Below are positions 1-64,000 of a stretch of 64,000 bases of DNA, piece after piece; positions within the stretch are counted from its first letter, which is position 1; each line of letters begins with the position of its first letter. The notes under the pieces were generated by a model. The model made no database searches and had not been told where the DNA came from. It saw only the letters and a program-made list of their open reading frames with translations. This DNA is from Thermoleophilaceae bacterium (GTDB lineage: Bacteria; Actinomycetota; Thermoleophilia; Solirubrobacterales; Thermoleophilaceae): the NCBI GenBank assembly GCA_040901445.1, contig JBBDYQ010000007.1, forward strand, positions 62,001-126,000, in the 5' to 3' direction. The position numbers were made by a program, and so were the translations under genes.

Positions 1-525
1 GACCGCGATGCCGCCGGCGAAGTCGAGCGTGCCGCCCTCCTGCAGCCAGCCGCCCCCGAAGCCCCAGTGCGCGAGCACGGCGTACACCAGCACCGACCAC
101 AGGGCGGCGAAGACCAGGAACGCCGAGAAGCGCATCCGCTCCACCACGGCGCCGGAGATGAGCGCCACCGTGAGGATGCAGAAGGTGCCCTGGTACGCGA
201 AGAAGAGGAGGTGCGGGATCGTCGTCCCCTCGCGCGGCTCGAAGGTCACTCCGCTCAGGCCCACGTGGCCCAGGCCGCCGATGATCGGGTTGCCTTCGTC
301 GAAGGCCAGCGAGTACCCCACCGTGGCCCACGTCACGGCGCCGACCGCGATTGCGGCGATGCACATCATGAAGGTGTTGAGCGTGTTCTTGCCGCGCACC
401 AGGCCTGCGTAGAAGAGCCCGAGCGCGGGGGTCATCATGAGGACGAGTGCGGTGGCCACGAGCATCCACGCCGTGTCGCCCGTGTCCACCTGCGGGGCCT
501 GCGCCAGGATCTCCAGGCCGCTCAC
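1..525 (-). CDS. amtB: Ammonium transporter (Amt family), 3' part cut by window edge
   Basis: Integral membrane channel for ammonium uptake. The 175 visible codons start at a GTG that overlaps the stop of the PII gene (GTGA), and the frame stays open to base 1, so only the N-terminal part is present. Visible family features are an N-terminal periplasmic stretch with VDTGDTAWMLVATALVLMMT, the FYAGLVRGKNTLNTFMM segment of the first helices, a FFAYQGTFCILTVALISGA helix, and a VVERMRFSAFLVF stretch before the next helix. Coupling of a PII gene to amt is the standard nitrogen-control pair: PII binds Amt and shuts the channel when nitrogen is plentiful. Here PII lies upstream of amt, and both may be co-expressed with the genes further upstream. 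Confidence 0.95.
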   Translation of the reverse strand, partial: MSGLEILAQAPQVDTGDTAWMLVATALVLMMTPALGLFYAGLVRGKNTLNTFMMCIAAIAVGAVTWATVGYSLAFDEGNPIIGGLGHVGLSGVTFEPREGTTIPHLLFFAYQGTFCILTVALISGAVVERMRFSAFLVFAALWSVLVYAVLAHWGFGGGWLQEGGTLDFAGGIAV

Positions 526-875
526 GAGCCCACCGGGGTGACGGCGCCGTGGTCGGTCTCGCCGGTGCGGATCCGGACGACCCGCTCGAGCGGCACGACC
601 ATGATCTTGCCGTCGCCGACCTCACCGGTGCGCGCGCCGTCGCAGAGCGCGTCGATCGTGGGCTGGACGAAGTCGTCGGAGACCGCGATCTCGAAGCGGA
701 TCTTGTCGCTGAGCCCCATCTTCACGGTCGTCCCGCGGTAGGTCTCGACCCGGTCGAGCTCGCCGCCGTGCCCCTGGACCCGGCTGAGCGAGAGCCCGCG
801 CACCTCGGCGCGGTAGAGGCGTTCCAGCACGTCGTTCGCCTTCTCGGGGCGGACGATGCCGATCACGAGCTTCAC
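522..875 (-). CDS. glnK: Nitrogen regulatory PII protein (GlnB/GlnK type)
   Basis: A small trimeric sensor (117 aa) that binds ATP/ADP and 2-oxoglutarate and regulates Amt and nitrogen assimilation. The C-terminal PII signature TGEVGDGKIMVVPLERVV is intact, followed by RIRTGE. The T-loop reads YRGTTVKMGL: Tyr46 is present, but the residue aligned with the modification site Tyr51 (classically YRGAEY) is Val51. Uridylylation or adenylylation at that site is therefore not expected. The GTG start is preceded by AAGGAG at a suitable distance. The stop overlaps the GTG start of the amt gene by four bases. GlnK rather than GlnB is favoured by the amt linkage; sequence alone does not separate them. 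Confidence 0.93.
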   Translation of the reverse strand: MKLVIGIVRPEKANDVLERLYRAEVRGLSLSRVQGHGGELDRVETYRGTTVKMGLSDKIRFEIAVSDDFVQPTIDALCDGARTGEVGDGKIMVVPLERVVRIRTGETDHGAVTPVGS

Positions 876-991
876 AGTGCGTGCTCCTTGGGTCGTCGAC
901 GAGGGCGCAGCCGGCCGCCAGTCTCGGCGCGCCTCGGCACTGAGTCATTCGCCCGCCGTACAGGATTCGCCGCGGGCTTTTGGCCCTGTGG

Positions 992-1402
992 CTAGGGAGC
1001 CCCGGCCCTTCCGAGGTGGAAGTCCACGAACTCGCCCAGCGCATCGGGGCGCTCGGCGTGCTGGATCCGGTCCGCGGAGACGGCCGCCAGCGGCGTGTCC
1101 AGCGCGGGCTCGCGCTCAAGCAGCACGGCCAGCCCCTCGTTGGCCAGCTCCGGGCCGGCGCCCTCCCGCAGGGAGGCGGTGCCCTCGGGTGGGCGCGCGT
1201 CGCGGTGCAGGACCACCACGTTGCCGGCGTCGACGGCGTCCGCGAGGGCGGGGGAGAGAACGGGCTCACCGCGGTAGGGCTCGCCCACGGAGGCGCGCGG
1301 CTCGACGGTGGACTCGTCGCGCGACTGGAAGAATAGGATCACGGCGCCCACGGCCAGCACCGCGAGCAGCACGGCGAGGATGGCGGCGCCCGCGCGCCTC
1401 AC
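992..1402 (-). CDS. Small membrane-anchored protein of unknown function
   Basis: A 136-aa protein with one N-terminal hydrophobic helix (about residues 4-24), a short charged stalk and an extracytoplasmic domain of about 100 residues. The domain carries a NVVVLHRDARPPEG stretch and ends in FVDFHLGRAGAP. I do not recognise the family. The GTG start at 1402 overlaps the stop of the ybaK gene (GTGA), which supports this start over longer readings into ybaK. It lies between ybaK and the PII gene on the same strand with a 116-bp gap before PII, so it is probably the last gene of the WS/DGAT-ybaK unit. Confidence 0.65.
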   Translation of the reverse strand: MRRAGAAILAVLLAVLAVGAVILFFQSRDESTVEPRASVGEPYRGEPVLSPALADAVDAGNVVVLHRDARPPEGTASLREGAGPELANEGLAVLLEREPALDTPLAAVSADRIQHAERPDALGEFVDFHLGRAGAP

Positions 1403-1851
1403 GCCTCGATGCGGGCCACCGTGGCCCGCGTGCAGCGCACCAGCGCGCGCGGGTCGACCTCGAACAGCGAGTTGCCGTCGCCTCCGGCCGCCCAGACCTT
1501 CGCGTGCGTGAGCAGCACCTCGTCGAAGACCACGGGCAGGCTGTGGGCGAAGGGGGCGACCCCGCCGACCGAGAAGCCCGTGGCGGCCCGCACCTCCTCG
1601 GGGGACGCCTGGCGGGCCTCCGCGCAGTCGAGCGCATCGCAGAGCCGGTTCACGTCCACGCGGTGCTCGCCGGAGGCCACGCACAGGACCGGCTCGCCGT
1701 CCGCCACGAACACGATCGACTTGGCGATCCGGGCCGGCTCGCAGCCCACGGCGTCGGCGGCCTCCTGCACGGTGCGGGTGGGCCGCTCCAGCGTCCGGAC
1801 GCTGACCTCGAGCCCGAGCTCCCGGGCGGCGCTCTTGACTTTCTCGCGCAT
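1399..1851 (-). CDS. ybaK: YbaK/EbsC-type aminoacyl-tRNA deacylase
   Basis: A 150-aa single-domain protein of the YbaK/ProX/INS family, which hydrolyses mischarged Cys-, Ala- or Pro-tRNA in trans. Family features are the ARIAKSIVFVADGEPVLCV strand with the conserved lysine, the DVNRLCDALDC segment, and the loop ATGFSVGGVAPFAH followed by VVFDEVLL. Length is typical for free-standing members. The ATG start shares one base with the stop of the upstream acyltransferase gene (TGATG), so translation is probably coupled. The substrate (Cys versus Pro or Ala charging errors) cannot be decided from sequence. Confidence 0.9.
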   Translation of the reverse strand: MREKVKSAARELGLEVSVRTLERPTRTVQEAADAVGCEPARIAKSIVFVADGEPVLCVASGEHRVDVNRLCDALDCAEARQASPEEVRAATGFSVGGVAPFAHSLPVVFDEVLLTHAKVWAAGGDGNSLFEVDPRALVRCTRATVARIEA

Positions 1852-3305
1852 CAGTCGGCGCCGGCCGCCGCGGCGGCGTCGCGCCGCAGCGGGGGCAGTC
1901 CCTCGGGGCCCTCCGGGGCGACCCCCGCGGCCTCGGTGAGCTCGGCCAGCGTGAACGCCACGTCGCCGGCGAGGTCGTCCACGTCGGCGAGCACGTCGAA
2001 GTCGCCCACCAGTCCGAAGTTCACGTGCCCGTTGTAGCTCATGATCGCCACGCCGAGACCCTGGTTCTTGGCCAGCGGCACCATCGGGAACGCCTCGAGC
2101 AGCTCGCGACCCAGCAGGTAGAGCGGGAACTGCGGCCCGGGCACGTTGGTGACCACGAGGTTGAAGAGCCGCTGCCGCGAGGACAGCCGCGCCGCCTGGC
2201 TCATGACGGTGGGCGGCGCGAAGCCGCTGAGCTGGGTGATCACCTGGGCGCCGACGGCCTGGCCGCCGTCCTTCAGCCCGCCCATCGACTCGCTCACGAG
2301 TCGCAGTCCCTCGACCGGGTCCTCACACCACACGGGGAGCGGCACCATCATCGCCGCCACGCGGTTGCCCAGCGCGCCGCGCTCGAGGTCGGTGCGCACG
2401 CTCACGGGCACCATCGCCTTGAGCTCGAGATCCTCGGTCTTCACCCCGCGGCGGCGGAGGTGGCGGCGCAGCGCACCGGCCACGGTGGCGAGCATCACGT
2501 CGTTGACGGTGCCGCCAAGCGAGTTCTTCACCTCCTTGACGTCCGCCAGCGAGGCGCGCACCCAGCTGAAGCGCCGGTGCGGGCCGATGGGGCGGTTGTA
2601 GGGTGACGGCGGCGCGGGGTTGAGCCCGGCCCAAGCCATGGCACCCACGCCCGCCAGCGAGTCCAGCGCACCCTGGGCGATCTGACGGGGCGCCCGGAAC
2701 AGCGCCCGCACGGAGCGGGCCACCTCGCCGGGGACGGTGGCGCGCTCCACGAGCGCCTCCCCCAGCAGCTGCGCCCGGCTGGGCTGCGGCCGCGGCAGCC
2801 AGCGCTCGTGGGGATGCGGCGGCGCCGCCGGCTCGGGCTGGGTGTCGAACAGGACGGTGACGATGTCCACGCCGGAGATCCCGTCCACGAGCGCATGGTG
2901 TGTCTTGGCGAGGATGGCGAATCGCTCCCCTTCCAGCCCGTCCACGAGCCACAGCTCCCACAGGGGCTTGTCGCGGTCGAGCTGCTGGGAGAACACGCGG
3001 CCTGCCAGCGCGCGCAGCTGCTCCTCGCCGCCGGGCTCGGGCAGCGCGGTGTGGCGCACGTGGTAGCTGAGGTTGAGGCTGGGGTCGTCCACCCATCGGG
3101 GCCGGCCCTGGCCGAGGGGCACGAACGCGAGCTTCTGGCGGTAGCGCGGCACGAGGTGCAGGCGCCGCTCGATGTTCTCCACGAACTCGCCATACGGCGG
3201 CGGCTCGCCGCGGAACAGCATCACCGAGGCCACGTGCATGTGCGCGGCGTCGTCCTCGAGGTGGAGGAAGGAGGCGTCGAGTCCGGTCAGCCTCTCAGCG
3301 GTCAC
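1851..3305 (-). CDS. Wax ester synthase / diacylglycerol acyltransferase (WS/DGAT)
   Basis: This 484-aa acyltransferase belongs to the bacterial WS/DGAT family, which esterifies acyl-CoA to diacylglycerol or fatty alcohols to make storage lipid. The N-terminus LTGLDASFLHLEDDAAHMHV is characteristic. The catalytic motif HHALVDG is at residues 136-142, and the later FNLVVTNVPGP motif is present. Length fits the family. The GTG at 3305 was chosen because the homology begins right after it; reading further upstream would run through the divergent amidohydrolase gene. Only 22 bp separate the two divergent starts, so the promoters must overlap. It is translationally coupled to ybaK downstream. Confidence 0.92.
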   Translation of the reverse strand: MTAERLTGLDASFLHLEDDAAHMHVASVMLFRGEPPPYGEFVENIERRLHLVPRYRQKLAFVPLGQGRPRWVDDPSLNLSYHVRHTALPEPGGEEQLRALAGRVFSQQLDRDKPLWELWLVDGLEGERFAILAKTHHALVDGISGVDIVTVLFDTQPEPAAPPHPHERWLPRPQPSRAQLLGEALVERATVPGEVARSVRALFRAPRQIAQGALDSLAGVGAMAWAGLNPAPPSPYNRPIGPHRRFSWVRASLADVKEVKNSLGGTVNDVMLATVAGALRRHLRRRGVKTEDLELKAMVPVSVRTDLERGALGNRVAAMMVPLPVWCEDPVEGLRLVSESMGGLKDGGQAVGAQVITQLSGFAPPTVMSQAARLSSRQRLFNLVVTNVPGPQFPLYLLGRELLEAFPMVPLAKNQGLGVAIMSYNGHVNFGLVGDFDVLADVDDLAGDVAFTLAELTEAAGVAPEGPEGLPPLRRDAAAAAGAD

Positions 3306-3327
3306 AGCACCTAGATTACGCGCCCGC

Positions 3328-4458
3328 GTGTACTCGGACGAGGTCATCCGCCCGTGGTTCGACCGCCTGATGGCGGATCTGGGCTCGGTGCCCGCCCTTT
3401 TCGACGCCCATACGCACACCGGCGCCAGCGACCCGGACGGCTTCAGATGCAGCGCCGAGGCCCTGCGCGAGGGCCTGGCCGCGGCCGGCGGCGCCCGCGG
3501 CGTGGTGTTCACCATGCACGAGCCCGACGGGTACACGCAGGCCAATGACCGGGTGTTGGCGGAGGCGGCCGCGTCGGGCGGCGCGCTCATCCCCTTCTGC
3601 CGGCTGGACCCGCGCGATTCGCCCCTCGAGGAGGCCGAGCGCTGCCTGGCGGCCGGCGCCCGCGGGATCAAGCTCCACCCGCGCGCGGAGCAGTTTCTCC
3701 TGGCGGACGAGGAGGCGCGGCCGATCTTCGCCCTCGCGCACGAGCGGCGCCTGCCGGTGCTCGTCCACGCCGGGCGGGGCATCCCGGCGCTCGGGCGACA
3801 CGCGCTCGACCTGTGCGCCGCCTACCCGGGGATGCGCATGATCCTCGCCCACGCCGGCATCTCCGACCTGAGCTGGCTGTGGCGCCATGCGCCCGACCAC
3901 CCCAACCTGTTCTTCGACACCAGCTGGTGGGCGCCGGACGACCTGCTCGCGCTGTTCCGGCTGGTGCCGCCCGGACAGATCCTGTTCGGAAGCGACACCC
4001 CCTATGGCACGCCGCTCACCGGGGCCGTCATCGCGCTGCGCTGCGCGCTCCAGGCGGGGCTCGACGCCGAGCAGGCGCACGCGGTCGGCGGCGGGCAGCT
4101 CGAGCGGCTGCTGGCGGGGGAGGACGCCGCTGACCTGGGACCCGCCCCGGGCGATCCCGTGATGGGCCAGGATCTGCTCCTGGGGCGCGTCGCGACGTTC
4201 CTCACCGCTGCGTTCGGGCGCATGGTCCGGGGCCAGGACGGCGACGAGCAGCTGGCGCTGGCCCGGCTGGCCTGCGTCGTGCCGCCCGGCTCGCCGCAGG
4301 AGCCGGTGTGCCGCTCGCTGATCGCGATCTTCGACCGGCTGCCGCCCGCGGGCTTCCCGGACGAGGCGCCCATCCCCTTCATGCCCGGGGTACACGCGCT
4401 GTCGGTGGCTCTCATCGTCGCCAGGACGCCCTCTGTCGGGCTTCCTGACGCAGTGTGA
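3328..4458 (+). CDS. Amidohydrolase family metal-dependent hydrolase
   Basis: A TIM-barrel hydrolase of the amidohydrolase-2 type (376 aa from a GTG start). It shows the N-terminal metal motif FDAHTHTG, a GIKLHPRAEQF strand, the metal-binding LVHAGRG and MILAHAGISDL strands, and the terminal aspartate in ILFGSDTPYGTPL. This set fits a decarboxylase/hydrolase-like active site, but the substrate cannot be predicted. After about residue 265 there is a helical C-terminal extension of about 110 residues. The start could also be the ATG at 3369, just before the HTH motif; GTG 3328 keeps the usual N-terminal helix. It is divergent from the WS/DGAT gene. Confidence 0.88.
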   Translation: MYSDEVIRPWFDRLMADLGSVPALFDAHTHTGASDPDGFRCSAEALREGLAAAGGARGVVFTMHEPDGYTQANDRVLAEAAASGGALIPFCRLDPRDSPLEEAERCLAAGARGIKLHPRAEQFLLADEEARPIFALAHERRLPVLVHAGRGIPALGRHALDLCAAYPGMRMILAHAGISDLSWLWRHAPDHPNLFFDTSWWAPDDLLALFRLVPPGQILFGSDTPYGTPLTGAVIALRCALQAGLDAEQAHAVGGGQLERLLAGEDAADLGPAPGDPVMGQDLLLGRVATFLTAAFGRMVRGQDGDEQLALARLACVVPPGSPQEPVCRSLIAIFDRLPPAGFPDEAPIPFMPGVHALSVALIVARTPSVGLPDAV

Positions 4459-4469
4459 CGCCCGTCACG
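4454..4469. promoter_or_regulatory. CRP/FNR-type palindrome
   Basis: TGTGACGCCCGTCACG matches the CRP-family consensus TGTGA-N6-TCACA except for the last base. It overlaps the stop codon of the amidohydrolase gene and lies 229 bp upstream of the RlpA-like gene, in the same intergenic block as a LexA-like box and a riboswitch. It could be an operator for a CRP/GlxR-like regulator, or simply a small hairpin at the end of the upstream gene. Confidence 0.35.
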
Positions 4470-4507
4470 TAGATCACGCACAGGCGGCCTATCCTCACCG
4501 GCTCGAT

Positions 4508-4523
4508 ACGAACGATTGTTCGA
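4508..4523. promoter_or_regulatory. LexA (SOS) box-like palindrome
   Basis: ACGAACGATTGTTCGA matches the actinobacterial/Bacillus-type LexA box TCGAAC-N4-GTTCGA at 11 of the 12 fixed positions. It lies about 30 bp upstream of the c-di-AMP riboswitch and 175 bp upstream of the RlpA-like gene, a plausible promoter position for that transcript. No second copy was noticed near dinB at 7.85 kb. Confidence 0.5.
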
Positions 4524-4544
4524 TCGGCCTGCCGAACCGCCGAT

Positions 4545-4690
4545 ATGCCGGCGGGCGGGGGACCCACTTGCCGCACCTCGTGTGCGGCCGGGGCGAATCG
4601 GCCGCTGCGGCGCACCTTCAACGGCGCCGCCCGGCTGTAGCGCTAACGCGCGAGCCCGTCAGCTAACCCCGCAGGCAGCGCCGGGAAAGG
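4545..4690 (+). promoter_or_regulatory. c-di-AMP riboswitch (ydaO/yuaA type)
   Basis: The leader contains the conserved blocks of the ydaO class in order. First is a 5' GGGGGACCCAC element near 4556. Next is a GGGGCGAATC core near 4589. Last is the nearly invariant 3' element CCCGTCAGCTAACCCCGCAG at 4656-4675. The riboswitch ends just before the ribosome binding site of the RlpA-like gene. In actinobacteria this class typically switches off genes for secreted wall hydrolases and RlpA/Rpf-like proteins when c-di-AMP is high, which agrees with the downstream gene. End points are approximate. Confidence 0.9.
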
Positions 4691-4697
4691 AAACGCA

Positions 4698-5633
4698 GTG
4701 AAGCCGAAACTTGCTGCGCGCCCGCGCGGTGTGCGCCTCATGGCGCTCGGAGCGGGTGCGCTCGGACTGGGGGCCGGCGCCGCCGTGGCGCTGCCGTCCT
4801 CCGGTGAGGCCCAGTCACCGGCGGCGACCATGGCAGTTCAGAAGGGCGACCAGCGCGTCGGCTACCGGGAGCGCGTCGTCCTCCGGGGCGACATCGCCTC
4901 GGGGCAGGCGGAAAAGCCCGTGGCGCTGCAGTACGCCCCTGACGGGGACGACTGGCGGACGTTGCGCGAGATCCGCTCGCTCGAGGGTGGCCGCTACGCC
5001 GCTTCGGTGCGCCCGCGCCGCAGCGGGCGCGTGCGCGTGGCCGCCGACGGCGGCCAGAGCGCCGCTCAGCCGGTGGCCGTGGCGGCGCGGGTCCACGCCG
5101 AGGTCCGCAGGCACGTGCGACGCGGGGGCGTGGTTCTTGTGAAGGGCACGGTCCGCCCGGGACACTCGGGCCGGCGCGTCTACGTGCAGATCCATCGCGA
5201 CGGCGACTGGGACACGGTCGAGGGCACGCGCACCCGCGACGGCGGCCGCTTCAAGGCCGCCTGGCGCCAGCGCGACACCGGGAGCTTCCGCGTACGCGCG
5301 GTGTTCCGCGGTGACAGTCGCAATGCGCGCCACGCCGATCGGGCCAGCGGTCACCTCAACGTGTACCGGTCCGGGCACGCGTCGTGGTACGGGCCGGGCT
5401 TCTACGGCAACCGCACCGCGTGCGGGCGCACGCTCGGCAGGGGCACCCTGGGAGTGGCCCACAAGTCGCTGCCCTGCGGAACCGACGTGACCTTCCGCTA
5501 CCGCGGTCGCAGCGTCACCGTGCCGGTCATCGACCGCGGGCCCTACGCCGCCGGCCGCGACTGGGACCTGACGGGCGCCACCAAGCGCAAGCTGCGCTTC
5601 GGCTCGACCGGGACGGTCTGGGCGGCGTACTAG
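4698..5633 (+). CDS. Secreted RlpA-like protein with double-psi beta-barrel domain
   Basis: A 311-aa exported protein presumed to act on the cell wall. It has an N-terminal signal region (hydrophobic run at about residues 14-32), two beta-sandwich-like repeats (about 50-120 and 130-215), and a C-terminal RlpA-like double-psi beta-barrel of about 90 residues. The barrel starts at GHASWYGPGFYGNRTACG, continues through LGVAHKSLPCGT, and ends with the conserved VPVIDRGPYAAGRDWDLT. RlpA-family barrels can be lytic transglycosylases or bind peptidoglycan; which applies here is unknown. The GTG start follows a GGAAAGGAAA Shine-Dalgarno region. The c-di-AMP riboswitch and LexA-like box upstream imply control by wall stress and possibly DNA damage. 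Confidence 0.88.
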   Translation: MKPKLAARPRGVRLMALGAGALGLGAGAAVALPSSGEAQSPAATMAVQKGDQRVGYRERVVLRGDIASGQAEKPVALQYAPDGDDWRTLREIRSLEGGRYAASVRPRRSGRVRVAADGGQSAAQPVAVAARVHAEVRRHVRRGGVVLVKGTVRPGHSGRRVYVQIHRDGDWDTVEGTRTRDGGRFKAAWRQRDTGSFRVRAVFRGDSRNARHADRASGHLNVYRSGHASWYGPGFYGNRTACGRTLGRGTLGVAHKSLPCGTDVTFRYRGRSVTVPVIDRGPYAAGRDWDLTGATKRKLRFGSTGTVWAAY

Positions 5634-5643
5634 CATCGCCCGG

Positions 5644-6750
5644 ATGAGGATCCGGGCCGCGGTGCTCGAGGAGTTCAGGGCGCCGCTCAACGTCTGCGAG
5701 GTGGACCTCCAGGAGCCGGGCCCCGGCGAGGTGCTCGTGCGCCTGGAGGCCTGTGGCGTCTGCCACACCGACCTGTACACCGCCTCGGGCGCCGACCCGT
5801 CGGGCTATGCGCCCACCGTGCTCGGCCACGAGGGCGCGGGCGTCGTCGAAGCGGTGGGGGAGGGGGTGGCCTCGCTCGCCCCGGGCGACCACGTGGTCAC
5901 GCTGTTCTCGCCCCAGTGCGGGGAGTGCGTGCACTGCCTCAGCCCGCGCACGAACCTCTGCCTGGCCATCCGCGAGCAGCAGAACCAGGGCTACCTGCCG
6001 GATGGCACCACGCGCCTGTCGCGCGACGGCGAGCCCATCCGCCACTTCATGGGCACGTCCACGTTCGCGGAGGCCACGGTGATGCCCGAGATCGCCCTCG
6101 CCAAGATCGATCCGCAGGCGCCGCTCGAGGGGGCCTGCCTGTTCGCCTGCGGGCTCTCCACGGGGTTGGGCGCCGCGATGAACACGGCGCGGGTCGAGGC
6201 GGGCTCCACCTGCGTGGTGTTCGGGGCCGGGATGGTGGGCCTGGGCGCGGTCGCCGGCTGCCGCCTGCAGGGCGCCGAGCGCGTGGTGTGCGTGGACCTG
6301 TCCGAGGAGCGGCTCGAGCTGGCTCGCGGACAGGGCGCAACCGACGTGCTCGCGGGCGGGCCCGATGTCGTGGACCAGATCCTGGAGATGACCGCCGGCT
6401 TCGGCGCCGACTACACCTTCGAGGCCACGGGCAACGTGGCGGTCATGCGCCAGGCGGTGGAGGCGGCGCGCATGGGGTGGGGCCTGTGCACCGTGGCCGG
6501 GGTGGCCGGCAGGGGCGAGACCCTCGACGTGGTGCCGCGCTTCCTCATCACCGGTCGCCGCATCGCGGGCTCGTCGTTCGGCGGAGTCAAGGGACGCGAG
6601 GGCGTGCCGAAGCTCGTGGACCTCTGGCTTGCCGGCGACATCGACGTGCAGCCGTTCCTCTCGCACCGCATCACGCTCGACGAGGTGAACCGCGGCTTCG
6701 AGCTGATGGAGGCCCAGGACGGCATCCGCAGCGTGATCGCGCTGGGCTAG
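5644..6750 (+). CDS. Zinc-dependent alcohol dehydrogenase, class III-like
   Basis: A 368-aa medium-chain dehydrogenase. Catalytic zinc ligands are in GVCHTDLYT and GHEGAG. The structural zinc cysteines are spaced C-x2-C-x2-C-x7-C in CGECVHCLSPRTNLC. The NAD-binding site is VFGAGMVGLGAV. The GTSTFAEATVMPEIALAKID and ACGLSTGLGAAMNTARV stretches are typical of the class III branch (S-hydroxymethylglutathione or mycothiol-linked formaldehyde dehydrogenases, aryl-alcohol dehydrogenases). The physiological substrate is not certain. It begins 10 bp after the RlpA-like gene but lacks an obvious functional link. It ends in a shared bidirectional terminator with dinB. Confidence 0.9.
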   Translation: MRIRAAVLEEFRAPLNVCEVDLQEPGPGEVLVRLEACGVCHTDLYTASGADPSGYAPTVLGHEGAGVVEAVGEGVASLAPGDHVVTLFSPQCGECVHCLSPRTNLCLAIREQQNQGYLPDGTTRLSRDGEPIRHFMGTSTFAEATVMPEIALAKIDPQAPLEGACLFACGLSTGLGAAMNTARVEAGSTCVVFGAGMVGLGAVAGCRLQGAERVVCVDLSEERLELARGQGATDVLAGGPDVVDQILEMTAGFGADYTFEATGNVAVMRQAVEAARMGWGLCTVAGVAGRGETLDVVPRFLITGRRIAGSSFGGVKGREGVPKLVDLWLAGDIDVQPFLSHRITLDEVNRGFELMEAQDGIRSVIALG

Positions 6751-6785
6751 TGTCCTGAGTCGGAAGTTGCGACTCAGGACACTAG
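6747..6785. terminator. Bidirectional hairpin terminator between adh and dinB
   Basis: A perfect inverted repeat with 15-base arms (CTAGTGTCCTGAGTC and its complement), extended by one more G-C pair around a 7-base loop. The outer CTAG of each arm contains the stop codon of the gene running into it: TAG at 6748-6750 for the alcohol dehydrogenase and TAG at 6782-6784 on the minus strand for dinB. It should terminate transcription from both sides. Confidence 0.85.
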
Positions 6786-7852
6786 AGGCCCAGGGCGAGC
6801 TGGCCGGGGGGCGGTGCGGCCGTGGCGGCGGGCTTCTCGTCGAGTCCGGCCACGCGCACGCCCACCAGTCGCACCGGGCGCGGCGGGTCGAACGCGCGCA
6901 ACAGCTCGACCGCCACCGCGAGGACCGTGCCGGGATCGTTCACGGGCTCCTCGAGCGAGCGTGCGCGCGTGTGAGTGGAGAAGTCGTCGAGCCGGACCTT
7001 GATGCCGATGGTGCGACCGCGCCGGTCCTGGCGCGCGAGTGCCTCGCACAGCTGGCGGGTGAGGTCTCCCAGCACCGGCAGGAGGGCGTCGACCCCGCGC
7101 AGGTCGCGGTCGAAGGTGGTCTCGCGCGACTCGGACTTGGCCACGCGTTCAGTGACGATCGGCCGCTCGTCGTGGAAGCGCGCGAGGGCGCGCAGGTGCG
7201 GGCCCTGGCGGGCGCCGAAGCACTCCACCAGGCCCTCCTCGGGCGCCGCGGCGAGCTCGGCCAGCGTGCCGATGCCCTGCGCCGAGAGCCGCTCGACGGT
7301 CTTGGGCCCGATGCCGGGGATGAGCCCGGGGGACATGCCCGCGAAGCGGATGCAGGCATCCTCGCGCGAGAGCACCACGAAGCCGTCGGGCTTCTCGGCG
7401 TCGGAGGCCACCTTGGCCACGAGCTTGCTGGGCCCGATCCCGATCGAGCAGGTGAGGCCGGTGCGCTCCTGCACGGCCGCCTTCACGCGCCGGGCGGCCG
7501 CGCGCGGGCGCTCGATGCCGGTGAGTTCGAGGTAGGCCTCGTCCAGGCCAACCACCTCGACCCGGTCCACGTGATCGTGCAGCACCGCCATCACGCCCCT
7601 CGAGCGCTGCCGGTACGACTCGAAGTCCGGGGTGATGAACACGGCTTCGGGGCAGAGCCGGCGCGCCCGCTCAGCCGGCGTGGCCGAGAAGACGCCGAAG
7701 CGCCGCGCCTCGTAGCTGGCGGTGGTGACCACGGCGCGCGGGCCGCTGCCCGCCACCACCACGGGGACCCCGCGCAGCTCGGGGCGCCGCTGCAACTCGA
7801 CGCTGACGTAGAACGCGTCCATGTCGACGTGGGCGATGCAGAGGGGCTCCAC
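6782..7852 (-). CDS. dinB: DNA polymerase IV (Y-family translesion polymerase)
   Basis: A 356-aa error-prone polymerase of the DinB family. Motifs: the first catalytic aspartate in HVDMDAFYVSVE, the YEARRFGV steric-gate region, the catalytic pair in VVGLDEAYLELTG, CSIGIGPSKLVAKVASD, and the helix-hairpin-helix SPGLIPGIGPKTVERL. The little-finger domain follows, and the C-terminus ends QLALGL, matching the beta-clamp-binding motif QLxLF-type. The residue before the catalytic DE pair is glycine where serine is common. No LexA box is evident upstream, where only 18 bp separate it from the next gene. Confidence 0.95.
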   Translation of the reverse strand: MEPLCIAHVDMDAFYVSVELQRRPELRGVPVVVAGSGPRAVVTTASYEARRFGVFSATPAERARRLCPEAVFITPDFESYRQRSRGVMAVLHDHVDRVEVVGLDEAYLELTGIERPRAAARRVKAAVQERTGLTCSIGIGPSKLVAKVASDAEKPDGFVVLSREDACIRFAGMSPGLIPGIGPKTVERLSAQGIGTLAELAAAPEEGLVECFGARQGPHLRALARFHDERPIVTERVAKSESRETTFDRDLRGVDALLPVLGDLTRQLCEALARQDRRGRTIGIKVRLDDFSTHTRARSLEEPVNDPGTVLAVAVELLRAFDPPRPVRLVGVRVAGLDEKPAATAAPPPGQLALGL

Positions 7853-7870
7853 GGCCCCCGACGTTACGCC

Positions 7871-8563
7871 TCAGGTCGGCTGGTTGATGGGCCGCACGAG
7901 GATCTCGTTCACGTCCACATGGGACGGCTGCGAGAGCGCGTACATCACGGCGCGGGCCACGTCGTCGGCCTGCAGCGCGCCCTGCACCGGAGAGTCGAAG
8001 AACGGCGTGTCCACCATGCCGGGCTCGATCAGCGTGACCTTGATCGCGGTGTCGGCCACCTCCTGGCGCAGCGCCTCGCCCATGGCGGACACCGCGAACT
8101 TCGTGGCCGAGTAGAGCGAGCCCGGCAGCGCCCGGCGCCCGGCCACCGAGCTCGTGAGGATGAAGTGGCCGGAGCCCTGCTCGTGGAAGCCGCCGAGGCA
8201 TGCGCGGATGGAGAGCGCGCAGCCGTACACGTTGGTGTCGACCATCGACCTCCAGTGCTCCACCGTCTCCTCGAGGAAGCCGCGCTTGGCGCCGAAGCCG
8301 GCATTGGCGAAGACGGCGTCGAGACGGCCGAAGCGATCGTGGGCGGCGGCCACGGCGGCCTGCTGGTCCTCCCAGCTCGTGACGTCGCAGCGCTGCGCGA
8401 TCGCGTGCTCGGGGCCGCCGAGCTCCTCGGCGAGCGCCTCGAGCTTGTCGGTGGACCGTGCCCCGAGCACCACCCGCCGGCCGGACTCCACTGCCTGGCG
8501 CGCCGTGGCGGCGCCGATGCCGCTGCTGGCACCCGTGATGAGAAGAACCGGCTCGTCGGCCAT
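7871..8563 (-). CDS. Short-chain dehydrogenase/reductase
   Basis: A 230-aa classical SDR. The cofactor motif TGASSGIG is near residue 10, the NAG motif is in VFANAGFG, the catalytic serine is in LTSSVAGRR, and the catalytic YxxxK is in YSATKFAVS, followed by the IEPGMVDTPFF loop. The basic residue after the glycine motif (GARSTDK) suggests NADP(H). The substrate is unknown. ATG 8563 was chosen because the Rossmann fold starts immediately after it. It is divergent from the glycerophosphodiesterase gene and could be co-transcribed with dinB, whose start is 18 bp downstream. Confidence 0.88.
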   Translation of the reverse strand: MADEPVLLITGASSGIGAATARQAVESGRRVVLGARSTDKLEALAEELGGPEHAIAQRCDVTSWEDQQAAVAAAHDRFGRLDAVFANAGFGAKRGFLEETVEHWRSMVDTNVYGCALSIRACLGGFHEQGSGHFILTSSVAGRRALPGSLYSATKFAVSAMGEALRQEVADTAIKVTLIEPGMVDTPFFDSPVQGALQADDVARAVMYALSQPSHVDVNEILVRPINQPT

Positions 8564-8586
8564 GCCGGAGGTTTTATCATCGGCGT

Positions 8587-9429
8587 GTGAAGCGCCGCCT
8601 GGGACTCGCAATCGCCTGCGTCGCTCTCGCCCTCCCGGCGAGTGCGAGCGCGATCGAGATCCATGCGCACCGGGGCGGCACCCTGGAGAACGGGGTGGCC
8701 GTCACGCCGGAGAACTCGATGACGGCCTTCCAGCACGCGGCCGGCGACCTCGGCGCGGACGTCATCGAGCTCGACGCCAAGGTCACCAGCGACGGCGTGC
8801 CCGTGGTGATGCACGACCCGACACTCGACCGGACCACCGACTGCGCCGGCCAGGTGCGCGACCGCACCGCCGCCCAGGTGCTGGCCTGCCGCATCGACAT
8901 CCTGGGCACCGACGACACCACCGTGCCGTTCCCCGCCTCCGCCGAGTTCGTGCCTTCGCTCGCGGCGGTGCTCGAGTGGGCGCGCGACGAAGGCGTCCGG
9001 CTCAACCTCGAGATCAAGAACCCGCCCACCGACCCGGACTTCGACCCCACGCCCGCCTTCGCCACGGCGGTGCTCGACGCCGTGGACGCCTCCGGCATTC
9101 CGAAGCAGCTGGTGCTGATCCAGAGCTTCTGGCCGGTGGACCTCGTCTACGCCAAGCTGCGCGGCTACACGACCTCGCTGCTCACCCAGAGCGCGCTGAA
9201 CGAGCTCGGCCTCGTATATGCCACGGCCGCGGGGCACGAGTGGGTCTCCCCGCAGTGGCCGCCGCTGGACGGCCCGCTCTACGTGCAGCTGGCGCACCTG
9301 ACCGGGCGCAAGGTGGTCACCTGGACCCTGGATACCGAACAGCCCATCCGCGACGCGGAGGCGGCGGGCGTGGACGGGATCATCACCAACGACGTCGTCC
9401 TCGCGCAGCAGGTCCTCTCCACGCCATAG
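8587..9429 (+). CDS. Secreted glycerophosphodiester phosphodiesterase
   Basis: A 280-aa exported enzyme that splits glycerophosphodiesters into glycerol-3-phosphate and an alcohol. A signal peptide (about residues 1-22, ending ASASA) precedes a GDPD TIM barrel. The catalytic histidine and arginine are in HAHRGG, PENS follows, metal ligands are in VIELDAKVTSDG, and the second catalytic histidine is in VVMHDP. Later family strands LNLEIKNPP and KVVTWTLDTEQPI are present. Starts with GTG. The GlpD gene at 39 kb could use its product. Confidence 0.92.
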   Translation: MKRRLGLAIACVALALPASASAIEIHAHRGGTLENGVAVTPENSMTAFQHAAGDLGADVIELDAKVTSDGVPVVMHDPTLDRTTDCAGQVRDRTAAQVLACRIDILGTDDTTVPFPASAEFVPSLAAVLEWARDEGVRLNLEIKNPPTDPDFDPTPAFATAVLDAVDASGIPKQLVLIQSFWPVDLVYAKLRGYTTSLLTQSALNELGLVYATAAGHEWVSPQWPPLDGPLYVQLAHLTGRKVVTWTLDTEQPIRDAEAAGVDGIITNDVVLAQQVLSTP

Positions 9430-9439
9430 GCTTCCCGCC

Positions 9440-10414
9440 GTGGCCGAGGACTGGACGAAGGCGCGCTTTCCGGACGTGCCCGCCGAGGCGGGGCACTACG
9501 AGAGCTTCTACCTCAAGGCCTGCAAGCCGGGGGAGCCGCTCGGGGTGTGGGTCCGCTACACGGTGCACAAGCGCCCCGGCGACGCACCCAGCGGCTCGCT
9601 CTGGTTCACGCTCTTCGACGCGCGCGGGCCGCACGCGGCCAAGGTCACCGTGCCGGCGCCGAGCGCGGCGGACGGCGAGCTGATCAGGGTGGGGGAGGCG
9701 AGCTTCGCGCCCGGCCGCGTGACCGGTGAGGCGCTCGACTGCTCCTGGGAGCTCGAGTTCGACGGCCCGGCCGACCCGTTCCTGCACCTCCCGCGCACGT
9801 GGATGTACCGCGCCAAGCTGCCGCGCACCAAGACGCTCAGCCCCTGGCCTCTGACGACGTTCAGCGGGCGCGTGCGCGCGGGGGGGCGCGAGGTTGCGCT
9901 CGACGGCTGGCCCGGCATGGTGGGCCACAACTGGGGCGCCGAGCACGCCGAGCGCTGGATCTGGATGCACGGTGCGGGCTTCGAGGGAGCGGACGGCGCC
10001 GTACTCGACGCGGCCATCGGCCGGGTGCGAGTGGGCCCGCTCACCACGCCCTGGATCGGGAACGGGCTGCTCGTGCTCGACGGCGAGCGCCACCGCCTGG
10101 GCGGGCTCGAGCGAATGCGCTCCACGGAGGTCGACGAGCAGCCCGAGGGGTGCAGCTTCGAGCTCACCGGCAAAGCCATCGCCGTGCGCGGGCGCGTGGG
10201 GGCCGAGCGCGAGCGCTTCGTGGGCTGGGTGTACGCGGACCCCGACGGCCCCGAGCACAACACCGCCAACTGCTCGATAGCCGACATGGAGCTCACGGTG
10301 AGCAGGCCGGGGCGGCCGGATGCCGAGCTGCGCGTAGCCGGCGGCGCCACGTACGAGCTCGGCATGCGCGAGCGCGATCACGGCATCCCCATCCAGCCCT
10401 TCCCCGACGGGTGA
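9440..10414 (+). CDS. Lipocalin-like (AttH/CrtC-related) protein of unknown function
   Basis: A 324-aa protein with no signal peptide, built mostly of predicted beta strands. Its centre carries WPGMVGHNWGAEHAERWIWM, a signature resembling the paired lipocalin-like domains of the AttH/CrtC (hydroxyneurosporene synthase-like) and tocopherol-cyclase-like families. Two halves are visible, about residues 10-135 and 150-320. Its catalytic activity, if any, is unknown; members are often near lipid or isoprenoid genes. It starts 10 bp after the glycerophosphodiesterase, and its stop overlaps the GTG of the next gene, so the three form an operon. Confidence 0.6.
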   Translation: MAEDWTKARFPDVPAEAGHYESFYLKACKPGEPLGVWVRYTVHKRPGDAPSGSLWFTLFDARGPHAAKVTVPAPSAADGELIRVGEASFAPGRVTGEALDCSWELEFDGPADPFLHLPRTWMYRAKLPRTKTLSPWPLTTFSGRVRAGGREVALDGWPGMVGHNWGAEHAERWIWMHGAGFEGADGAVLDAAIGRVRVGPLTTPWIGNGLLVLDGERHRLGGLERMRSTEVDEQPEGCSFELTGKAIAVRGRVGAERERFVGWVYADPDGPEHNTANCSIADMELTVSRPGRPDAELRVAGGATYELGMRERDHGIPIQPFPDG

Positions 10415-10902
10415 GCGCCGCACCCCCCGAGGCCTGGCGCGTCAAGCGCTCGATGGGACGCTGCTGGGGCTTCACGCTCGGCAGCCTGGGGATCTACGCC
10501 CTCTACTGGGTCTATCAGACGCGCAAGCTCCTGGACCGCGAGCTCCGGCATGGCCGCGACGACGCCACGCTTCACACGCTCGGCTCCCTCGTGCCGATCC
10601 TCAACTACTTCGTCATGTACTGGCTCTGGCGCGACATCGACCGGCTGCGCCAGTCCATCGGCCTTCCGCGCTTCGAGGTGGGGCTGTTCGTGGGGCTCAG
10701 CGTGATCGGCGGGACGCCGGTGACGTACTCGATCGTCCTCAACCGGCTCAACGAGTACTGGGACCACCGCTCGCAGGGGTGGGCCACGGACGCGCCGGTC
10801 ACCAGCGGGGAGAAGCTCACGCTGCTCGGGGGCGCGCTCTTCGCCCTGGCGATGCTCGCGCTGCTGGTGGCCGTCATCGTGGCGCTGGCGTCCGGCGCGT
10901 GA
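10411..10902 (+). CDS. DUF4234-like membrane protein
   Basis: A 163-aa membrane protein. After a short basic N-terminus with RVKRSMGRCWGF it has a hydrophobic hairpin GSLGIYALYWVYQTRKLL, then VPILNYFVMYWLWRDIDRL, VGLFVGLSVIGGTPV and a strongly hydrophobic C-terminal helix. The aromatic YALYWVY motif and RDIDRLRQ linker are typical of DUF4234-like small membrane proteins of unknown role. The GTG start overlaps the previous stop by four bases. It is followed after 13 bp by a tiny cysteine-rich reading frame. Confidence 0.65.
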   Translation: MSAAPPEAWRVKRSMGRCWGFTLGSLGIYALYWVYQTRKLLDRELRHGRDDATLHTLGSLVPILNYFVMYWLWRDIDRLRQSIGLPRFEVGLFVGLSVIGGTPVTYSIVLNRLNEYWDHRSQGWATDAPVTSGEKLTLLGGALFALAMLALLVAVIVALASGA

Positions 10903-10915
10903 CGCCCCGGTACGC

Positions 10916-11023
10916 ATGAACTGCGCGGGGTGCGTGGGCTGCATCGGCTGCGCGGGCCTGAGCGGCGCGGTGGGAGCCGTGGGGCGCATCGGCGGCCAGC
11001 TGCCTCGATTCAACGCTCGATAA
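10916..11023 (+). CDS. Candidate 35-aa cysteine-rich microprotein (CxxCxxCxxC)
   Basis: A short reading frame of 35 codons beginning at ATG 10916, 13 bp after the DUF4234-like gene. Its N-terminus has four cysteines in strict three-residue spacing, MNCAGCVGCIGCAG, followed by a small-residue stretch LSGAVGAVG and a basic tail. The spacing could bind a metal or an iron-sulfur cluster, or be a fragment of a glycine/cysteine repeat protein. No clear Shine-Dalgarno sequence is seen, so translation may depend on coupling to the gene upstream. It may be a chance ORF, but codon choice is GC-rich like its neighbours. Confidence 0.35.
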   Translation: MNCAGCVGCIGCAGLSGAVGAVGRIGGQLPRFNAR

Positions 11024-11033
11024 CCGCGGTTAT
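11020..11033. promoter_or_regulatory. 14-bp perfect palindrome upstream of an SDR gene
   Basis: ATAACCGCGGTTAT is a perfect palindrome overlapping the end of the cysteine-rich ORF and lying 115 bp before the SDR start at 11149. It is AT-rich at its ends in a very GC-rich region and could be an operator for a TetR- or MarR-like repressor. No regulator gene is adjacent. Confidence 0.3.
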
Positions 11034-11148
11034 GTGACCTACGGGGCGCGCAGCCGCGTGCTGTAGCCGGTCTCGCGCCGGACCCTTGCACCGATCCATG
11101 TAACATAGCGGCGCGCATACGTCCGACCCCTCAGGAGGAGCCAGCGAG

Positions 11149-12048
11149 ATGGCACGCAGCAGCTACGACGTCAACGGCCGCACCGTGTTCGTGACCGGCG
11201 CCGCGCGCGGCATCGGCGCGGGCGCCGCCCAGCGGCTGCACGCCAAGGGCGCGAACGTGGCGCTGGTGGGGCTCGAGCCCGGCCTGCTCGAGGAGCAGGC
11301 CGCCAACCTGGGCGACCGCGCGGCCTGGTTCGAGGCCGACGTCACGGACTCCGAGGCGCTGGAGCGCGCCGTGAGCGGCACGGTCGAGCGCTTCGGCGGC
11401 ATCGACGTGGCGATCGCCAATGCCGGCATCCACATGATCGGGGCGCTGGCCACGGCGCCGGTCGAGCACGTCGAGCGCGTGATGTCGGTGAACCTCTTCG
11501 GCGTCTGGCGCACCGACCGCGCCGTCCTGCCGCAGATCGTCGAGCGCCGCGGCTACCTGCTCAACGTCGCCTCGCTCGCGGCCGCAGGGCACGCGCCGCT
11601 CATGGGTCCGTACGCGGCCAGCAAGGCCGGCGTCGAGGCCCTGACCAACAGCCTTCGCGTCGAGACCGCACCGAGCGGCGCCCGCGTGGGCTGCGCCTAC
11701 TTCGGCTTCATCGACACGGACCTGGTGCGCGGCAGCTTCGAGCACCCCTCCACCCAGGCGATGGAAGGGATGATGCCCGGGTTCATGCGCCGTTCGGTGC
11801 CCGTGTCGCGGGCGGTGGACGTCATCGAGCGCGGCATCGAGCGCCGCTCCGGGCGCGTGTGGGCACCGCGCTTCGTGGGCCCGGCGCTGACCCTGCGGGG
11901 CATCATGCAGCCGCTCACCGAACGGCGGGCCATGAGCGACCGCCGGCTGGCGGAGGCGCTGCGCCTGGCCGACCCGGCCACCGGCACGACCGGCGACCAG
12001 GACCCCGTGCTCGGCGTGGCCGCCGAGGCGCGCGAGCCGGTGGCCTGA
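11149..12048 (+). CDS. Short-chain dehydrogenase/reductase
   Basis: A 299-aa classical SDR with a C-terminal extension of about 50 residues. Motifs: cofactor TGAARGIG, the D-V pair in FEADVTD, AIANAGIH, the catalytic serine in LLNVASLAAAG, and YAASKAG containing YxxxK. The substrate is unknown; steroid- or lipid-type SDRs share this length. A strong Shine-Dalgarno AGGAGGAG lies before ATG 11149. The gene has its own upstream region and ends in a hairpin terminator shared with the converging liv operon. Confidence 0.88.
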   Translation: MARSSYDVNGRTVFVTGAARGIGAGAAQRLHAKGANVALVGLEPGLLEEQAANLGDRAAWFEADVTDSEALERAVSGTVERFGGIDVAIANAGIHMIGALATAPVEHVERVMSVNLFGVWRTDRAVLPQIVERRGYLLNVASLAAAGHAPLMGPYAASKAGVEALTNSLRVETAPSGARVGCAYFGFIDTDLVRGSFEHPSTQAMEGMMPGFMRRSVPVSRAVDVIERGIERRSGRVWAPRFVGPALTLRGIMQPLTERRAMSDRRLAEALRLADPATGTTGDQDPVLGVAAEAREPVA

Positions 12049-12058
12049 GGCCCGGCAC

Positions 12059-12089
12059 GGCCGTCCGCCGCAACACGCGGCGGACGGCC
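12059..12089. terminator. Hairpin terminator between SDR and liv operon
   Basis: A perfect 13-bp inverted repeat, GGCCGTCCGCCGC and its complement, with loop AACAC, between the stop at 12048 and the stop of the converging substrate-binding protein gene at 12103. Its symmetry suggests use from both sides; no long U-tract is present, as is common in GC-rich actinobacteria. Confidence 0.8.
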
Positions 12090-12102
12090 TGCCGTCACCT
12101 GC

Positions 12103-13371
12103 CTACTCGAACTCGAACGCCTCGGCGGCGTCGGACGAGAAGTTCGTCTCCAGCGCCTCGAGCCCGAACGGCGACTCGGGGTTCACCTGGTACAGGGTGC
12201 TCTGCCGCGGCGGGTTGCGCTCCTCGGGCGGCCCGTACTCGTAGTCGCCCCCGAGCCCGTCGGTGGAGAACGTGCCGAGATTGTTCATGGCCTCGACGAT
12301 GCCCTCGCGCGACAGGTCGCCGTTCTCGACGGCCTTCTCGAGGATCTCGCTGATCAGGCGTGCCTGGCTGTAGCCGAACGTGAAGTAGTAGTCCGGCTCC
12401 TGGTCCGGTGCGAACTGCTCCACTCGCTCGATCATGGCGGCCATGCCGGGCACCGACTCGTCACCCCACTCCGGGCCCTCGGCGATCACCCAGAACCTCT
12501 GCTGCAGGTACTCGGCCAACGGGGACTCCCCGAGCGCCGCCACCCAGCTGGGCGACTGGCCGATCCAGCGCGGCGCGAACTCGGCCTGCGCCGCGGTGCC
12601 GAGCACCGTGCCGGCGTCGCTGGGCAGCCCGACGTACAGCACCATCTCGCACTGCGCCTGGGCGAGCTGCCCGATCTGCCCGGTGACGTCCTGGTCACCC
12701 GCGCGGTAACGGGCAACCTCCGCGATCTCGAACTCGTACTGCTCAGCCGCGAACTCGAGTCCCTCGAGCCCCGCCTCGCCGTACGGGTCATCCTGGATCA
12801 TCGCGCAGATGTTGTTGCCCTCACCCTCCTCGCGGATGTAGTAGTCCACCGCGTTGATCACCTGGATCTGGTACGGCCCGCCGACCGGCGCCAGGTACTG
12901 CTCGCGCACCCACTCGGAGTCGAGCGTGGCCGGGCCGGCCACGATCTGGTCCCGGTTGAGCTGGGGCAGCACCGCGTTGATGATCGGCGTGCCCAGCACC
13001 TGGACGAACATCGTGACGTCGTCCTTGACGCGGTTGTACTGCTGGACCGCGGTCGCCGGGTCGTAGCGGCTGTCGCGCTCCACGAGCTCGACGCGGTACC
13101 GCCCGCCGATGCCGCCCTGCTCCTCGTTGACGTACTCGAACCAAACGCGGTTGCCGTTGGTCAGCGGGTTCCCGATCACGGCCACCGGGCCGCTGAGCGG
13201 CGTAACCACGCCGAGCCGGATCGTCGTCCCGTCAAATCCAGGCGCGGTGGCCACGTCGCCGTCGCCACCTCCGTTGTCGTCATCGTCGTCGCGGCCGCAT
13301 GCGGCGAGCGCGAGAACCGCCGTGAGCGCGAGCACCGCCATCAGTGCCCAGCGCAATCTCCCCTTGAACAT
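12103..13371 (-). CDS. livK: ABC transporter substrate-binding lipoprotein (branched-chain amino acid type)
   Basis: A 422-aa lipoprotein of the periplasmic-binding family type 1. The signal peptide ends in a lipobox, LALAACG, followed by an acidic/glycine linker. The mature domain begins IRLGVVTPLSGPVAVIGN and contains the LVERDSRYDPATAV and CAMIQDDPYGEAGLEG strands expected of Liv-type binding proteins. ATG 13371 is preceded by AGGAG at five bases. It is the last gene of the minus-strand liv operon, 19 bp after livM. Homologues may bind amides, short-chain acids or aromatic compounds, so branched-chain amino acids are only one possibility. Confidence 0.9.
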   Translation of the reverse strand: MFKGRLRWALMAVLALTAVLALAACGRDDDDDNGGGDGDVATAPGFDGTTIRLGVVTPLSGPVAVIGNPLTNGNRVWFEYVNEEQGGIGGRYRVELVERDSRYDPATAVQQYNRVKDDVTMFVQVLGTPIINAVLPQLNRDQIVAGPATLDSEWVREQYLAPVGGPYQIQVINAVDYYIREEGEGNNICAMIQDDPYGEAGLEGLEFAAEQYEFEIAEVARYRAGDQDVTGQIGQLAQAQCEMVLYVGLPSDAGTVLGTAAQAEFAPRWIGQSPSWVAALGESPLAEYLQQRFWVIAEGPEWGDESVPGMAAMIERVEQFAPDQEPDYYFTFGYSQARLISEILEKAVENGDLSREGIVEAMNNLGTFSTDGLGGDYEYGPPEERNPPRQSTLYQVNPESPFGLEALETNFSSDAAEAFEFE

Positions 13372-13390
13372 CACTCTCCTCTCGTCGTTG

Positions 13391-14473
13391 TCAGTACGAG
13401 AACGGCCAGCCCTTGAAGTACGCCTTCAGTCGCAGCCAGAGCGCTGCCAGGCCGCGCGGCTCGAAGACGAGGAACCCGACGATCAGCAGGCCGAAGATCG
13501 CCTGATTCAGGGCGAAGACTGTGATGAACCCCTCGTCGCCGCTGCCCGTGGAGACACCCGGTATCGAGCCGCTGTACTCCTCGATCAGGCGCGGGAGGGA
13601 GCCCACGAAGAGCGCCCCCAGCACCGCGCCGAACACGGTGCCCAGCCCGCCGACGATGATGATCGCGATGAACTGGATCGAGAGAAACAGGCTCCAGTCG
13701 GTGGGGCTCACGAACTGCTGGTAGGCGCCGAACAGCCCGCCCGCCACGGCCGCCAGCGCGCTGGAGATCACGAATGCGCCCACCTTGTAGCGGGCCAGGC
13801 TCACCCCGATGACCTCGGCGGCCACGTCGCGGTCGCGAACGGCCTGCATGGCCCGCCCGGGCCTGCTGCGGACGATGTTCTTGGCCAGCAGCGCCGCCAC
13901 TGCCACGAGCGCCCAGATCAGCCAGAACCAGCTCTGCTCGCGCGTGTAGCCAGACAGGCTGTCGAAGTCGACGAACCCGAGCGACACGGGCGCCTCGATC
14001 GTCCGCCCGGCGTTCCCCCCGGTGAGCCCGTCCCAGTTGCTGAACACGTGCTCGCCCACGAAGACGAGGCCGAGCGTGATGATCACCAGGTAGTTGCCCC
14101 GCAGGCGCAGCGCGAACGGCCCCACGAGGGCCCCGAGCAGCCCGCCCGCGACCGCGGCGAGCAGCAGCCACAACGGCAGCGGCAGCCCGAGATCGCCGCC
14201 GAAGTAGCCGGCCGCGTACGCCCCCGCCCCGATGAACGTGGCATGCCCGAGCGACACCTGGCCCGTGTAGCCCGTGAGCAGGTTGAGCCCGATGGCGCCG
14301 ATGGCCGAGATGCCCGCGTAGGCGAGCACCGACAGCCAGAAGTCCGACAGGAACATGGGCGTGGCCGCGTACAGCACGAGCAGCGCCAGCGCCCCGAGCT
14401 GGGCGGGCCGCGAGCGCAGCAGGCGCAGCTCGTGCTCGTAGCGCGTGGTCATGCCGAGGTTGCGAAGCCGCAT
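13391..14473 (-). CDS. livM: Branched-chain-type ABC transporter permease (LivM)
   Basis: A 360-aa membrane permease with about nine hydrophobic helices. Family markers are the N-terminal GLNLLTGYTGQVSLGHATF loop and the cytoplasmic EAA-like segment AVRDRDVAAEVIGVSLARYK, followed by VGGLGTVFGAVLGALFVG. The ATG start shares one base with the livH stop (TGATG). It pairs with LivH to form the pore. The basic start segment (about residues 1-25) is longer than in short LivM proteins but common in actinobacteria. Confidence 0.93.
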   Translation of the reverse strand: MRLRNLGMTTRYEHELRLLRSRPAQLGALALLVLYAATPMFLSDFWLSVLAYAGISAIGAIGLNLLTGYTGQVSLGHATFIGAGAYAAGYFGGDLGLPLPLWLLLAAVAGGLLGALVGPFALRLRGNYLVIITLGLVFVGEHVFSNWDGLTGGNAGRTIEAPVSLGFVDFDSLSGYTREQSWFWLIWALVAVAALLAKNIVRSRPGRAMQAVRDRDVAAEVIGVSLARYKVGAFVISSALAAVAGGLFGAYQQFVSPTDWSLFLSIQFIAIIIVGGLGTVFGAVLGALFVGSLPRLIEEYSGSIPGVSTGSGDEGFITVFALNQAIFGLLIVGFLVFEPRGLAALWLRLKAYFKGWPFSY

Positions 14474-15369
14474 CAGATCCGCTCCACCTCGGGCGTGCCG
14501 AACAGCCCGTATGGCCGTACCAGCAGGATGAGCACCATCACCACATACGGCATGACGATGTGGAAGTTGGAGCCCAGCCAGGCCGCGTGGTCGGGCTGGT
14601 AGCCGGCCGTGAGCGTCTGGGTGACGCCGATGATCACCCCGCCGATCACCGCGCCCGGCGGCGAGTCCATGCCGCCCAGGATCATGGCCGGGAAGGCCGC
14701 CAGCGCGATGAAGCTGATCGACGGGTCCACGGCCGCCGCCCCCGAGGCGAGCGTGACGCCGGCGAGTGCCCCGACGATGCCCGCGATCCCCCACGACAGG
14801 GCAAAGATCTTGCGCGCGCTGATGCCCTGCGCCAGCGCCGCCTCCTGGTCGAACGCGGTGGCCCGCATGGCCAGCCCCAGGCTCGAGTAGCGGAAGAAGA
14901 GGAAGAACCCGGCGAGCGCCAGGGCCGCCAGGCCGATGGTCCACAGGTCGCGCACCGCCAGGGCCAGGCCACCGGCGTCCACCGTCCGGATGCCCCACGG
15001 GTCGCCGAGGTTCTGCGCGCCGTAGCCCCATACCGTGGGTATGGCCTGCTCGAGGATGAACAGCACCCCGATCGTGATCATGATCACGGCGAAGGCGGGC
15101 TGGCCCACCATCCGGCGCAGCATCGTGCGCTCGATGAGCACGCCCACCAGGCCGGTGACCGCCAGCGCCAGCACCACCGCCAGCGCGAACGGCACACCCC
15201 ACTCCTGGGCGAACTGGTAGGCCACGTAGGCGCCGAGCGCCACGAGCCCGCCCTGGGCGAAGTTGATGACCCCGGTGGCGCGGTAGATCACCACGAAGCC
15301 CAGCGCGACGAGCGCGTAGCGGGCCCCGAGTGCGAGCCCCGCGAAGACGAGCTGGAAGAACTCCTCCAT
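14473..15369 (-). CDS. livH: Branched-chain-type ABC transporter permease (LivH)
   Basis: A 298-aa permease with about eight helices. It shows the LivH signature ALGFVVIYRATGVINFAQG near the N-terminus and the coupling segment MRATAFDQEAALAQGISARK. A conserved GGMDSPPGAVIGGVIIG helix start follows. The ATG start overlaps the stop of the acyl-CoA ligase gene by one base, so translation of ligase and permease is coupled. It forms the membrane pore with LivM. Confidence 0.93.
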   Translation of the reverse strand: MEEFFQLVFAGLALGARYALVALGFVVIYRATGVINFAQGGLVALGAYVAYQFAQEWGVPFALAVVLALAVTGLVGVLIERTMLRRMVGQPAFAVIMITIGVLFILEQAIPTVWGYGAQNLGDPWGIRTVDAGGLALAVRDLWTIGLAALALAGFFLFFRYSSLGLAMRATAFDQEAALAQGISARKIFALSWGIAGIVGALAGVTLASGAAAVDPSISFIALAAFPAMILGGMDSPPGAVIGGVIIGVTQTLTAGYQPDHAAWLGSNFHIVMPYVVMVLILLVRPYGLFGTPEVERI

Positions 15370-17162
15370 CAGCCGGAGTACATCCCCTCGATGACATCCT
15401 CGAACTCGCGCGCGATCGCCGCACGCTTGACCTTCTGCGTGGCCGTGAGCTCGCCGTCCTCGTGGTCGAGCTCCTTGCGCAGCAGCTCGAAGCGCTTGAT
15501 GGTCTCCACCTGGGCGAACTGCCCGTTGACCTCGGCGACGACGACCTCCACCAGCTCCCGCACCTCGTCCCGCCCGGCCAGGTCGCCGTAGGTGGTGAAC
15601 GGGATGCCCTTCCGCGCCGCCCAGTCCCCCACCGTGTCGCCCTCGATCCCGATCAGCGCCGAGAGGTACTTGCGGCGGTCGCCGATCACGACCGCGTCGC
15701 GCACGTAGGGAGAGACCTTGAGCCGGTTCTCGATCTCCGACGGCGAGACGTTCTTTCCGCCCGCGGTGATGATGATGTCCTTCTTGCGGTCGGTGATCGT
15801 GAGGTAGCCGTCGGCGTCGAGCTCCCCCACGTCGCCCGTGCGCAGCCAGCCGTCGGCGTCGATCGCGGCGGCCGTGGCGCCGGCGTCCTTGAGATAGCCC
15901 GCGAACACGCCCGGCGAGCGGGTGAGGATCTCGCCGTCGTCGGCGATCTGCAGCTCCACCTCTTCCAGCGCGCACCCGACGGTGCCGATGCGCACGTCGT
16001 CCGCGGGCGTGTACGTGGCCATCGCGGTGTTCTCCGTCTGGCCGTATCCCTCCCGCACCGGGATGCCGAGCGTCCACAGCCAGCGCAGCACCTCCGGGGC
16101 GACGGGCGCGGCGCCCGACAGCGCCACCGTCACGCGCCGCATGCCGAGCTTGTCGCGCAACGGGCGGAAGACGAGGATCCAGCCCAGCCCGTAGGCGAGC
16201 CGGTCGAGGAAGCCGAAGCGGCCCGCGAGGCGGCGCTCGGCCACGCGCCCGCCGAGGCGGATGCCCAGGCGGTACACCGCGCGCTTGAGGCGGCTGGCGT
16301 CGGCCATCCGGATCTCGACTCCGGCCATCATCTTCTCCCACACGCGCGGCACCCCGAGAAAGAAGGTGGGCTGCACCTCGCGCAGGTCCCCGGTGAACGT
16401 CTCGGCGTCCTCGCCGAAGTTCACGACGTAGCCGCCGTGCAGGGCGTCCACCCCCGAGACGAGCCGTTCCGCCACGTGACAGAGCGGCAGGTAGGAGAGC
16501 ACCTCGTCGCGCGGCGAGGTGTCGTACACGCGTAGATAGGCGCCGCCGGCGGCCGCCAGGTTGGCGTGGGTGAGCATGGCCCCCTTCGGCGGGCCCGTGG
16601 TGCCCGACGTGTAGACGACGATGGCCGTGTCGGAAGGCTCGAGCGCCGCGACACGCTCCTCGAACTCGCGCAGCTCGCGCCGGTTCCCGAGCGCCTCCAG
16701 CTCGTCGAAGGTGAGGATGCTCTCGTCCTCGAGCGCCCGCACGCCGCGCGGGTCTACCACCACGATGGCGCGCAGGGCGGGCAGGCGTTCGCGCACCTCC
16801 AGCGCCTTGTCGAGCTGCTCCTCGTCACCGGCCACGAGGACGACGGACTCCGAGTGGCCGAGCAGGTACTCGACCTCCGGCGCCGGGCTCGTGGGATACA
16901 CCCCCACCGTGACCGCCCCCACGCCCTGGGCGCCGAGGTCGGCCAGCAGCCACTCCGGCCCGTTCTCGGCATGCACCGCCACCCGGCCGCCCGGACCCAC
17001 GCCCAGCTCGAGGAGGCCCAGCCCCACGCGCGCCGCGCGGCGGGCGTACTCGTCCCAGGTCCACTCGCGCCAGCGCCCGAGGTGCTTCCGGCGGATGGCG
17101 ACGTCGCCCGGGCGTTCGCGCGCCCGGGCGAGCAGCAGCTCCGGGAGCGAGGCCTGGCTCAC
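15369..17162 (-). CDS. fadD: Long-chain fatty-acyl-CoA synthetase (AMP-forming)
   Basis: A 597-aa adenylate-forming enzyme that activates carboxylic acids, probably fatty acids, to acyl-CoA. Motifs: the phosphate-binding loop VVYTSGTTGPPKGAML (residues about 180-195), the LPLCHVAER segment, the adenine motif EGYGQTEN, the hinge region LRTGDVGELDADGYLTITDR, and the C-terminal KDIIITAGGKNVSPSEIE. It resembles the FadD15-like long-chain branch. It lies inside the liv operon with overlaps on both sides (GTGA with livG, TGATG with livH), so import and CoA activation of an acid are plausibly coupled. Confidence 0.92.
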   Translation of the reverse strand: MSQASLPELLLARARERPGDVAIRRKHLGRWREWTWDEYARRAARVGLGLLELGVGPGGRVAVHAENGPEWLLADLGAQGVGAVTVGVYPTSPAPEVEYLLGHSESVVLVAGDEEQLDKALEVRERLPALRAIVVVDPRGVRALEDESILTFDELEALGNRRELREFEERVAALEPSDTAIVVYTSGTTGPPKGAMLTHANLAAAGGAYLRVYDTSPRDEVLSYLPLCHVAERLVSGVDALHGGYVVNFGEDAETFTGDLREVQPTFFLGVPRVWEKMMAGVEIRMADASRLKRAVYRLGIRLGGRVAERRLAGRFGFLDRLAYGLGWILVFRPLRDKLGMRRVTVALSGAAPVAPEVLRWLWTLGIPVREGYGQTENTAMATYTPADDVRIGTVGCALEEVELQIADDGEILTRSPGVFAGYLKDAGATAAAIDADGWLRTGDVGELDADGYLTITDRKKDIIITAGGKNVSPSEIENRLKVSPYVRDAVVIGDRRKYLSALIGIEGDTVGDWAARKGIPFTTYGDLAGRDEVRELVEVVVAEVNGQFAQVETIKRFELLRKELDHEDGELTATQKVKRAAIAREFEDVIEGMYSG

Positions 17163-17962
17163 GCGGGGGCGTCCTCCGTGCCGAGGTACGCGGCGATCAC
17201 GCGCTCGTCGCCCTGGATCTCGGCCGGCGTGCCGTGGGCGATGACCTCGCCGAAGTCGAGGGCCAGCACACGGTCGGCCAGATCCATGACGAGCGCCATG
17301 TCGTGCTCCACCAGCACGGTGGTGATGCCGAGCCGCTGCCCGATCTCGACGATGTAGCGGGCCATGTCCTCGGTCTCCTCGAGGTTCATGCCGGCCACGG
17401 GCTCGTCGAGCAGCAGCAGCCGCGGCTCCATGGCCAGCGCCCGTCCGACCTCCACCCGCTTCTGGATCCCGAACGGGAGCAGGCCCACGTGCTGATGCCG
17501 GTGGGCCTGGAGCTCGAGGAAGTCGATGATCTCCTCCACCTTGCGGCGGTGCTCGACCTCCTCGCGCCGGGCGCGCCCGACCCACAGCGCGCCGCCGAGG
17601 AAGCCCGTGCGCATGCTCAGATGGCGCCCGAGCATCACGTTGTCCACAACGGAGAGGTTCTCGAACAGCCCGAGGTTCTGGAACGTCCGCCCCACACCGA
17701 GCTGGGCGCTCTCGCGCCGCCGCCCCACGAGGTTTTCGCCCGCCAGCCGGATGCTGCCCTCCTGCGGCCGGTAGACGCCGTTGAGGCAGTTGAAGATCGA
17801 GGTCTTGCCGGCGCCGTTGGGGCCGATGATCGCGAACAGCTCGCCCTCGTCGACGCTGAAGCTGACGTCGCGCAGCGCGGTCACGCCGAAGAAGCGGAGG
17901 GTGACGTGGTCGAGCTCGAGCAGGCTCGCGCCCTCACGGGCGCGGGCGCTCACGCGCTCCAC
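17159..17962 (-). CDS. livG: ABC transporter ATP-binding protein (LivG)
   Basis: A 267-aa ATPase. Walker A is GPNGAGKT, the Q-loop is in GRTFQNLGLF, Walker B is LLLLDEPVAGMN, and the H-loop is LVEHDMALV. The signature motif is atypical: LLPFGIQKRVEVGRAL occupies the place of LSGGQ. The LivG-specific insertion after the Q-loop (GRHLSMRTG through the RRKVEE region) is present. Two GTG starts are possible: 17962, chosen for its better-spaced purine-rich site, or 17953, which gives a four-base overlap with livF. It works with LivF as the motor of the importer. Confidence 0.92.
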   Translation of the reverse strand: MERVSARAREGASLLELDHVTLRFFGVTALRDVSFSVDEGELFAIIGPNGAGKTSIFNCLNGVYRPQEGSIRLAGENLVGRRRESAQLGVGRTFQNLGLFENLSVVDNVMLGRHLSMRTGFLGGALWVGRARREEVEHRRKVEEIIDFLELQAHRHQHVGLLPFGIQKRVEVGRALAMEPRLLLLDEPVAGMNLEETEDMARYIVEIGQRLGITTVLVEHDMALVMDLADRVLALDFGEVIAHGTPAEIQGDERVIAAYLGTEDAPA

Positions 17963-18789
17963 CGCTTCCGCCGCCGGTAGCTCTTGACGTCGCGGAACGA
18001 GCGCCGCCCGGCCTCGCCCACCATCCCGAGGTAGAACTCCCGCACGTCCTGGTCCTCGCGCAGCTCTTCCGCCGGGCCGTCCAGCACGACGCGGCCGTTC
18101 TCGAGCACGTAGCCGTAGGAGGCCACCTGCAGGGCCATGGCGGCGTTCTGCTCCACCAGCAGCACGCTGGTGCCCTGCCGGTTGATCTCGACCACGATGT
18201 CGCGGATCTGGCCCACGAGCGCCGGGGCCAGGCCCAGCGAGGGCTCGTCGAGGAGCAGCAGCCGCGGGGCAGCCATCAGCGCCCGGCCGATGGCGAGCAT
18301 CTGCTGCTCGCCGCCCGAGAGATACCCCGCCACGTGGCCGCGGCGGTCGCGCAGCGCCGGGAACAGCTCCATGACGCGGGCGTGCGCTTGGGCGAGGCCG
18401 TCGCGGCGGGTGAAGCCGCCCGTCCGGAGGTTCTCGTCCACGGTGAGCTCGGCGAATATGCGCCGTCCCTCCATCACCTGCGCGACGCCGCGGCGCACGA
18501 TCGCCGGCGCGTCGAGCCCCGCGAGCGCCGTGCCGTCGAGCTGGATCGACCCCTTGGTGATCTCACCCCGGTGCACGGGCAGCAGCCCGGTGACGGCACG
18601 CAGCAGCGTGGTCTTGCCCGCGCCGTTGGCCCCGAGCAGCGCGACCACCTTCCCGGGCGGAACCTCCAGGCTGACACCCCGCAGGACGAGGGAGACGTCG
18701 TCGTACACCACCTCGAGGTTTCGCACGCCGAGGCTGGCCGCCGCTGTGGGGCTCGTCTCCTCCTCCGGCGCGTGGGCGGGTGGCTCCAT
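17950..18789 (-). CDS. livF: ABC transporter ATP-binding protein (LivF)
   Basis: A 279-aa ATPase and first gene of the liv operon. Walker A is GANGAGKTT, the Q-loop region is GVAQVMEGRRIFAELTVDENL (typical LivF wording), the signature is YLSGGEQQML, Walker B is LLLLDEPSLGLAP, and the switch is LLVEQNAAMALQ. The C-terminus has an unusual basic tail of about 20 residues (RRSFRDVKSYRRRKRW). ATG 18789 is preceded by an in-frame GTG at 18792. The operon order is livF-livG-fadD-livH-livM-livK. Confidence 0.93.
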   Translation of the reverse strand: MEPPAHAPEEETSPTAAASLGVRNLEVVYDDVSLVLRGVSLEVPPGKVVALLGANGAGKTTLLRAVTGLLPVHRGEITKGSIQLDGTALAGLDAPAIVRRGVAQVMEGRRIFAELTVDENLRTGGFTRRDGLAQAHARVMELFPALRDRRGHVAGYLSGGEQQMLAIGRALMAAPRLLLLDEPSLGLAPALVGQIRDIVVEINRQGTSVLLVEQNAAMALQVASYGYVLENGRVVLDGPAEELREDQDVREFYLGMVGEAGRRSFRDVKSYRRRKRWSA

Positions 18790-18799
18790 CACGCCCTTG

Positions 18800-18832
18800 G
18801 GTTCCTATCACTTCCGAGGGTCGGAAGGAACC
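18800..18832 (-). terminator. Imperfect hairpin at the end of the Wzm/Wzt unit
   Basis: GGTTCCT then TTCCGA-GGG-TCGGAA then GGAACC form a nearly continuous stem with a five-base bulge. It sits between the stop of the wzt gene (18876) and the start of livF, so it probably ends wzm-wzt transcription before the liv operon promoter. Confidence 0.55.
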
Positions 18833-18875
18833 GGATGGGGTAATGGCGGCGCGTGCGTGGACGGATGTCCGAGCG

Positions 18876-20075
18876 TCAGCGGGCATCCACGCGCCAGCTG
18901 CGCGGCGGGACGAGCAGGCCTCCGCCCCGGCGCCCGCGGACCTCCAGCTCGTAGGCGTGCCAGTGGAAGTCGAACACCACGTCCCAGTCCGCGCGGTACA
19001 GGCCGACGTCGAGCACGTAGGAGCCCGGGGCGAGGTCGAGCCGGTCGAGGGCGAGGGTGACCGTTCCCCGCTCGAGCCGGCCGACGGCGACGCCCTCGTC
19101 ACGCGTGTTCGCCTCAACGCACAGCGGCCCGTCGGGCGCGCGATGCACGGCCACCGCGACGATCGGGTCGAGCAGCGGTCCGCGCGCGCTGCGCACGTCG
19201 ATCGCCACGGTCAGGGAAGCGCCGGCCTCGACCGCGCCCGGCAGGCGGACGCCCTCGATCGTGGCCTCCTGGGTGCCCACCCGGTTGCGGCGCAGCTCCA
19301 GCGGCCCGCCGTGACCGCCGTCGGGCGGCGTGCGCTCGATCGTGTCCTGACGCGCCGCCTCCTCGTATGCAGCGACGACCGACGCGGCGTCGCCCCGAGC
19401 CCGGACCGCGCCCGCGTCGAGCCAGAGCGCCTGGTCGCACTCGCGCTCGACCAGCCGGAGGTCGTGCGAGGCGAGCACGAGCGCGGCACCGTCCTCGCGC
19501 ATCGCCCGGATGCGGTCCGCGCACTTGGCCTGGAAGGCCAGATCGCCGACCGCCATCACCTCGTCCACGAGCAGCGCCTCGGGGCGAAGCTGCGCGATCA
19601 CGCCGAACGCCAGCCGCAGCTTCATCCCCTCGCTGTAGGTCCGGACGGGCGCGTCGGCGAACTCCTGCAGCTCGGCGAACTCGAGCGCCGGCGACACCAG
19701 CGTGCGCGCCTCCGCCCGCGACCAGCCCGCGACGATCGCGGCGGTCAGGGCATTCTCGCGGCCGCTGAGCGTCAGGTCCAGCGTGTCGCCGAGCGTGAGC
19801 ACGGACGCCACGCCCGGCGGCGTGCTCACGCTTCCGCGCGTGGGCCGGCCGAGCCCTGACGCGAGCCGCAGGAGCGTGGACTTGCCGGCGCCGTTGCGCC
19901 CGATCAGGCCCAGGCTTTGCCCCGCGCCCACCTCCGCCGACACGTCGCGAAGCACCCAGCGCTGCTCGCCGCGCCGCACCAGCAGGGGCGCGCGGCGAGC
20001 CGCCACGGCACGCACCGTCCGCCCGCCCGCCGGCCAGCGCGGGTAGGCCTTCCACACGCCCTCGAGCCGGATCAC
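18876..20075 (-). CDS. wzt: Polysaccharide/teichoic-acid exporter ATPase with carbohydrate-binding domain (Wzt type)
   Basis: A 399-aa ATP-binding subunit of an ABC-2 glycan exporter. The ATPase domain (about 1-250) has Walker A GRNGAGKSTLL, signature YSEGMKLRLAFG (typical of Wzt/TagH/RfbE), Walker B LLVDEVMAVGD and the H-loop ASHDLRL. The C-terminal domain (about 270-399) is a beta-sandwich with GSYVLDVGLYRADWDVVFDF, like the Wzt carbohydrate-binding domain that recognises the glycan's terminal cap. The GTG start overlaps the permease stop by four bases. The divergent giant glycosyltransferase is a likely partner for building the exported glycan. Confidence 0.9.
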   Translation of the reverse strand: MIRLEGVWKAYPRWPAGGRTVRAVAARRAPLLVRRGEQRWVLRDVSAEVGAGQSLGLIGRNGAGKSTLLRLASGLGRPTRGSVSTPPGVASVLTLGDTLDLTLSGRENALTAAIVAGWSRAEARTLVSPALEFAELQEFADAPVRTYSEGMKLRLAFGVIAQLRPEALLVDEVMAVGDLAFQAKCADRIRAMREDGAALVLASHDLRLVERECDQALWLDAGAVRARGDAASVVAAYEEAARQDTIERTPPDGGHGGPLELRRNRVGTQEATIEGVRLPGAVEAGASLTVAIDVRSARGPLLDPIVAVAVHRAPDGPLCVEANTRDEGVAVGRLERGTVTLALDRLDLAPGSYVLDVGLYRADWDVVFDFHWHAYELEVRGRRGGGLLVPPRSWRVDAR

Positions 20076-20878
20076 AGCTCGTCCACGAACCCGCCGCGGA
20101 GGCGCTGGAACACGAGCAGGCCCGCCGCGGCCACCGCGGCGCTCGCAGCGGTGACGATGAGCAGTGGCACTGCGTCCGGCAGGCGCTGCTCGATCAGCAC
20201 GGCCCGGTAGGCCTCGAGGATGGTCGTGAGCGGGTTCAGCCGCAGCGCCCACTCGTAGTCATCCGGAATCCGGCTCAGGTCGTAGAACACCGGTGTGAGA
20301 TAGAAGAGGAGGAGGAGCCCCACGCCCACGAGCTGCCGGACATCGCGCAGGTACACCGACGTGGCCGCGGCCAGCCACGCGATGCCGCAGGACAGAACGA
20401 GCTGGACGGCCGCGATCACCGGGAGGAACAGCGCCGACGCGTGCAACTCGCCGCCGGCCGCCACGAGCACCAGCAGCACGGGCAACGCGATCAGCGCGTC
20501 GACCAGCGCGACGACCACCGGCACCACCGGAAGCACCGCGGCGGGGCATTGCGGCCTGAAGACGAGATGGCGCTGCGCCACCACGGCGTCGGCGCCCTCG
20601 GAGACCGCGGCCGCGAACCAGCCCCAGGCGACGATGCCCGTGAAGAGAAAGGCGGCGTAGCTCTCGATGCCGAGGTCCACGATCGAGGTGAACACGACGT
20701 ACAGGACCCCGAGCTGGGCGAGCTGGCGCGCCAGCGGCCAGGCCCATCCGAGCAGCGTGAACCTGTGGCGCGCCGCGATCTCCCGTGCGGCGAGGTGGAG
20801 CACGAGCTCGCGAGCCCGGCGCAGGTCCCCGCCCCCCAGGCGTCCACCGATCGTGAGACCCGGGTCGGCACGGTGCAC
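20072..20878 (-). CDS. wzm: ABC-2 type glycan exporter permease (Wzm/TagG type)
   Basis: A 268-aa permease with about six helices, ending VDEL. Family markers are the amphipathic N-terminus LVLHLAAREIAARHRFTLLG, the first helix after ARQLAQLGVLYVVFTSI, and the STVYLRDVRQ-type loop (here TSVYLRDVRQLVGVG) followed by FYLTPVFYDLSRIP. GTG 20878 is preferred. An in-frame ATG at 20941 exists, but those extra codons include ATA, GTT and GCT, unlike the rest, and would overlap the divergent glycosyltransferase start by 12 bp. It forms a pair with Wzt downstream. Confidence 0.85.
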   Translation of the reverse strand: MHRADPGLTIGGRLGGGDLRRARELVLHLAAREIAARHRFTLLGWAWPLARQLAQLGVLYVVFTSIVDLGIESYAAFLFTGIVAWGWFAAAVSEGADAVVAQRHLVFRPQCPAAVLPVVPVVVALVDALIALPVLLVLVAAGGELHASALFLPVIAAVQLVLSCGIAWLAAATSVYLRDVRQLVGVGLLLLFYLTPVFYDLSRIPDDYEWALRLNPLTTILEAYRAVLIEQRLPDAVPLLIVTAASAAVAAAGLLVFQRLRGGFVDEL

Positions 20879-20929
20879 GGCGAGAGCGTAGACCGAAACG
20901 GCCGTCCCGCCCGTTATCAGCTTCCGGAG

Positions 20930-23900
20930 ATGGAGGATCATGCCCCAGGTCGCTTCCGCCGCATCCAGACGTTGATCGTCGAGGCATCCGGCCCGCCGGC
21001 GGTGCTCGACCTCGCCGAGGCCGACGAGTGGCGCTGCGTGGTGACGTACCGGGGCACGCCGTGCGCATATGTGGCGGTGCCGAGCCCGGGCGCCGGGAGT
21101 GGGCCCTCGCTCGTCGAGTCTGCGCTCGCGCGGCATGCCGGGCCCCACATGCGGGAACGAGCCGCGCGGGAAGGCCTTCGCCGCCGCCTCGGTTCCCCGG
21201 ATCCGCCGGCGCCGCCGCTGCGCCGCAGCGTGGTCGTGTGCACCCACCGTCGCTCGGAGTTCCTCCCCGCGATGCTCGAGAGCCTCGCCCGCCTCGACCC
21301 CGCACCCGACGAGGTCATCATCGTCGACAACGATCCCGGGCCCGAGGACTGCCGCATGGCCGCGGAACGCGCCGGGGCACGCTACGTGCGCGAAGACCGG
21401 CGTGGCCTGAACAGGGCCCGCGCCACGGGCCTCCGGGCCGCCCGCGGCGACGTCGTGGCGTTCACCGACGACGACTGCATCGTGCCGCCCGGCTGGCTGC
21501 GGACACTGCCCGAGGTGTTCGCCGACCCCACCGTCGCGGCCGTGACCGGGCCCGGCTTCGCCCATGAGCTGGAGACGGCACACCAGCTCCACCGCGAGGA
21601 GACGGCCGGCTTCGTGAAGGAGTTCAGGCGCCGGACCTTCGACTGGACCAACGTCTGGCCCGTGCACTCCGGCCAGATCGGGACGGGCGCGAACATGATC
21701 TTCCGCCGCACGGCCGTGGGCGACCCGGACGCGCTCTTCCCACCGGAGCTCGACGCCGGCACCGCCACCCGCTCCGGCGGCGACCTCTATGCGCTCTTCG
21801 CCGTGCTGGCGGCGGGCCACCGGATCGTCTACGACCCCGCGGTCTGGTTCCTGCACCGCCACCGGCCCGACCGGGCGTCGCTGGAGGACACCATCGACGG
21901 CTACGGCATCGGCCTCTCGGCGTTCCTCTCGAAGGCGCTGGTCGAGGACCGCGAGATCAGCAGCTTCGCGGTCTGGTGGTGGCTCTGGCGCTCCTACGTG
22001 CGCGCGCTGCTCGGCTCGTGGTCGGGATATGGCGATCCCGCGCAGGTCCGGCTGCGCAGCCGCTACCTGCGCGCGGGGTGGCTCGGTATGCCCGCCTGGC
22101 TGCGTGCACGCAAGGACGCGGGCGCCGCGGCGCCGCCGGCCGCCGCGGCGCCAGGCCGCACCGAGCCACCCGGTCCTCAGGCGAACCCGCCCGAGGACGT
22201 AGCGGTCATCGTCGCGTCGACCAGCCCGGAGCGGCTCGCGCGCTGCCTCCGCGCCCTGGCCACCGAAGCTGCAGCCGAGATCGTGGTTGCGGGCCCCACC
22301 CGGCCACCGTCCGGCGTGCGCTGGGTGCAGTGCCAAGACGGCGCAAGCGCCGCGCTCGCCGCCGGGGTGGCCGTGGCCACGGCCACGGTCGTGCTGCTCC
22401 TCGACGACCGGCTGACGCCGCGACCGGGGCTCGTGTTCGCGCACGCCCGCGCCCACGCGGGCGCGGAGATCCCGCGTCTTGTGACGGGCTACTCGCCACA
22501 CCCCCTCCCCGCCCGTCCCGGCCTCGCGTCGATCGCCGCCCGCCTCGAGCGAGAGGACCACTTCCGGCTGATCCGCGAGGCCGCAACGCCCACATGCGCC
22601 GGAGTCGAGCTCCGGAACGTCTCGCTGCGGAGGGCGGATCTCGAGCGCATCGGAGGGGTGGACGGCCGGCTGGGTGAGCTTGCCGCGGGCCTCGACCTCG
22701 GCATCCGGGCGCTCGCCGCAGGTCTCGAGGTCGTGCACGAGCCGGCCGCGGCGGCCGGCGACGACGTGCACGTGACCACGCGGTCCTATGTCGAAGTGGC
22801 GCACACGCGCGGGCGAGGTGCGGCCGCACTCGCCGGCAAGCACCCCGCCGCGGCGGGCGCTCTCGCCGAGCCCCAGCGGGTGCCGGCGCCGCTGGACCGG
22901 GTCGCCGTGATCGCGCTGACCTGGCCGTGGGCGCGAGCGGCCGTTCACCCCCTCCTCCACGCGCTCGAGGGGCTCCGGCTGCGGCGCTCGTGGGCCCGTC
23001 TCGCCTGGCTGGCCCGCCGCGGCGGCTACCGGCACGGCGTCCGCGTGGCAGCGCCGGGAGGGCTACCGGCTCCCCCCGTCATGCGCGTCGACCTCGACGA
23101 GGACGCGCTGATCCCGGCGCCCGGGCCGTGCGCTCCGCTGGTGGACCTCCGGCTCCGCGGCCGGCGCGTGGCGCTCGTGCGCCCTCCCCGCGGTCACTGG
23201 CACCATGACCTCTTCGGTGAGGCGCTGGACGGCCTCCGGGACGAGGACGTCAGTCGCATCCCCGCGGCGGCAGCCACCGGCCGCGGCACCGCTGCGCACG
23301 CCGTCGCCATCACCGTGGTGCTCACCGACCCGGCGGCGGCACCGACCCTGGCGTCCACGGGCGCCTCGGTCAGCCTCGTGGAGGGAAAGCGGGGCGCGCG
23401 GGAACGCTGGCAGGCGATCGACCGGGCGATCCGCTCGGCGCCGACCGAGGCGGTGGCGCTGCCGCTCCCGGGCACGCATCCCTCCCCGGAGTGGCTCGCC
23501 GGGGTGCGCGAGGCGCTCGGCGGCGACCGAGTCGCGGCGGCCGTGGGCTGCGGTCTCCATCCACACGAGCGGGCCGGGCCCGTGGGGCTCGTGTCGCGCC
23601 GGCTGCGCCACGGCCCGTATGCGATGGGCGGGCGCCCGGCCCAGTTCGTGGCGGTGCGACGCGCGCGCTACGCGGAGCTGGGCGGGTTCGACCCGGCCAC
23701 CGCCACGCTGGGCTCGCAGGGGCCGGTCCTCGACCTCGTCGAGCGGGCGCTCGAGGCCGGCCTGGTGACCGCCTACTGCGAGACGCCCGGCCTGACACCC
23801 GCGGGCGCACATCGGCCCGCGCGCAGCCGCAACGAGTTCGAGGCGTGGGTTGCGCGCGGCGGCCTGCTCGCGCGCGACGCCGCGGCCCTCGGCCCGCTTC

Positions 23901-24130
23901 GCGGGGTCCCCTGGCTTGCGACCCGTGCGCTTCTCCCCCGCATGCGCATGCTCTGGCTGTCGATCCGTACCGGCGAGCCCAGCGCGCGCCACTGGAGCGG
24001 GAGCACCGCCGGCATGATCTGCGGCCTCCTGCTGGCCGCTATGCGATCGCGAGCTCCCGCTCCGCCTCGGCCGGAGCCCGAGCACGCCGGCGCTCCTCGC
24101 GCCGCTCGCTCTCCTCGGCCAGCGCCGTGA
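20930..24130 (+). CDS. Large multi-domain glycosyltransferase (three GT2-like segments)
   Basis: A 1066-aa cytoplasmic protein. After an N-terminal 95 residues with a CVVTYRGTPCAYVAVPSPG strand comes a full GT-A glycosyltransferase-2 domain (about 98-400): RRSVVVCTHRRSEFLPAML, VIIVDNDPGPED and the metal motif FTDDDC (Asp180-182). A second GT2-like segment begins near residue 424 (VAVIVASTSPERLARCL) with LLLDDRLTP near 488. A third, weaker one starts near residue 789 (AVAITVVLTDP). The second and third may be non-catalytic. The terminal ~30 residues are Pro/Arg-rich and overlap the next gene. It is divergent from wzm-wzt and likely builds the exported glycan. Confidence 0.85.
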   Translation: MEDHAPGRFRRIQTLIVEASGPPAVLDLAEADEWRCVVTYRGTPCAYVAVPSPGAGSGPSLVESALARHAGPHMRERAAREGLRRRLGSPDPPAPPLRRSVVVCTHRRSEFLPAMLESLARLDPAPDEVIIVDNDPGPEDCRMAAERAGARYVREDRRGLNRARATGLRAARGDVVAFTDDDCIVPPGWLRTLPEVFADPTVAAVTGPGFAHELETAHQLHREETAGFVKEFRRRTFDWTNVWPVHSGQIGTGANMIFRRTAVGDPDALFPPELDAGTATRSGGDLYALFAVLAAGHRIVYDPAVWFLHRHRPDRASLEDTIDGYGIGLSAFLSKALVEDREISSFAVWWWLWRSYVRALLGSWSGYGDPAQVRLRSRYLRAGWLGMPAWLRARKDAGAAAPPAAAAPGRTEPPGPQANPPEDVAVIVASTSPERLARCLRALATEAAAEIVVAGPTRPPSGVRWVQCQDGASAALAAGVAVATATVVLLLDDRLTPRPGLVFAHARAHAGAEIPRLVTGYSPHPLPARPGLASIAARLEREDHFRLIREAATPTCAGVELRNVSLRRADLERIGGVDGRLGELAAGLDLGIRALAAGLEVVHEPAAAAGDDVHVTTRSYVEVAHTRGRGAAALAGKHPAAAGALAEPQRVPAPLDRVAVIALTWPWARAAVHPLLHALEGLRLRRSWARLAWLARRGGYRHGVRVAAPGGLPAPPVMRVDLDEDALIPAPGPCAPLVDLRLRGRRVALVRPPRGHWHHDLFGEALDGLRDEDVSRIPAAAATGRGTAAHAVAITVVLTDPAAAPTLASTGASVSLVEGKRGARERWQAIDRAIRSAPTEAVALPLPGTHPSPEWLAGVREALGGDRVAAAVGCGLHPHERAGPVGLVSRRLRHGPYAMGGRPAQFVAVRRARYAELGGFDPATATLGSQGPVLDLVERALEAGLVTAYCETPGLTPAGAHRPARSRNEFEAWVARGGLLARDAAALGPLRGVPWLATRALLPRMRMLWLSIRTGEPSARHWSGSTAGMICGLLLAAMRSRAPAPPRPEPEHAGAPRAARSPRPAP

Positions 24131-24476
24131 GCATCTCGGACAGGTCGCCCGTGGACAGGTCGCCCGTGGACAGGTCGAGCGGGTCCGGGCGCGCGCGGAC
24201 GGGCGCCGCCGAGGCCGCCTGAGGCAGCCGGACGGCGCAGCCCAGCGCGACCAGGCAGAGCGAGCCGCCGGCCGCGTTGCCCAGCGCGAGCTCGGCGGCC
24301 CCGTGTCCGACGAGGTTCACGTACGCCATGAGCAGGTTGACCATGACTCCGAGCAGCCACCCGAGCGGCGACTGCCCGGCGGCCGAGCGGCGGCTCACCA
24401 TGGCGAGGATCTGGGGCACCACCCCGGCGAGGCCGAGCAGGATTGCGAGCGTGGAGACGACGGAGAGGAGAGTCAC
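24039..24476 (-). CDS. SemiSWEET/PQ-loop-like small membrane protein
   Basis: A 145-aa protein whose first 85 residues form three hydrophobic helices. The PQ motif is in LAGVVPQILAMVSRRSAAG and an asparagine is in the second helix (VMVNLLMAYVNLVG), as in SemiSWEET half-transporters, which dimerise to carry sugars. The C-terminal 55 residues are charged and contain LSTGDLSTGDLS from a 15-bp tandem repeat, then an Arg/Glu-rich tail. The last 92 bases overlap tail-to-tail with the glycosyltransferase gene. Sugar transport is inferred from the family only. Confidence 0.65.
   Translation of the reverse strand: MTLLSVVSTLAILLGLAGVVPQILAMVSRRSAAGQSPLGWLLGVMVNLLMAYVNLVGHGAAELALGNAAGGSLCLVALGCAVRLPQAASAAPVRARPDPLDLSTGDLSTGDLSEMLTALAEESERREERRRARAPAEAERELAIA
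24138..24178. repeat. 15-bp tandem repeat inside the SemiSWEET-like gene
   Basis: GGACAGGTCGCCCGT is repeated 2.7 times in direct orientation. On the minus strand it encodes LSTGD twice plus LS. Because the unit is a multiple of three, copy-number change would not shift the reading frame. Confidence 0.85.
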
Positions 24477-24757
24477 GGGCGGGTCCTGGAGGGCAGAGGG
24501 TTTTCAGGCAGCACAAAGGCCGCTCGAAATGCCGATCGGAGTCGATTGGCGTTCGGGCGGCCCGTGATCGGCGGGGCGGTCTCGACCCCGGCCGAGGGAC
24601 TTACGTGTCGCGTGGGCTTGCATCCCCCGCGGAGACCGATGCGGCTGTTCCTCACGCAGTATCGGCATTTCGCGCCGGATCTTCAACGGCCCCGGGGCGA
24701 AAAGACGCGTCGTGTGACGCTTCGCACGCAGCGGCGGCCTGGGTTACGGTCAGGGCG

Positions 24758-25194
24758 ATGCGCCTGGCGCTTGCGATCGCACTCGCCGCATCCGCACTGG
24801 CGGCGGTTCCGCCGGGGACGGCCGCCCAGGAATTCGGAGAGCCCGCCGGCGGCCTCACGGTCTCGGTCCCGCACAGCAACCCACGAGGCACGTCGGGCCC
24901 CTTCGTGCACGCCACACCGGGGTCCTCATGCCAGACGGCGCCGATCCCCGGTGGCGGCTTCGTGTCACGCTGCGCGGACTCGCGCTATCCGCTGCCCAAG
25001 TCCGGGCGGCTCGGCGCTCTCCCGGGCGAGAACCTTCGTCTGCGCTTCGGGCAGGCGGGCGGCGCCAGGCCCTGCGGCCGCGCAACGGGGCTCGCCGCCG
25101 CTGGTGCCCGGGGCTCTACCGCGGGACGGTGGAGCGCCTCGTGCGGCCCGGGCACACAGTCACCGCCGGCAGGTTCGCCTTCCGCGTCCGCTGA
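24758..25194 (+). pseudogene. Frameshifted secreted-protein gene
   Basis: The reading frame from ATG 24758 starts with a clear signal peptide (MRLALAIALAASALAAVPPG) and a mature segment with two cysteines (SSCQTAP, VSRCADSR). It then loses sense. About 25050-25095 the frame one base earlier takes over, giving WCPGLYRGTVERLV and ending GRFAFRVR at a TGA (25194). This ending is typical of small secreted actinobacterial proteins. Joining the halves needs one restored base, so the gene is broken or the sequence has a one-base error. The function is unknown. Confidence 0.55.
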
Positions 25195-25241
25195 GCGCGC
25201 GCTTTCGCGGCTAGGGCTTCCCGGCCCCATCCCGGGACCGG

Positions 25242-25286
25242 ACCATGCGGAGTTGACCACCGTATGGGTGGCAAAGTCCGCACGGT
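25242..25286. repeat. 45-bp palindromic repeat, copy 1
   Basis: An imperfect palindrome with 20-base arms around a GTATG loop, lying between converging genes and 24 bp from the oxidoreductase stop. The reverse complement of the whole element matches the element at 58308-58352 at 41 of 45 positions, including the loop, so these are two copies of one dispersed intergenic sequence. It can form a hairpin on either strand and may act as a terminator. Confidence 0.8.
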
Positions 25287-25310
25287 TCGGCCCGGACGGT
25301 ACGAGTCAGC

Positions 25311-26684
25311 TCAGAGGCCGTGCTCCTCCAGCAGCCGCAGCCACAGCTCGCTGCGGGTGGGGAACGACGGCACGGCGTGCCAGAGGCGCTCGAGCGGCAC
25401 CTCGGCAACGATCGCGATCGTGGCTGCGTGGATGAAGTCGGCCACCTCCGCGCCCGTGAAGGTGGCGCCCACCAGCACGCGGCGGCCCTCGTCGACCACG
25501 ATGCGGGCAGTGCCCGGGGCGTTGCGGCCGTAGAAGCTGCCGCCGGCGTTGCCCGAGGTGGAGACGTCGACGGCCCGCACGTCCAGGCCGGCATCGCGCG
25601 CCGACGCCAGCGTGTGCCCCACCGCCGCGACCTGGGGGTCCGTGAACACCACGCGCGGGGAGAGCGGGCCGTCCGCCCCGTGCTCGTGGGCGGTCTCGCG
25701 CCCGAGGATGCGGTCCGCGGCGATGCGCCCCTGGTACTTGCCCATGTGCGTGAGCAGCACCCTGCCGTTGGCGTCGCCGATGGCGTACAGCCAGTCGATG
25801 CCCCCGGCGCGCATGTGGTCGTCCACCTCGACGGGCTCGCCCGGCTCGAGGCCGAGCGTGTCGAGGCCCAGGTCCTCGGTGTGCGGGCGCCGTCCCACGG
25901 CCACGAACAGCTCGTCGCCGCTCAGCGTCTGTCCGCCCTCGAGCTCGAGCGCGACGGCGCCGCCCTCACGGCGTGCGGCCGTGGCCTTCACGCCGGTGCG
26001 CACCTCCACCCCGCGCTCTCGCAGGGCGTCGGTGACCTGCTCGCTCGCGAACTCCTCCTCGCGCGCGAGCAGGCGATCGAGCGCCTCCACGACGGTCACC
26101 TCCGAGCCGAGCGATGACCACGCCTGCGCCATCTCCACCCCTGCCACACCGCCGCCGAGCACGAGCAGCCGGCCGGGCACGGCCTTCGCGGTGGTCATCT
26201 CGATGTTGGTCCACGGCTCCGCCTCGCGCAGCCCCGGGATCGGGGGCACGGACGCGCCGCTTCCCGTGGCGATGACCACGGCGCGGCGCGCCAGGAGCTC
26301 GTCGTCACCCACCGCCACCCGGCGCTCGCCCACGAGCCGGCCGTGCCCCCGGACCGCGCTTATGCCGCGCTCCTCCAGCCACGGAAGCTGGCCCGAGTCG
26401 TCGAGGTCGTGCACGACCTCGTCGCGGCGGGCCAGCACGGCGCCGGCGTCGATCTGCCCGCTGACCGCCTCCGCAGCCCCGGGGATGCGGCGCACCTCGG
26501 CGAGCGCCTCCGCTGGGCGCAGCAGCGCCTTGGACGGCATGCAGGCGTAGTAGGAGCACTCCCCGCCGATCAGGTGGCGCTCCACCAGCGCCACCTCCAG
26601 GCCCGCCTCGCCAAGCCGTCCTGCACAGACCTCGCCGGCGGGGCCGCCGCCGATGACCACGACGTCGACCTCGCGCTCGCTCAT
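25311..26684 (-). CDS. FAD-dependent pyridine nucleotide-disulfide oxidoreductase (Lpd/MerA-like)
   Basis: A 457-aa flavoprotein of the dihydrolipoamide dehydrogenase superfamily. The FAD motif is VVIGGGPAGEVCAG. The redox disulfide has C-x4-C spacing in GGECSYYACMPSK. The NAD(P) motif is VLGGGVAGVEMAQ, the second FAD motif is YAIGDANGR, and the C-terminal dimer-interface pair is in HAVPSFPTRSE. The CSYYAC wording differs from true E3 (CLNVGC), so it is more likely a specialised reductase than part of a 2-oxoacid dehydrogenase. The ATG overlaps the stop of the upstream DUF3817-like gene. Confidence 0.9.
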   Translation of the reverse strand: MSEREVDVVVIGGGPAGEVCAGRLGEAGLEVALVERHLIGGECSYYACMPSKALLRPAEALAEVRRIPGAAEAVSGQIDAGAVLARRDEVVHDLDDSGQLPWLEERGISAVRGHGRLVGERRVAVGDDELLARRAVVIATGSGASVPPIPGLREAEPWTNIEMTTAKAVPGRLLVLGGGVAGVEMAQAWSSLGSEVTVVEALDRLLAREEEFASEQVTDALRERGVEVRTGVKATAARREGGAVALELEGGQTLSGDELFVAVGRRPHTEDLGLDTLGLEPGEPVEVDDHMRAGGIDWLYAIGDANGRVLLTHMGKYQGRIAADRILGRETAHEHGADGPLSPRVVFTDPQVAAVGHTLASARDAGLDVRAVDVSTSGNAGGSFYGRNAPGTARIVVDEGRRVLVGATFTGAEVADFIHAATIAIVAEVPLERLWHAVPSFPTRSELWLRLLEEHGL

Positions 26685-26989
26685 ACCGGCTCGGCTGTGC
26701 GCAGCGAGCGGCGGATGCGGACGTCCCCGATGAGCGAGCCGGGGGGGCCGAGCGTGACCACGACCAGCGCGGGAAACCACCAGCTCCAGGCGCCGACGGC
26801 GGCGCCGCGCGCGCACAGCCCGACCAGGCCGAGGAAGCCCACGCCGTGGATCGGGCCCAGGACGTCCACCACCCCTTCCGAGTGGGACAGCGCCGCGATG
26901 ACCAGCGGCACGAGCAGGAAGGCGTCGGCGATGGCCAGGATGCGGATGGCGTCGAGGCGGCGGCGGATGGCGGCTGGGGTCCCGGGCAC
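26681..26989 (-). CDS. DUF3817-like small membrane protein
   Basis: A 102-aa protein with three hydrophobic segments. The first follows a basic N-terminus (RRRLDAIRILAIADAFLLVPL), and the middle contains the LGPIHGVGFLGLVGL segment. The GPIHG element between helices is characteristic of DUF3817 integral membrane proteins, which have no assigned role. It overlaps the oxidoreductase start by four bases and lies 57 bp downstream of a small acidic protein gene. Confidence 0.65.
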   Translation of the reverse strand: MPGTPAAIRRRLDAIRILAIADAFLLVPLVIAALSHSEGVVDVLGPIHGVGFLGLVGLCARGAAVGAWSWWFPALVVVTLGPPGSLIGDVRIRRSLRTAEPV

Positions 26990-27046
26990 GGCGGCTGATC
27001 TTAGACGGCCTCTTCAGGCGACCCCGGACCCGGGCCGGACGGCCGC

Positions 27047-27403
27047 CTACTCGTGCGGCGGAGGACTCTCGCTGAGCTCCGCGTCGCGCTCGGCCTGACG
27101 GTCGGGCGCCTCGGTGGACTCGACCGTGTCCGCCTCGCCGTAGGCGGCGCCGCTGCTGCCGCTCTCCGGCTCGTCGGGCATGGCGTCGCCCGCGGGCTCC
27201 GCGCCGCCGTCGCCGTGTGAGGCGTTCTCCTCGAGCGCGGCTTCGGCTTCCTCGAAGCCCTCCGCCTCTCCCCCGCCCGCCTCGGCGACGGGCTGGTCGG
27301 CCGGGTCCCCGCCCTGGTCCGGGTTCTCGCCGCCGATCGAGCCGGCCTCCTCGGCTGCCCGCTCGGCCTCGCGGCGGGCGCTGGTGTCGTCGTGTCGTTC
27401 CAT
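27047..27403 (-). CDS. Small acidic, probably disordered protein
   Basis: A 118-aa protein rich in Glu, Gly, Asp and Ala with no hydrophobic core. An N-terminal helix RREAERAAEEAGSIGG is followed by a recognisable conserved-looking block EAGGGEAEGFEEAEAALEEN and ASHGDGG; the rest is low complexity. Similar blocks occur in short uncharacterised actinobacterial proteins, but I cannot name the family. ATG 27403 was chosen; a TTG lies two codons earlier. It follows the last MCE gene after 38 bp and may be co-transcribed. Confidence 0.6.
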   Translation of the reverse strand: MERHDDTSARREAERAAEEAGSIGGENPDQGGDPADQPVAEAGGGEAEGFEEAEAALEENASHGDGGAEPAGDAMPDEPESGSSGAAYGEADTVESTEAPDRQAERDAELSESPPPHE

Positions 27404-27441
27404 GGCCAAGCCCCTGCCCGGGCGGGCATCCCCGGAAACGC

Positions 27442-28905
27442 CTAGGGCGTGGCTGGCTCGCGCCCTGCGTCGCCGTCCGGCTTGGCCACGAGGTCGTCCT
27501 CGCCGGCGCCGGGGACGGGGAAGCGCGTTCCGTCATAGAGCGACGGCGGTTGCACGAAGCACGGCGGCAGCCCGGGCCTGGGGGCCGGCTGCTCGCCACC
27601 GGCGGGCTTGCAGTCGAACGCCTCGTACATGCCGAGCGCGCGGGCGCGCTTGACGTAGTTCGGAGACGGGTAGGCGTTCCCGCGCTCGATGGGCTGGCGG
27701 GTGCGCTGCAGCGCAAGCCCGCTGGAGTTGAGGATCCCGATCTGGCGCAGGTAGTGACGCGGGCCCTCCCCCTCCGGCGTGGGCAGCGTGGCGTTGAGGG
27801 TGTTGCCACCGCGGGAGATGAAGTCCGAGACCTGCTCCTGCTGGAAGTTGAGCAGCGCGATTATCGGGTTGAGCTGCTGCAGGTACGGATGCAGGGAGCC
27901 GAGCACCGGCGAGGCGCCGCGCAGGAAGTCCGCGGCGCGTGGCAGCGTGCCCGGGGCCTCGTCGATCACCGGGTCGAGGTTGCGGAAGAGTCCCTCGAGG
28001 TCGGGCGCGAGGCGGCCGACGTCGCGCAGCGTGGGCGCCAGGTCGGTGGCCACCGGCTGCAGGTCCTCCACCAGGGGCTGCGTGTCCACGGAGAAGCGCT
28101 CGAGGCGCGCCACGGTGATGCGCGTCTCGTCGAGGAAGGTGGGCAGGATGTCGATCGTCTGGGCCAGCGCCTCGTTTCGTGAGGCCAGCGCCCCGAACGT
28201 GTTGTCCGCGTTGACGATCAGCTCTTGGAACTGCCCGCGCCGCTCGTTGATGGCCCCGAGCGCGATGCCCGTGTTCTTGACGAGCCGGCGCAGCGCCGGC
28301 TCCTCCTCGTCGAGCACCTCGAGCACGTCGGCGCCGGTGGCCACGAAGCGCGGCAGGTTGCCGAAGGCGTCGCTGAGGTCCTCCCCCCTCCCCTTGTCGA
28401 TGGCCGTGGCCAGCTCGCGGACCCAGCCCTGGAGGTTCGAGCGGGTGTCCTCGTCGAAGGCGCTGATGACCTCGTCGATCTCGACCGACTCCTCCACTCG
28501 GGCGTCCTCCAGCGTGTGGCCGTCGTGGAGCGGCTCGGCATCGCGTGGCCCGGCGCTGAGCTCGACGTAGGTCTGGCCCAGCAGCGACTTGGGCCGCAGG
28601 ATGGCCCGTGCCTCGGAGCCGATCGGCGCGTACGCCTCGTCGAGCTCGATCTCGGCGATCGTGCCCCCGCCCTCGGCCAGCGAGGTCTTCTTGACCTTGC
28701 CCACGTTGAGCCCCGCCATGCGGACGTCGGCCTCCTGCACGAGCAGCGTGGCCTCGTCGAAGCGCACGTTGAAGCGGTAGCCCTCCGGCCGCAGCGGCGA
28801 CGGCCCGCCGAACGAGACCCACAGGAACAGCAGCAGCCCGAAGCACGACAGCGTGAACGCCACCATTGCGGCGAGCTTTGCGGTGGTCGGTGTCTGCTTC
28901 TGCAT
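27442..28905 (-). CDS. MCE-family protein, sixth in the cluster
   Basis: A 487-aa membrane-anchored substrate-binding subunit of an MCE lipid transporter. One N-terminal helix (about residues 8-32, AAMVAFTLSCFGLLLFLWV) precedes the MCE domain. The domain begins GYRFNVRFDEATLLVQEADVRMAGLNVGKV and contains LLGQTYVELS. A long helical needle region (about 150-380) with repeated leucines follows, and the tail is proline-rich with two cysteines (FDCKPAGG, PPCFVQPP). ATG 28905 was chosen; GTG 28917 would overlap the previous gene. It is the last MCE gene. Confidence 0.9.
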   Translation of the reverse strand: MQKQTPTTAKLAAMVAFTLSCFGLLLFLWVSFGGPSPLRPEGYRFNVRFDEATLLVQEADVRMAGLNVGKVKKTSLAEGGGTIAEIELDEAYAPIGSEARAILRPKSLLGQTYVELSAGPRDAEPLHDGHTLEDARVEESVEIDEVISAFDEDTRSNLQGWVRELATAIDKGRGEDLSDAFGNLPRFVATGADVLEVLDEEEPALRRLVKNTGIALGAINERRGQFQELIVNADNTFGALASRNEALAQTIDILPTFLDETRITVARLERFSVDTQPLVEDLQPVATDLAPTLRDVGRLAPDLEGLFRNLDPVIDEAPGTLPRAADFLRGASPVLGSLHPYLQQLNPIIALLNFQQEQVSDFISRGGNTLNATLPTPEGEGPRHYLRQIGILNSSGLALQRTRQPIERGNAYPSPNYVKRARALGMYEAFDCKPAGGEQPAPRPGLPPCFVQPPSLYDGTRFPVPGAGEDDLVAKPDGDAGREPATP

Positions 28906-28907
28906 GG

Positions 28908-30248
28908 CTAGGGGCACAGCCCCGGGTCGGAGAGCACGTCGCCCAGGCCGAGGATCTCCTCGACGATGGCCGCACCGCCGGGCTCCTGCACGAGCCCGAG
29001 GTAGGTCGAGCAGCTGGCCAGCGGCACGAAGCGCCGCAGCGGGCCCTGGGCGTCGCCTGTGGCGAACAGGGAGTTGGAGTTCTTCGCCACCCAGGCGAGC
29101 CAGTACAGGAGGCCCTCCTCGCGGGCGGTGTCGGCCGCGAGGTCGCCCGAGAGCTGTTCGGCGCCGCCCGGGTTGAAGGCGGCGATGTTGAAGAAGCGGT
29201 TGAGCTCGTAGAAGCTCTCGCGCAGATCGGGGCTGGCCTCGCCGAGATCCTCGGCGGCGGGCCGGAGGTCGTCGATGTAGGGACGCGCGTCGCGCACGAA
29301 CGGCCGGATGCGCTCGCGGAGCACGGGCTCGATCTCCTCGCCGAGCGGGCGCAGCTCGGAGTTGGCCGCGTCGAGCTCGCGCACCGCGGGGCGCAGCGCC
29401 TCGAACGCCGGGCCCGCGACGTCACCGAGCTCACGCACCCGCCGGAGCGTGGCCTCGGTCTGGGCGAGCGCGGACGGCAGCCGCTCGACGGCCTGCGAGA
29501 TCTCGGCGTCCTGCAGCGCCAGCTTGTCGAAGACCTCGCTCGACGCGGACACCAGCTCCACGAGGCGGCGGTCCTCACGTCCGAGTCGCTCGATCGTCGA
29601 GCCGTAGTTGTTGATGAGCCGCGCCAGGTTCTCGCGCCGCGTGGCCACCAGCCGGTTCAGCCGCGAGAGGTCGCGGTGCAGCGGGCCGAGCCGGCGGAAC
29701 ACCTCGCGCAGGTCGCCGCCGCGGTCCTCCAGGCCCTTCCCCGCGCCGTTGATCAGCAGCTTGAGGTAGTCGCGGGTGTCGCGGTCCAGTGCCGAGAGGA
29801 TCTCGTCCGGGTTGACGTCGGTGGACGTGTTCGCGGCGGCGATCACGCCGTCCTCCTCGACGGCCGGCGCCCCCGGGCTGCCGGGATCGAGCGCGAGGAA
29901 CATGTCCTTCAGGCCGGTGCGCGGGCGCAGCAGCGCTGTGGCGTCCCTGCGCACGAGCTCGGAGTAGCGCTCCTCGAGATCGAGCCGCACGCGAGCCTTG
30001 CCCTCGTGCAGCTCCACGGTTCCGATCGAGCCCACTTCCATGCCTGACACCCGGACGGTCTGTCCCTGCCCGGGCGTGACCGCCTGCGCGTTCTGCAGCT
30101 CGACCCAGACGACGAACGGCTTCTCCTCCAGGATCGGGAAGCGCAGCCGCTGGTTGGCGAGCAGGTATCCGCCCACGCCTATCCCCACGGCGAACATCGC
30201 GAGCAGGGCGACGAAGTCGCGCGTGTGCTTGCGGATGGCGGTCCTCAT
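28908..30248 (-). CDS. MCE-family protein, fifth in the cluster
   Basis: 446 aa. A basic N-terminus (MRTAIRKHTRDF) leads into one transmembrane helix (about 12-31). The MCE domain contains VTPGQGQTVRVSGMEVGSIG and ends near FLALDPGSPG. A helical region (about 140-390) precedes a C-terminal segment with PLASCSTYLGL and the final LCP. The repeated EV..LRP.A..L pattern is that of the helical barrel that conducts lipid in MCE complexes. The ATG overlaps the previous gene's stop by four bases. Confidence 0.9.
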   Translation of the reverse strand: MRTAIRKHTRDFVALLAMFAVGIGVGGYLLANQRLRFPILEEKPFVVWVELQNAQAVTPGQGQTVRVSGMEVGSIGTVELHEGKARVRLDLEERYSELVRRDATALLRPRTGLKDMFLALDPGSPGAPAVEEDGVIAAANTSTDVNPDEILSALDRDTRDYLKLLINGAGKGLEDRGGDLREVFRRLGPLHRDLSRLNRLVATRRENLARLINNYGSTIERLGREDRRLVELVSASSEVFDKLALQDAEISQAVERLPSALAQTEATLRRVRELGDVAGPAFEALRPAVRELDAANSELRPLGEEIEPVLRERIRPFVRDARPYIDDLRPAAEDLGEASPDLRESFYELNRFFNIAAFNPGGAEQLSGDLAADTAREEGLLYWLAWVAKNSNSLFATGDAQGPLRRFVPLASCSTYLGLVQEPGGAAIVEEILGLGDVLSDPGLCP

Positions 30249-31843
30249 CGGCGCTCCCTCCAGCGCCCATCCCGCGTGCGTACGAGTCCGAGCAGGTCGG
30301 ACTGGAGCTCGATCCCCTCCTCGGAGAACTGCAGGGGGTCGATCGAGGGCAGGCCGCGCAGGACCGAGTCGAGGTGGGTCGTGATCTCCTCGAGCTGCTC
30401 CGCTCCGAGCTCGGCCCGGCGGCGGTCCGAGGCGGTCCGCTGCGGCTGTGCCTGAACCTGCTGGTCACCCGCGGCGGCCGGTGCGCTCAGGTCCGGGGGC
30501 TCCTGGGTCTCGCACGGCACGTTCGGCCGGAACACCGGGGCCTGCGGGGGCCGCGGCGGCCGGACGCCGAGCAGCGGCAGGCCGACCTGCCCGTAGAGGC
30601 GCTCGCCGAGCTCGCCGGTGGAGACCACGGTGGTGGCGCCGCTGGTGGCGAGCGTGCGGAAGTACGGGGTGTTGGCGTCGGCCAGCCTGCTCTCGCCGGA
30701 CAGCCCGACGAACGCCCGCGGCGACTCCTCGAAGAAGGCCTCGCCCGAGTGCTCCGGGAAGGCGGGGTCGGGAACGGGCGTGGTGGAGAACGGCAGCAGC
30801 ACGCGGTTCTGGCAGCGGGCCAGCGCGCGGGTCTGCTCGAAGCTGCGCGCCGAGCGCTCGTTGAGGCGCACGAGGGCGGGCACGGTCTCGCGCAGGTCCT
30901 CGGCGAGGCCGCCGGCCTCGCCGGGCGACACCAGCCTGCGCGCCTGCGTGATGAAGGGGATCTGGGCGTCGAGCGTGGCCCGCGAGGAGCGCGCCCCCGG
31001 CAGGGCGTCGCGGGCGAAGGCGCGTATGGAGGGCAGCGCGGTGTTGAGCGACTGCAGCGCCGGACGGCCCTCGCGCAGCACGTCGCGCAGCTCCGGGATG
31101 GCCGCGCGCAGGTTGTCCTCCTGCTCGGCGAAGGAGGCCACGGTGGCGTTGAGGTCGGTGACCAGGTCCATCAGGGCCCGCTCGTCCCGCGACAGCGCGC
31201 CGAACACGCGCGCCTGGCCGTCGAGCACGCGCGTGAGGTCGTGCTCCTCCTCGCCGAGCGTGGCCTGGCTCACCAGCGCGGTGTTGCGGTAGGCGGACTC
31301 CCAGTGGCGGATGGCCTGGTTGAACCCGCGGGCGCCGGACCCGCGGTAGCCGTCCGAGAGCTCCCGCAGAAGCGATTGGAGGTCCTCGCGGGTGTCCGAC
31401 TGGAGCGCGCTGAGCACCTGGCCGAACTGGACCGGGAAGGCGGTCTGGTTGGGCGGGATCGTGTGCCCCGAGTCCACCTCCCGGGCGGGGGGAGAGCCGG
31501 GGTGCAGCTCCACGAAGTAGTTGCCCTCGAGGAACAGGCGCGAGCGGACCTTGAGCTCGGCGTCGCGCTTGATGGGCAGCGCCTCGTCGTCGAGCTCCAT
31601 CGTGACCCGCGCCATCCCGGAGCCGTCGCCGAGCGACTCGACACGCGTGACCTTGCCCACATCGATCCCGGCGATGCGCACGGGCGAGCGGACGGCGAGG
31701 TTGTTGGCCGACTCGAACACGGCCTTGAGCTCGTAGGGCTGGGCGAACGGGTTGGACTTCGTGAACGCGAAGTAGGTCCCGAACACCACGAGCACGAGGC
31801 CGATCAGCCCGATGCCGAACGGTGTGGCGCGCCGCCGGCTCAC
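30245..31843 (-). CDS. MCE-family protein, fourth in the cluster
   Basis: 532 aa. The start is GTG in a GTGA overlap with the upstream gene. One N-terminal helix (GIGLIGLVLVVFGTYFAF) is followed by a canonical MCE domain with SANNLAVRSPVRIAGIDVGKVTRVE and FLEGNYFVELHPGSP. The helical region runs to about residue 370. The C-terminal ~140 residues are proline- and glutamine-rich with one cysteine (PNVPCETQEPP) and a final helix DSVLRGLPSIDPLQF. It is the longest C-terminal tail of the set after the second gene. Confidence 0.9.
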   Translation of the reverse strand: MSRRRATPFGIGLIGLVLVVFGTYFAFTKSNPFAQPYELKAVFESANNLAVRSPVRIAGIDVGKVTRVESLGDGSGMARVTMELDDEALPIKRDAELKVRSRLFLEGNYFVELHPGSPPAREVDSGHTIPPNQTAFPVQFGQVLSALQSDTREDLQSLLRELSDGYRGSGARGFNQAIRHWESAYRNTALVSQATLGEEEHDLTRVLDGQARVFGALSRDERALMDLVTDLNATVASFAEQEDNLRAAIPELRDVLREGRPALQSLNTALPSIRAFARDALPGARSSRATLDAQIPFITQARRLVSPGEAGGLAEDLRETVPALVRLNERSARSFEQTRALARCQNRVLLPFSTTPVPDPAFPEHSGEAFFEESPRAFVGLSGESRLADANTPYFRTLATSGATTVVSTGELGERLYGQVGLPLLGVRPPRPPQAPVFRPNVPCETQEPPDLSAPAAAGDQQVQAQPQRTASDRRRAELGAEQLEEITTHLDSVLRGLPSIDPLQFSEEGIELQSDLLGLVRTRDGRWRERR

Positions 31844-33381
31844 GGCACGTCCTCGATCCCGTCGATGCCCAGCTCACGCGCCTTGTAGGTGCCGCCGTAG
31901 CGGATGCCCGGGAGATCGGTGCTCCGCACGACGTGGCTGCCGCCGCCCTCGGCGGGGTTGGTCGAGGGGCCGTAGCGGCTGTCGGGGACGTTCGGGCCCG
32001 ACGTGTACCCCGTCTGGCCCACCTGGCAGTCGGCCTTGCCCTGGGCGTCGACCGCGGGCGTGTACGCGCCGGCGTGGAGCGCCACGAGCTGGTCCCCCAG
32101 CGGGTCGCGCGAGTCGATCGGCTGATCCGACGGGATGTCCGCGGGGCGGTCGGCGTCGTGGGTGGAGATGCGGTTGTCCTGGGTGCGGTTGTCGGAGCCC
32201 AGCGAGCTGCGCTGGAGCGTGCCGCCCGGCACCGGCTCGGACACGTGCTCGCCGATGGCGTTCCAGTAGTAGTTCCAGTAGTTGCAGACCGTCTGGAACG
32301 GCGCGACCCACTCCACGAGCGGTGTGGCCACGTCGAGCAGGTCGTGCAGGTCCTGCAGGCCGAGCAGGGTGGTGGGCTCCGAGGCCAGATCGTCCAGCGC
32401 GGCGAAGACGTTCTGCGTCTCCCTGTACAGCGCCGGGGCGCGCGCGAGCACCGGGGCGCCCGTCTCGAGCGCGTCCGTGGTGGGCGGCAGCGAGCGCGTC
32501 ATCTCCAGCGCCACGGGCTCGAGCCGCCGCATGAGCTCCTCGGTCTCGGCGAGGAACGGGCGCTGCACCGGGAAGCTCCGGATGGCCTGCTCCAGCGTCG
32601 GCGCCCCGCGCTCGATCGTGCCGCGCAGGCGCTCGGGATGGCGGCTCAGCGCCTCGAACGTGGTGGCCATGTTCACGAACAGGGACGCGTACGTGCGCGC
32701 GACGGGGGCGATCTGCCCGGAGAAGCGCTCGCTCTGACGGAAGAGCTCGCCGAGGTCGTTGTCCGGGTCCGACAGCGTGCGCATCACCGGCTCGAGGTGG
32801 GTGACGAACGGGACGAGGCTCTGGATCGCGAGGTTGATCGACTGGCCGCGCCCGGCGAACGCGTTGCCGAAGCCCTGCAGGGTCGTGCGCTGGTTGCCCC
32901 GGAACTCGGCGTCGTTGAGCCCGAAGAACTCGTCGAGCTCGGTGGGCTTGACCGCGTTCTCCAGCGGGATGGTGGCCCCGGCTGCCAGCGCCCGCGCGCT
33001 GGTGCCCGGGGTGAGCTCGATGTACTTCAGTCCCAGCGCCGAGCGCGGGCGGACCGTGATGCCGGTGTCCACGGCCAGCGGCTCCACCTTCTTGTCGAGC
33101 TTCATGTGCACGACCGCGATCGAGCGCTGGGCGCCGCGGGGGCTCACGGCCGGGCGGATCTGCTCGATCACGCCGACGCGGAAGCCGCCCATGCGGACCT
33201 CGTTGCCCTCGATCAGGTTCGCACCGCCCGGGAGCTCGGCCCTGAGGTCGTAGCTCGGCACGAACGGGAGTCCGCGGTTGGCCTGGACGGCGAGCAGCAC
33301 CGCCACGCACGCGACGAGCAGGGTGATGGCCCCGACGAGGACGGGGCTGGCGACGACGGAGCGGGCGGGGCGCCGGGTCAT
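31840..33381 (-). CDS. MCE-family protein, third in the cluster
   Basis: 513 aa from ATG 33381, which overlaps the upstream stop (ATGA). A transmembrane helix (about 10-33) precedes an MCE domain with LPGGANLIEGNEVRMGGFRV and ALGLKYIELTPGTSA. The helical region spans about 140-330, with a conserved TVCNYWNYYWNAIGEHV motif near residue 365. The C-terminal ~100 residues are Gly/Asp/Pro-rich and contain one cysteine (GKADCQVGQTGY). The NYWNYYWN wording recurs as NYIYWQTLG in the second MCE protein, suggesting a shared lid or contact site. Confidence 0.9.
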   Translation of the reverse strand: MTRRPARSVVASPVLVGAITLLVACVAVLLAVQANRGLPFVPSYDLRAELPGGANLIEGNEVRMGGFRVGVIEQIRPAVSPRGAQRSIAVVHMKLDKKVEPLAVDTGITVRPRSALGLKYIELTPGTSARALAAGATIPLENAVKPTELDEFFGLNDAEFRGNQRTTLQGFGNAFAGRGQSINLAIQSLVPFVTHLEPVMRTLSDPDNDLGELFRQSERFSGQIAPVARTYASLFVNMATTFEALSRHPERLRGTIERGAPTLEQAIRSFPVQRPFLAETEELMRRLEPVALEMTRSLPPTTDALETGAPVLARAPALYRETQNVFAALDDLASEPTTLLGLQDLHDLLDVATPLVEWVAPFQTVCNYWNYYWNAIGEHVSEPVPGGTLQRSSLGSDNRTQDNRISTHDADRPADIPSDQPIDSRDPLGDQLVALHAGAYTPAVDAQGKADCQVGQTGYTSGPNVPDSRYGPSTNPAEGGGSHVVRSTDLPGIRYGGTYKARELGIDGIEDVP

Positions 33382-34991
33382 GGTGTCAGGAGGTAGTCGA
33401 GGAGCTGACCGTCGGCGCCGCCTGAGCCCGGTGCCTGACGGGCGTCGCCGGGCGGGTCGCCGCCGTCGCGCGAGAGCAGCCCGCCGAGGCGGTCGACGAG
33501 CTCCTGCACGGCCCGCGGGAGGACGATCTGCGGCCGCGAACGGTCGGGCTGGCCGGGCAGCGGCTCCGTGGCACGCACGGCGGGGCCGTCCGCCGCGGGC
33601 CCTGGGGCGTCCTCCGAGCGCCTCGCCGTGCGCTCCAGCGCGGCGGCCTCCCCGGCGCCGGCCGTGGGATCCGGATCCGTGACGCCGGGCTGGAACGGGC
33701 CGAGCCAGGAGGCGCAGCTGTCGATCAGCTCCTGGTCCGGGCGGGCGGTGTAGCGCAGGCACGACCCGCCGGCCAGCAGGCCCACCCGCAGGAGGTGGCC
33801 GAGCTCGTCGAACGCGTTGATGCCCAGCGTCTGCCAGTAGATGTAGTTGAAGAGGTTCTCCATCCCGGTGTAGCCCTGGCCGTCCCGGTATGCGGTCTTG
33901 TCGGGCGCCGGCGGGGCCCGGAGGCCGGCCTCCGGGTCGTCCTCGTACGAGCGCCGGCGGTCGTCGATGGCCTGGAGGAACTGGCGCAGCGGCTTGCCGA
34001 GGCGGGGTGCGTCCTCGGCGAGCGCCCGCAGCTCGGCGATCTCCTCACCCGACTCGGCGATCGCCCCCCGCCCGGTGACCGCCGCCTCTCCCAGCGAGCT
34101 CAGCGAGGCACGGGAGGAGCGCGCGAAGGGCTGGACGGCGACGAAGAAGCGCTGCAGGTCGGGCGCCGCCCGGCGCAGCCGCTGCAGCGTCGGGATCTGG
34201 CGCGAGGCGGTGCGCTCGAGCTGGGCCATGGTGGGCTCGAGCTCGGCGAGGAAGCGCGGGAGCCGGTTCCAGTAGCGCCCCAGCTCCTCGCTGCGCGAGG
34301 CCTGGATGCCGGCGGTGTCGGACGACTCCTGCGCCCAGCGCGCGAGGTCCTCGCGGAAGGGCTCGACCTCGGCGCTCACCTGGTCCGCGTTCTCGATGAA
34401 GTCGCGGATGATGCGGTTGTGGTCGGCGAGGATCTCGAACGTCTCGCTGGTCTCGCGCAGCGCGGGGTGGGCGCGGCGCACCACCTCGTTCAGCTCCTGC
34501 GGCCGGCCGGCCAGGCCCGTGCCGAGCTCCGACAGGATCAGCCGGAAGCGCTCCCGGTAGGGGCGCCGCATGACGTTCTGGATCAGGTCGAGCGGGATCG
34601 TCGAGGAGGTCTGCTCCACCGGCACCCGCCCGCCGTCGGGCAGCTCACTCGGCTCCTCGCCGATGTCACAGTCCACGAAGTACTCGCCGATCAGCGACTG
34701 CTGCCGGACGTCGCATTCGGCATCGGTGCGGAACGAGGCGAACCCCGGCTCGTCCACGACCACCTCGGCCACCACGCGATACGGCGGCTTCTCCTCGAGC
34801 TGGAAGCCGGTCGTCTCGCCCGCGATCACGCCCCCGATCTTGAGGTCGCCGCCCTCCACGAGCCCGAAGGCGTTGTCGAACACGATCTCGTAGCGCTTAC
34901 CCGACTCCTCGTCGCCTGCCGCGCCCGTGAACAGCGCGATCGCGGCCGTGCCGGCGGCCAGGAGGAGCATGGAGAAGAGCCGGCGCATCAT
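33378..34991 (-). CDS. MCE-family protein, second in the cluster
   Basis: 537 aa. The hydrophobic N-terminus MMRRLFSMLLLAAGTAAIALF could be an anchor or a signal. The MCE domain contains NAFGLVEGGDLKIGGVIAGETTGF and SLIGEYFVDCDIGEEP, with a cysteine pair (CDVRQQ, DCDIG) unusual among its neighbours. The helical region spans about 150-350, with NLFNYIYWQTLGINAFD near residue 380. The C-terminal ~100 residues are Pro/Arg/Glu-rich and look disordered. ATGATG at the start gives two possible initiation codons overlapping the upstream stop. Confidence 0.9.
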   Translation of the reverse strand: MMRRLFSMLLLAAGTAAIALFTGAAGDEESGKRYEIVFDNAFGLVEGGDLKIGGVIAGETTGFQLEEKPPYRVVAEVVVDEPGFASFRTDAECDVRQQSLIGEYFVDCDIGEEPSELPDGGRVPVEQTSSTIPLDLIQNVMRRPYRERFRLILSELGTGLAGRPQELNEVVRRAHPALRETSETFEILADHNRIIRDFIENADQVSAEVEPFREDLARWAQESSDTAGIQASRSEELGRYWNRLPRFLAELEPTMAQLERTASRQIPTLQRLRRAAPDLQRFFVAVQPFARSSRASLSSLGEAAVTGRGAIAESGEEIAELRALAEDAPRLGKPLRQFLQAIDDRRRSYEDDPEAGLRAPPAPDKTAYRDGQGYTGMENLFNYIYWQTLGINAFDELGHLLRVGLLAGGSCLRYTARPDQELIDSCASWLGPFQPGVTDPDPTAGAGEAAALERTARRSEDAPGPAADGPAVRATEPLPGQPDRSRPQIVLPRAVQELVDRLGGLLSRDGGDPPGDARQAPGSGGADGQLLDYLLTP

Positions 34992-36454
34992 TCGATCGGC
35001 CCCGTGGCCCGGTGGGACTCCACGCAGTCCAGCTCCCGCTGCTGCTCCTCGCTGAACACGTTCGAGCCGTCGTCGGCGGCCTCCTCCGCGCCGCCCGGGC
35101 AGCGCTTGAGCTGGCCGGTGCGGGCGATCGAGCTGAAGACCTCGCCGCGATCGACGAGCGGGATGAAGTTCAGCGTGTTGTCGTTCACGCTGAACGCGTT
35201 GAAGAACGTCTGCGCGCGCGAGAAGCTGCCGAGCGCGTCGTAGGCGCCGGTGTGGGAGAAGTCGTCCATCCAGCCGAGGAAGTCGGTGGTGTAGGGACGG
35301 CCGTGGGCAACGACGGGCGCGCTGTCGGTGAGCGCCTCGGCCAGCTCAGGGAAGGCGCCGCGCGTCTCCCCCACCGCCGCGGGACCCGTGCCGAAGTCGA
35401 CCTCCCGGTCCGCCGTCTCGAGCGCGATGTCGGCCAGCGGCGGATAGGTGCGCTGGAGCTCGAGCAGGTCGTTGCCGGCGCGTGGGGTGCGCAGCAGCGC
35501 CCGCAGGTCCCGCACGGTGGGCCGCGCCTCGCGGGCGAAGGGCCGCAGCTGCCGGAGATACGGCTGCAAGCGCTGGGCCACGGGCTTGGACGCGGCCACG
35601 AACGGATCCAGCTCGTCGAGCGTCCCGCGCAGGTTGACGTACGTCGTGTTGGCCGTGCGCATGAAGCCGGGGAAGCGCTGGATGGCCTCCGCGAGCGCGA
35701 CACGCTCGGTGCCGAGCGCGCGCGTGGTGGCGTTGAGGTTGCCGATCAGCGCCGCCAGGTCGTCACGGCGGGCGGCGAGTGACGTCACGAGGCGCGAGGA
35801 GTCCACGAGGAAGCGCTCGAGCACCGGCGGGTCGTGGCGCAGCTCCTCGAACAGGCGGCTGGAGGCCGCGAGCTGCGGGTTGAGGTACAGCAGCCCGCGG
35901 TTGGCCTGCTCACCGCGGCCGGTGTAGGCCCGGTTGAGCCCCTCGTAGAAGCCCTGAAGGTCCTCCCGGGTCTCGGGGTCGAGGGTGTTGAAGAGCTGGT
36001 CGAGCTCGACGTTGGCCGCGGTGCGGTCGGCCGTGAGCACGCCGCCCTCCGGGATGTCGCCGCCGGCCTCGTCCTCGCCGGGGAGGAACAGCTCCACATA
36101 GCGGTTGGACGTGGACGAGAGCGAGCCGGTCCGGATGACCGCGCGGGTGCCCACTCGCAGCGGCGCATACTCGTCGCGGATCGAGAGGTCGACCTCGGCC
36201 TCACCGTCCGGCGTGATGCGGAAGCCGGTGACCTCGCCCGCCTGGGTGCCGCCGATCTCGACGAAGTTGCCCTGCACGAGCTGCCCGGCATTGAGGAAGC
36301 GGGCCTTGATCTCGTACCCGCCGCCTCCTGCTCCGAACAGGATGACGGCCACGAACGCGATCGCCAGGCCGACGGCGATCAGCGCAGCGGTGCGGGCCAG
36401 CGGGCTGCCGCTGTCCCCATCCCGGTCACTGCTGGCGTCACCCCTGCCGGTCAC
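34988..36454 (-). CDS. MCE-family protein, first in the cluster
   Basis: 488 aa, GTG start 12 bp after the MFS gene. A polar N-terminus of about 20 residues precedes one transmembrane helix (TAALIAVGLAIAFVAVILFG). The MCE domain begins YEIKARFLNAGQLVQGNFVEIGGTQAGEV in two visible strands and continues to SNRYVELFLPG. The helical region spans about 140-330, and an FSVNDNTLNFIPLV segment lies near residue 430. The tail contains two cysteines (KRCPGG, LDCVES). It probably sits first in the hexamer order, but A-F names are not assigned because no YrbE anchors the cluster. Confidence 0.9.
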   Translation of the reverse strand: MTGRGDASSDRDGDSGSPLARTAALIAVGLAIAFVAVILFGAGGGGYEIKARFLNAGQLVQGNFVEIGGTQAGEVTGFRITPDGEAEVDLSIRDEYAPLRVGTRAVIRTGSLSSTSNRYVELFLPGEDEAGGDIPEGGVLTADRTAANVELDQLFNTLDPETREDLQGFYEGLNRAYTGRGEQANRGLLYLNPQLAASSRLFEELRHDPPVLERFLVDSSRLVTSLAARRDDLAALIGNLNATTRALGTERVALAEAIQRFPGFMRTANTTYVNLRGTLDELDPFVAASKPVAQRLQPYLRQLRPFAREARPTVRDLRALLRTPRAGNDLLELQRTYPPLADIALETADREVDFGTGPAAVGETRGAFPELAEALTDSAPVVAHGRPYTTDFLGWMDDFSHTGAYDALGSFSRAQTFFNAFSVNDNTLNFIPLVDRGEVFSSIARTGQLKRCPGGAEEAADDGSNVFSEEQQRELDCVESHRATGPIE

Positions 36455-36466
36455 GGCACAGCGAGA

Positions 36467-37780
36467 CTACCCGCTGGATGCCGGCGCGGGCTGCACCATT
36501 TCGCCCGGCCGCGGGGCCACCCGCGCCCGCAGCACGACGGCCGTGCCCACCACGAGCGCGCCGGCCAGCGTCAGCAGGCCCGCGTCGAGGGATCCGGTGG
36601 CGTCCTTCAGGATCCCCACCACCACCGGCCCGAACAGCCCGCCGGTGACGCCGATGGTGTTCACGAGCGCGATGCCGCCCGCCGCGGCGCGCCCGCTGAG
36701 CATGCCCGTCGGCAATGTCCAGAACGCGGGGATCACGCCGAGCAGGCCGAAGGTGGCGATCACCGCCCCGAGCATGGCCGGCACGGGCGGCAGCACCACC
36801 AGGAGCACGGTGCCGATCGCGCCGAGCGCCAGCCCGGCGGCCACCGGCCGGCGGCGGTCGGCGGCGCGATCGGCGGCCCGGCCGAGCACGTACAACCCGG
36901 CCGTGCCGAAGGCGAACGGGATGGTGGCCACCAGCCCCAGCTCGATCGGGCGCAGCTCGCCGACGCGCTCGATGATGTCCGCCAGCCAGAAGATCAGCCC
37001 GTAGCCCGCGAAGTTCGAGCAGAAGTACACGGCCCCCAACCGCAGCACCCGCCGGTCGGTGAGCGCTGCGCGCAGATCGAGCCCCTCAAGCGCCTCGCGC
37101 GCCGACGACTCCTCCGCGAGCTGCCGCTCGAGGGCGGCCGTCTCCGCCGGGTCGAGCCAGTCCGCCTCGCGCGGCGTATCCGGCAGCGCGCGCAGGACGT
37201 ACAGGCCGATGAGCACCGCCGGAGTCCCCTGCCCGATGAACAGCCACTGCCAGCCCGTGAGCCCCAGCACGCCGTCCAGCTCCAGCAGCCCGCCGGAGAA
37301 GGGCCCGCCGAGCACGGCGGCGATCGCCACGCCGGTCATGAAGTAGCCGGTGGCCCGGGCGCGGTCGGAGTCCGGGAACCAGCACAGCAGGAAGTAGATG
37401 ACCCCCGGGAAGAAGCCCGCTTCGGCGAAGCCCAGCAGCAGCCGGAACACGATCAGGGACGTGCCGTCCCAGGCCAGCGCGGCAGCCGCCGCGAACACGC
37501 CCCAGGTGATCATGATCCGCGCGAGCCAGCGGCGCGCGCCCACTCGGTGCAGCACGAGGTTGCTCGGCACCTCGAGCACCAGATAGCCCAGGAAGAAGAT
37601 GCCCGAAGCCAGCCCGAACATGGTCGCGCTGAGCCCCAGGTCGCGCGTGAGCTCGTCCTCGGCGAAGGTGATGTTCACGCGATCGATGAACGCGATCACG
37701 TGCATGCCCACCAGCAACGGCAGCAGTCGCCGCAGCGCCGTGGCCACCGCCGAGTCCAGCGGCGTGCGTGCCTCCTCCAC
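36467..37780 (-). CDS. MFS transporter (anion:cation symporter-like)
   Basis: A 437-aa major facilitator with about twelve helices. The N-terminal signature RLLPLLVGMHVIAFIDRVNITFAE and the VLEVPSNLVLHRVGARRWLARI loop are typical of the ACS family (carriers of organic anions such as tartrate, phthalate, 4-hydroxyphenylacetate). The central cytoplasmic loop is about residues 195-230. The gene lies 12 bp upstream of the first MCE gene in the same direction and takes the position where yrbEA/yrbEB permeases usually stand. Its substrate is unknown. Only 20 bp separate its start from the divergent acyl-CoA dehydrogenase. Confidence 0.9.
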   Translation of the reverse strand: MEEARTPLDSAVATALRRLLPLLVGMHVIAFIDRVNITFAEDELTRDLGLSATMFGLASGIFFLGYLVLEVPSNLVLHRVGARRWLARIMITWGVFAAAAALAWDGTSLIVFRLLLGFAEAGFFPGVIYFLLCWFPDSDRARATGYFMTGVAIAAVLGGPFSGGLLELDGVLGLTGWQWLFIGQGTPAVLIGLYVLRALPDTPREADWLDPAETAALERQLAEESSAREALEGLDLRAALTDRRVLRLGAVYFCSNFAGYGLIFWLADIIERVGELRPIELGLVATIPFAFGTAGLYVLGRAADRAADRRRPVAAGLALGAIGTVLLVVLPPVPAMLGAVIATFGLLGVIPAFWTLPTGMLSGRAAAGGIALVNTIGVTGGLFGPVVVGILKDATGSLDAGLLTLAGALVVGTAVVLRARVAPRPGEMVQPAPASSG

Positions 37781-37800
37781 GGCGGCGTAGGCTACCGGCC

Positions 37801-38979
37801 ATGGCCGCCACCGACACCACTCCGATGCTGCCCCTGGTCCCCTCCGGCGAGGAGACGATGCTGCGCGAGACCGTGCGCGCGATCGTGAGCGACTTCGGGC
37901 ACGAGTACTCCATCGCCAAGACCGAGGCCGGCGAGCCGCCCACCGAGCTGTGGGACGCGCTGGCCAGCCGCGGCTTCCTCGGGGTCAACCTGCCGGAGGA
38001 ATACGGCGGCGGCGGGCTGGGCATGGCCGCCCTGGCGGCGGTCGGCGAGGAGATCTCGGGGGCGGGCTGCTCGCTGCTGCTCATCGTGGTCTCCCCCGCG
38101 ATCGCCGGCAGCATCCTGGTGCGCCATGGCACCGAGGAGCAGAAGGACCGCTGGGTGCGCGGCATCGCCGCAGGCACGACGCGGATCGCCTTCGCCATCA
38201 CCGAGCCCGACGCGGGCTCGAACTCGCACAACATCAGCACGGCGGCGCGCCGTGACGGGGACAAGTGGATCGTGCGCGGCACGAAGACGTACATCTCGGC
38301 CGTCGAGCACGCCGACGCGATCCTGGTGGTGGCCCGCCAGCGCCACGAGGACGGCAACCTCGGCTTGCCGCTCCTGTTCGTCGTGGACACCGACGCGCCC
38401 GGCCTCGAGCGTCAGCACATACCCACCGCGCTGCGGGCGCCCGACAAGCAGTGGACGCTCTTCTTCGATGACGTGGAGCTGCCGGCCGACCGGCTGGTGG
38501 GCTCGGAGACCGCCGGGCTCAAGGCCGTCTTCGACGGGCTCAATCCCGAGCGGATCATGGGCGCCGCCATCGCGCTCGGCGCGGGCCGGCGCGCACTCGA
38601 CCTCGCCGCCGCCTACGCGCGCGAGCGCGTGGTCTGGAACGGCCCCATCGGATCGCACCAGGGCATCTCCCATCCGCTCGCCCAGGCCAAGATCGAGCTC
38701 GAGCTGGCTCGGCTCATGACCCAGAAGGCCGCCGCCCTCTACGACGCCGGCGCACCTGCGGGCGAGCCCTGCAACATGGCCAAGTACGCGGCCGCGGAGG
38801 CCGCCATCCGCTGCGTGGACCAGGCCATCCAGACACACGGCGGCAACGGCTTCGCGCTCGAGTACGGGCTCACCGACATGTACTGGGGCGTCCGCCTCAC
38901 GCGCACCGCGCCCGTCTCGCGGGAGATGATCCTGAACTACGTGGCCGAGCACTCGCTGGGGCTGCCCCGCTCCTACTGA
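37801..38979 (+). CDS. Acyl-CoA dehydrogenase
   Basis: A 392-aa FAD enzyme oxidising acyl-CoA in beta-oxidation or a related catabolic path. The first signature is FAITEPDAGSNSHN and the middle domain is GTKTYISAVEHADAILVVA. The C-terminal domain contains QTHGGNGFALEYGLTDMYWGVRL. The usual terminal EGT motif that carries the base in many members is absent: the corresponding stretch reads RTAPVSREMILNYVAEHSLGLPRSY in two parts. This puts it in an atypical subfamily, and the base may lie elsewhere. It is divergent from the MFS-MCE operon by 20 bp, so lipid uptake and oxidation may be co-regulated. Confidence 0.9.
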   Translation: MAATDTTPMLPLVPSGEETMLRETVRAIVSDFGHEYSIAKTEAGEPPTELWDALASRGFLGVNLPEEYGGGGLGMAALAAVGEEISGAGCSLLLIVVSPAIAGSILVRHGTEEQKDRWVRGIAAGTTRIAFAITEPDAGSNSHNISTAARRDGDKWIVRGTKTYISAVEHADAILVVARQRHEDGNLGLPLLFVVDTDAPGLERQHIPTALRAPDKQWTLFFDDVELPADRLVGSETAGLKAVFDGLNPERIMGAAIALGAGRRALDLAAAYARERVVWNGPIGSHQGISHPLAQAKIELELARLMTQKAAALYDAGAPAGEPCNMAKYAAAEAAIRCVDQAIQTHGGNGFALEYGLTDMYWGVRLTRTAPVSREMILNYVAEHSLGLPRSY

Positions 38980-39027
38980 CCGCAGGGTCGCGGAACCGCC
39001 GCGGCCCCTGTTACAGTTGGGAGGGCG

Positions 39028-40557
<1,530 letters not shown>

Positions 40558-40568
40558 ACTTCGCCGCC

Positions 40569-41180
40569 GTGGCGAAGGAGAAGCCTCAGAAGATGCAGAT
40601 GCGCCTGGGCTCGCTCCAGGCCATCCCGCAGCTGGAGTCGCGCAACGACGAGGAGCTGGTCAAGGAGCAGCGCCACCGCGCCGCCGCCCGCGCGATCCTC
40701 GGTGCCCGCGCCGCGGAGCGCTATGACGCGAAGGCGGCCCGCGCCTACTTCAACGAGGCGATGGTGGGCGTCCATCCGCAGGAGCGCCCGGCGCTGCGCC
40801 AGATGATGAAGGCGTCCCTGGCCCTCGCCGAGCGCCGGCCCGACGACCTCAAGGCCGCGGTCGAGCGGCTCGGCCAGCAGGCTCCGTCGAGCCGGCAGCT
40901 CTTCATGCTGCGGCTCATGGGGCTGGTGGCTCCGCCACCGGGCTCCAGCATGCTGCTGCGGCTGCGCGGATTCGCCCTGATCCTGGCGCTCGTGCTCGCG
41001 CTGGTTCTCGTGGGCTACGGGCTCGCCGTGCTCGTGGCCCTGCCGTTCGGCGGCGTCGGCACGCTGGGCGGCATCCTGCTCGGCATGCTCATCGTCGTCG
41101 CCGTGCTCGCCGTCCTGGCGTTCTTCGGCCGGCGGCGGCAGGCGAAGGCCCAAGCCTCCCGGCGCGCGCCCTCGCGCTGA
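40569..41180 (+). CDS. Hypothetical membrane protein with helical N-terminal domain
   Basis: A 203-aa protein starting at GTG 40569, 11 bp after glpD. The first ~125 residues are hydrophilic and helical, with a TPR-like look (ARAILGARAAERYDAKAAR, RALRQMMKASLALAERRPDD-like segments). They are followed by two strong transmembrane helices (about 135-160 and 162-188) and a basic tail. I do not recognise a family. Its position suggests co-transcription with glpD, but no functional link is evident. Confidence 0.65.
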   Translation: MAKEKPQKMQMRLGSLQAIPQLESRNDEELVKEQRHRAAARAILGARAAERYDAKAARAYFNEAMVGVHPQERPALRQMMKASLALAERRPDDLKAAVERLGQQAPSSRQLFMLRLMGLVAPPPGSSMLLRLRGFALILALVLALVLVGYGLAVLVALPFGGVGTLGGILLGMLIVVAVLAVLAFFGRRRQAKAQASRRAPSR

Positions 41181-41184
41181 GGGG

Positions 41185-41262
41185 GTGGCGGCCGGCCCCA
41201 CCCGGCCGGAGGTGATGCGCGGGTTCCTGCCCCAGTCGCCCTTCCCGGTCGAGCTCGGCTAG
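41185..41262 (+). pseudogene. Possible N-terminal remnant of a PaaI-type thioesterase
   Basis: A 25-codon reading frame from GTG 41185 to TAG 41262 reads VAAGPTRPEVMRGFLPQSPF, then PVELG and stop. This resembles the start of hotdog-fold PaaI-type acyl-CoA thioesterases (a GF-PxSPF-xxLG pattern). No continuation is found because a terminator follows at once. It may be a relic of a deleted gene, or coincidence. Confidence 0.25.
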
Positions 41263-41268
41263 CACCAT

Positions 41269-41313
41269 GAACGTCCCGGAACCCCCCGTCTGACGGGGGG
41301 TTCCGGGACGTTC
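41269..41313. terminator. Bidirectional terminator with perfect 22-bp arms
   Basis: A perfect inverted repeat of 22 bases each side, separated by one base, running from GAACGTCCCGG to CCGGGACGTTC. In RNA the centre (GTCTGAC) forms the loop of a very stable hairpin. It lies between the plus-strand glpD unit and the converging cnoX gene. Confidence 0.9.
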
Positions 41314-41328
41314 GGCGCCGGGGCGGCG

Positions 41329-42030
41329 TCAGTAGAGGGCGCTGGCCAGCCGGCGGCGGTGCGCCTGGGCCAGCTCGTGCCCAGGGCCCAGCTCCTCGAA
41401 TATCGCCACCATCACGCGCCGCACGAGGTCGCGCCGGTCCGCATCCGCTCCGGCGAGCGCGCCCTGCAGCGCCTCCAGGGCGGTCTCGAAGTCCCCGTCG
41501 TCCCAGGCTGCGAATGCCGGCGCCAGCTCCTGGCCCTCGCGCTCCAGGCTGAGCCGGGCCTGCAGCCCCAGCGCCGTGAAGTCGCCCCCGAAGCGCCCCA
41601 GCAGCTCCTCGGCCTCGTCGCGGTCGCCGCGGCGCAGAAGCAGCCGCGCGAGCGCCGTGCCCGCGGCGGCGTGCGCCGGGTCCAGCTCCAGGGCCTGCCG
41701 CAGCGAGGCCTCGTCGCCGCCGGCGGCGACGGCGTCGGCCTCTGAGGGGACGAGGCGGTCGAAGAAGTCCTCCACTTCGGCAGCGGGCTTGACGCCGACG
41801 AACTCGTCCACCACCTCGCCGTCGCGGAACGCCTTGACGTTCGGGATGCCCTGGATGCCGTAGGCACGCGCCACGTCCGGGTTGGCGTCGGTATCCAGCT
41901 TCGCCAGCTCCACCTTCCCCTCGCGCTCGGCGGCGGCGCGCTCGAGCAGCGGCGTGAGCGCCTTGCAGGGGCCGCACCACTCGGCCCAGAAGTCCACCAC
42001 GACGGGGAGCTCGCGCGAGCGCTCGACCAC
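41329..42030 (-). CDS. cnoX: Thioredoxin-TPR chaperone-like protein (CnoX/YbbN type)
   Basis: At least 233 aa: a thioredoxin domain with active site FWAEWCGPCKAL and cis-proline loop GIQGIPNVKAF, followed by a C-terminal helical TPR-like region (about 105-233) with SLRQALELDPAHAAAGTAL. This architecture is that of CnoX, a holdase that also protects substrates from oxidation; here the CGPC motif is complete. The GTG at 42030 is the first usable start. However, 14 upstream codons still read like family sequence (VAVFDVGQREFGARV), back to a GTA at 42072 that overlaps the cyclophilin stop. The true start is therefore uncertain. Confidence 0.85.
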   Translation of the reverse strand: MVERSRELPVVVDFWAEWCGPCKALTPLLERAAAEREGKVELAKLDTDANPDVARAYGIQGIPNVKAFRDGEVVDEFVGVKPAAEVEDFFDRLVPSEADAVAAGGDEASLRQALELDPAHAAAGTALARLLLRRGDRDEAEELLGRFGGDFTALGLQARLSLEREGQELAPAFAAWDDGDFETALEALQGALAGADADRRDLVRRVMVAIFEELGPGHELAQAHRRRLASALY

Positions 42031-42068
42031 GCGGGCACCGAACTCACGCTGACCGACGTCGAAGACGG

Positions 42069-42767
42069 CTACGACTCCTCCACCTCCATGCCCTCGATGG
42101 TGATCACCTGGAGCGGCTGCTCCGTGGGATCGCCGAGGGCGCCGATCCGCTCCACCACGTCCATGCCGTCCGTGACCTCGCCGATGATGGCGTACTCGGG
42201 CGGCAGCCCGGCGTCCTCACCGGTGACCACGAAGAACTGGCTGCCGGACGTCCCGGGCGGCTCGTTGCCCGCCTTGGCCATGGCCACCACCCCCTTCGTG
42301 TAGGCGGCGTCGGAGGCCGGCTCGTCCAGGGTGGAGTAGCCCGGCCCACCGGCGCCGGTGCCGGTGGGATCGCCGCCCTGGATGACGAAGCCGGGGACGA
42401 TGCGGTGGAAGAACGTGTCGTCGTAGAAGCCCTTCTCGGCGAGCGCGACGAACGACGCGGTGGTGGCAGGCGCGGACTCCACGTCGAGGGTGATCGTGAA
42501 GTCGCCACAGCTCGTCTGGACCGTGACCTCGTGGGTGGCGGAGGCGTCGAGCTCCCCGTCGGGCTCCTCCTCGCCCCCTTCCTCCTTGGCGGGCGGCTGG
42601 GCCACCTCGGGACAGCCGCTGCCGGTGTCCTCGCCTGTGGCGGTGCCGGCCTGCGCGGTGCTGTCCCCGCCCGTGGTGGAGGCCGAGTCCCCGTCGTCGT
42701 CATCGTCGCCGCAGGCGGCCAGGCCGAGGGCGAGCAGCAGGGCAAGGAGGGTTGCGAGCCGTGACAC
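42069..42767 (-). CDS. Cyclophilin-type peptidyl-prolyl isomerase lipoprotein
   Basis: A 232-aa exported lipoprotein that would speed proline isomerisation in proteins outside the membrane. The signal peptide ends in lipobox LGLAACG, followed by an Asp/Ser/Gly-rich linker to about residue 75. The cyclophilin domain follows with FVALAEKGFYDDTFFHRIVP, the active-site FVIQGGDPTGTG and GSQFFVVTGED. The third and catalytic arginine (FHR) is present. Starts with GTG. It is upstream of the CnoX-like gene, so two protein-folding factors share a unit. Confidence 0.92.
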   Translation of the reverse strand: MSRLATLLALLLALGLAACGDDDDDGDSASTTGGDSTAQAGTATGEDTGSGCPEVAQPPAKEEGGEEEPDGELDASATHEVTVQTSCGDFTITLDVESAPATTASFVALAEKGFYDDTFFHRIVPGFVIQGGDPTGTGAGGPGYSTLDEPASDAAYTKGVVAMAKAGNEPPGTSGSQFFVVTGEDAGLPPEYAIIGEVTDGMDVVERIGALGDPTEQPLQVITIEGMEVEES

Positions 42768-42810
42768 GGCGGCGAAGGGTAGCGGCCCCGCGCATACGAT
42801 TGCGCTGCCG

Positions 42811-43608
42811 ATGCGCCTGGCCCCCCTCCTCGCGTCCTACGACCAGCTGATCCTCGACCTCGACGGGTGCGTGTGGATCGGCGGCGAGCCCACGCCCGGG
42901 GCCGTGGAGGCGATCGCCGCGCTGCGGGAGGCGGGCAAGCGACTGGCCTTCGTCACGAACAACCCCCGCCACTCCGGCGAGGAGTACGTCCGGATGCTGT
43001 GGGGCGTGGGCGTGCAGGCCTCCATCGGCGACGTGGTCACGGTGGGCTCGGCGCTCCAGCATCTGCTGGCCGACACCCGGGCCGGGCGCACCGCCTTCGT
43101 GATCGGGGCGCCCGCGCTGCTCGACCACGTGGCCGCCGCCGGGCTGCGGGTGATGAACGGCACCGACCTGGCATCGCGCGCCGAGGTGGTGGTCGTGGGC
43201 GGCACGGACCGCGTGGACTACGACGGCCTGCGCACCGCGGCGCTCGCCGTGCAGCGCGGGGCCGACTTCCTGGCCACAAGCCGCGATCCCACCTACCCGA
43301 TGCCCGAGGGCATGTGGCCGGGCGGCGGCGCCATCCTCGCGGCGGTGGAGGTGACCACCGGCCAACGGGCCACGATCGTGGGCAAGCCCGAGCCGCAGCT
43401 CTTCCTCACCGCAGTGGACCGGCTGGGCTCCGGGCGCACGCTCGTGGTGGGCGACCGCCTGGACGCGGACGTGGCGGCCGCCGGCCGTGCCGGCCTGGAC
43501 GCCGCACTCGTGCTCACCGGCGGCGCCACGCGCGAGGCCGCCGCCGCCGCACCCGAGCCGCGCCCGGTGGCGGTGGCGGACACCTTGGCGGCGCTCGTCG
43601 CCGGCTAG
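42811..43608 (+). CDS. HAD-superfamily phosphatase (NagD-like)
   Basis: A 265-aa HAD hydrolase of subclass IIA. The nucleophile motif is LILDLDGCVWIGG, motif II is FVTNNPRHSGEEY, the C2-cap is between, motif III is the lysine in VGKPEPQLF, and motif IV is VVGDRLDADVAAAGRAG. Relatives dephosphorylate 2-phosphoglycolate, p-nitrophenyl phosphate or nucleotides; the substrate is not predictable. ATG 42811 is 43 bp from the divergent cyclophilin start. The following 206-bp intergenic region is highly structured. Confidence 0.88.
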   Translation: MRLAPLLASYDQLILDLDGCVWIGGEPTPGAVEAIAALREAGKRLAFVTNNPRHSGEEYVRMLWGVGVQASIGDVVTVGSALQHLLADTRAGRTAFVIGAPALLDHVAAAGLRVMNGTDLASRAEVVVVGGTDRVDYDGLRTAALAVQRGADFLATSRDPTYPMPEGMWPGGGAILAAVEVTTGQRATIVGKPEPQLFLTAVDRLGSGRTLVVGDRLDADVAAAGRAGLDAALVLTGGATREAAAAAPEPRPVAVADTLAALVAG

Positions 43609-43814
43609 ATCCAGTCCTCCCAGGTTGGAGGCCGGAAAGTAGCCGCCGGCGCCGCGACAGTGGCCGCGCTGGGTCGCTTTACCCCGAGTATGTCGGGGCA
43701 AGGTGACCCGGTGGCCCGGCGAGTCCCGCTGGGAGCCCGGCGCGATCCGCGCCGCGGCATGGGGCAAGCATCCTGCCCGTGGTCGCAGGACGACCACCAG
43801 CCAGGACGCTTCCC
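43609..43814. other. Structured intergenic region between converging genes
   Basis: 206 bp without a gene. On the plus strand several hairpins follow each other: CTCC-CAGGTT-GGAG near 43624, CCCCGA-GTATG-TCGGGG near 43682, CGGCGCG-ATC-CGCGCCG near 43740, and GTGGTCG-CAGGA-CGACCAC near 43781. The last is followed by AGCCAGGA, which resembles a cobalamin (B12) box but without the rest of that riboswitch. There is no downstream gene for a leader in either direction, so it may be a non-coding RNA or a terminator cluster. Confidence 0.35.
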
Positions 43815-44312
43815 TCAGGCCGCGGGCGCGCAGGCCTCGACGGCCGCCCAGTCCACCCCCAGCAGCCGAGCGGCCTCCTCCGTGACCGCGAGACCGGCGG
43901 CGGCCGCTGCGGCCAACCCCTCGGCCGGGTCGGTGCCGCGCGCGTCATGGAGGTGGGCGGCGCAGACCGCGGCCACGAAGTCCGTGTGGCGGTTGCCGTG
44001 GATGGCCACCGCCCCGCGGCGCCGTGTCTCCCGCCGGAGCAGGCGCACGAGGTCGTCCAGGGCCTCTGCCCCCTCCGCGGTCTCGGCCACCGGCACGTGC
44101 CGCCACTCCAAGCCGGCCGCCTCGTAGGAGTCGAGGTTGTGGCGCGTCTTCATGGTGGACACCACGAGCCGCACGCCGGCCGCACGCAGCCACGCGATCT
44201 CGGCCGCCCGGCGCTCGGGTCGGTGGCTGCGGCCGCCGCCTCCGGGGCGCTCGAGGGCGCACAGCTTCCGCGGCCGGGCCCACCAGACCCGCCGGGGTTC
44301 GATCTCGGTCAT
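43815..44312 (-). CDS. Degenerate dual-specificity/tyrosine-phosphatase-like protein
   Basis: A 165-aa protein with the outline of a small tyrosine-phosphatase fold: a GVRLVVSTMKTR strand, an ETAEGAEALDDLVRLLRRE helix pair, and a strand-loop-helix at the P-loop position. The catalytic motif H-C-x2-G-x2-R-T is replaced by IHGNRHTDF (residues 104-112): there is no nucleophilic cysteine and the loop is shortened. It is therefore probably not an active cysteine phosphatase and may bind phosphorylated ligands. It is divergent from the class II amidotransferase gene with 60 bp between, containing an inverted repeat. Confidence 0.6.
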   Translation of the reverse strand: MTEIEPRRVWWARPRKLCALERPGGGGRSHRPERRAAEIAWLRAAGVRLVVSTMKTRHNLDSYEAAGLEWRHVPVAETAEGAEALDDLVRLLRRETRRRGAVAIHGNRHTDFVAAVCAAHLHDARGTDPAEGLAAAAAAGLAVTEEAARLLGVDWAAVEACAPAA

Positions 44313-44345
44313 TGGAGTCGCTCCTCTCTCGCTTTTAGACTCCAA
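44312..44345. promoter_or_regulatory. Inverted repeat between divergent starts
   Basis: TTGGAGTC and GACTCCAA are perfect inverted 8-mers 18 bases apart, together covering the gap between the divergent phosphatase-like gene (start 44312) and the amidotransferase (start 44373). The position suits an operator or overlapping promoter elements for both; the 18-bp spacing equals that between -35 and -10 elements. Confidence 0.4.
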
Positions 44346-44372
44346 GGAGATGACGGCCCGGATCTCACCCCC

Positions 44373-45185
44373 ATGTGCCGCGTCCTCGGCTGCGTAGCTG
44401 CTGAGCCGGTCACGATCCGGCACGAGCTGCTCGAGGCGGAGAACCCGTTCATCCGCCAGTCCGAGGAGCACGACTCGGGGTGGGGCATGGCGGTCTACGA
44501 GCGCGCCGAGGGGGGGCAGCCCCGCTGCGTGCGCTTCCCGCAGGCCGCGCACGCCGACGGCGACTTCATCGACGCCACGCACCTGCGCGGCCGCATCTTC
44601 AACGCGCACGTGCGGCGCGCCACCATCGGCGGGCTGAGCATGGAGAACACGCACCCCTTCTGCCTGGGCAACTACTCCTTCAGCCACAACGGCACGGTCA
44701 TGCGCGCGCGCCGGCTGCTCGAGCCCGGGGTGACGCCGCCGGCGGGCGAGACCGACAGCGAGTGCCTGTTCGCCTTCCTCATGCGCGACTTCGACCCCGG
44801 CGATCCGATCGGCTCGCTGCGGCATCTCGTGGCCAGCGCCATCGAGCGCTCGCCGTTCTCGGCGCTCAACTTCCTCTTCTGCGACGGCGAGCGGCTGTAC
44901 GCGTACCGGCTGGGCATCTTCGACCTGCACTGGCTCCACCGCGGCGGCGAGCTGTTCGTGGCGTCCGAGCGGATCACCGGCGAGCCCTGGCACACCGTCG
45001 GCCAGGACGTCCTGCTCGTGGCTGACCCCGCCGACATCGAGGAGCCCCACGCCGAGCGGCTCGCCGGGGACGAGCTGCTCGCGCGCGCCGACATCCGGGA
45101 GTTCGCCGAGGGCGCGGAGCTGCGGGGACTGGAGCGCGGCCAGTTCGCGGCGGCGCGCGCGACGCGACTGGCGAGCCGCGAGTGA
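44373..45185 (+). CDS. Class II glutamine amidotransferase (Ntn hydrolase)
   Basis: A 270-aa single-domain GATase II. Cys2 (MCRVLGCVAAEP) would be the N-terminal nucleophile after Met removal. Typical strands follow: SGWGMAVYER, FNAHVRRATIGGLS with the conserved arginine, NTHPFCLGNYSFSHNGTV with the Asn-Gly oxyanion site, and TDSECLFAFLM. It resembles EgtC/YafJ-type enzymes. The acceptor is unknown; no ergothioneine genes are nearby. It is first in a five-gene operon with lipid and cell-wall genes, and its stop overlaps the next GTG. Confidence 0.88.
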   Translation: MCRVLGCVAAEPVTIRHELLEAENPFIRQSEEHDSGWGMAVYERAEGGQPRCVRFPQAAHADGDFIDATHLRGRIFNAHVRRATIGGLSMENTHPFCLGNYSFSHNGTVMRARRLLEPGVTPPAGETDSECLFAFLMRDFDPGDPIGSLRHLVASAIERSPFSALNFLFCDGERLYAYRLGIFDLHWLHRGGELFVASERITGEPWHTVGQDVLLVADPADIEEPHAERLAGDELLARADIREFAEGAELRGLERGQFAAARATRLASRE

Positions 45186-46060
45186 GCCGAAAGCTCCTGC
45201 TGCTCGTGAACCCGGCGGCGGCCGGGGGCAGGTCGCTCGGCTCGCTCGCGGAAGCCCGCGAAGCGCTCGTGGCCGCGGGCGCGGAGCACCGCGTCGTGCA
45301 GACGCGGGGGCTGGACCACGCCCGCGACCTGGCCGGCGAGGCGGCGGCCAGCGGCGAGGCGATCGTGGCGGTGGGCGGTGACGGCATGGTGGGCGCCCTC
45401 GCCGGCGTCCTGCGGGACGCGCCCGTGCCGCTCGGGATCGTGCCAAGCGGGCGCGGCAACGACTTCGCCCGCGTGCTCGGGATTCCGTCCGCACCGGCCG
45501 CGGCGGCGCGCCTCCTGCTCGATGGCCCCGAGCGGCTGGTGGACGTGGCCGAGGCGGGCGGGCACCCGTTCGTGGGCATCGCCAGCGTGGGCTTCGACTC
45601 CGACGCCAACCGGATCGCAAACGAGACCAAGCGCATCCGCGGCAACCTCGTCTACGTCGTGGCCGCGTTGCGGGCGCTCGCCGCGTGGCAGCCCGCCACG
45701 TTCTCCGTGACGGTTGACGGCGAGCGCACCGAGGTCACCGGCTACTCGGTGGCGATCGGCAACTCGAAGGCCTACGGCGGCGGCATGTTCCTCATCCCCC
45801 ACGCCGAGGTGGACGACGGGCGCCTCGACGTGCTCCTGAGCGGCGAGACGTCCAAGCTCAGCTTTCTCAAGGGCCTCCCGAAGGTGTTCAAGGGCACGCA
45901 CACCGACGACCCGTCCGTGTCCTTCCTCTCCGGCCGCGAGGTGGAGGTGGACGCCGACCGGCCCTTCACCGTGTACGCGGACGGGGACCCCATCGGGGAG
46001 CTCCCCATGAAGTTCACCCTGCGCGAGCGCTGCCTGCGCGTCATCGTCCCCCCCTCCTGA
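45182..46060 (+). CDS. Diacylglycerol/lipid kinase (DagK/YegS family)
   Basis: A 292-aa lipid kinase that phosphorylates diacylglycerol or a related lipid. The N-terminal nucleotide domain has LLLVNPAAAGGRS and the catalytic GGDGM in AIVAVGGDGMVGAL, then GIVPSGRGNDFARVLGIP. The C-terminal beta-domain has GIASVGFDSDANRI and VAIGNSKAYGGGMFLIPHA, the standard pattern. It ends with the YADGDPIG element. The GTG start overlaps the amidotransferase stop. In an operon with MurT/GatD it may recycle diacylglycerol or undecaprenol left over from wall or teichoic-acid synthesis. Confidence 0.92.
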   Translation: MSRKLLLLVNPAAAGGRSLGSLAEAREALVAAGAEHRVVQTRGLDHARDLAGEAAASGEAIVAVGGDGMVGALAGVLRDAPVPLGIVPSGRGNDFARVLGIPSAPAAAARLLLDGPERLVDVAEAGGHPFVGIASVGFDSDANRIANETKRIRGNLVYVVAALRALAAWQPATFSVTVDGERTEVTGYSVAIGNSKAYGGGMFLIPHAEVDDGRLDVLLSGETSKLSFLKGLPKVFKGTHTDDPSVSFLSGREVEVDADRPFTVYADGDPIGELPMKFTLRERCLRVIVPPS

Positions 46061-47403
46061 TGCTCGCGCTCGCCACCGCGCTCGCCCGGCTGCTCCGGGT
46101 CGCAACGCGCCGCCTCGGCCGCGGCGGCACCACGCTGCCCGGCCGGGTGCTGCTGCGAGTGGAGCCGAAGGCCATCGCTCGCCTGGGTCGCGGGCTCGGG
46201 GCCGGCTCGGTGCTCGTGTCCGCCACCAACGGCAAGACCACGACCAGCGGGATGATCGCCGGCATCCTCGAACGGGCCGGACAGCCTGTGGTGCACAACC
46301 GCGCGGGCTCCAACATGGCCTGGGGCGTGGCCACCGCGCTGCTCGACGCGGGCCGGCGCGACGGCGAGCTCGGGCTGTTCGAGGTGGACGAGGCCTGGCT
46401 GCCGGAGGTGGCCGGGGCGCTGGAGCCGCGCGCGTTCCTGCTCGCGAACCTGTTCCGCGACCAGCTCGACCGCTACGGGGAGCTCGAGCTGCTCGCCGAC
46501 CGCTGGGCCGAGGTGGTGGCCGGCCATCCCGCGACGCTCGTGCTGAATGCCGACGACCCGCTGATCGCCGACCTCGGCCGCGACCGCGAGGGCGTCGTGT
46601 ACTTCGGCGTGGACGACGACTCCCAGGCCCTGCCCGAGCTTCAGCACGCCGCAGACTCCAAGCACTGCCGCCGCTGCGGCGCGCCCTACGTCTACGAGGC
46701 GGTCTACCTGGGCCATCTCGGCCGCTATCGCTGCCCCGGCTGCGGGCGCGAGCGACCGCAGCCTCAGGTCACCGCGCGGCGGGTGCGCCTGCACGGCATG
46801 AGCGGCTCGGATGTCGAGCTCGCCACCCCGGAGGGAGAGGTGTCGCTGCAACTGCCGCTCCCGGGCCTCTACAACGTCTACAACGCCGTGGCCGCGGCCG
46901 CCACCGCGCTGGAGCTGGGCGCCTCGCTCGAGCACGTGCGGGCGGGGCTGGAGGGCGCCGCGGCCGCCTTCGGCCGGGTGGAGACGATCCCCGTGGACGG
47001 GCGCGACGTGTCGATCCTGCTCGTCAAGAACCCGGCGGGCGCCAACGAGGTCCTGCGCACGCTGACGCTCGAGGACGGCCGGCTCGACCTCTGGCTGGCC
47101 CTCAACGACCGGATCGCCGACGGTCGCGACGTCTCCTGGATCTGGGATGCGGACTTCGAGCTGCTGGCGGGACGCGTGGGCCGGGTCACCTGCTCGGGCA
47201 CGCGCGCCGAGGAGATGGCGCTGCGGCTGAAGTACGCGGGCATCGAGGCACAGCCGGCCGTGGACCGCGACCTGGGCCGCTCGCTCGATGCCGCGGTCGC
47301 CGCCGGCGACGGCCCTCTGTACGCGCTCCCCACCTACACCGCGCTCATCGACCTGCGCGACCTGCTGGCGGACCGGGGACTGGCGGAGCGGTGGTCGGGA
47401 TGA
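46060..47403 (+). CDS. murT: Lipid II isoglutaminyl synthase, MurT subunit
   Basis: A 447-aa Mur-ligase-like ATPase that activates the D-Glu alpha-carboxylate of lipid II so GatD can amidate it to D-isoglutamine. The ATP loop is SATNGKTTTSGMI, the Mur core is FEVDEAWLPEV, and a zinc ribbon with Cys203, Cys206, Cys225 and Cys228 is inserted in the central domain. NAVAAAATALELG is the Mur ligase alpha helix. The C-terminal DUF1727 domain has NPAGANEVLRTL and SWIWDADFELL. Its ATG shares one base with the preceding stop, and it overlaps the methyltransferase by four bases. Confidence 0.95.
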   Translation: MLALATALARLLRVATRRLGRGGTTLPGRVLLRVEPKAIARLGRGLGAGSVLVSATNGKTTTSGMIAGILERAGQPVVHNRAGSNMAWGVATALLDAGRRDGELGLFEVDEAWLPEVAGALEPRAFLLANLFRDQLDRYGELELLADRWAEVVAGHPATLVLNADDPLIADLGRDREGVVYFGVDDDSQALPELQHAADSKHCRRCGAPYVYEAVYLGHLGRYRCPGCGRERPQPQVTARRVRLHGMSGSDVELATPEGEVSLQLPLPGLYNVYNAVAAAATALELGASLEHVRAGLEGAAAAFGRVETIPVDGRDVSILLVKNPAGANEVLRTLTLEDGRLDLWLALNDRIADGRDVSWIWDADFELLAGRVGRVTCSGTRAEEMALRLKYAGIEAQPAVDRDLGRSLDAAVAAGDGPLYALPTYTALIDLRDLLADRGLAERWSG

Positions 47404-48131
47404 CCGACGACGCCGTCATCTGGCACGACGTCGAGTGCGCCGCCTACCACGCCGATCTCGGCCTCTGGCACGAGCTCGCCTCCGCCGCGTCCGGCCCCGT
47501 GCTCGACATCGGCTGCGGCACGGGGCGGGTGGCGCTCGACCTCGCCGCGCGGGGCCACGACCTGACAGGCGTGGACTCGGAGCCCGCGCTGGTCGCGGAG
47601 CTCTCAACCCGCGCCCGGGCGCGGGCGCTGCGGGTCCGCGCGCACGCCCTCGACGCCCGCGTGCTCGAGTTGGGCCGCACGTTCGCGCTCGCCATCGCCC
47701 CGATGCAGGTCGCGCAGCTGCTCGGCGGGCCCGAGGGGCGTGCCGCCATGCTCGCCGCCGTCCGCCGCCACCTGCCGCTCGGCGGCCGCCTGGCCGCGGC
47801 GCTGGCCGACCCCTTCGAGGGGCTGGCGATCGACTGTGTGCTTCCCCCGCTCCCCGACGTGCGCGAGGCCGGCGGGTGGGTCTACCAGTCCACCCCGATC
47901 ACGGTGCGCGACGAGCCCGGCGGTGCGCTGGCGATCGATCGCCTGCGCGAGGCGGTGTCGCCCGACGGCCGGCACAGCGACAGCGTGGCCACCATCCGTC
48001 TCGACCGCGTCGACGCGCCCACGCTCGAGCGGGAGGCATCCGAGCACGGGTTCCGGGTGCTGCCCGCCCGCCGCGTTCCGGAGACCGAGGCCTACGTGGG
48101 CAGCACCGTCGTGATGCTGGAGGCCGCATGA
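47400..48131 (+). CDS. Class I SAM-dependent methyltransferase
   Basis: A 243-aa methyltransferase. Motif I is VLDIGCGTGRVALDLAARG, the ribose-binding acidic residue is in LTGVDSEPALV, and motif IV lies around ALAIAPMQVAQLL, which is where acceptor specificity sits. The target is not recognisable. ATG 47400 overlaps the murT stop (ATGA), and the stop overlaps the gatD start the same way, so it is locked inside the murT-gatD operon. This suggests a wall precursor, lipid carrier or associated factor as substrate, although insertion could be neutral. Confidence 0.88.
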   Translation: MTDDAVIWHDVECAAYHADLGLWHELASAASGPVLDIGCGTGRVALDLAARGHDLTGVDSEPALVAELSTRARARALRVRAHALDARVLELGRTFALAIAPMQVAQLLGGPEGRAAMLAAVRRHLPLGGRLAAALADPFEGLAIDCVLPPLPDVREAGGWVYQSTPITVRDEPGGALAIDRLREAVSPDGRHSDSVATIRLDRVDAPTLEREASEHGFRVLPARRVPETEAYVGSTVVMLEAA

Positions 48132-48853
48132 CGACGCTCCGCGTCTGCGCCCTCTATCCGGACCTGATGAACATCTACGCCGACCGCGGCAACATCGCGA
48201 TCCTGCGCGCGCGCTGCGGATGGCGGGGGATCGGCTTCGAGCTCGCGTCGTCCGGCATGGGCGAGGAGATTGACCCCGGCGCGCACGACCTCTTCTACAT
48301 GGGCGGCGGCCAGGACCGCGACCAGATGATGGTGGCCCGCGACATGGTGGCCACCAAGCGCGGCGCCCTCCACTCCGCCGCGGACCGGGGCGCGGTCGTG
48401 CTCGCCGTCTGCGGCGGATACCAGCTGCTGGGCTCGAGCTACCAGCTCGGGAACGAGGAGCTCCCGGGCGTGGAGCTCGTGGACCTGCGCACTGTGCGCG
48501 AGGCCGGACCCCGGCTCATCGGCAACTGCGCCATCGAGGCGGACCTGGGCGATGGGCCGCGCGTGATCGCCGGATTCGAGAACCACGGCGGTCGCACCCA
48601 TCTCGGCCCGGCCGCCGAGCCACTCGGGCGTGTGCTGGCCGGCCACGGCAACAACGGCCGGGACGGCTTCGAGGGCGTCCGGCGCGCCAACGTGATCGGC
48701 ACATACCTCCACGGACCGCTGCTGCCCAAGAACGCCTGGCTCGCCGACCGGCTCGTCGAGCTCGCGCTGGGCGTCGAGCTCGACCCGCTGCCGGACGACG
48801 ACGCGGAGGAGGCGGCCCACCGCTCAGCGCGGCGGGCCGCCGGCCTCGGCTAG
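48128..48853 (+). CDS. gatD: Lipid II isoglutaminyl synthase, GatD glutaminase subunit
   Basis: A 241-aa class I (triad) glutamine amidotransferase of the CobB/CobQ-like branch. It frees ammonia for MurT to amidate lipid II. The start LRVCALYPDLMNIYADRGN is diagnostic of GatD. The nucleophile is Cys95 in LAVCGGYQLLG and the catalytic His195 is in YLHGPLLPKN. The ENHGGRTHLG element is present. It ends against the stop of the converging RTX gene, the two stops sharing CTAG. Unlike the usual direct murT-gatD pair, it is separated from murT by the methyltransferase gene. Confidence 0.95.
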   Translation: MTTLRVCALYPDLMNIYADRGNIAILRARCGWRGIGFELASSGMGEEIDPGAHDLFYMGGGQDRDQMMVARDMVATKRGALHSAADRGAVVLAVCGGYQLLGSSYQLGNEELPGVELVDLRTVREAGPRLIGNCAIEADLGDGPRVIAGFENHGGRTHLGPAAEPLGRVLAGHGNNGRDGFEGVRRANVIGTYLHGPLLPKNAWLADRLVELALGVELDPLPDDDAEEAAHRSARRAAGLG

Positions 48854-50961
48854 CGGATGTAGATCGAACGCGACTGCAGGACGTCGTACGACCGCCGCTT
48901 CGTGCCGTCGGCGTTCAGGATGCCGGAGTCGAAGCGATCGTTGGCGTTCGGCCGCCAGTTGTAGACATACACCTGGCGGACGCGCTCCCGGAAGCGGCTC
49001 GCGAGGCTGAACATGAACCGCAGCCGATCCGCCGCGCGGCTCTCGCTCTTCGGGAACGGCACGTCGCCGCCGCTGGTCTCGAAGCGGACGATCCCGCCCG
49101 TCTCCGTGAGCCAGACCTCGAAGCCGCGGGCGGCGCGGTTGCGGCGCGCACCGTCCTCCAGCTCGCCGATCAGCCCGCGCACCCCGGCCGTGCCCTCACG
49201 ATTCACGTCGTCGTAGTTGTGCAGGCCGAAGATCCGCGGGCGGCCCTCGGCGAAGCGGAGGAAGTCCTCCACGTAGTCGCGCATGTTGTTCTGGTCGAGC
49301 ACGTCCAGGGCCACGATCTCGCAGTCGCGGCAGACGTCGAGCCAGGCGCCGTAGTACTGAGCGGCGCGCCGCGGGTTCCTCGCGATCGGCTGCGACTGGT
49401 GGTTGGCCTCGTTCCACGGGGCCACCATCTCGACCCACGGGTACTTCGCGTGGAAGCGCTCCATGGCCGCCTTGTACGCGCTCACGCTCGGCGCGCGGCA
49501 GTCCTCGTTCTCCAGGCAGCTCTGGCCGTCACCGTGGTTGAACGTGACGAACGGCTCGACGCCGGCGTTGCGGGCGTTCTGGAGCCACTGGTCCAGCGCG
49601 ACCGGGTTCGTGTCGATCGAGTCCCACGGCGTCACCAGACGGGCACGGCGCACGCCGAGGTCACGGAACAGCGCGGTGCCGAAGATGTCGGCCTTCGAGT
49701 CTCCGACGCCGACTGCGGGGCGGCGCTCCTCGACGGGCACCTCCTCGTAGCGGTCGCCGACGCGGGCGATCAGCAGCTCGCAGTCGTCGTCCACCTTGTC
49801 GTCGCCGTCGGCACGGACGGTGTCGTCGCCGTCCCCGCACTCGATCTCGTCCACCTGGCCGTCGGCCGCGACGATGTTGTCGTCACCATCGCCGCCCCAG
49901 ATGCGGTCCTGGCCGAGGCCACCCTCGATGCGATCGTCGCCGGCATCGCCGAAGAGCTGGTCGCGGCCGGACGCGCCGGTGATGCCGTCGTCGCCGCCGC
50001 CGCCGCGGATGACGTCCTCGTCGGCTCCGCCGTTCAGGGAGTCGCCGTCCGGACCGCCGGTGATGACGTCGTTGCCGAAGGCACCGTTGATGACGTTGGA
50101 GCCGCCCTGGCCGTCGAGCGCGTCGGCGCCCGGGCCGCCCTCCATGAAGTCACGGGCGTCGCCGCCGAGCAGCGTGTCGTCGGCGATGGAGCCGTCGATG
50201 GCGTCGACGGCCGCGCCGCCCTGCAGCGTGTCGGCCTCGAGCGTGCCGGCGAGGGTGTTCAGCCCCGAGAGGTCGGACGCCGGATCCTGGCCGGTGTCCG
50301 GGTCCTTGCCGAAGCGCCCCTCGCGCCGGATCACGATCTCGCAGTCGCGGGCCACGTCGTCGCCGCCGTCGGCGCGCACGACGTCGCGCCCGGGGCCGCA
50401 GCGCACCACATCGGGCTGGCCGTCGATGGAGACGATGTTGTCGTTGCCCGGGCCGCCCTCGATCAGGTCCTGGCCGAGACCGCCGTCGATGCGGTCGTTC
50501 CCCTCGCCGCCGAAGAGGTGATCACGGCCGGACGCTCCGCTGATGCCGTCGTCGCCGCCGCCGCCGAAGATGCGGTCGTCGTCGGCGCCGCCGTTCAGCG
50601 AGTCCACCTGGTCGCCGCCCTTGATGAGGTCGTTGCCCGATCCGCCGTCGATGATGTTCGACCCGCTCTCCCCGTCGAGCGAGTCGTTGCCGGCGTCGCC
50701 GGTGATGAAGTCGCGGTCGTTGCCGCCGCGAATGTCGTCGTCACCCGGCCCGCCGCTGATCGTGTCCACGCCTGCACCGCCGTCGAGGCGGTCGTCGCCG
50801 CCGCGGCCGGCGATCTGGTCGTCGCCGTCGAGACCGGCGATCAGGTCGTTGCCGTCGCCGCCCTGAAGGCTGTCGTTGCCCGCGGTCTGTGCAAGGGCCA
50901 CGGCCGTGATCGACATCGTGAGCGCGATGAGCGCAAGGAAGAATGTGACTCTGCGAGACAT
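48850..50961 (-). CDS. Secreted RTX-repeat protein with GH-A-type TIM barrel
   Basis: A 703-aa exported protein. A signal peptide (about 1-24, ending AVALA) precedes two blocks of calcium-binding GGxGxDxxx nonapeptide repeats (about 25-200 and 255-405). Each block ends with a cysteine-containing unit (DVVRCGPGRDVV ... ARDCEIV; DEIECGDGDDTV ... DDDCELL), so the module is duplicated. The C-terminal domain (about 430-703) reads as a clan GH-A barrel: Glu518 in APWNEANHQ is the expected acid/base and Glu620 in VWLTETGGI the expected nucleophile. The substrate is unknown. ATG 50961 follows AGGAG closely. Confidence 0.85.
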   Translation of the reverse strand: MSRRVTFFLALIALTMSITAVALAQTAGNDSLQGGDGNDLIAGLDGDDQIAGRGGDDRLDGGAGVDTISGGPGDDDIRGGNDRDFITGDAGNDSLDGESGSNIIDGGSGNDLIKGGDQVDSLNGGADDDRIFGGGGDDGISGASGRDHLFGGEGNDRIDGGLGQDLIEGGPGNDNIVSIDGQPDVVRCGPGRDVVRADGGDDVARDCEIVIRREGRFGKDPDTGQDPASDLSGLNTLAGTLEADTLQGGAAVDAIDGSIADDTLLGGDARDFMEGGPGADALDGQGGSNVINGAFGNDVITGGPDGDSLNGGADEDVIRGGGGDDGITGASGRDQLFGDAGDDRIEGGLGQDRIWGGDGDDNIVAADGQVDEIECGDGDDTVRADGDDKVDDDCELLIARVGDRYEEVPVEERRPAVGVGDSKADIFGTALFRDLGVRRARLVTPWDSIDTNPVALDQWLQNARNAGVEPFVTFNHGDGQSCLENEDCRAPSVSAYKAAMERFHAKYPWVEMVAPWNEANHQSQPIARNPRRAAQYYGAWLDVCRDCEIVALDVLDQNNMRDYVEDFLRFAEGRPRIFGLHNYDDVNREGTAGVRGLIGELEDGARRNRAARGFEVWLTETGGIVRFETSGGDVPFPKSESRAADRLRFMFSLASRFRERVRQVYVYNWRPNANDRFDSGILNADGTKRRSYDVLQSRSIYIR

Positions 50962-51084
50962 GGTCTCCTGGGGAAGATCGGGAACGGACCAGCGAGGGGC
51001 TGGAGCGGAACACTCCACCCAAACGCGTCCTCAAACACACGAACGGGTTACATGATGCGGTGCCGAGCGCGGTAGGTTCCGCGC

Positions 51085-52059
51085 GTGCCCGGCATGTTCG
51101 TCACCGGCGGCTCCGGTTTCATTGGCGGAGCGCTCATCCGGAGACTCGTCTCCGCCGGCCACCGTGTACCCGCCCTGGCGCGTTCCGACACCTCGGCGGC
51201 GCGGGTGGCGGAACTGGGCGCCGAGCCCGTGCGCGGCGACCTCGACGACACCGATGCCATGCGCCGGGGAGCGGACGGCTGCGAGACGGCGTTCCACGCC
51301 GCGGCCGCCCTGGGCGAGTGGGGCCGGCGAGAGGACTTCGAGCGCGGCAACGTGCTCGGCACGCGCAACGCGCTCGAGGGATGCGCCGCCGCCGGCGTCC
51401 GTCGCTTCGTGCACGTGGGCACCGAGGCGGCGCTGCTGGCGGGGCAGCCGCTGGTGCAGGTGAACGAGGACGCGCCGCTGCGCCCGGACTCCTCAGCGCT
51501 CTACTCGTCCACGAAGGCGGAGGCCGAGCAGGCGGTGCGCGACGCCAGCCGCGACGGCTTCGAGACCGTGGTCGTCCGCCCGCGGCTGGTGTGGGGCCCC
51601 GGCGACACCACCATCCTGCCCTCGCTCGCCGAGGCCGTGCGCGGCGGGCGCTTCGCCTGGATCGGCGGCGGGCGCCACCTGACGGCCACGACGCATGTGG
51701 ACAACGTGGTGGAGGGCCTGCTGCTGGCTGCCGAGCGCGGTCGCGCCGGAGCCGCCTACTTCGTGACGGACGGGGAGCCCGTCGCCTTCCGCGACTTCGT
51801 GACGGATCTCCTCGCCACCGCGGGAGTCGAGGCGCCCGCGCGAAACGCTCCGAAGCCCGTGGTTCGCGCCGTTGCCGCGGCGGGCGAGACGCTGTGGCGC
51901 GTGCTGCCGCTGCGCGGCGCCCCGCCCCTCACCCGGCTGGCCTACTGGCTGGCCGCGCTGGAGACCACCATCGACATCTCCCGGGCCCGCGAGGAGCTGG
52001 GCTACGCGCCGGTGAAGACCCGCGAGGAAGGGCTGGCGGAGCTCCGGGCGGCGGCGTGA
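51085..52059 (+). CDS. NAD-dependent epimerase/dehydratase (3-beta-HSD-like)
   Basis: A 324-aa extended SDR. The cofactor motif is FVTGGSGFIGGALIRRL, the catalytic YxxxK is in LYSSTKAEAEQ, and VVRPRLVWGPGD is the later conserved strand. The C-terminal region LWRVLPLRGAPPLTRLAYW is typical of 3-beta-hydroxysteroid dehydrogenase-like proteins. The substrate is unknown. GTG start. It is a paralogue of the frameshifted gene at 53879 (same GDLDDT and G..GC motifs), separated from it by dut and hflX. Confidence 0.88.
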   Translation: MPGMFVTGGSGFIGGALIRRLVSAGHRVPALARSDTSAARVAELGAEPVRGDLDDTDAMRRGADGCETAFHAAAALGEWGRREDFERGNVLGTRNALEGCAAAGVRRFVHVGTEAALLAGQPLVQVNEDAPLRPDSSALYSSTKAEAEQAVRDASRDGFETVVVRPRLVWGPGDTTILPSLAEAVRGGRFAWIGGGRHLTATTHVDNVVEGLLLAAERGRAGAAYFVTDGEPVAFRDFVTDLLATAGVEAPARNAPKPVVRAVAAAGETLWRVLPLRGAPPLTRLAYWLAALETTIDISRAREELGYAPVKTREEGLAELRAAA

Positions 52060-52072
52060 GACGCCGGCCCGC

Positions 52073-52504
52073 TCAGCGGCCGCTGGAGCCGAAGCCGCCG
52101 GCGCCGCGCGCGGTTTCTTCGAGCGAAACGACCTCGACGACCTCGGGCGCCTCCACCCGCGCGATCACGAGCTGGGCGATGCGGTCGCCCGGCTCGATCT
52201 CGAATGGCTCGGCACGGTCGGTGTTGAGCAGCAGCACGCGCACCTCGCCCCTATAGCCCGCGTCGATCAGCCCGGGCGCGTTGACCAGCGCGATGCCGTG
52301 GCGCAGCGCCAGGCCGGAGCGGGGCAGCACGAGCCCCGCGTGCCCGTCCGCGATGGCCACGGCGATGCCGGTGCCCACAGACGCGCGCTCGCCCGGGCCG
52401 AGGGTGGCGGTCTCAGCCGCGAAGAGGTCGTAGCCGGCGTCGCCGTCGTGGGCGCGCAGCGGCGGGCTGGCCGCCTCGGACAGGCGGCTGAAGCGCAGCG
52501 TCAC
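52073..52504 (-). CDS. dut: dUTP diphosphatase
   Basis: A 143-aa trimeric dUTPase that hydrolyses dUTP to dUMP. All five motifs are present: AGYDLFA, PRSGLAL, the substrate-binding [22 protein letters not shown], and the C-terminal glycine-rich arm [10 protein letters not shown] that closes over the phosphates. Length is standard. The GTG start overlaps the hflX stop by four bases, so it is made together with the GTPase. Confidence 0.95.
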
Positions 52505-53838
52505 TCGCGCGGGCGGCCGTTGGCGCCGTTGACGGAGAAGCGCTCGAAGCGGGACGCGGCGCCCGCGGGCACAAGCGCGCGGACGCGTACGCCCTGGGCG
52601 GTGTCCTCGCGCTCCATCTCTCCGGCGAGGTCGTGCAGCTCGGACAGGCTGCCGCCGTCCTCGTAGGGCACGAGCAGGTCCAGGGGCCGGAGCGTGCGCA
52701 GGAAGCGAGCCTCGACGACTTCGCGCACGTCGTCGAGCCCCTCCCCGGTCTCGGCCGACACCTGCACGGCGCCGGGGTGGCGGAAGGACAGCGCGCGGCG
52801 CGTCTCGGCGTCGAGAAGGTCCACCTTGTTGAGCGCGAGCACCCGCGGCCGCTCGGCGGCGCCGATCTCGTGCAGCACGTCGTCCACCGCCGACAGCATC
52901 TCGGAGAGCTCCTCCTCGGCCACCGACGCGTCGGCCACGTGGACGATCAGGTCCGCCTCCAGGGCCTCCTCCAGCGTGGCCGCGAACGCCTCCACGAGCT
53001 GGTGGGGGAGCTTGCGGATGAAGCCGACGGTGTCCGTGAGCAGGTAGCTGCGGCCCGAGATCTCGAACGACCGCGTGGTGGGATCGAGCGTGTGGAAGAG
53101 CCGGTGCGCCACTCCCACCTCGGCTCCCGTGAGGGCATTGAGCAGCGACGACTTGCCCGCGTTCGTGTAGCCGGCGAGCGCGACGGTGGGCAGCTGGGCG
53201 CGCTCGCGCTCCCGCCGCATGACCGAGCGCGTGGCGCGCGTGCGGTCGAGCCGGCGCTTGAGCGCGGAGATGCGGTCACGCGCGAGGCGGCGGTCGGTCT
53301 CGATCTGCGTCTCACCCGGGCCCCTGGTGCCGATGCCCGGCGCGGCCGCGCTGGCGCCCAGGCGCTCAAGGTGCGTCCACAGGCCGCGCATCCGGGCGAG
53401 GTTGTACTCGAGCTGCGCCAGCTCGACCTGGAGCTTGCCCTCGGCCGAGTTGGCGTGGCCGGCGAAGATGTCGAGGATGATGGCCGTGCGGTCGATGACC
53501 GGCACTCCCACCTCCTGCTCGAGGTTGCGCTCCTGCCGGGGCAGCAGCTCGTCGTCGCACGCGATGAGGTTGGCGTCCGCCTCCTTCACTGCGCGCTTGA
53601 GCTCCGCGAGCTTGCCCTTGCCGAAGTAGCGGTCGGGGTCGGGGCGTGGCCGGCGCTGGCTGAGCTCGCCCGCCACGGCCACGCCGGCCGTGCGCAGCAG
53701 CTCGCGCAGCTCGGCAAGGTCCGGCTCGTCCGGACCGGCGGAGATGCACAGCGCCCGCTGGCGCGCGCGGCGGTTGCGAATGCCCTCGCCGTACCCCGCA
53801 CGCGTCTCGCCGGTGCGACCGTGTCTTCCCCTTTCCAT
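52501..53838 (-). CDS. hflX: GTPase HflX
   Basis: A 445-aa ribosome-associated GTPase that splits stalled or heat-damaged ribosomes. The N-terminal HflX domain includes [17 protein letters not shown] and [21 protein letters not shown]. The linker ends [17 protein letters not shown]. The G-domain has G1 [10 protein letters not shown]3 [17 protein letters not shown], and G4 NKVD. A C-terminal domain (about 365-445) is present. ATG 53838 lies right behind GGAGGTG. It is divergent from the frameshifted epimerase gene and coupled to dut. Confidence 0.95.
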
Positions 53839-53878
53839 CACCTCCAGTCTAGGCGGGAACCCCGATAGGCTCCCGCCG

Positions 53879-54849
53879 ATGAAGGTCTTCGTGACGGGTG
53901 GGACGGGGTTCATCGGCGGCCACGTGGTGCGTCTGCTGCGCGAGCGCGCGACGACGTCGCCTGCCTGGTGCGCAACCCGGCGAAGGCGGCGGCGCTCGAT
54001 GAGCTCGGCGCCACGCTCGTGCAGGGCGACCTCGACGACACCGGCGCCATCCGGCGTGGCCTCGAGGGCTGCGACGCCGCCATCCACGGGGCGGCCATCT
54101 ACAAGGTCGGGATCCCGAAGTCCGAGCGCGCGGCCATGCGCGCCGCCAACGTGGCCGGCACCGAGAACGTGCTCGACGCGTGCGTCGATGCGGGCGTGGG
54201 CCGCGTGGTCTACGTCTCGACCATCAACGTCTTCGGCAACACCAAGGGCCAGATCGTGGACGAGGGCCATCACCGCGACGAGTCGGAGGGCTTCCTCTCG
54301 GTCTACGACGAGACCAAGTTCCGCTCGCACGAGGTGGCGCTCGACCGCATCGCGAAGGGCGCGCCGATCGTGATCGTGCAGCCCGGCGGCGTGTACGGCC
54401 CGGGCGACCATTCGGAGGTCGGCAACATGATCGACCAGACCCGCAAGGGCAAGCTGCGGATGAAGGCGTTCCCCGAGCTGGGCTTCAACCTCGTGTTCGT
54501 GGAGGACGTGGCGGCCGGCGTGCTGCTCGCGCTCGACAAGGGCAAGGTGGGCGAGTCCTACGTGCTCGGGGGAGAGGTCTCGACCATGGGCGAGCTCATC
54601 GACCGCGTGGCCGAGATCGAGGGGCGCAGCGCTCCGCGGCTCACGCTGCCGGCCACGATGGCCAAGCTCTCCGCCCCGCTGGGCCCGGTCGTCGGCCCGC
54701 TCATGGGCTTCCCGCCCAACCTGCACGAGGCCATCAAGGCGGCGCACAACGTGACCTACTGGGCAAAGGACGACAAGGCCCGCAGCGAGCTGGGCTACGC
54801 GCCGCGCGACCTGGACACGGGCCTGCGCGACACCCTCACGGCGAGCTGA
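53879..54849 (+). pseudogene. NAD-dependent epimerase, interrupted by a frameshift
   Basis: The frame from ATG 53879 reads MKVFVTGGTGFIGGHVVRLL and then derails. The following frame, one base earlier, continues with CLVRNPAKAAALDELGAT, GDLDDTGAIRRG, VVYVSTINVFG, YDETKFRSH (YxxxK) and VQPGGVYGPGD to the stop at 54849. One base is missing near 53945-53950 in a GCGCGCGACGACG run; restoring it gives an intact protein of about 323 aa. All catalytic and cofactor motifs survive, so recent inactivation, or an error in this GC-rich run, is more likely than old decay. It is a paralogue of the gene at 51085. Confidence 0.85.
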
Positions 54850-55557
54850 CTAGGAACTGCCGCCCCCAGGGAGGGACGCCCGCCGCAGCGGGGGCAGCAC
54901 GCCCTCCGGGCTGAAGCGCTCGGGCAGCGAGCGACCGGGCAGCACGATCACGCACTCGTCGGGGTCCCCGACCCAGCTCGCGTGGCCCACGGCGTAGCGG
55001 TGCGCGCAGAGCGCCGCACCCGCGGCGTCGATCTCCTCGATCCGGCGCGACCACAGCGCCTCCCCCTCCTCGTCGTCGTCGGTCACGTGATCATCCACGA
55101 GCTCCTGCACGCGCAGGTGCACGCCCATGGGGTGGCGGCGCGCTGGCACGCGGCGGCCCTGGAGCGCGCAGAAGATGCCGTCGAGGTTGGTCTCGAACAC
55201 CGCGGCGTCGTGGTAGGCGCCCTCGTCCACCGGGCCGGAGCTGCCCTCGACGTCGGGCTCGTACACGCCGAGGTCGGAGAGGGCATCGAACAGCTCACGG
55301 CCCGCGTCGACCGGCCGGTGGGGCGCGATGCCGCGGCGCCGCAGGTCCGCATCGCAGGCGCGCCTGCCGGTCGTCCGGGGCGCGGCGATCGCCACGACGG
55401 CCTCGCCCAGCGCACGGATCTGCGCCACCACCTGCGCCACCCTGCCCGGCTCGAAGAAGGTGGCGCCCAGGCGGATCGGCGGCTCGGCCGCGCGCACCTC
55501 CTCCAGCGTGCAGAGGTGCTGGAACTCGGCCCCGACGGCGATGCCGCAATAGTGCAC
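54850..55557 (-). CDS. DUF429 family protein
   Basis: A 235-aa protein of the DUF429 family, thought to have an RNase H-like fold but without established activity. The N-terminal strand HYCGIAVGAEF carries the usual G-x-D/A position, but the acidic residue common there is not present. VVAIAAPRTT, the ALQGRRVPARRHPMGVH segment and the C-terminal AGAALCAHRYAVGHASWVG, which matches the family's AY.A...A..... element, are visible. GTG start. It begins four bases after the dapL stop and is probably in the dapF-dapL operon. Confidence 0.7.
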   Translation of the reverse strand: MHYCGIAVGAEFQHLCTLEEVRAAEPPIRLGATFFEPGRVAQVVAQIRALGEAVVAIAAPRTTGRRACDADLRRRGIAPHRPVDAGRELFDALSDLGVYEPDVEGSSGPVDEGAYHDAAVFETNLDGIFCALQGRRVPARRHPMGVHLRVQELVDDHVTDDDEEGEALWSRRIEEIDAAGAALCAHRYAVGHASWVGDPDECVIVLPGRSLPERFSPEGVLPPLRRASLPGGGSS

Positions 55558-55561
55558 GCGC

Positions 55562-56725
55562 CTAGCCTCCCAGCGACCCGCGCAGGCGCTCGACCGCTTC
55601 GGTCAGCCGCTCGTCGGGGACGGTGAGGGAGATGCGGAAGAAGCCCTCGCCGTTGGGCCCGTACGCGCCCCCCGGCGAGACGACCACGCCGGACTCCTCG
55701 AGCACCAGCTCGCAGTAGGAGGCCGAGGTGTGGCCGTCGGGCACGGGCGCCCACACGTAGATCGTTCCCTTCGGCTTCGTGACGTCCACGCCGATCTCGC
55801 GCAGGGCGTCGCAGACAAGATCGCGGCGGCGGGCGTAGACCTCGCTCATCCGCCGGGGCTCCTGGTCCCCGTCGTCGAGCGCCGCAGCCGCTGCAAGTTG
55901 GACCGCCTCGAACATTCCGGAGTCGATGTTGGTCTTCAGCCGCCAGTAGGACTCGACGGCCTGGGCGTTTCCGACGATGGCCGCCGTCCGCCATCCCGTC
56001 ATGGTGTAGCCCTTCGAGAGCGAGAACACCTCGACGCCCACGTCCTTGGCCCCGGGCGTCTGGAGGAAGCTGGGCGCCACGTAGCCGTCGAACGTGGTCT
56101 CCGTATAGGACGCGTCGTGCACCACGAGCACGTCGTGCTCCCGCGCGAAGGCCACCGCCTGCTCGAACAGTCCGTCGGGGGCGATCGCGCCGGTGGGGTT
56201 GTTCGGGTAGTTGAGGTAGAGCAGCCGGGCGCGCTCACGGTCGGGCTCGGAGATGGCCTGGAGGTCCGGAGCGAAGCCGCGCTCGGGCAGCAGCGGCATG
56301 AGCACGGGGTCGGCGCCCGCCAGCAGCGGACCGCCCGTGTACACCGGGTAGCCGGGGTCCGCGGCCAGCGCGGCGTCGCCTGGATCGAGGAATGCGAGAT
56401 TGAGGTTGAAGATGCACTCCTTGGCCCCGAGCGCCGGCACGATCTCGGTTGCCGCGTCGAGGGTCACACCGAAGCGGCGCTCGTAGAAGCCCGCCATCGC
56501 CGCGCGGAACTCCGGGCGCCCGCGGTTGGAGGGGTACTGGTGAGTGCCCCCGTCGCGGGCGGCCGCCGCCAGCGCATCCACCACGAAACCTGGCGTCGGC
56601 GTATCCGGGTCGCCGATGCCGAGGCTGATCACGTCCACCCCCTGCTCCCTCTTCGCGGCGACCTTGCGCTCGAGCTCGGCGAACAGGTACGGCGGTATGC
56701 GCTCCAGGCGCCTACTGGGCTTCAT
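55562..56725 (-). CDS. dapL: LL-diaminopimelate aminotransferase-like PLP enzyme
   Basis: A 387-aa class I/II aminotransferase. The start RIPPYLFAELERKVA and VISLGIGDPDTPTP are typical of the DapL branch, which makes LL-diaminopimelate directly from tetrahydrodipicolinate. The PLP site is VFSLSKGYTMTGWR with the Schiff-base lysine, LYLNYPNNPTGA is the conserved asparagine region, and FFRISLTVPDER holds the carboxylate-binding arginine. The gene overlaps the 3' end of dapF by 14 bases, which supports the role in lysine/DAP synthesis; a generic aspartate aminotransferase remains possible. Confidence 0.85.
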   Translation of the reverse strand: MKPSRRLERIPPYLFAELERKVAAKREQGVDVISLGIGDPDTPTPGFVVDALAAAARDGGTHQYPSNRGRPEFRAAMAGFYERRFGVTLDAATEIVPALGAKECIFNLNLAFLDPGDAALAADPGYPVYTGGPLLAGADPVLMPLLPERGFAPDLQAISEPDRERARLLYLNYPNNPTGAIAPDGLFEQAVAFAREHDVLVVHDASYTETTFDGYVAPSFLQTPGAKDVGVEVFSLSKGYTMTGWRTAAIVGNAQAVESYWRLKTNIDSGMFEAVQLAAAAALDDGDQEPRRMSEVYARRRDLVCDALREIGVDVTKPKGTIYVWAPVPDGHTSASYCELVLEESGVVVSPGGAYGPNGEGFFRISLTVPDERLTEAVERLRGSLGG

Positions 56726-57530
56726 GCAGCTCCTTCACGAATTCGGCGGCCAGCTCGCCCGCGTAAACGGGGCGCGCCCAGCCGGTCAGGGTCACGTGCA
56801 GGTCCTCCCCCACCTCGACCTCCAGGTCGCCGCCGTCGAGGTGGACGGTCACCGGGCTGTCAGCACCCTGCAGCACGGCGGCGATGGCCGCGCCGCTCGC
56901 CCCGGTGCCCGACGACATCGTCTCCCCAACCCCGCGCTCGAAGATCCGCGCGCTGATCTCACCGGCGGAGTCGCGGCGCCAGAACGACACGTTGGTGCGG
57001 TTGGGGAAGAGCGCGGTGTCGGACTCGATCGGGGCTCCGTAACGGGCCAGGTCCAGATCCCCCAGCCCCTCGTCGAGGCGGATGGCGCACTGCGGGTTGC
57101 CGATCTCGATCGAGGTGTAGGCGAACTCCCGGCCGGCCGAGGTGAGCGTGTCGTCGCGCAGGTGCCTGGCCCGCCCCATGTCCACGGTGCAGGTGTCGGG
57201 GCCGGTGATGCGGGGGCGGATCTCTCCGGCGGGGGTGCGTATGGAGAACACGTCCTGCCCGGTCCAGCCGCGGTGGCGCAGGTAGAGGATGGCCTCGCGG
57301 GCCCCGTTGCCCGAAAGCTCGGCCTCCGATCCGTCCGGGTTGAAGATGCGCAGGTCCGCCACGAAGCCGCGCTCCTCCGTCCTCGACAGCAGCAGGACGC
57401 CGTCGGACCCCACGCCGCTGTGAGGCGCGCAGATGCGGCGGATGCGCTCGGGCGTGAGCTCGACTGCAAGCGCGTCCTCCTCGAGGATCACGTAGTCGTT
57501 GCCAAGCGCGTTCCACTTCTCGAACCTCAC
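56712..57530 (-). CDS. dapF: Diaminopimelate epimerase-like protein with both active-site Cys replaced by Ser
   Basis: A 272-aa protein with the DapF fold: start FEKWNALGNDYVI, SGVGSDGVLLL, FNPDGSEAELSGNGARE, EIGNPQCAI, and ERGVGETMSSGTGA. DapF epimerises LL- to meso-diaminopimelate using two cysteines, at CGNGAR and ACGTGA. Here both are serine (Ser73 and Ser207); the codons are TCG in both places. All substrate-binding residues around them remain. The enzyme may therefore be weak, have a different mechanism, or have lost racemase activity. GTG 57530 matches the family start. It overlaps dapL downstream. Confidence 0.85.
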   Translation of the reverse strand: MRFEKWNALGNDYVILEEDALAVELTPERIRRICAPHSGVGSDGVLLLSRTEERGFVADLRIFNPDGSEAELSGNGAREAILYLRHRGWTGQDVFSIRTPAGEIRPRITGPDTCTVDMGRARHLRDDTLTSAGREFAYTSIEIGNPQCAIRLDEGLGDLDLARYGAPIESDTALFPNRTNVSFWRRDSAGEISARIFERGVGETMSSGTGASGAAIAAVLQGADSPVTVHLDGGDLEVEVGEDLHVTLTGWARPVYAGELAAEFVKELHEAQ

Positions 57531-57665
57531 GGCCGCGAAACCTAGATGATCGGACACCGCTGGACGTATGTTCGAGCCTCTCCCGCGCGTAACTCCCCGA
57601 CTTCTGGCCCGCGGGCGCGTTCTTGCCGATGAACCCACGCCCCCTGAGTCAAGGAGTCTCCCCTG

Positions 57666-58256
57666 ATGAAGAAGCTGACCATCGGTTGTGCGCTCGCCGC
57701 GTCGCTGGCCCTGCCGGGCATCGCCTCGGCCGCCGACCGCCACGAGGTGCGCGAGGCCGCGCGGGAATGCCGCGCAGACCGTGCGGCGATGGGCGCCGAG
57801 CAGTTCCGCGCCGAGCACCGCAGCCTCGGCCGCTGTATCCGGGCCACGATCCGGGCGGACCGCCGTGCCGACCGCGCCGCCCGCCGCCAGGCGGTGCGCG
57901 ACTGCCGCGAGCAGGACCTGCGCGGGCGCGCGCTGGCGCGCTGCATCCGCGGTGAGGTGCGCGAGGCCGAGGCCGAGGAGCGCCAGGAGGCCCGCGCCGA
58001 GCGCAACGCCGCCCGCGAGTGCCGCGCCGAGCGCGAGGCCATGGGCGAGGACGCGTTCCGCGAGCAGTACGGCACCAACCGCAACAAGCGCAACGCGTTC
58101 GGCAAGTGCGTCTCGTCGAAGGTGGCCGAGGACGAGGAGAGCGACGGTTCCGAGCCCGAGGACGACGAGGGGCAGGATGCCCCCGCCGCGCAGGGCGAGG
58201 GCCGCGGGCGTCCGGACGGCGCCGGACGGCCGGATAACGCCGGCCGGCCCGCCTAA
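57666..58256 (+). CDS. Secreted cysteine- and arginine-rich repeat protein
   Basis: A 196-aa exported protein of unknown function. A signal peptide (1-22, ASAADR) precedes a charged helical region with an internal duplication: ARECRADRAAMGAEQFR (32-48) and ARECRAEREAMGEDAFR (117-133), with a weaker middle unit around 75-94. Cysteines fall in pairs (35/57, 80/93, 119/148), suggesting one disulfide per helical hairpin. The C-terminal 45 residues are acidic then Gly/Arg/Pro-rich. AAGGAG precedes ATG 57666, and a 32-codon upstream reading frame ends on that ATG (TGATG). Confidence 0.75.
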   Translation: MKKLTIGCALAASLALPGIASAADRHEVREAARECRADRAAMGAEQFRAEHRSLGRCIRATIRADRRADRAARRQAVRDCREQDLRGRALARCIRGEVREAEAEERQEARAERNAARECRAEREAMGEDAFREQYGTNRNKRNAFGKCVSSKVAEDEESDGSEPEDDEGQDAPAAQGEGRGRPDGAGRPDNAGRPA

Positions 58257-58279
58257 CCGACCGCGCCCACACGGGAGCG

Positions 58280-58306
58280 AGAGGGGCCGCCATGCGCGGC
58301 CCCTCT
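58280..58306 (+). terminator. Hairpin terminator after the secreted protein gene
   Basis: An 11-bp stem, AGAGGGGCCGC paired with GCGGCCCCTCT around loop CATGC, followed by T. It lies 24 bp after the stop at 58256 and just before the 45-bp palindromic repeat, so the two hairpins stand in tandem. Confidence 0.8.
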
Positions 58307-58307
58307 T

Positions 58308-58352
58308 ACTGTGCGGACTTGACCACCCATACGGTGGTCAACTCCGCACGGT
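58308..58352. repeat. 45-bp palindromic repeat, copy 2
   Basis: A near-perfect palindrome with 17-base inner arms (GTGCGGACTTGACCACC and its complement with one mismatch) around loop CATAC, eight bases from the miaA stop. It is the inverted counterpart of the element at 25242-25286 (41 of 45 identical). Both copies lie between converging genes, next to the end of a minus-strand gene. Confidence 0.85.
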
Positions 58353-58359
58353 CGATGGG

Positions 58360-59259
58360 TCAGGACGGTCGGGCGAGGATCTCGGCTGCGGCGTCGGCCG
58401 CATCATGGCCGGTCACGTCCAGCGTCACGGCGTTCGGCAGCTTGCGCATCCAGGTGAGCTGGCGGCGCGCGTACTGGCGCGTGCGGCGCTTCATCCCCTC
58501 CACGTCGCCGGCGAGCAGCTCCTCGAAGCCCAGCGCCTTGCGCGCGGTGTGCGATGCACCCGCCGCGTCTGCCGCCCGCACCTCCTCCACCGCGCCTGCC
58601 GCCACCATGGCGTCCACGCGGGCGTCGATGCGCGCGTAGAGCGCCTCGCGCGCCGTTGTGAGCCCGGCGAGCAGCGTGGGCACCCGGACGTCGGCGGTCC
58701 ACAGCTGGGACTCGGCGGGATGCGGCTCCAGCTCCCCAAGCTCGTGCAGCTCCAGCGCCCGCACGATCCGGCTGCGATCGCCGGGGCCGATGCGCTCCGC
58801 CGCCCAGGGCGCGCGCTCGGTCAGCTGTGCGTGCAGCGCCTCCGGCCCGCGTTCCGCCATCGCCGCCTGCAACCGCTCGCGGAGCTCCGGCGGCGGCTTG
58901 GGTCGCAGGTCGAGCTCCGTCAGGGCCGCTCGCAGATACAGCCCGGTGCCGCCCACCACGATCGGCCGCCGCCCGGCCGCCAGGGCGGAGTCGACCTCCG
59001 CGTGCGCCAGGGGCATGAACTCGCCCACCGAGAACGTCTCGGTGATGGGCACGAAGCCCACCAACCGGTGCTCGAGCAGCGACTGCTCGGCCACCGTGGC
59101 GGCGCCCGTGAGCACCGGCATCCCCTCGTACACCTGCAGCGCGTCGGCGGAGATCGCCACCGCGTCCTCGCCGTGCTCGCGCAGGGCGCCCGCCAGGGCC
59201 AGGGCCACGCCTGTCTTGCCGACCCCGGTGGGGCCGAACAGCGCGAGGACCTGCGTCAA
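58360..59259 (-). CDS. miaA: tRNA dimethylallyltransferase
   Basis: A 299-aa enzyme adding a dimethylallyl group to A37 of tRNAs reading U-starting codons. The P-loop is LFGPTGVGKTGVA, the DMAPP-region motif is ISADALQVYEGMPVLTGAA, VVGGTGLYLRAAL follows, and the tRNA-binding RTRQYARRQLTWMRKLP helix is near the C-terminus. The only start in place is TTG at 59259, overlapping the miaB stop (TTGA), since no ATG or GTG lies between it and the P-loop. It shares an operon with miaB, which methylthiolates its product. Confidence 0.94.
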   Translation of the reverse strand: MTQVLALFGPTGVGKTGVALALAGALREHGEDAVAISADALQVYEGMPVLTGAATVAEQSLLEHRLVGFVPITETFSVGEFMPLAHAEVDSALAAGRRPIVVGGTGLYLRAALTELDLRPKPPPELRERLQAAMAERGPEALHAQLTERAPWAAERIGPGDRSRIVRALELHELGELEPHPAESQLWTADVRVPTLLAGLTTAREALYARIDARVDAMVAAGAVEEVRAADAAGASHTARKALGFEELLAGDVEGMKRRTRQYARRQLTWMRKLPNAVTLDVTGHDAADAAAEILARPS

Positions 59260-60578
59260 GCGACGCGGGCGAGGAGCTGCTCCTCGCCGGCGAGCGTCGT
59301 GCTCGTGGCGGCGGTGATCTCCACCTGGGTCAGCTCACCCGGCGCGGCCAGGCCGGTGAAGTTGACCGTCTTGTTGTGACGGGTGCGCCCGCGCAGCCTG
59401 GACGGGTCCGTGCGCGACGGGCCCTCCACGAGCACCTCCATCGTGCGTCCCACGAAACGCCGGGCGCGCTCGGTGGCGCGGCGCTGCACGAGCTCGACCA
59501 GCCGCGCCATGCGCTCGCGCTTGACCCGGTGTGGCAGCTGCCCGTCCAGGTCCACGGCGGTCGTGCCGCGGCGCGGGGAGAAGATGAACGTGAACGCCGA
59601 GTCGTAGCCCACCTCGTCCACCACCTCGAGCGTCTCCTCGAACTCGGCCTCGGTCTCGGTCGGGAAGCCCACGATGATGTCGGTGGTGAGCGCGCAGTCG
59701 GGCACGTGCTCGCGGATGAGCGCCACGCGGTCGAGATACCGATCGCGGTCGTAGGTGCGGCGCATGGCCTTGAGGATGCGGCTGGAGCCGGCTTGCAGCG
59801 GCAGGTGGATGTGCTCGCACAGACCGGGGAGCTCGGCATGCGCCCGGACCACGTCCTCCTTCATGTCCTTGGGGTGCGGGCTGGTGTAGCGGATGCGCTC
59901 GACGCCCTCGACGGCGTCCACCATCGCGAGCAGCTCCGCGAAGCTCGTCTTGGCGCCGGTGGGCAGGTCGCGCCCGTAGGAGTTCACGTTCTGGCCGAGC
60001 AGCGTGACCTCGCGCACGCCGTCGGCGGCCAGGCGCTCCACCTCGGCCACGAGCTCGGCCGCCGGGCGGCTGACCTCCCGCCCGCGCGTGGAGGGCACGA
60101 TGCAGTACGAGCACACGCAGTTGCAGCCCACCGAGATCTGCACCCAGGCCTGGAACTCGCGCTCGCGCCTGGTGGGCAGGTGCCCGGTGAAGCCCTCGAA
60201 CTCGAAGTAGCCCTGGGCCGTGAGGCTGTCGCTGGTGAGGAACTCGGCCAGCTTGGGGAACTGGCCCGGGCCGAACGCCACGTCCACGAACGGAAAGCGC
60301 TCGAACACCTCGTCCTTGAGCGACTGCGACCAGCAGCCGCCGATGCCAACCACCCGCTCGGGATTCTCGGACTTCAGGCGCTTGGCCTCGCCCAGATGCC
60401 CAACAAGCCGGTTGTCCGCCGACTCGCGGATCGAGCAGGTGTTGAAGAGGATGAGGTCCGCGGCGTCGCGGGCGGCCGCCTCCGCGTAGCCGAGCGACTC
60501 GAGCATGCCCTTCATGCGCTCGGAGTCGTGCTCGTTCATCTGGCACCCGAACGTGGTCAGGTGATACGTCTTGCCCAC
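59256..60578 (-). CDS. miaB: tRNA-2-methylthio-N6-dimethylallyladenosine synthase
   Basis: A 440-aa radical SAM methylthiotransferase. The first cluster cysteines are in FGCQMNEHDSE, FNTCSIRESA and GIGGCWSQ. The radical SAM C-x3-C-x2-C is in VGCNCVCSYCIVPSTRG. The TSPHPKDM and LPLQAGSSRILKAMRR elements are conserved, and a TRAM domain occupies about 372-440. GTG 60578 immediately precedes the family N-terminus GKTYHLTTFGC. Part of the rny-GHMP kinase-miaB-miaA unit. Confidence 0.95.
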   Translation of the reverse strand: MGKTYHLTTFGCQMNEHDSERMKGMLESLGYAEAAARDAADLILFNTCSIRESADNRLVGHLGEAKRLKSENPERVVGIGGCWSQSLKDEVFERFPFVDVAFGPGQFPKLAEFLTSDSLTAQGYFEFEGFTGHLPTRREREFQAWVQISVGCNCVCSYCIVPSTRGREVSRPAAELVAEVERLAADGVREVTLLGQNVNSYGRDLPTGAKTSFAELLAMVDAVEGVERIRYTSPHPKDMKEDVVRAHAELPGLCEHIHLPLQAGSSRILKAMRRTYDRDRYLDRVALIREHVPDCALTTDIIVGFPTETEAEFEETLEVVDEVGYDSAFTFIFSPRRGTTAVDLDGQLPHRVKRERMARLVELVQRRATERARRFVGRTMEVLVEGPSRTDPSRLRGRTRHNKTVNFTGLAAPGELTQVEITAATSTTLAGEEQLLARVA

Positions 60579-60594
60579 AGCCGCGAGGATAGCC

Positions 60595-61563
60595 CTACGC
60601 CTCGGCGCGGCAGCCATGCGGGTCGATGGCGAAGGGCAGCTCGGGAGCGTCCATCGCCCTGCGGACGGCATCGGCATCCTCGGCGTAGGCGAGCAGGAAG
60701 CCGCCCCCGCCGGCGCCCATCAGCATCACGGCCCGCGCCCCGGCGTCCAGGGCCCGCCGGCGCAGCGCGTCGATACCCGCCGTGACCGCCGCCGGCGAGC
60801 GGGCCCGCTTGTTCTCCCACTGGGCGTTCATGAGGTCGGCGCAGCGCGCCATGTCGCCGGCCTCCAGCGCCGACCGCGTCTCGAGAGCCAGCTCCTTCGT
60901 GCGGTGCACGGTGCGCTCCACCCCCGGATCGCCGCTGACCTGCTGCGCGAACAGCCCGGACGCCGAGCGCGTCTGGCCCGTGTAGAAGAGCAGGAAGCGG
61001 TCGCGCAGCTCGGCGAGCACCGCGTCGGGGAGGGCAAGGGGCTCCACCGTGACGGTGTCGTCGGGGTTGAAGCTGTAGGCGCAGATGCCGCCGTGGGCCG
61101 CCACGTACTGGTCCTGCTTGCCGATCGTGTTGCCGAGGATCTCGATCTCGAGCGCGCACGCGCGCTCGGCGAGCTCCGCGGGCGGCGTGACGGCGCGGCC
61201 GCCCGCCAGGTCGAGCGCCCGGAGCAGGCACACGGTGTAGGCGCCCGAGGACCCCAGGCCCGTGCCGGCCGGCACGTCGGCCACCGAGGCGATCTCCAGC
61301 GGCCGGCCGTTCCAGTGGTGCTGGAGCGCCGCGCGCAGGATCGGGTGCTCCACCTCGGCGGGGTCGTCCACCTCCTCCCAGGCGTTGTGCTTCAGCCGGA
61401 AGCGCTCCTGGAACGCCGCCGTGGTGAGCATGCAGACGTAGCGGTCGATGGCCGCCGAGACCACGAAGCCACCGTGCTCGCGGTAGTAGGAGGGGAGGTC
61501 GCTGCCGCCCCCGCCGAAGGAGACGCGCAGCGGCGCCCGGGTGACGATGACACGGTCGCTCAC
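60595..61563 (-). CDS. GHMP-family sugar kinase
   Basis: A 322-aa small-molecule kinase. The N-terminal TRAPLRVSFGGGGSDLPSYY is typical of D-glycero-D-manno-heptose 7-phosphate kinase-like enzymes. The ATP loop is PAGTGLGSSGAYTVCLL, EILGNTIGKQDQYVAAHGG contains the active-site acid, and the third motif is LMGAGGGGFLLAY. Heptose-phosphate, fucose or another sugar 1- or 7-phosphate kinase are the likely functions; the other heptose genes are not in view. GTG start, 13 bp after rny. Confidence 0.88.
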   Translation of the reverse strand: MSDRVIVTRAPLRVSFGGGGSDLPSYYREHGGFVVSAAIDRYVCMLTTAAFQERFRLKHNAWEEVDDPAEVEHPILRAALQHHWNGRPLEIASVADVPAGTGLGSSGAYTVCLLRALDLAGGRAVTPPAELAERACALEIEILGNTIGKQDQYVAAHGGICAYSFNPDDTVTVEPLALPDAVLAELRDRFLLFYTGQTRSASGLFAQQVSGDPGVERTVHRTKELALETRSALEAGDMARCADLMNAQWENKRARSPAAVTAGIDALRRRALDAGARAVMLMGAGGGGFLLAYAEDADAVRRAMDAPELPFAIDPHGCRAEA

Positions 61564-61576
61564 GGCGCCGGGCAGG

Positions 61577-62974
61577 CTACCGGGCGTAGTCGCTCGCCCG
61601 GCTCTCCCGGATGACCGTGACCTTGACCTGGCCCGGGTACTCGAGCTCCTTCTCCACGTCGCGCGCGATCCGGTGGGAGAGCAGCGTGGCGCCGTCGTCG
61701 TCGATGTCCTCCGGCCGCACGATCACGCGCACCTCACGGCCCGCGTGTATCGCGTAGACCTTCTCCACCCCGGGATGGCGCATGCCGATCTCCTCCAGCT
61801 CACGCAGGCGTGTGACGTACTTCTCCAGGGACTCGCCCCGCGCACCGGGCCGTGCTCCCGAGAGCGCGTCCGCCACCTGCACCACCACCGCCTCGACCGT
61901 CTGGAGCTCCACCTCGTTGTGGTGCGCCTCCATGGCGTGGGCCACGGCCTCCGGCTCCTTGTAGCGGCGAGCCAGCTTCCCGCCCACCAGCGCGTGAGGG
62001 CCCTCCGTCTCGTGCGAGACCGCCTTGCCGATGTCGTGCAGCAGCGCCGCCCGCCGGGCCGTCTTCACGCTCGCGCCCAGCTCGGCCGCGATCATGGCCG
62101 CGAGGTGCGCGCACTCCACGGAGTGGGCCAGCACGTTCTGGCCGTAGCTGGTGCGGTAGCGCAGCCGGCCCAGGAGCTTGGTGAGCTCGGGATGGAGCGC
62201 CCCCACGTTGGCCTCAAAACAGGCCTGCCCACCGACCTCGGCGATGTGGTTGTCGATCTCGGACTTCGCCTGGAAGTAGCACTCCTCGATGCGGGCCGGG
62301 TGGATGCGCCCGTCCTGGAGGAGCTTGTCGAGGGTGAGGCGGGCGATCTCGCGGCGGACGCCGTCGAACCCGCTCAGGACCACCGCCGAGGGTGTGTCGT
62401 CGATGATGAAGTCGATCCCGGTCAGGGTCTCGAGCGAGCGGATGTTGCGGCCCTCCCGCCCGATGATGCGGCCCTTCAGGTCGTCCGAGCGGAGCTCGAC
62501 GACCGACACGGTGGTCTCGGCGGCGTGACCGCTCGCGATGCGCTGCATGACGGTCGTGAGGATGCTGCGCGCGCGCCGCTCGGCGTCGTGGCGGGCCTTC
62601 TCCTCCTCCTGGCGGATGAGCCGGGCCCGATCGTGGCGCAGGTCGTCCTCGAGCTCGCGCAGCAGGATCTGCTTGGCCTGGCCGGCGCTGAGCCCGGCGA
62701 TGCGCTCGAGCTCTCGCAGCTGGCGGGCGTGCCCCACCTCGAGCTCCTCGGCCCGCTGCCCGAGGTGCTGCTCCCGTCGCTCGAGATCGCCGGCACGGGC
62801 GGCCAGGGACTCCTCCTGGCGCAGCACCCGCTCCTCGAGCCGGGCGATCTCGCCGCGGCGCTCCTCCAGCCCGCCGTGGCCCGCGGCCGGCGCCCCGCCG
62901 CGACCGCGGACTCCCACGACGACGATCGCCGCGGCGACCGCCGCCGCCACCAACGCCGCCAGCACGATCTCCAT
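61577..62974 (-). CDS. rny: Ribonuclease Y
   Basis: A 465-aa membrane-anchored endoribonuclease that starts mRNA decay. One N-terminal helix (about 3-22) is followed by a long charged coiled coil (about 36-150), a KH domain with LKGRIIGREGRNIRSLE and a GIDFIIDDTP strand, and an HD domain with LAHSVECAHLAA, the metal pair in ALLHDIGKAVSHE and AHHNEVE. The N-terminal coiled coil is somewhat shorter than in Bacillus. ATG 62974 follows GGAGAGGAAAGACG. First gene of the rny-GHMP-miaB-miaA operon, with a long untranslated leader. Confidence 0.95.
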   Translation of the reverse strand: MEIVLAALVAAAVAAAIVVVGVRGRGGAPAAGHGGLEERRGEIARLEERVLRQEESLAARAGDLERREQHLGQRAEELEVGHARQLRELERIAGLSAGQAKQILLRELEDDLRHDRARLIRQEEEKARHDAERRARSILTTVMQRIASGHAAETTVSVVELRSDDLKGRIIGREGRNIRSLETLTGIDFIIDDTPSAVVLSGFDGVRREIARLTLDKLLQDGRIHPARIEECYFQAKSEIDNHIAEVGGQACFEANVGALHPELTKLLGRLRYRTSYGQNVLAHSVECAHLAAMIAAELGASVKTARRAALLHDIGKAVSHETEGPHALVGGKLARRYKEPEAVAHAMEAHHNEVELQTVEAVVVQVADALSGARPGARGESLEKYVTRLRELEEIGMRHPGVEKVYAIHAGREVRVIVRPEDIDDDGATLLSHRIARDVEKELEYPGQVKVTVIRESRASDYAR

Positions 62975-63363
62975 CGTCTTTCCTCTCCCCGCTCCGGCGC
63001 CGCTGCGCCGGGCGTTCGCTCGCTTGTCGAGCGGCGGGCTTCCTACCCGCGAGATCCGGAATGCCTCAGCTGTTGAGGCCGCCGGCCGCTACCACGCAGC
63101 GGCGCGACTGCGCTCGGGCGCTATGGACGCCTGTGTCTGCTCCTCTCGCGGCCGTCCATGGATCGTTGGGTGACGTGTTCGGATCCTCGTCATCGCCGGC
63201 TCGCGGCCGGCGCCTGGTTCATGTTCCTGGTGGCAATTCTCGGTCTCGCGGGCGCTCGCTGCCGCCGTGCCGACAGGGTAGCGCTGGGTGGGCGGGGGGT
63301 GCAAGGGTGCGGGCCGAGCGGTGGTTCTGCCGTCACGCCTTTCGGTAGACGTGAACGACTCTC
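62975..63363 (-). promoter_or_regulatory. Intergenic region and putative long leader of rny
   Basis: About 390 bp without a recognisable gene. On the minus strand a possible promoter is TTGCAC (63304-63299), 18 bases, TACCCT (63280-63275), which would give a leader of roughly 295 nt before rny. The leader contains a GCCTCA-GCTGT-TGAGGC hairpin at 63063-63079 and the CGGGTAGGAAGCCCG stem-loop near 63030. Autoregulation of RNase genes through their leaders is known elsewhere; here it is only a possibility. Confidence 0.35.
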
Positions 63364-63519
63364 CCCGCTGGGAATCTTGTCGGCCGACCGCCTAATCTCC
63401 GCGAAGTCCCGGATCACCCCCTGCGGCTCGTCATCCGGAGCCGCCCAGTCGAACTTCCCCGCTGCGTCCTCGACATACCCGTCAAGCGACGTGATCGCCG
63501 AATAGATCAGCCTGGCCAT
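63364..63519 (-). pseudogene. Remnant of a dihydrofolate reductase-like (RibD C-terminal type) gene
   Basis: From ATG 63519 the sequence reads MARLIYSAITSLDGYVEDAA then GKFDWAAPDDE, the N-terminus of the small DHFR/RibD-C family common in actinobacteria. It jumps straight to VIRDFAEIRRSADKIP, which in intact members comes about 45 residues later, and then becomes unrelated sequence. So it shows an internal deletion and loss of the C-terminal half. Confidence 0.7.
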
Positions 63520-63534
63520 ATCGATTCCATAGGA

Positions 63535-63720
63535 TCAGCCGCGGAACGAGAGACCGCGCTCATCAAGCGCGGCGCGCAGGGTCGCCACCCCCGTCGGCCC
63601 ATGCCATGCAGTTTCTTGAGCTCGGATTCGGAGACCTCGGCCAGCTGCGTCACGCTCCTGGAGCCCCCGGCTCGACGGATCAAAAGAGATCGCCTGGCAA
63701 TGCGGTTCCGCGGAACCCTC
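63535..63720 (-). pseudogene. Remnant of a small helix-hairpin-helix protein gene
   Basis: On the minus strand, SVTQLAEVSESELKKLHGMG is followed, after a one-base shift, by TGVATLRAALDERGLSFRG and a stop at 63535. Together they make the C-terminal helix-hairpin-helix domain of a small DNA-binding-type protein family (LHGMGPTGV pattern). Upstream sequence (RNRIARRSLL) still partly resembles it but no start is clear. One base is missing in a GGGCCGACGGGG run. Confidence 0.6.
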
Positions 63721-63814
63721 TGGCTACCCGAAAGGGGTAGGCGAGGAAGCCACGAGCTCGAGCGGACGAAGAAGTTTCGCGACGTGGCCCGGACGGGGCA
63801 AGCCGCGATCGTAA

Positions 63815-64000
63815 TCACACGCGCACCCGTCGGGCATGCAGTTCCGCGTAGACCGGGCGGCACGACTCGGCGACGGCGAGGTCGTGGTCGGAGAGGCCCG
63901 TCTGCCGCGGGCGCCGGGGCTCGAATCCCATGGAGGACCAGACGGCGGCGTACCAGTGCGGCGCCCAGACACCGTCGGACGCCCGCGGGCCCGGCGGCCA
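63815..64000 (-). CDS. C-terminal end of a sulfotransferase-like protein (cut by window edge)
   Basis: An open frame of 61 codons enters from the window edge and ends at TGA 63815. It reads ASDGVWAPHWYAAVWSSMGF, then an Arg/Pro-rich linker, and finishes VAESCRPVYAELHARRVRV. The DGVWAPHWY...VW.S.GF pattern and the CRP.Y..L...R ending match the C-terminus of actinobacterial sulfotransferase/HAD-type family proteins that transfer sulfate to small molecules. Most of the gene lies beyond 64000. A CTACCC-GAAAG-GGGTAG hairpin at 63723-63739 may terminate it. Confidence 0.55.
   Translation of the reverse strand, partial: WPPGPRASDGVWAPHWYAAVWSSMGFEPRRPRQTGLSDHDLAVAESCRPVYAELHARRVRV

Follow-up and report, generated by a model that had tools for sequence, protein, structure and literature searches.

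The cluster of six mce genes described here raises a question about how its products are powered: which inner-membrane component would serve an Mce tunnel whose genes stand behind a transporter of the major facilitator superfamily (MFS), and not behind a pair of yrbE permease genes? In mycobacterial systems each mce set has its own yrbE pair, and the ATPase alone is shared. In E. coli, PqiB and LetB are homohexamers of multi-MCE-domain proteins that work with the non-ABC inner-membrane partners PqiA and LetA. The structure of Mce1 shows the MCE ring on top of a YrbE heterodimer and an MceG dimer, with the N-terminal helices of the Mce proteins holding the ring on YrbE-MceG (PMC9882608), and in the Actinomycetales a yrbE pair is described as “almost always” preceding the mce genes (PMC1810536).

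The window, that is, the whole stretch of 64,000 nucleotides analysed from this Thermoleophilaceae bacterium, contains the following genes at the locus, listed from the divergent neighbour down to the last MCE gene:

37801..38979, plus strand: divergent acyl-CoA dehydrogenase gene (three acyl-CoA dehydrogenase domains)
36467..37780, minus strand: MFS transporter, 437 aa, probably of the ACS type (MFS_1, 157 bits)
34988..36454, minus strand: mceA, the first MCE gene, 488 aa (PF02470, 41.4 bits)
33378..34991, minus strand: mceB, 537 aa (PF02470, 30.0 bits), overlapping mceA by 4 bp
31840..33381, minus strand: mceC, 513 aa (PF02470, 36.3 bits)
30245..31843, minus strand: mceD, 532 aa (PF02470, 56.9 bits)
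28908..30248, minus strand: mceE, 446 aa (PF02470, 39.8 bits)
27442..28905, minus strand: mceF, 487 aa with the ATG at 28905 as start or 491 aa with the GTG at 28917 (PF02470, 55.9 bits)

Four of the five junctions between MCE genes are 4-bp overlaps, and the fifth, between mceE and mceF, is a gap of 2 bp with the ATG of mceF or an overlap with the alternative GTG start ahead of it (the start codon of mceC was picked on codon score). The MFS gene lies on the same strand at a distance of 12 bp from mceA, so that the two are probably co-transcribed. All six mce frames are open, with a GC content at codon position 3 of 94–98%, and the layout agrees with the original prediction of six overlapping MCE genes with an MFS gene 12 bp upstream. 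The acyl-CoA dehydrogenase gene begins 20 bp from the MFS start and is a neighbour whose membership in the cluster is putative; together with a gene of the FAD-dependent glycerol-3-phosphate oxidase/dehydrogenase type (37801–40557 for both) it diverges from the MFS-mce operon and forms a lipid-metabolism neighbourhood.

Each of the six proteins has one MlaD/MCE domain (PF02470, 30.0–56.9 bits with a cut-off of 25.1) in a single MCE stretch, and none is a multi-domain chain of the PqiB/LetB type. The NCBIfam Mce model TIGR00996 is the best model for all six, yet it scores 68–109 bits against a cut-off of 140.5, and MceA matches Mce4_CUP1 with 31.2 bits, slightly below the cut-off. N-terminal hydropathy exceeds 1.6 in the six proteins (in MceA a hydrophobic 19-mer begins at residue 24), and by this measure they would carry N-terminal membrane-anchor segments like those of Mce1. 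The cluster thus resembles mycobacterial Mce1 (YrbE1A/B-MceG, Mce1A–F) in its six different single-MCE-domain proteins with hydrophobic N-termini.

The permease and the ATPase are absent from the window, as had also been predicted. The YrbE profile matches none of the 57 genes called in the window, a six-frame translation of the 19.5 kb around the cluster contains no yrbE, and the place directly upstream of mceA, where a yrbE pair would be expected, is occupied by the MFS gene. The three ABC ATPases present (17159–20075) reach no more than 64 bits in comparison with the MceG of this genome, as opposed to 407–579 bits for the full-length MceG-type ATPases of relatives. As in mycobacterial Mce1, the MceG gene is not beside the mce genes; unlike in Mce1, the yrbE pair is also unlinked. 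The absence of a YrbE gene from the operon is likewise a point of resemblance to E. coli PqiA/PqiB and LetA/LetB, from which the cluster differs in its six single-domain proteins and in the presence of YrbE elsewhere in the genome.

The rest of the genome (3.54 Mb in 25 contigs) contains both components. It has 36 MCE genes, six each on contigs C2, C7 (the window), C10, C12, C14 and C15, and two intact yrbE genes, which form a pair linked to the MCE set of C15. The set on C15 (G000, L027:3464-13565) is the sole intact linked arrangement of two yrbE and six mce genes in the genome, and it has no linked mceG. Its GC content at codon position 3 (79–86% in the four genes measured) is lower than that of the six window mce genes (94–98%), which suggests, but does not prove, that it is of separate origin and was perhaps acquired horizontally; mceA of C14 has 98.7%.

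On C14 an ABC ATPase gene lies 273 bp ahead of mceA; its best NCBIfam model is MlaF, with 219 bits and a cut-off of 441. The contig ends 135 bases before the start of this gene, and its terminal bases encode 42 residues. These share 93% identity with core YrbE at its C-terminal end (E=3.3e-20), score 213 in the best YrbE versus 41 in the best other protein, and are matched by the profile in six-frame translation (E=1.3e-15). Because of this match, a second yrbE, of the core type, is almost certainly present in the genome and was cut off by the assembly. Searches with the core YrbE protein and with the 201 bases at the contig end did not find the remaining part on another contig end, the other matches of the 201-base search being short and at chance level, apart from a weak match to the known yrbE of C15. 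Contig ends also fall in or beside yrbE in several other assemblies (L026 end, L134 start, L097 start, L118/L119 ends, L080/L081), and near-identical yrbE repeats that break assemblies may be their cause. The genome therefore holds yrbE and mceG, the former in the C15 pair and in the C14 fragment, the latter on C14, and together with the strict co-occurrence described below this bears out the suggestion, one of two in the original prediction, that the permeases are located elsewhere.

The degree of conservation between sets shows a trend that is similar for both possible sources of a partner. Comparison of the window Mce proteins with the C14 set gives higher values for the membrane-proximal parts (47% for the N-terminus, 53% for the MCE domain) than for the rest (39%), and comparison with the C15 set gives 34%, 41% and 30%, respectively; since the two sets behave alike, conservation does not pick the partner YrbE.

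A survey of the order (120 genomes at least 90% complete, with MlaE taken as PF02405 and MlaD as PF02470) found MlaE in 110 and MlaD in 110, both being absent from the same ten genomes (Fisher's exact p=8.6e-15, relatedness ignored), so that none of the 120 has MCE without YrbE. Within the bacterium's own family (31 genomes, many of them less complete) 25 genomes have MlaD and 24 have MlaE, and the three discordant genomes are all below 90% completeness: G126 (87%) has MlaE without MlaD, and G130 (87%) and G138 (72%) have the reverse. The numbers of the two components are not proportional, since other genomes of the order have 18 MCE and two YrbE genes, or 12 and two.

Co-occurrence is accompanied by physical separation. 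In 23 genomes chosen because they have exactly six MCE genes (21 from the sister family and two, G111 and G112, from the bacterium's own), MCE and YrbE are on different contigs in all 23, a selected sample that gives no frequency for the order, in which genomes with six MCE genes and a linked yrbE also exist (G028, G043 and G099, for example). It is possible that in fragmented assemblies an apparent separation is a broken operon. In G001, G013, G111 and G112 the separation is firm, because the yrbE and mce loci lie deep within contigs of 0.4–1.2 Mb. Among 39 complete six-gene clusters, a non-random sample drawn from the listed matches, 15 are linked to yrbE (in two of these as a mere fragment at a contig end, and in a third as one yrbE gene that the contig edge truncates), and the other 24 show no yrbE in the stretch read, which in some cases ends about 1 kb upstream. 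The gene caller, for which the genes of the window served as training set, overlooked one gene or more (among them an aminotransferase gene upstream of the C12 set), and for this reason the yrbE and mce calls were redone on six-frame translations. The split variant of the Mce importer is common in the order.

The standalone core consists of two yrbE genes followed by the gene of an ABC ATPase (mceG), after which a gene of the MMPL type follows in several loci, and six-frame translation of the stretches read revealed no MCE in any of the 11 core regions examined. In other relatives the ATPase gene is followed by six mce genes and then by a large gene, which at the C14 locus of this genome is of the MMPL family. 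Such MMPL-family (RND-type) genes after a core mce set or a standalone yrbE-mceG core (L026:741-3566, L088:10368-13157, L138:2951-5410, L142:8897-11284) suggest a functional tie of MMPL with Mce. The core loci resemble the Mkl-linked mce operons of non-mycobacterial Actinomycetales, as far as these are described in PMC1810536, in that the ATPase is linked to yrbE and mce; they differ from that description in that the ATPase comes after the yrbE pair, followed in several loci by the MMPL-type gene, and in that the mce block is absent from the core in many relatives. Among the papers listed in searches of the open literature, judged by title and the first lines of the abstract, none describes mce clusters free of yrbE or a yrbE-mceG core that stands separately; subscription papers are mostly outside this scope, so that no claim is made about the literature as a whole.

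A FastTree phylogeny built from the concatenated Mce proteins of 39 clusters places the window cluster in a clade of 14 clusters of its own family, none of them yrbE-linked, with a local support of 1.0. The sets linked to yrbE-mceG group apart, together with the split sets of the sister family (support of 0.994), and one unlinked set (L101) falls inside the yrbE-mceG-linked group; a third group, next to the C15 type, is made up of the C10 set with two relatives. Going by these groupings, the separation of mce and yrbE appears more than once.

The MFS gene at the head of the window cluster can now be considered. Its best relative of solved structure is the D-galactonate transporter DgoT of the ACS family (6e9n, E=4e-16 over residues 15–430), and it passes the cut-off of PF07690 (157 bits); it remains under the curated cut-off of TIGR00893 (288 bits, cut-off of 395), and NCBIfam models of the ACS type in general match it below their cut-offs. 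Its codon composition resembles that of its surroundings. The position that it occupies is variable: among the 18 unlinked clusters of the family that were read, an ACS-type MFS heads only this one, the other head genes having been scanned with Pfam in nine cases and otherwise judged by length, strand and dissimilarity to the window MFS. Unlinked clusters are headed by genes for an SBF-family carrier, an aminotransferase, a DUF4235 protein, an MPAB oxygenase, an RsmI-type methylase, a TetR regulator or a divergent gene; in two genomes of one genus the head gene encodes a chorismate-binding enzyme, and one cluster has an MFS_3 gene at 678 bp. In two genomes of one genus the protein encoded directly upstream of mceA (L137:12485-15091, 868 aa; L141:4313-6769, 818 aa) has no Pfam match.

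Four relatives of the MFS in the order, with 64, 47, 45 and 34% identity, have no MCE beside them in the stretch read in six frames; the first is at a contig edge, with its downstream gene beyond it, and the 12 MCE genes found in its genome all belong to two complete clusters, each headed by a different kind of gene; the genome that hosts the last has no MCE gene. Ten further relatives, in named genomes (38–41%; nine from Pseudomonadota, by genus names, and one from Pseudarthrobacter) have none within the flanks examined. When 399 genomes were drawn more widely from the class, the MFS had a match at E<=1e-60 in only three, this genome included; G101, with a match of 6.7e-115 in the order search, is absent from the matches of that draw. 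The MFS would be an ordinary carrier, probably of the ACS type, in a place where the gene differs from cluster to cluster.

Several explanations of the locus have to be weighed against these data. It has been proposed that the MFS replaces YrbE, the MCE tunnel passing its cargo to the carrier much as PqiB and LetB work with non-ABC partners. The shared strand and the short gap to mceA are compatible with such a role, and a non-ABC inner-membrane partner of MCE proteins, PqiA, is known (PMC10897342). Nevertheless, the two clusters nearest to that of the window (59% identity) have in place of the MFS a gene of the SBF family in one case and, in the other, a divergent gene that Pfam does not match, the adjacency of MFS and MCE genes is seen in this genome alone, and the relatives of the MFS stand without MCE neighbours in the stretches read. 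The original prediction had named a variable gene at this position, in advance, as evidence against an MFS partnership, and such a gene is what was found; the MFS as a substitute motor was accordingly rejected as the main reading, and we regard this reading as highly improbable. It is conceivable that the MFS serves the same pathway as an accessory carrier, for instance in the uptake or export of an acidic product connected with the lipid that is imported, and that the hexamer uses YrbE-MceG all the same. The probable co-transcription with mceA, the adjoining acyl-CoA dehydrogenase gene and the presence of another secondary carrier, of the SBF family, at the head of a sister cluster (L123) are in its favour; the variety of head genes, from the aminotransferase to the methylase, makes it unlikely. 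The MFS is most likely a chance neighbour and not a replacement for the motor.

The lack of a linked permease would also be expected if the cluster were a non-functional relic whose permeases had been lost. A relic would hardly keep six open frames with the codon composition given above, the 24 unlinked clusters among the 39 read still have six genes, and genomes whose only cluster is unlinked retain yrbE, so that we give this explanation scarcely any credence. The reading that we favour, and consider likely, is a split Mce ABC importer, in which the hexamer of the window uses an unlinked YrbE-MceG core and the MFS is not the motor.

In such a split importer, the cluster would encode the periplasmic part of an Mce lipid importer of the actinobacterial type, its six different MCE proteins forming one ring and needle, and the ABC motor of the inner membrane (YrbE and MceG), on which the hexamer would dock, would be encoded elsewhere in the genome. 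Its partner is likely to be the core set (yrbE-yrbE-mceG) that the end of C14 interrupts, with the yrbE pair of C15 as a second candidate. Gene counts suggest that one motor may serve several hexamers, and the cargo is presumably a lipid. There is about an even chance that a single YrbE-MceG acts as a common dock for exchangeable hexamers, up to five in the cell, with the cargo set by whichever hexamer operon is expressed.

These findings call for caution in describing MCE clusters as permease-free from a single window. The order separates the genes of the permease from those of the tunnel, and only the tunnels are multiplied. Should the motor indeed be shared, these bacteria would offer a natural setting in which to test what part of the importer determines its cargo specificity.

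What the first reader, a model, noticed from the sequence alone, without database searches (positions are those of the whole stretch)
56712..57530. DapF with both catalytic cysteines changed to serine
The two-base mechanism of DapF needs Cys73 and its partner; both are Ser here (SGNGAR, SSGTGA) while the surrounding binding residues are intact, and the gene overlaps a DapL-type gene. Paired substitution is hard to explain by random decay and hints at a changed reaction, a serine-based epimerase, or a wall containing LL-diaminopimelate.
Basis: partly seen in the sequence, partly recalled or inferred. Interest (0 to 1): 0.75.

Follow-up and report, generated by a model that had tools for sequence, protein, structure and literature searches.

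The report
DapF epimerase with serine-serine active site
A whole order of soil bacteria makes its only known enzyme for flipping the cell-wall amino acid diaminopimelate with two serines where every characterised version uses two cysteines, so either the chemistry can be done without cysteine or these bacteria hide an unknown replacement enzyme.

Summary
The protein at 56712-57530 (-) is a full-length DapF (TIGR00652 187 bits; AlphaFold pLDDT 97) with Ser at both catalytic-Cys positions (73 and 207). All 96 complete distinct orthologs examined from the order Solirubrobacterales are Ser/Gln/Ser, so read error and decay are excluded. The order's DapF sits in the same miaB-miaA-dapF-dapL neighbourhood as Cys/Cys orthologs of the same class. 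It is almost always the only DapF (113 of 118 genomes). Ddh, the known bypass, is absent here and in 118 of 120 genomes. LysA, which needs meso-DAP, is present here and in 40 of 41, and the order's wall is reported as meso-DAP. Ser/His/Ser and Ser/His/Cys forms arose separately elsewhere: the tree needs at least 7 state changes at position 73 and 4 at position 207. Best explanation: a working DAP epimerase in which serines replace the thiol/thiolate pair. Activity is inferred, not shown; Cys-to-Ser mutants of Cys enzymes keep under 0.1%. Main rival: a catalytically dead DapF plus an unknown epimerase. An LL-DAP wall is unlikely.

The parts
56712..57530 (-). dapF, diaminopimelate epimerase family, Ser/Gln/Ser form (272 aa, GTG start)
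   Evidence: TIGR00652 187.5 bits, cut-off 114.65; PF01678; model pLDDT 97.1; TM-score 0.88 to Anabaena DapF 9mro
57312..57314 (-). Ser73 codon TCG, in place of catalytic Cys73 (H. influenzae numbering)
   Evidence: Ser in 96/96 order orthologs, Cys in 63/63 canonical relatives compared
57090..57092 (-). Gln147 codon CAG, in place of catalytic His159
   Evidence: His159 listed as catalytic in PMC3581254
56910..56912 (-). Ser207 codon TCG, in place of catalytic Cys217
55562..56725 (-). dapL, LL-diaminopimelate aminotransferase, overlapping the dapF end by 14 bp
   Evidence: NF006756 527.6 bits, cut-off 507; TIGR03540 511.6 bits, below its cut-off of 593
58360..59259 (-). miaA, upstream gene of the conserved neighbourhood miaB-miaA-dapF-dapL
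   Evidence: PF01715; neighbourhood conserved
59256..60677 (-). miaB, upstream gene of the conserved neighbourhood
   Evidence: UPF0004, Radical_SAM and TRAM domains; neighbourhood conserved

Best explanation
The gene encodes the cell's DAP epimerase (LL-DAP to meso-DAP). Serines 73 and 207, not cysteines, sit on the two faces of the substrate alpha-carbon at the starts of two helices (74-86 and 208-220 in the model). Shown here: fold, position, conservation, sole-copy status and pathway context. Inferred: substrate DAP is held by the unchanged Asn/Arg/Glu set; Ser73 removes the proton of the L centre, the role implied for the first Cys by LL-aziDAP alkylation; Ser207 returns a proton from the other face, perhaps polarised by Glu198. 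His159-to-Gln followed the two Ser changes in this order, since its sister group f11 is Ser/His/Ser.
For: Sole DapF in this genome and in 113 of 118 order genomes, counted as two half-domain hits. Ddh absent here and found in 2 of 120. LysA here and in 40 of 41 genomes searched. Meso-DAP in the order's wall. dapL overlap and a neighbourhood shared with Cys/Cys orthologs. Ser/Gln/Ser in 96 of 96 and substrate-contact residues unchanged. Ser kept across TCN/AGY codon families. Codon third-position bias like that of the Cys form: 59% versus 62% of differences. Separate Ser/Ser and Ser/Cys lineages, most with LysA (23 of 25) and none with Ddh (0 of 25). Precedent in the same fold: a Ser/Cys 4-hydroxyproline epimerase is active (PMC4113996), with Ser at the same first position as in natural Ser/Cys DapFs.
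Against: No activity measured. Single Cys-to-Ser mutants of PddB keep under 0.1% activity, and the same is reported for M. tuberculosis DapF (PMC8225329); HisR Cys-to-Ser mutants are strongly impaired (PMC11602996). A serine hydroxyl (pKa about 16) is a poor base for this reaction. No active Ser/Ser epimerase of this fold was found in the papers searched. The wall isomer of this very organism is unknown.
Confidence: 0.68

Rival explanations
1. The Ser/Gln/Ser protein has lost epimerase activity and is kept for another role, such as a DAP-binding regulator, a DapL partner or a protein partner as E. coli DapF is for RppH, while an unrelated, unknown enzyme makes meso-DAP.
For: All three changed positions are catalytic. 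Cys-to-Ser mutants of Cys enzymes are nearly dead. E. coli DapF has a second role through RppH (PMC4227774, listed; complex structure 6d13).
Against: Needs an unknown epimerase across an entire order and again in each separate Ser/Ser lineage. The known alternatives tested are not general: Ddh in 2/120, proline racemase family in 8/61 and not here, one Asp/Glu racemase family member here, presumed MurI. Substrate-contact residues and Ser identity are strictly kept.
Confidence: 0.17
2. The enzyme acts on another substrate or carries out another reaction, as Ser/Thr members of the proline racemase superfamily are dehydratases.
For: Ser/Thr members of that superfamily dehydrate trans-3-hydroxy-L-proline. 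Proteins annotated DapF can be something else: F. nucleatum HisR is a histidine racemase.
Against: Substrate-contact residues of DapF are invariant. The gene overlaps dapL, keeps the neighbourhood of the Cys form and is the only DapF in a genome with LysA.
Confidence: 0.08
3. The wall contains LL-DAP and no epimerase is needed.
For: DapL makes LL-DAP directly, and LL-DAP walls exist in other actinobacteria (general knowledge).
Against: Meso-DAP is stated for all members of Solirubrobacterales (PMC3035278) and measured in a Solirubrobacter (PMC10722151); LysA is present and, as known from its family, needs meso-DAP.
Confidence: 0.04
4. Sequencing error or pseudogene decay.
For: Only that two TCG codons could in principle be errors.
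Against: 96 of 96 distinct complete orthologs agree, by both Ser codon families, with a full-length frame and normal constraint.
Confidence: 0.005

Closest known systems
Diaminopimelate epimerase DapF (TIGR00652; H. influenzae 1gqz, Anabaena 9mro)
   Same: Fold (TM-score 0.82-0.88), length, Asn/Arg/Glu substrate contacts, helix-start placement of the two catalytic positions, pathway context
   Different: Cys73, His159 and Cys217 are Ser, Gln and Ser
Engineered C73S and C217S mutants of H. influenzae DapF (2q9h, 2q9j)
   Same: Ser at one of the two sites
   Different: Laboratory single mutants; here both sites are Ser naturally, His159 is Gln, and the state is fixed across an order
Ser/Cys 4-hydroxyproline 2-epimerase of the proline racemase superfamily (B9JQV3)
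   Same: Same fold class; natural Ser as one of the two catalytic residues, at the first position
   Different: Other family and substrate; one Cys is kept; its Asn at +3 of Ser is not present here (Ser-Gly-Asn, +2)
Ser/Thr trans-3-hydroxyproline dehydratase (B9K4G4)
   Same: Fold class; no catalytic Cys
   Different: Dehydratase, one working base; other substrate

Membership tests
DapF family by sequence and fold | TIGR00652 equivalog score over the curated cut-off | tested here: met
   187.5 bits, cut-off 114.65
DapF family by sequence and fold | Two-domain DapF fold | tested here: met
   pLDDT 97.1; TM-score 0.88 to 9mro
DapF family by sequence and fold | DAP-contact residues (Hi Asn11, Asn64, Asn157, Asn190, Glu208, Arg209) | tested here: met
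   Asn11, Asn64, Asn145, Asn180, Glu198, Arg199 invariant
Canonical two-cysteine DAP epimerase | Catalytic Cys73/Cys217 pair | tested here: not met
   Ser73 and Ser207
Canonical two-cysteine DAP epimerase | Catalytic His159 | tested here: not met
   Gln147 in 96/96
DAP epimerase by function | LL-DAP to meso-DAP activity | not testable with these tools
   Only indirect: sole copy, dapL neighbour, LysA, no Ddh
Ser-type proline racemase superfamily | Member of Pfam PF05544 | tested here: not met
   Pfam gives PF01678 only; PF05544 has no match in this genome
Ser-type proline racemase superfamily | Asn at +3 of the catalytic Ser | tested here: not met
   Sequence is Ser73-Gly-Asn75-Gly; Asn at +2

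The most novel reading that the evidence does not exclude
Thiol-free DAP epimerases exist and work at physiological rates: two serines can replace the thiol/thiolate pair thought essential to cofactor-independent amino acid epimerases, and evolution has made the change several times, probably through Ser/Cys intermediates.
Probability: 0.6. Interest if true: 0.85.

Novelty: new variant of a known kind. Interest (0 to 1): 0.72.

Why it matters
Cofactor-independent epimerases are explained by a thiol/thiolate pair with tuned pKa values. A natural, order-wide, only-copy Ser/Ser enzyme in bacteria reported to have meso-DAP would show that the pair is not essential, or that an unknown DAP epimerase exists. 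Either answer is new. DapF is also an antibacterial target whose aziridine and thiol-reactive inhibitors attack the Cys, so natural Cys-free forms would define the limits of that strategy. The mixed lineages (Cys/Cys, Ser/Cys, Ser/Ser) give ready-made material for the question. One possible benefit, inferred only, is resistance to oxidation: C. glutamicum DapF is inactivated by a disulfide between its two catalytic Cys (PMC5296763).

Tried and rejected
Second canonical DapF in the genome: none. Ddh bypass: none here, 2/120 in the order. Proline racemase family as replacement: none here, 8/61 in the order. Asp/Glu racemase family: a single copy here, presumed MurI; a bifunctional MurI cannot be excluded. 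Single shared origin of Ser/Ser: rejected by the tree, also without the trait columns. Pairwise dN/dS: dS nears saturation in these high-GC genes, so the values (median 0.43) were not used; codon-position counts in close pairs were used instead. Conserved Cys148 as a new base: present in 92/96 order members, but Cys also in 40/63 canonical forms at the same place, and next to rather than at the active-site residue; not favoured. Glu182-to-Ser and Trp197-to-Phe looked like co-substitutions, but H. influenzae itself has Gly and Tyr there, so they are not claimed as catalytic. Searches for a published Ser/Ser DapF found nothing.

Full report
Observation. The frame at 56712-57530 (-) is a complete DapF of 272 residues. 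Ser73 and Ser207 stand where H. influenzae DapF has Cys73 and Cys217. The dapL start lies inside the dapF end, overlapping by 14 bp; the aminotransferase scores over the cut-off of the LL-DAP aminotransferase subfamily NF006756 but under that of TIGR03540. A third catalytic residue has also changed: the GNPH motif is GNPQ, so His159 is Gln147.

Not error, not decay. The search for related loci and whole-genome searches gave 192 distinct DapF proteins. Residues at 73/147/207 are Ser/Gln/Ser in 96, Cys/His/Cys in 66, Ser/His/Ser in 21 and Ser/His/Cys in 8; one more (L094, Ser/Gln) is truncated before the third site. All 96 Ser/Gln/Ser proteins come from loci of the window's order and its close MAGs; no complete order ortholog had any other state. 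Cys/His/Ser was never seen. Within the 96, Ser73 is TCN in 92 and AGC in 4, and Ser207 is TCN in 74 and AGY in 22. Moving between the two Ser codon families takes two changes, so Ser itself is under selection. In close pairs 59% of nucleotide differences fall at third positions, against 62% for the Cys form.

Only copy, and needed. The window's genome (3.54 Mb, listed as 100% complete) has one DapF. Of 120 order genomes at least 90% complete, 118 have DapF, 113 of them exactly two half-domain hits, that is one protein. The one extra copy examined, in G023 (L175), is a Cys-type paralog in what looks like a biosynthetic cluster. Meso-DAP dehydrogenase, the bypass that makes meso-DAP without DapF, is absent here and occurs in 2 of 120. 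LysA, which by family knowledge decarboxylates meso-DAP to lysine, is present here and in 40 of 41 genomes. Meso-DAP is reported as the wall diamino acid of all Solirubrobacterales (PMC3035278) and of a Solirubrobacter (PMC10722151). S. taibaiensis and Patulibacter americanus records carry the Ser/Gln/Ser form as sole DapF. Other cofactor-independent racemase families do not offer a general substitute.

Same gene in the same place. The order miaB-miaA-dapF-dapL is found in most order loci and in the Cys/Cys members of the same class among L092-L101. The Ser form is therefore the ortholog, not a paralog that replaced it elsewhere.

Repeated evolution. Maximum-likelihood trees with and without the trait columns agree on the counts. 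Ser/Gln/Ser is one clade (100/99). In the first tree its sister is family f11, which is Ser/His/Ser (96/94), so both Ser changes came before His-to-Gln. Ser/His/Ser needs 4 changes and Ser/His/Cys needs 3, all forced by well supported branches; position 73 changes at least 7 times and position 207 at least 4. Counts do not tell gain from loss, but Cys is the state of all characterised DapFs found here. Family f9 and family f16 each hold both Cys/Cys and Ser/Cys, which shows the likely path: first residue first. The Ser/His/Ser clade of Aquificota, Bacillota and others is the only DapF in 7 of 12 genomes searched and stands beside another DapF or a weak extra hit in the rest. Ser/Ser and Ser/Cys genomes have LysA in 23 of 25 and Ddh in 0 of 25 (the two lists differ slightly, and each includes the two named order members).

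Structure. AlphaFold2 gives pLDDT 97.1 and helices starting at 74 and 208, directly after the two serines, as in Cys enzymes, where the helix dipoles are thought to stabilise the thiolate (PMC12039745). Best PDB matches are DapFs, TM-score up to 0.88. Asn11, Asn64, Asn145, Asn180, Glu198 and Arg199 are invariant across Cys and Ser forms.

Mechanism. LL-aziDAP alkylates the first Cys and DL-aziDAP the second, so the first residue is taken as the base for LL-to-meso conversion. In a Ser/Cys 4-hydroxyproline epimerase of the same fold, Ser at the first position acts in the trans-to-cis direction and the enzyme is active (PMC4113996). By analogy Ser73 would take the proton and Ser207 return one. 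Whether an alkoxide forms, or Glu198 or the substrate amine helps, is open. Against it stands the under 0.1% activity of single Ser mutants in PddB, reported likewise for Mt-DapF (PMC8225329); but those mutants sit in active sites built for thiols, and here His-to-Gln suggests that the site has been rebuilt.

Verdict. Real, order-wide and unexplained by known biochemistry. I commit to a working serine-based DAP epimerase at 0.68, with a dead DapF plus an unknown epimerase as the chief rival at 0.17. The protein is a DapF by sequence and fold, is not a canonical two-cysteine DAP epimerase, and its activity remains to be measured.

Noticed in passing
L195, L196, L198, L199, L200 (family f9); L244, L252 (f34); L258 (f16): Natural Ser/His/Cys DapFs, with Cys/Cys forms in the same family for f9 and f16; candidate evolutionary intermediates.
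   Followed up: partly
L098, L099, L102, L103, L105-L112: A separate Ser/His/Ser DapF clade in Aquificota, Bacillota, Methylomirabilota, Planctomycetota, Verrucomicrobiota and one Bacteroidota MAG; sole DapF in several, beside another DapF in some.
   Followed up: partly
L175 (G023 contig C165), frame from about 824: Cys-type DapF-like paralog near an aminotransferase, an ATP-grasp-like and a glutamine-amidotransferase-like gene; looks like a natural-product cluster.
   Followed up: no
G003, G017, G033, G052, G116, G128: No Asp/Glu racemase family (MurI) match although at least 95% complete; the source of D-glutamate is unclear. Chlamydia DapF also racemises glutamate (PMC5885031).
   Followed up: no
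window 57666-58256 (+): Small secreted-looking Arg- and Cys-rich protein on the opposite strand between miaA and dapF; no Pfam match and not found at the related loci.
   Followed up: no
G360, G381 (f34, 1.2-1.4 Mb): Small genomes with a Ser/Cys DapF but no LysA match: DAP may serve the wall only.
   Followed up: no
G061, G064 (f3, g24): Only two order genomes with meso-DAP dehydrogenase, together with the order's DapF.
   Followed up: no
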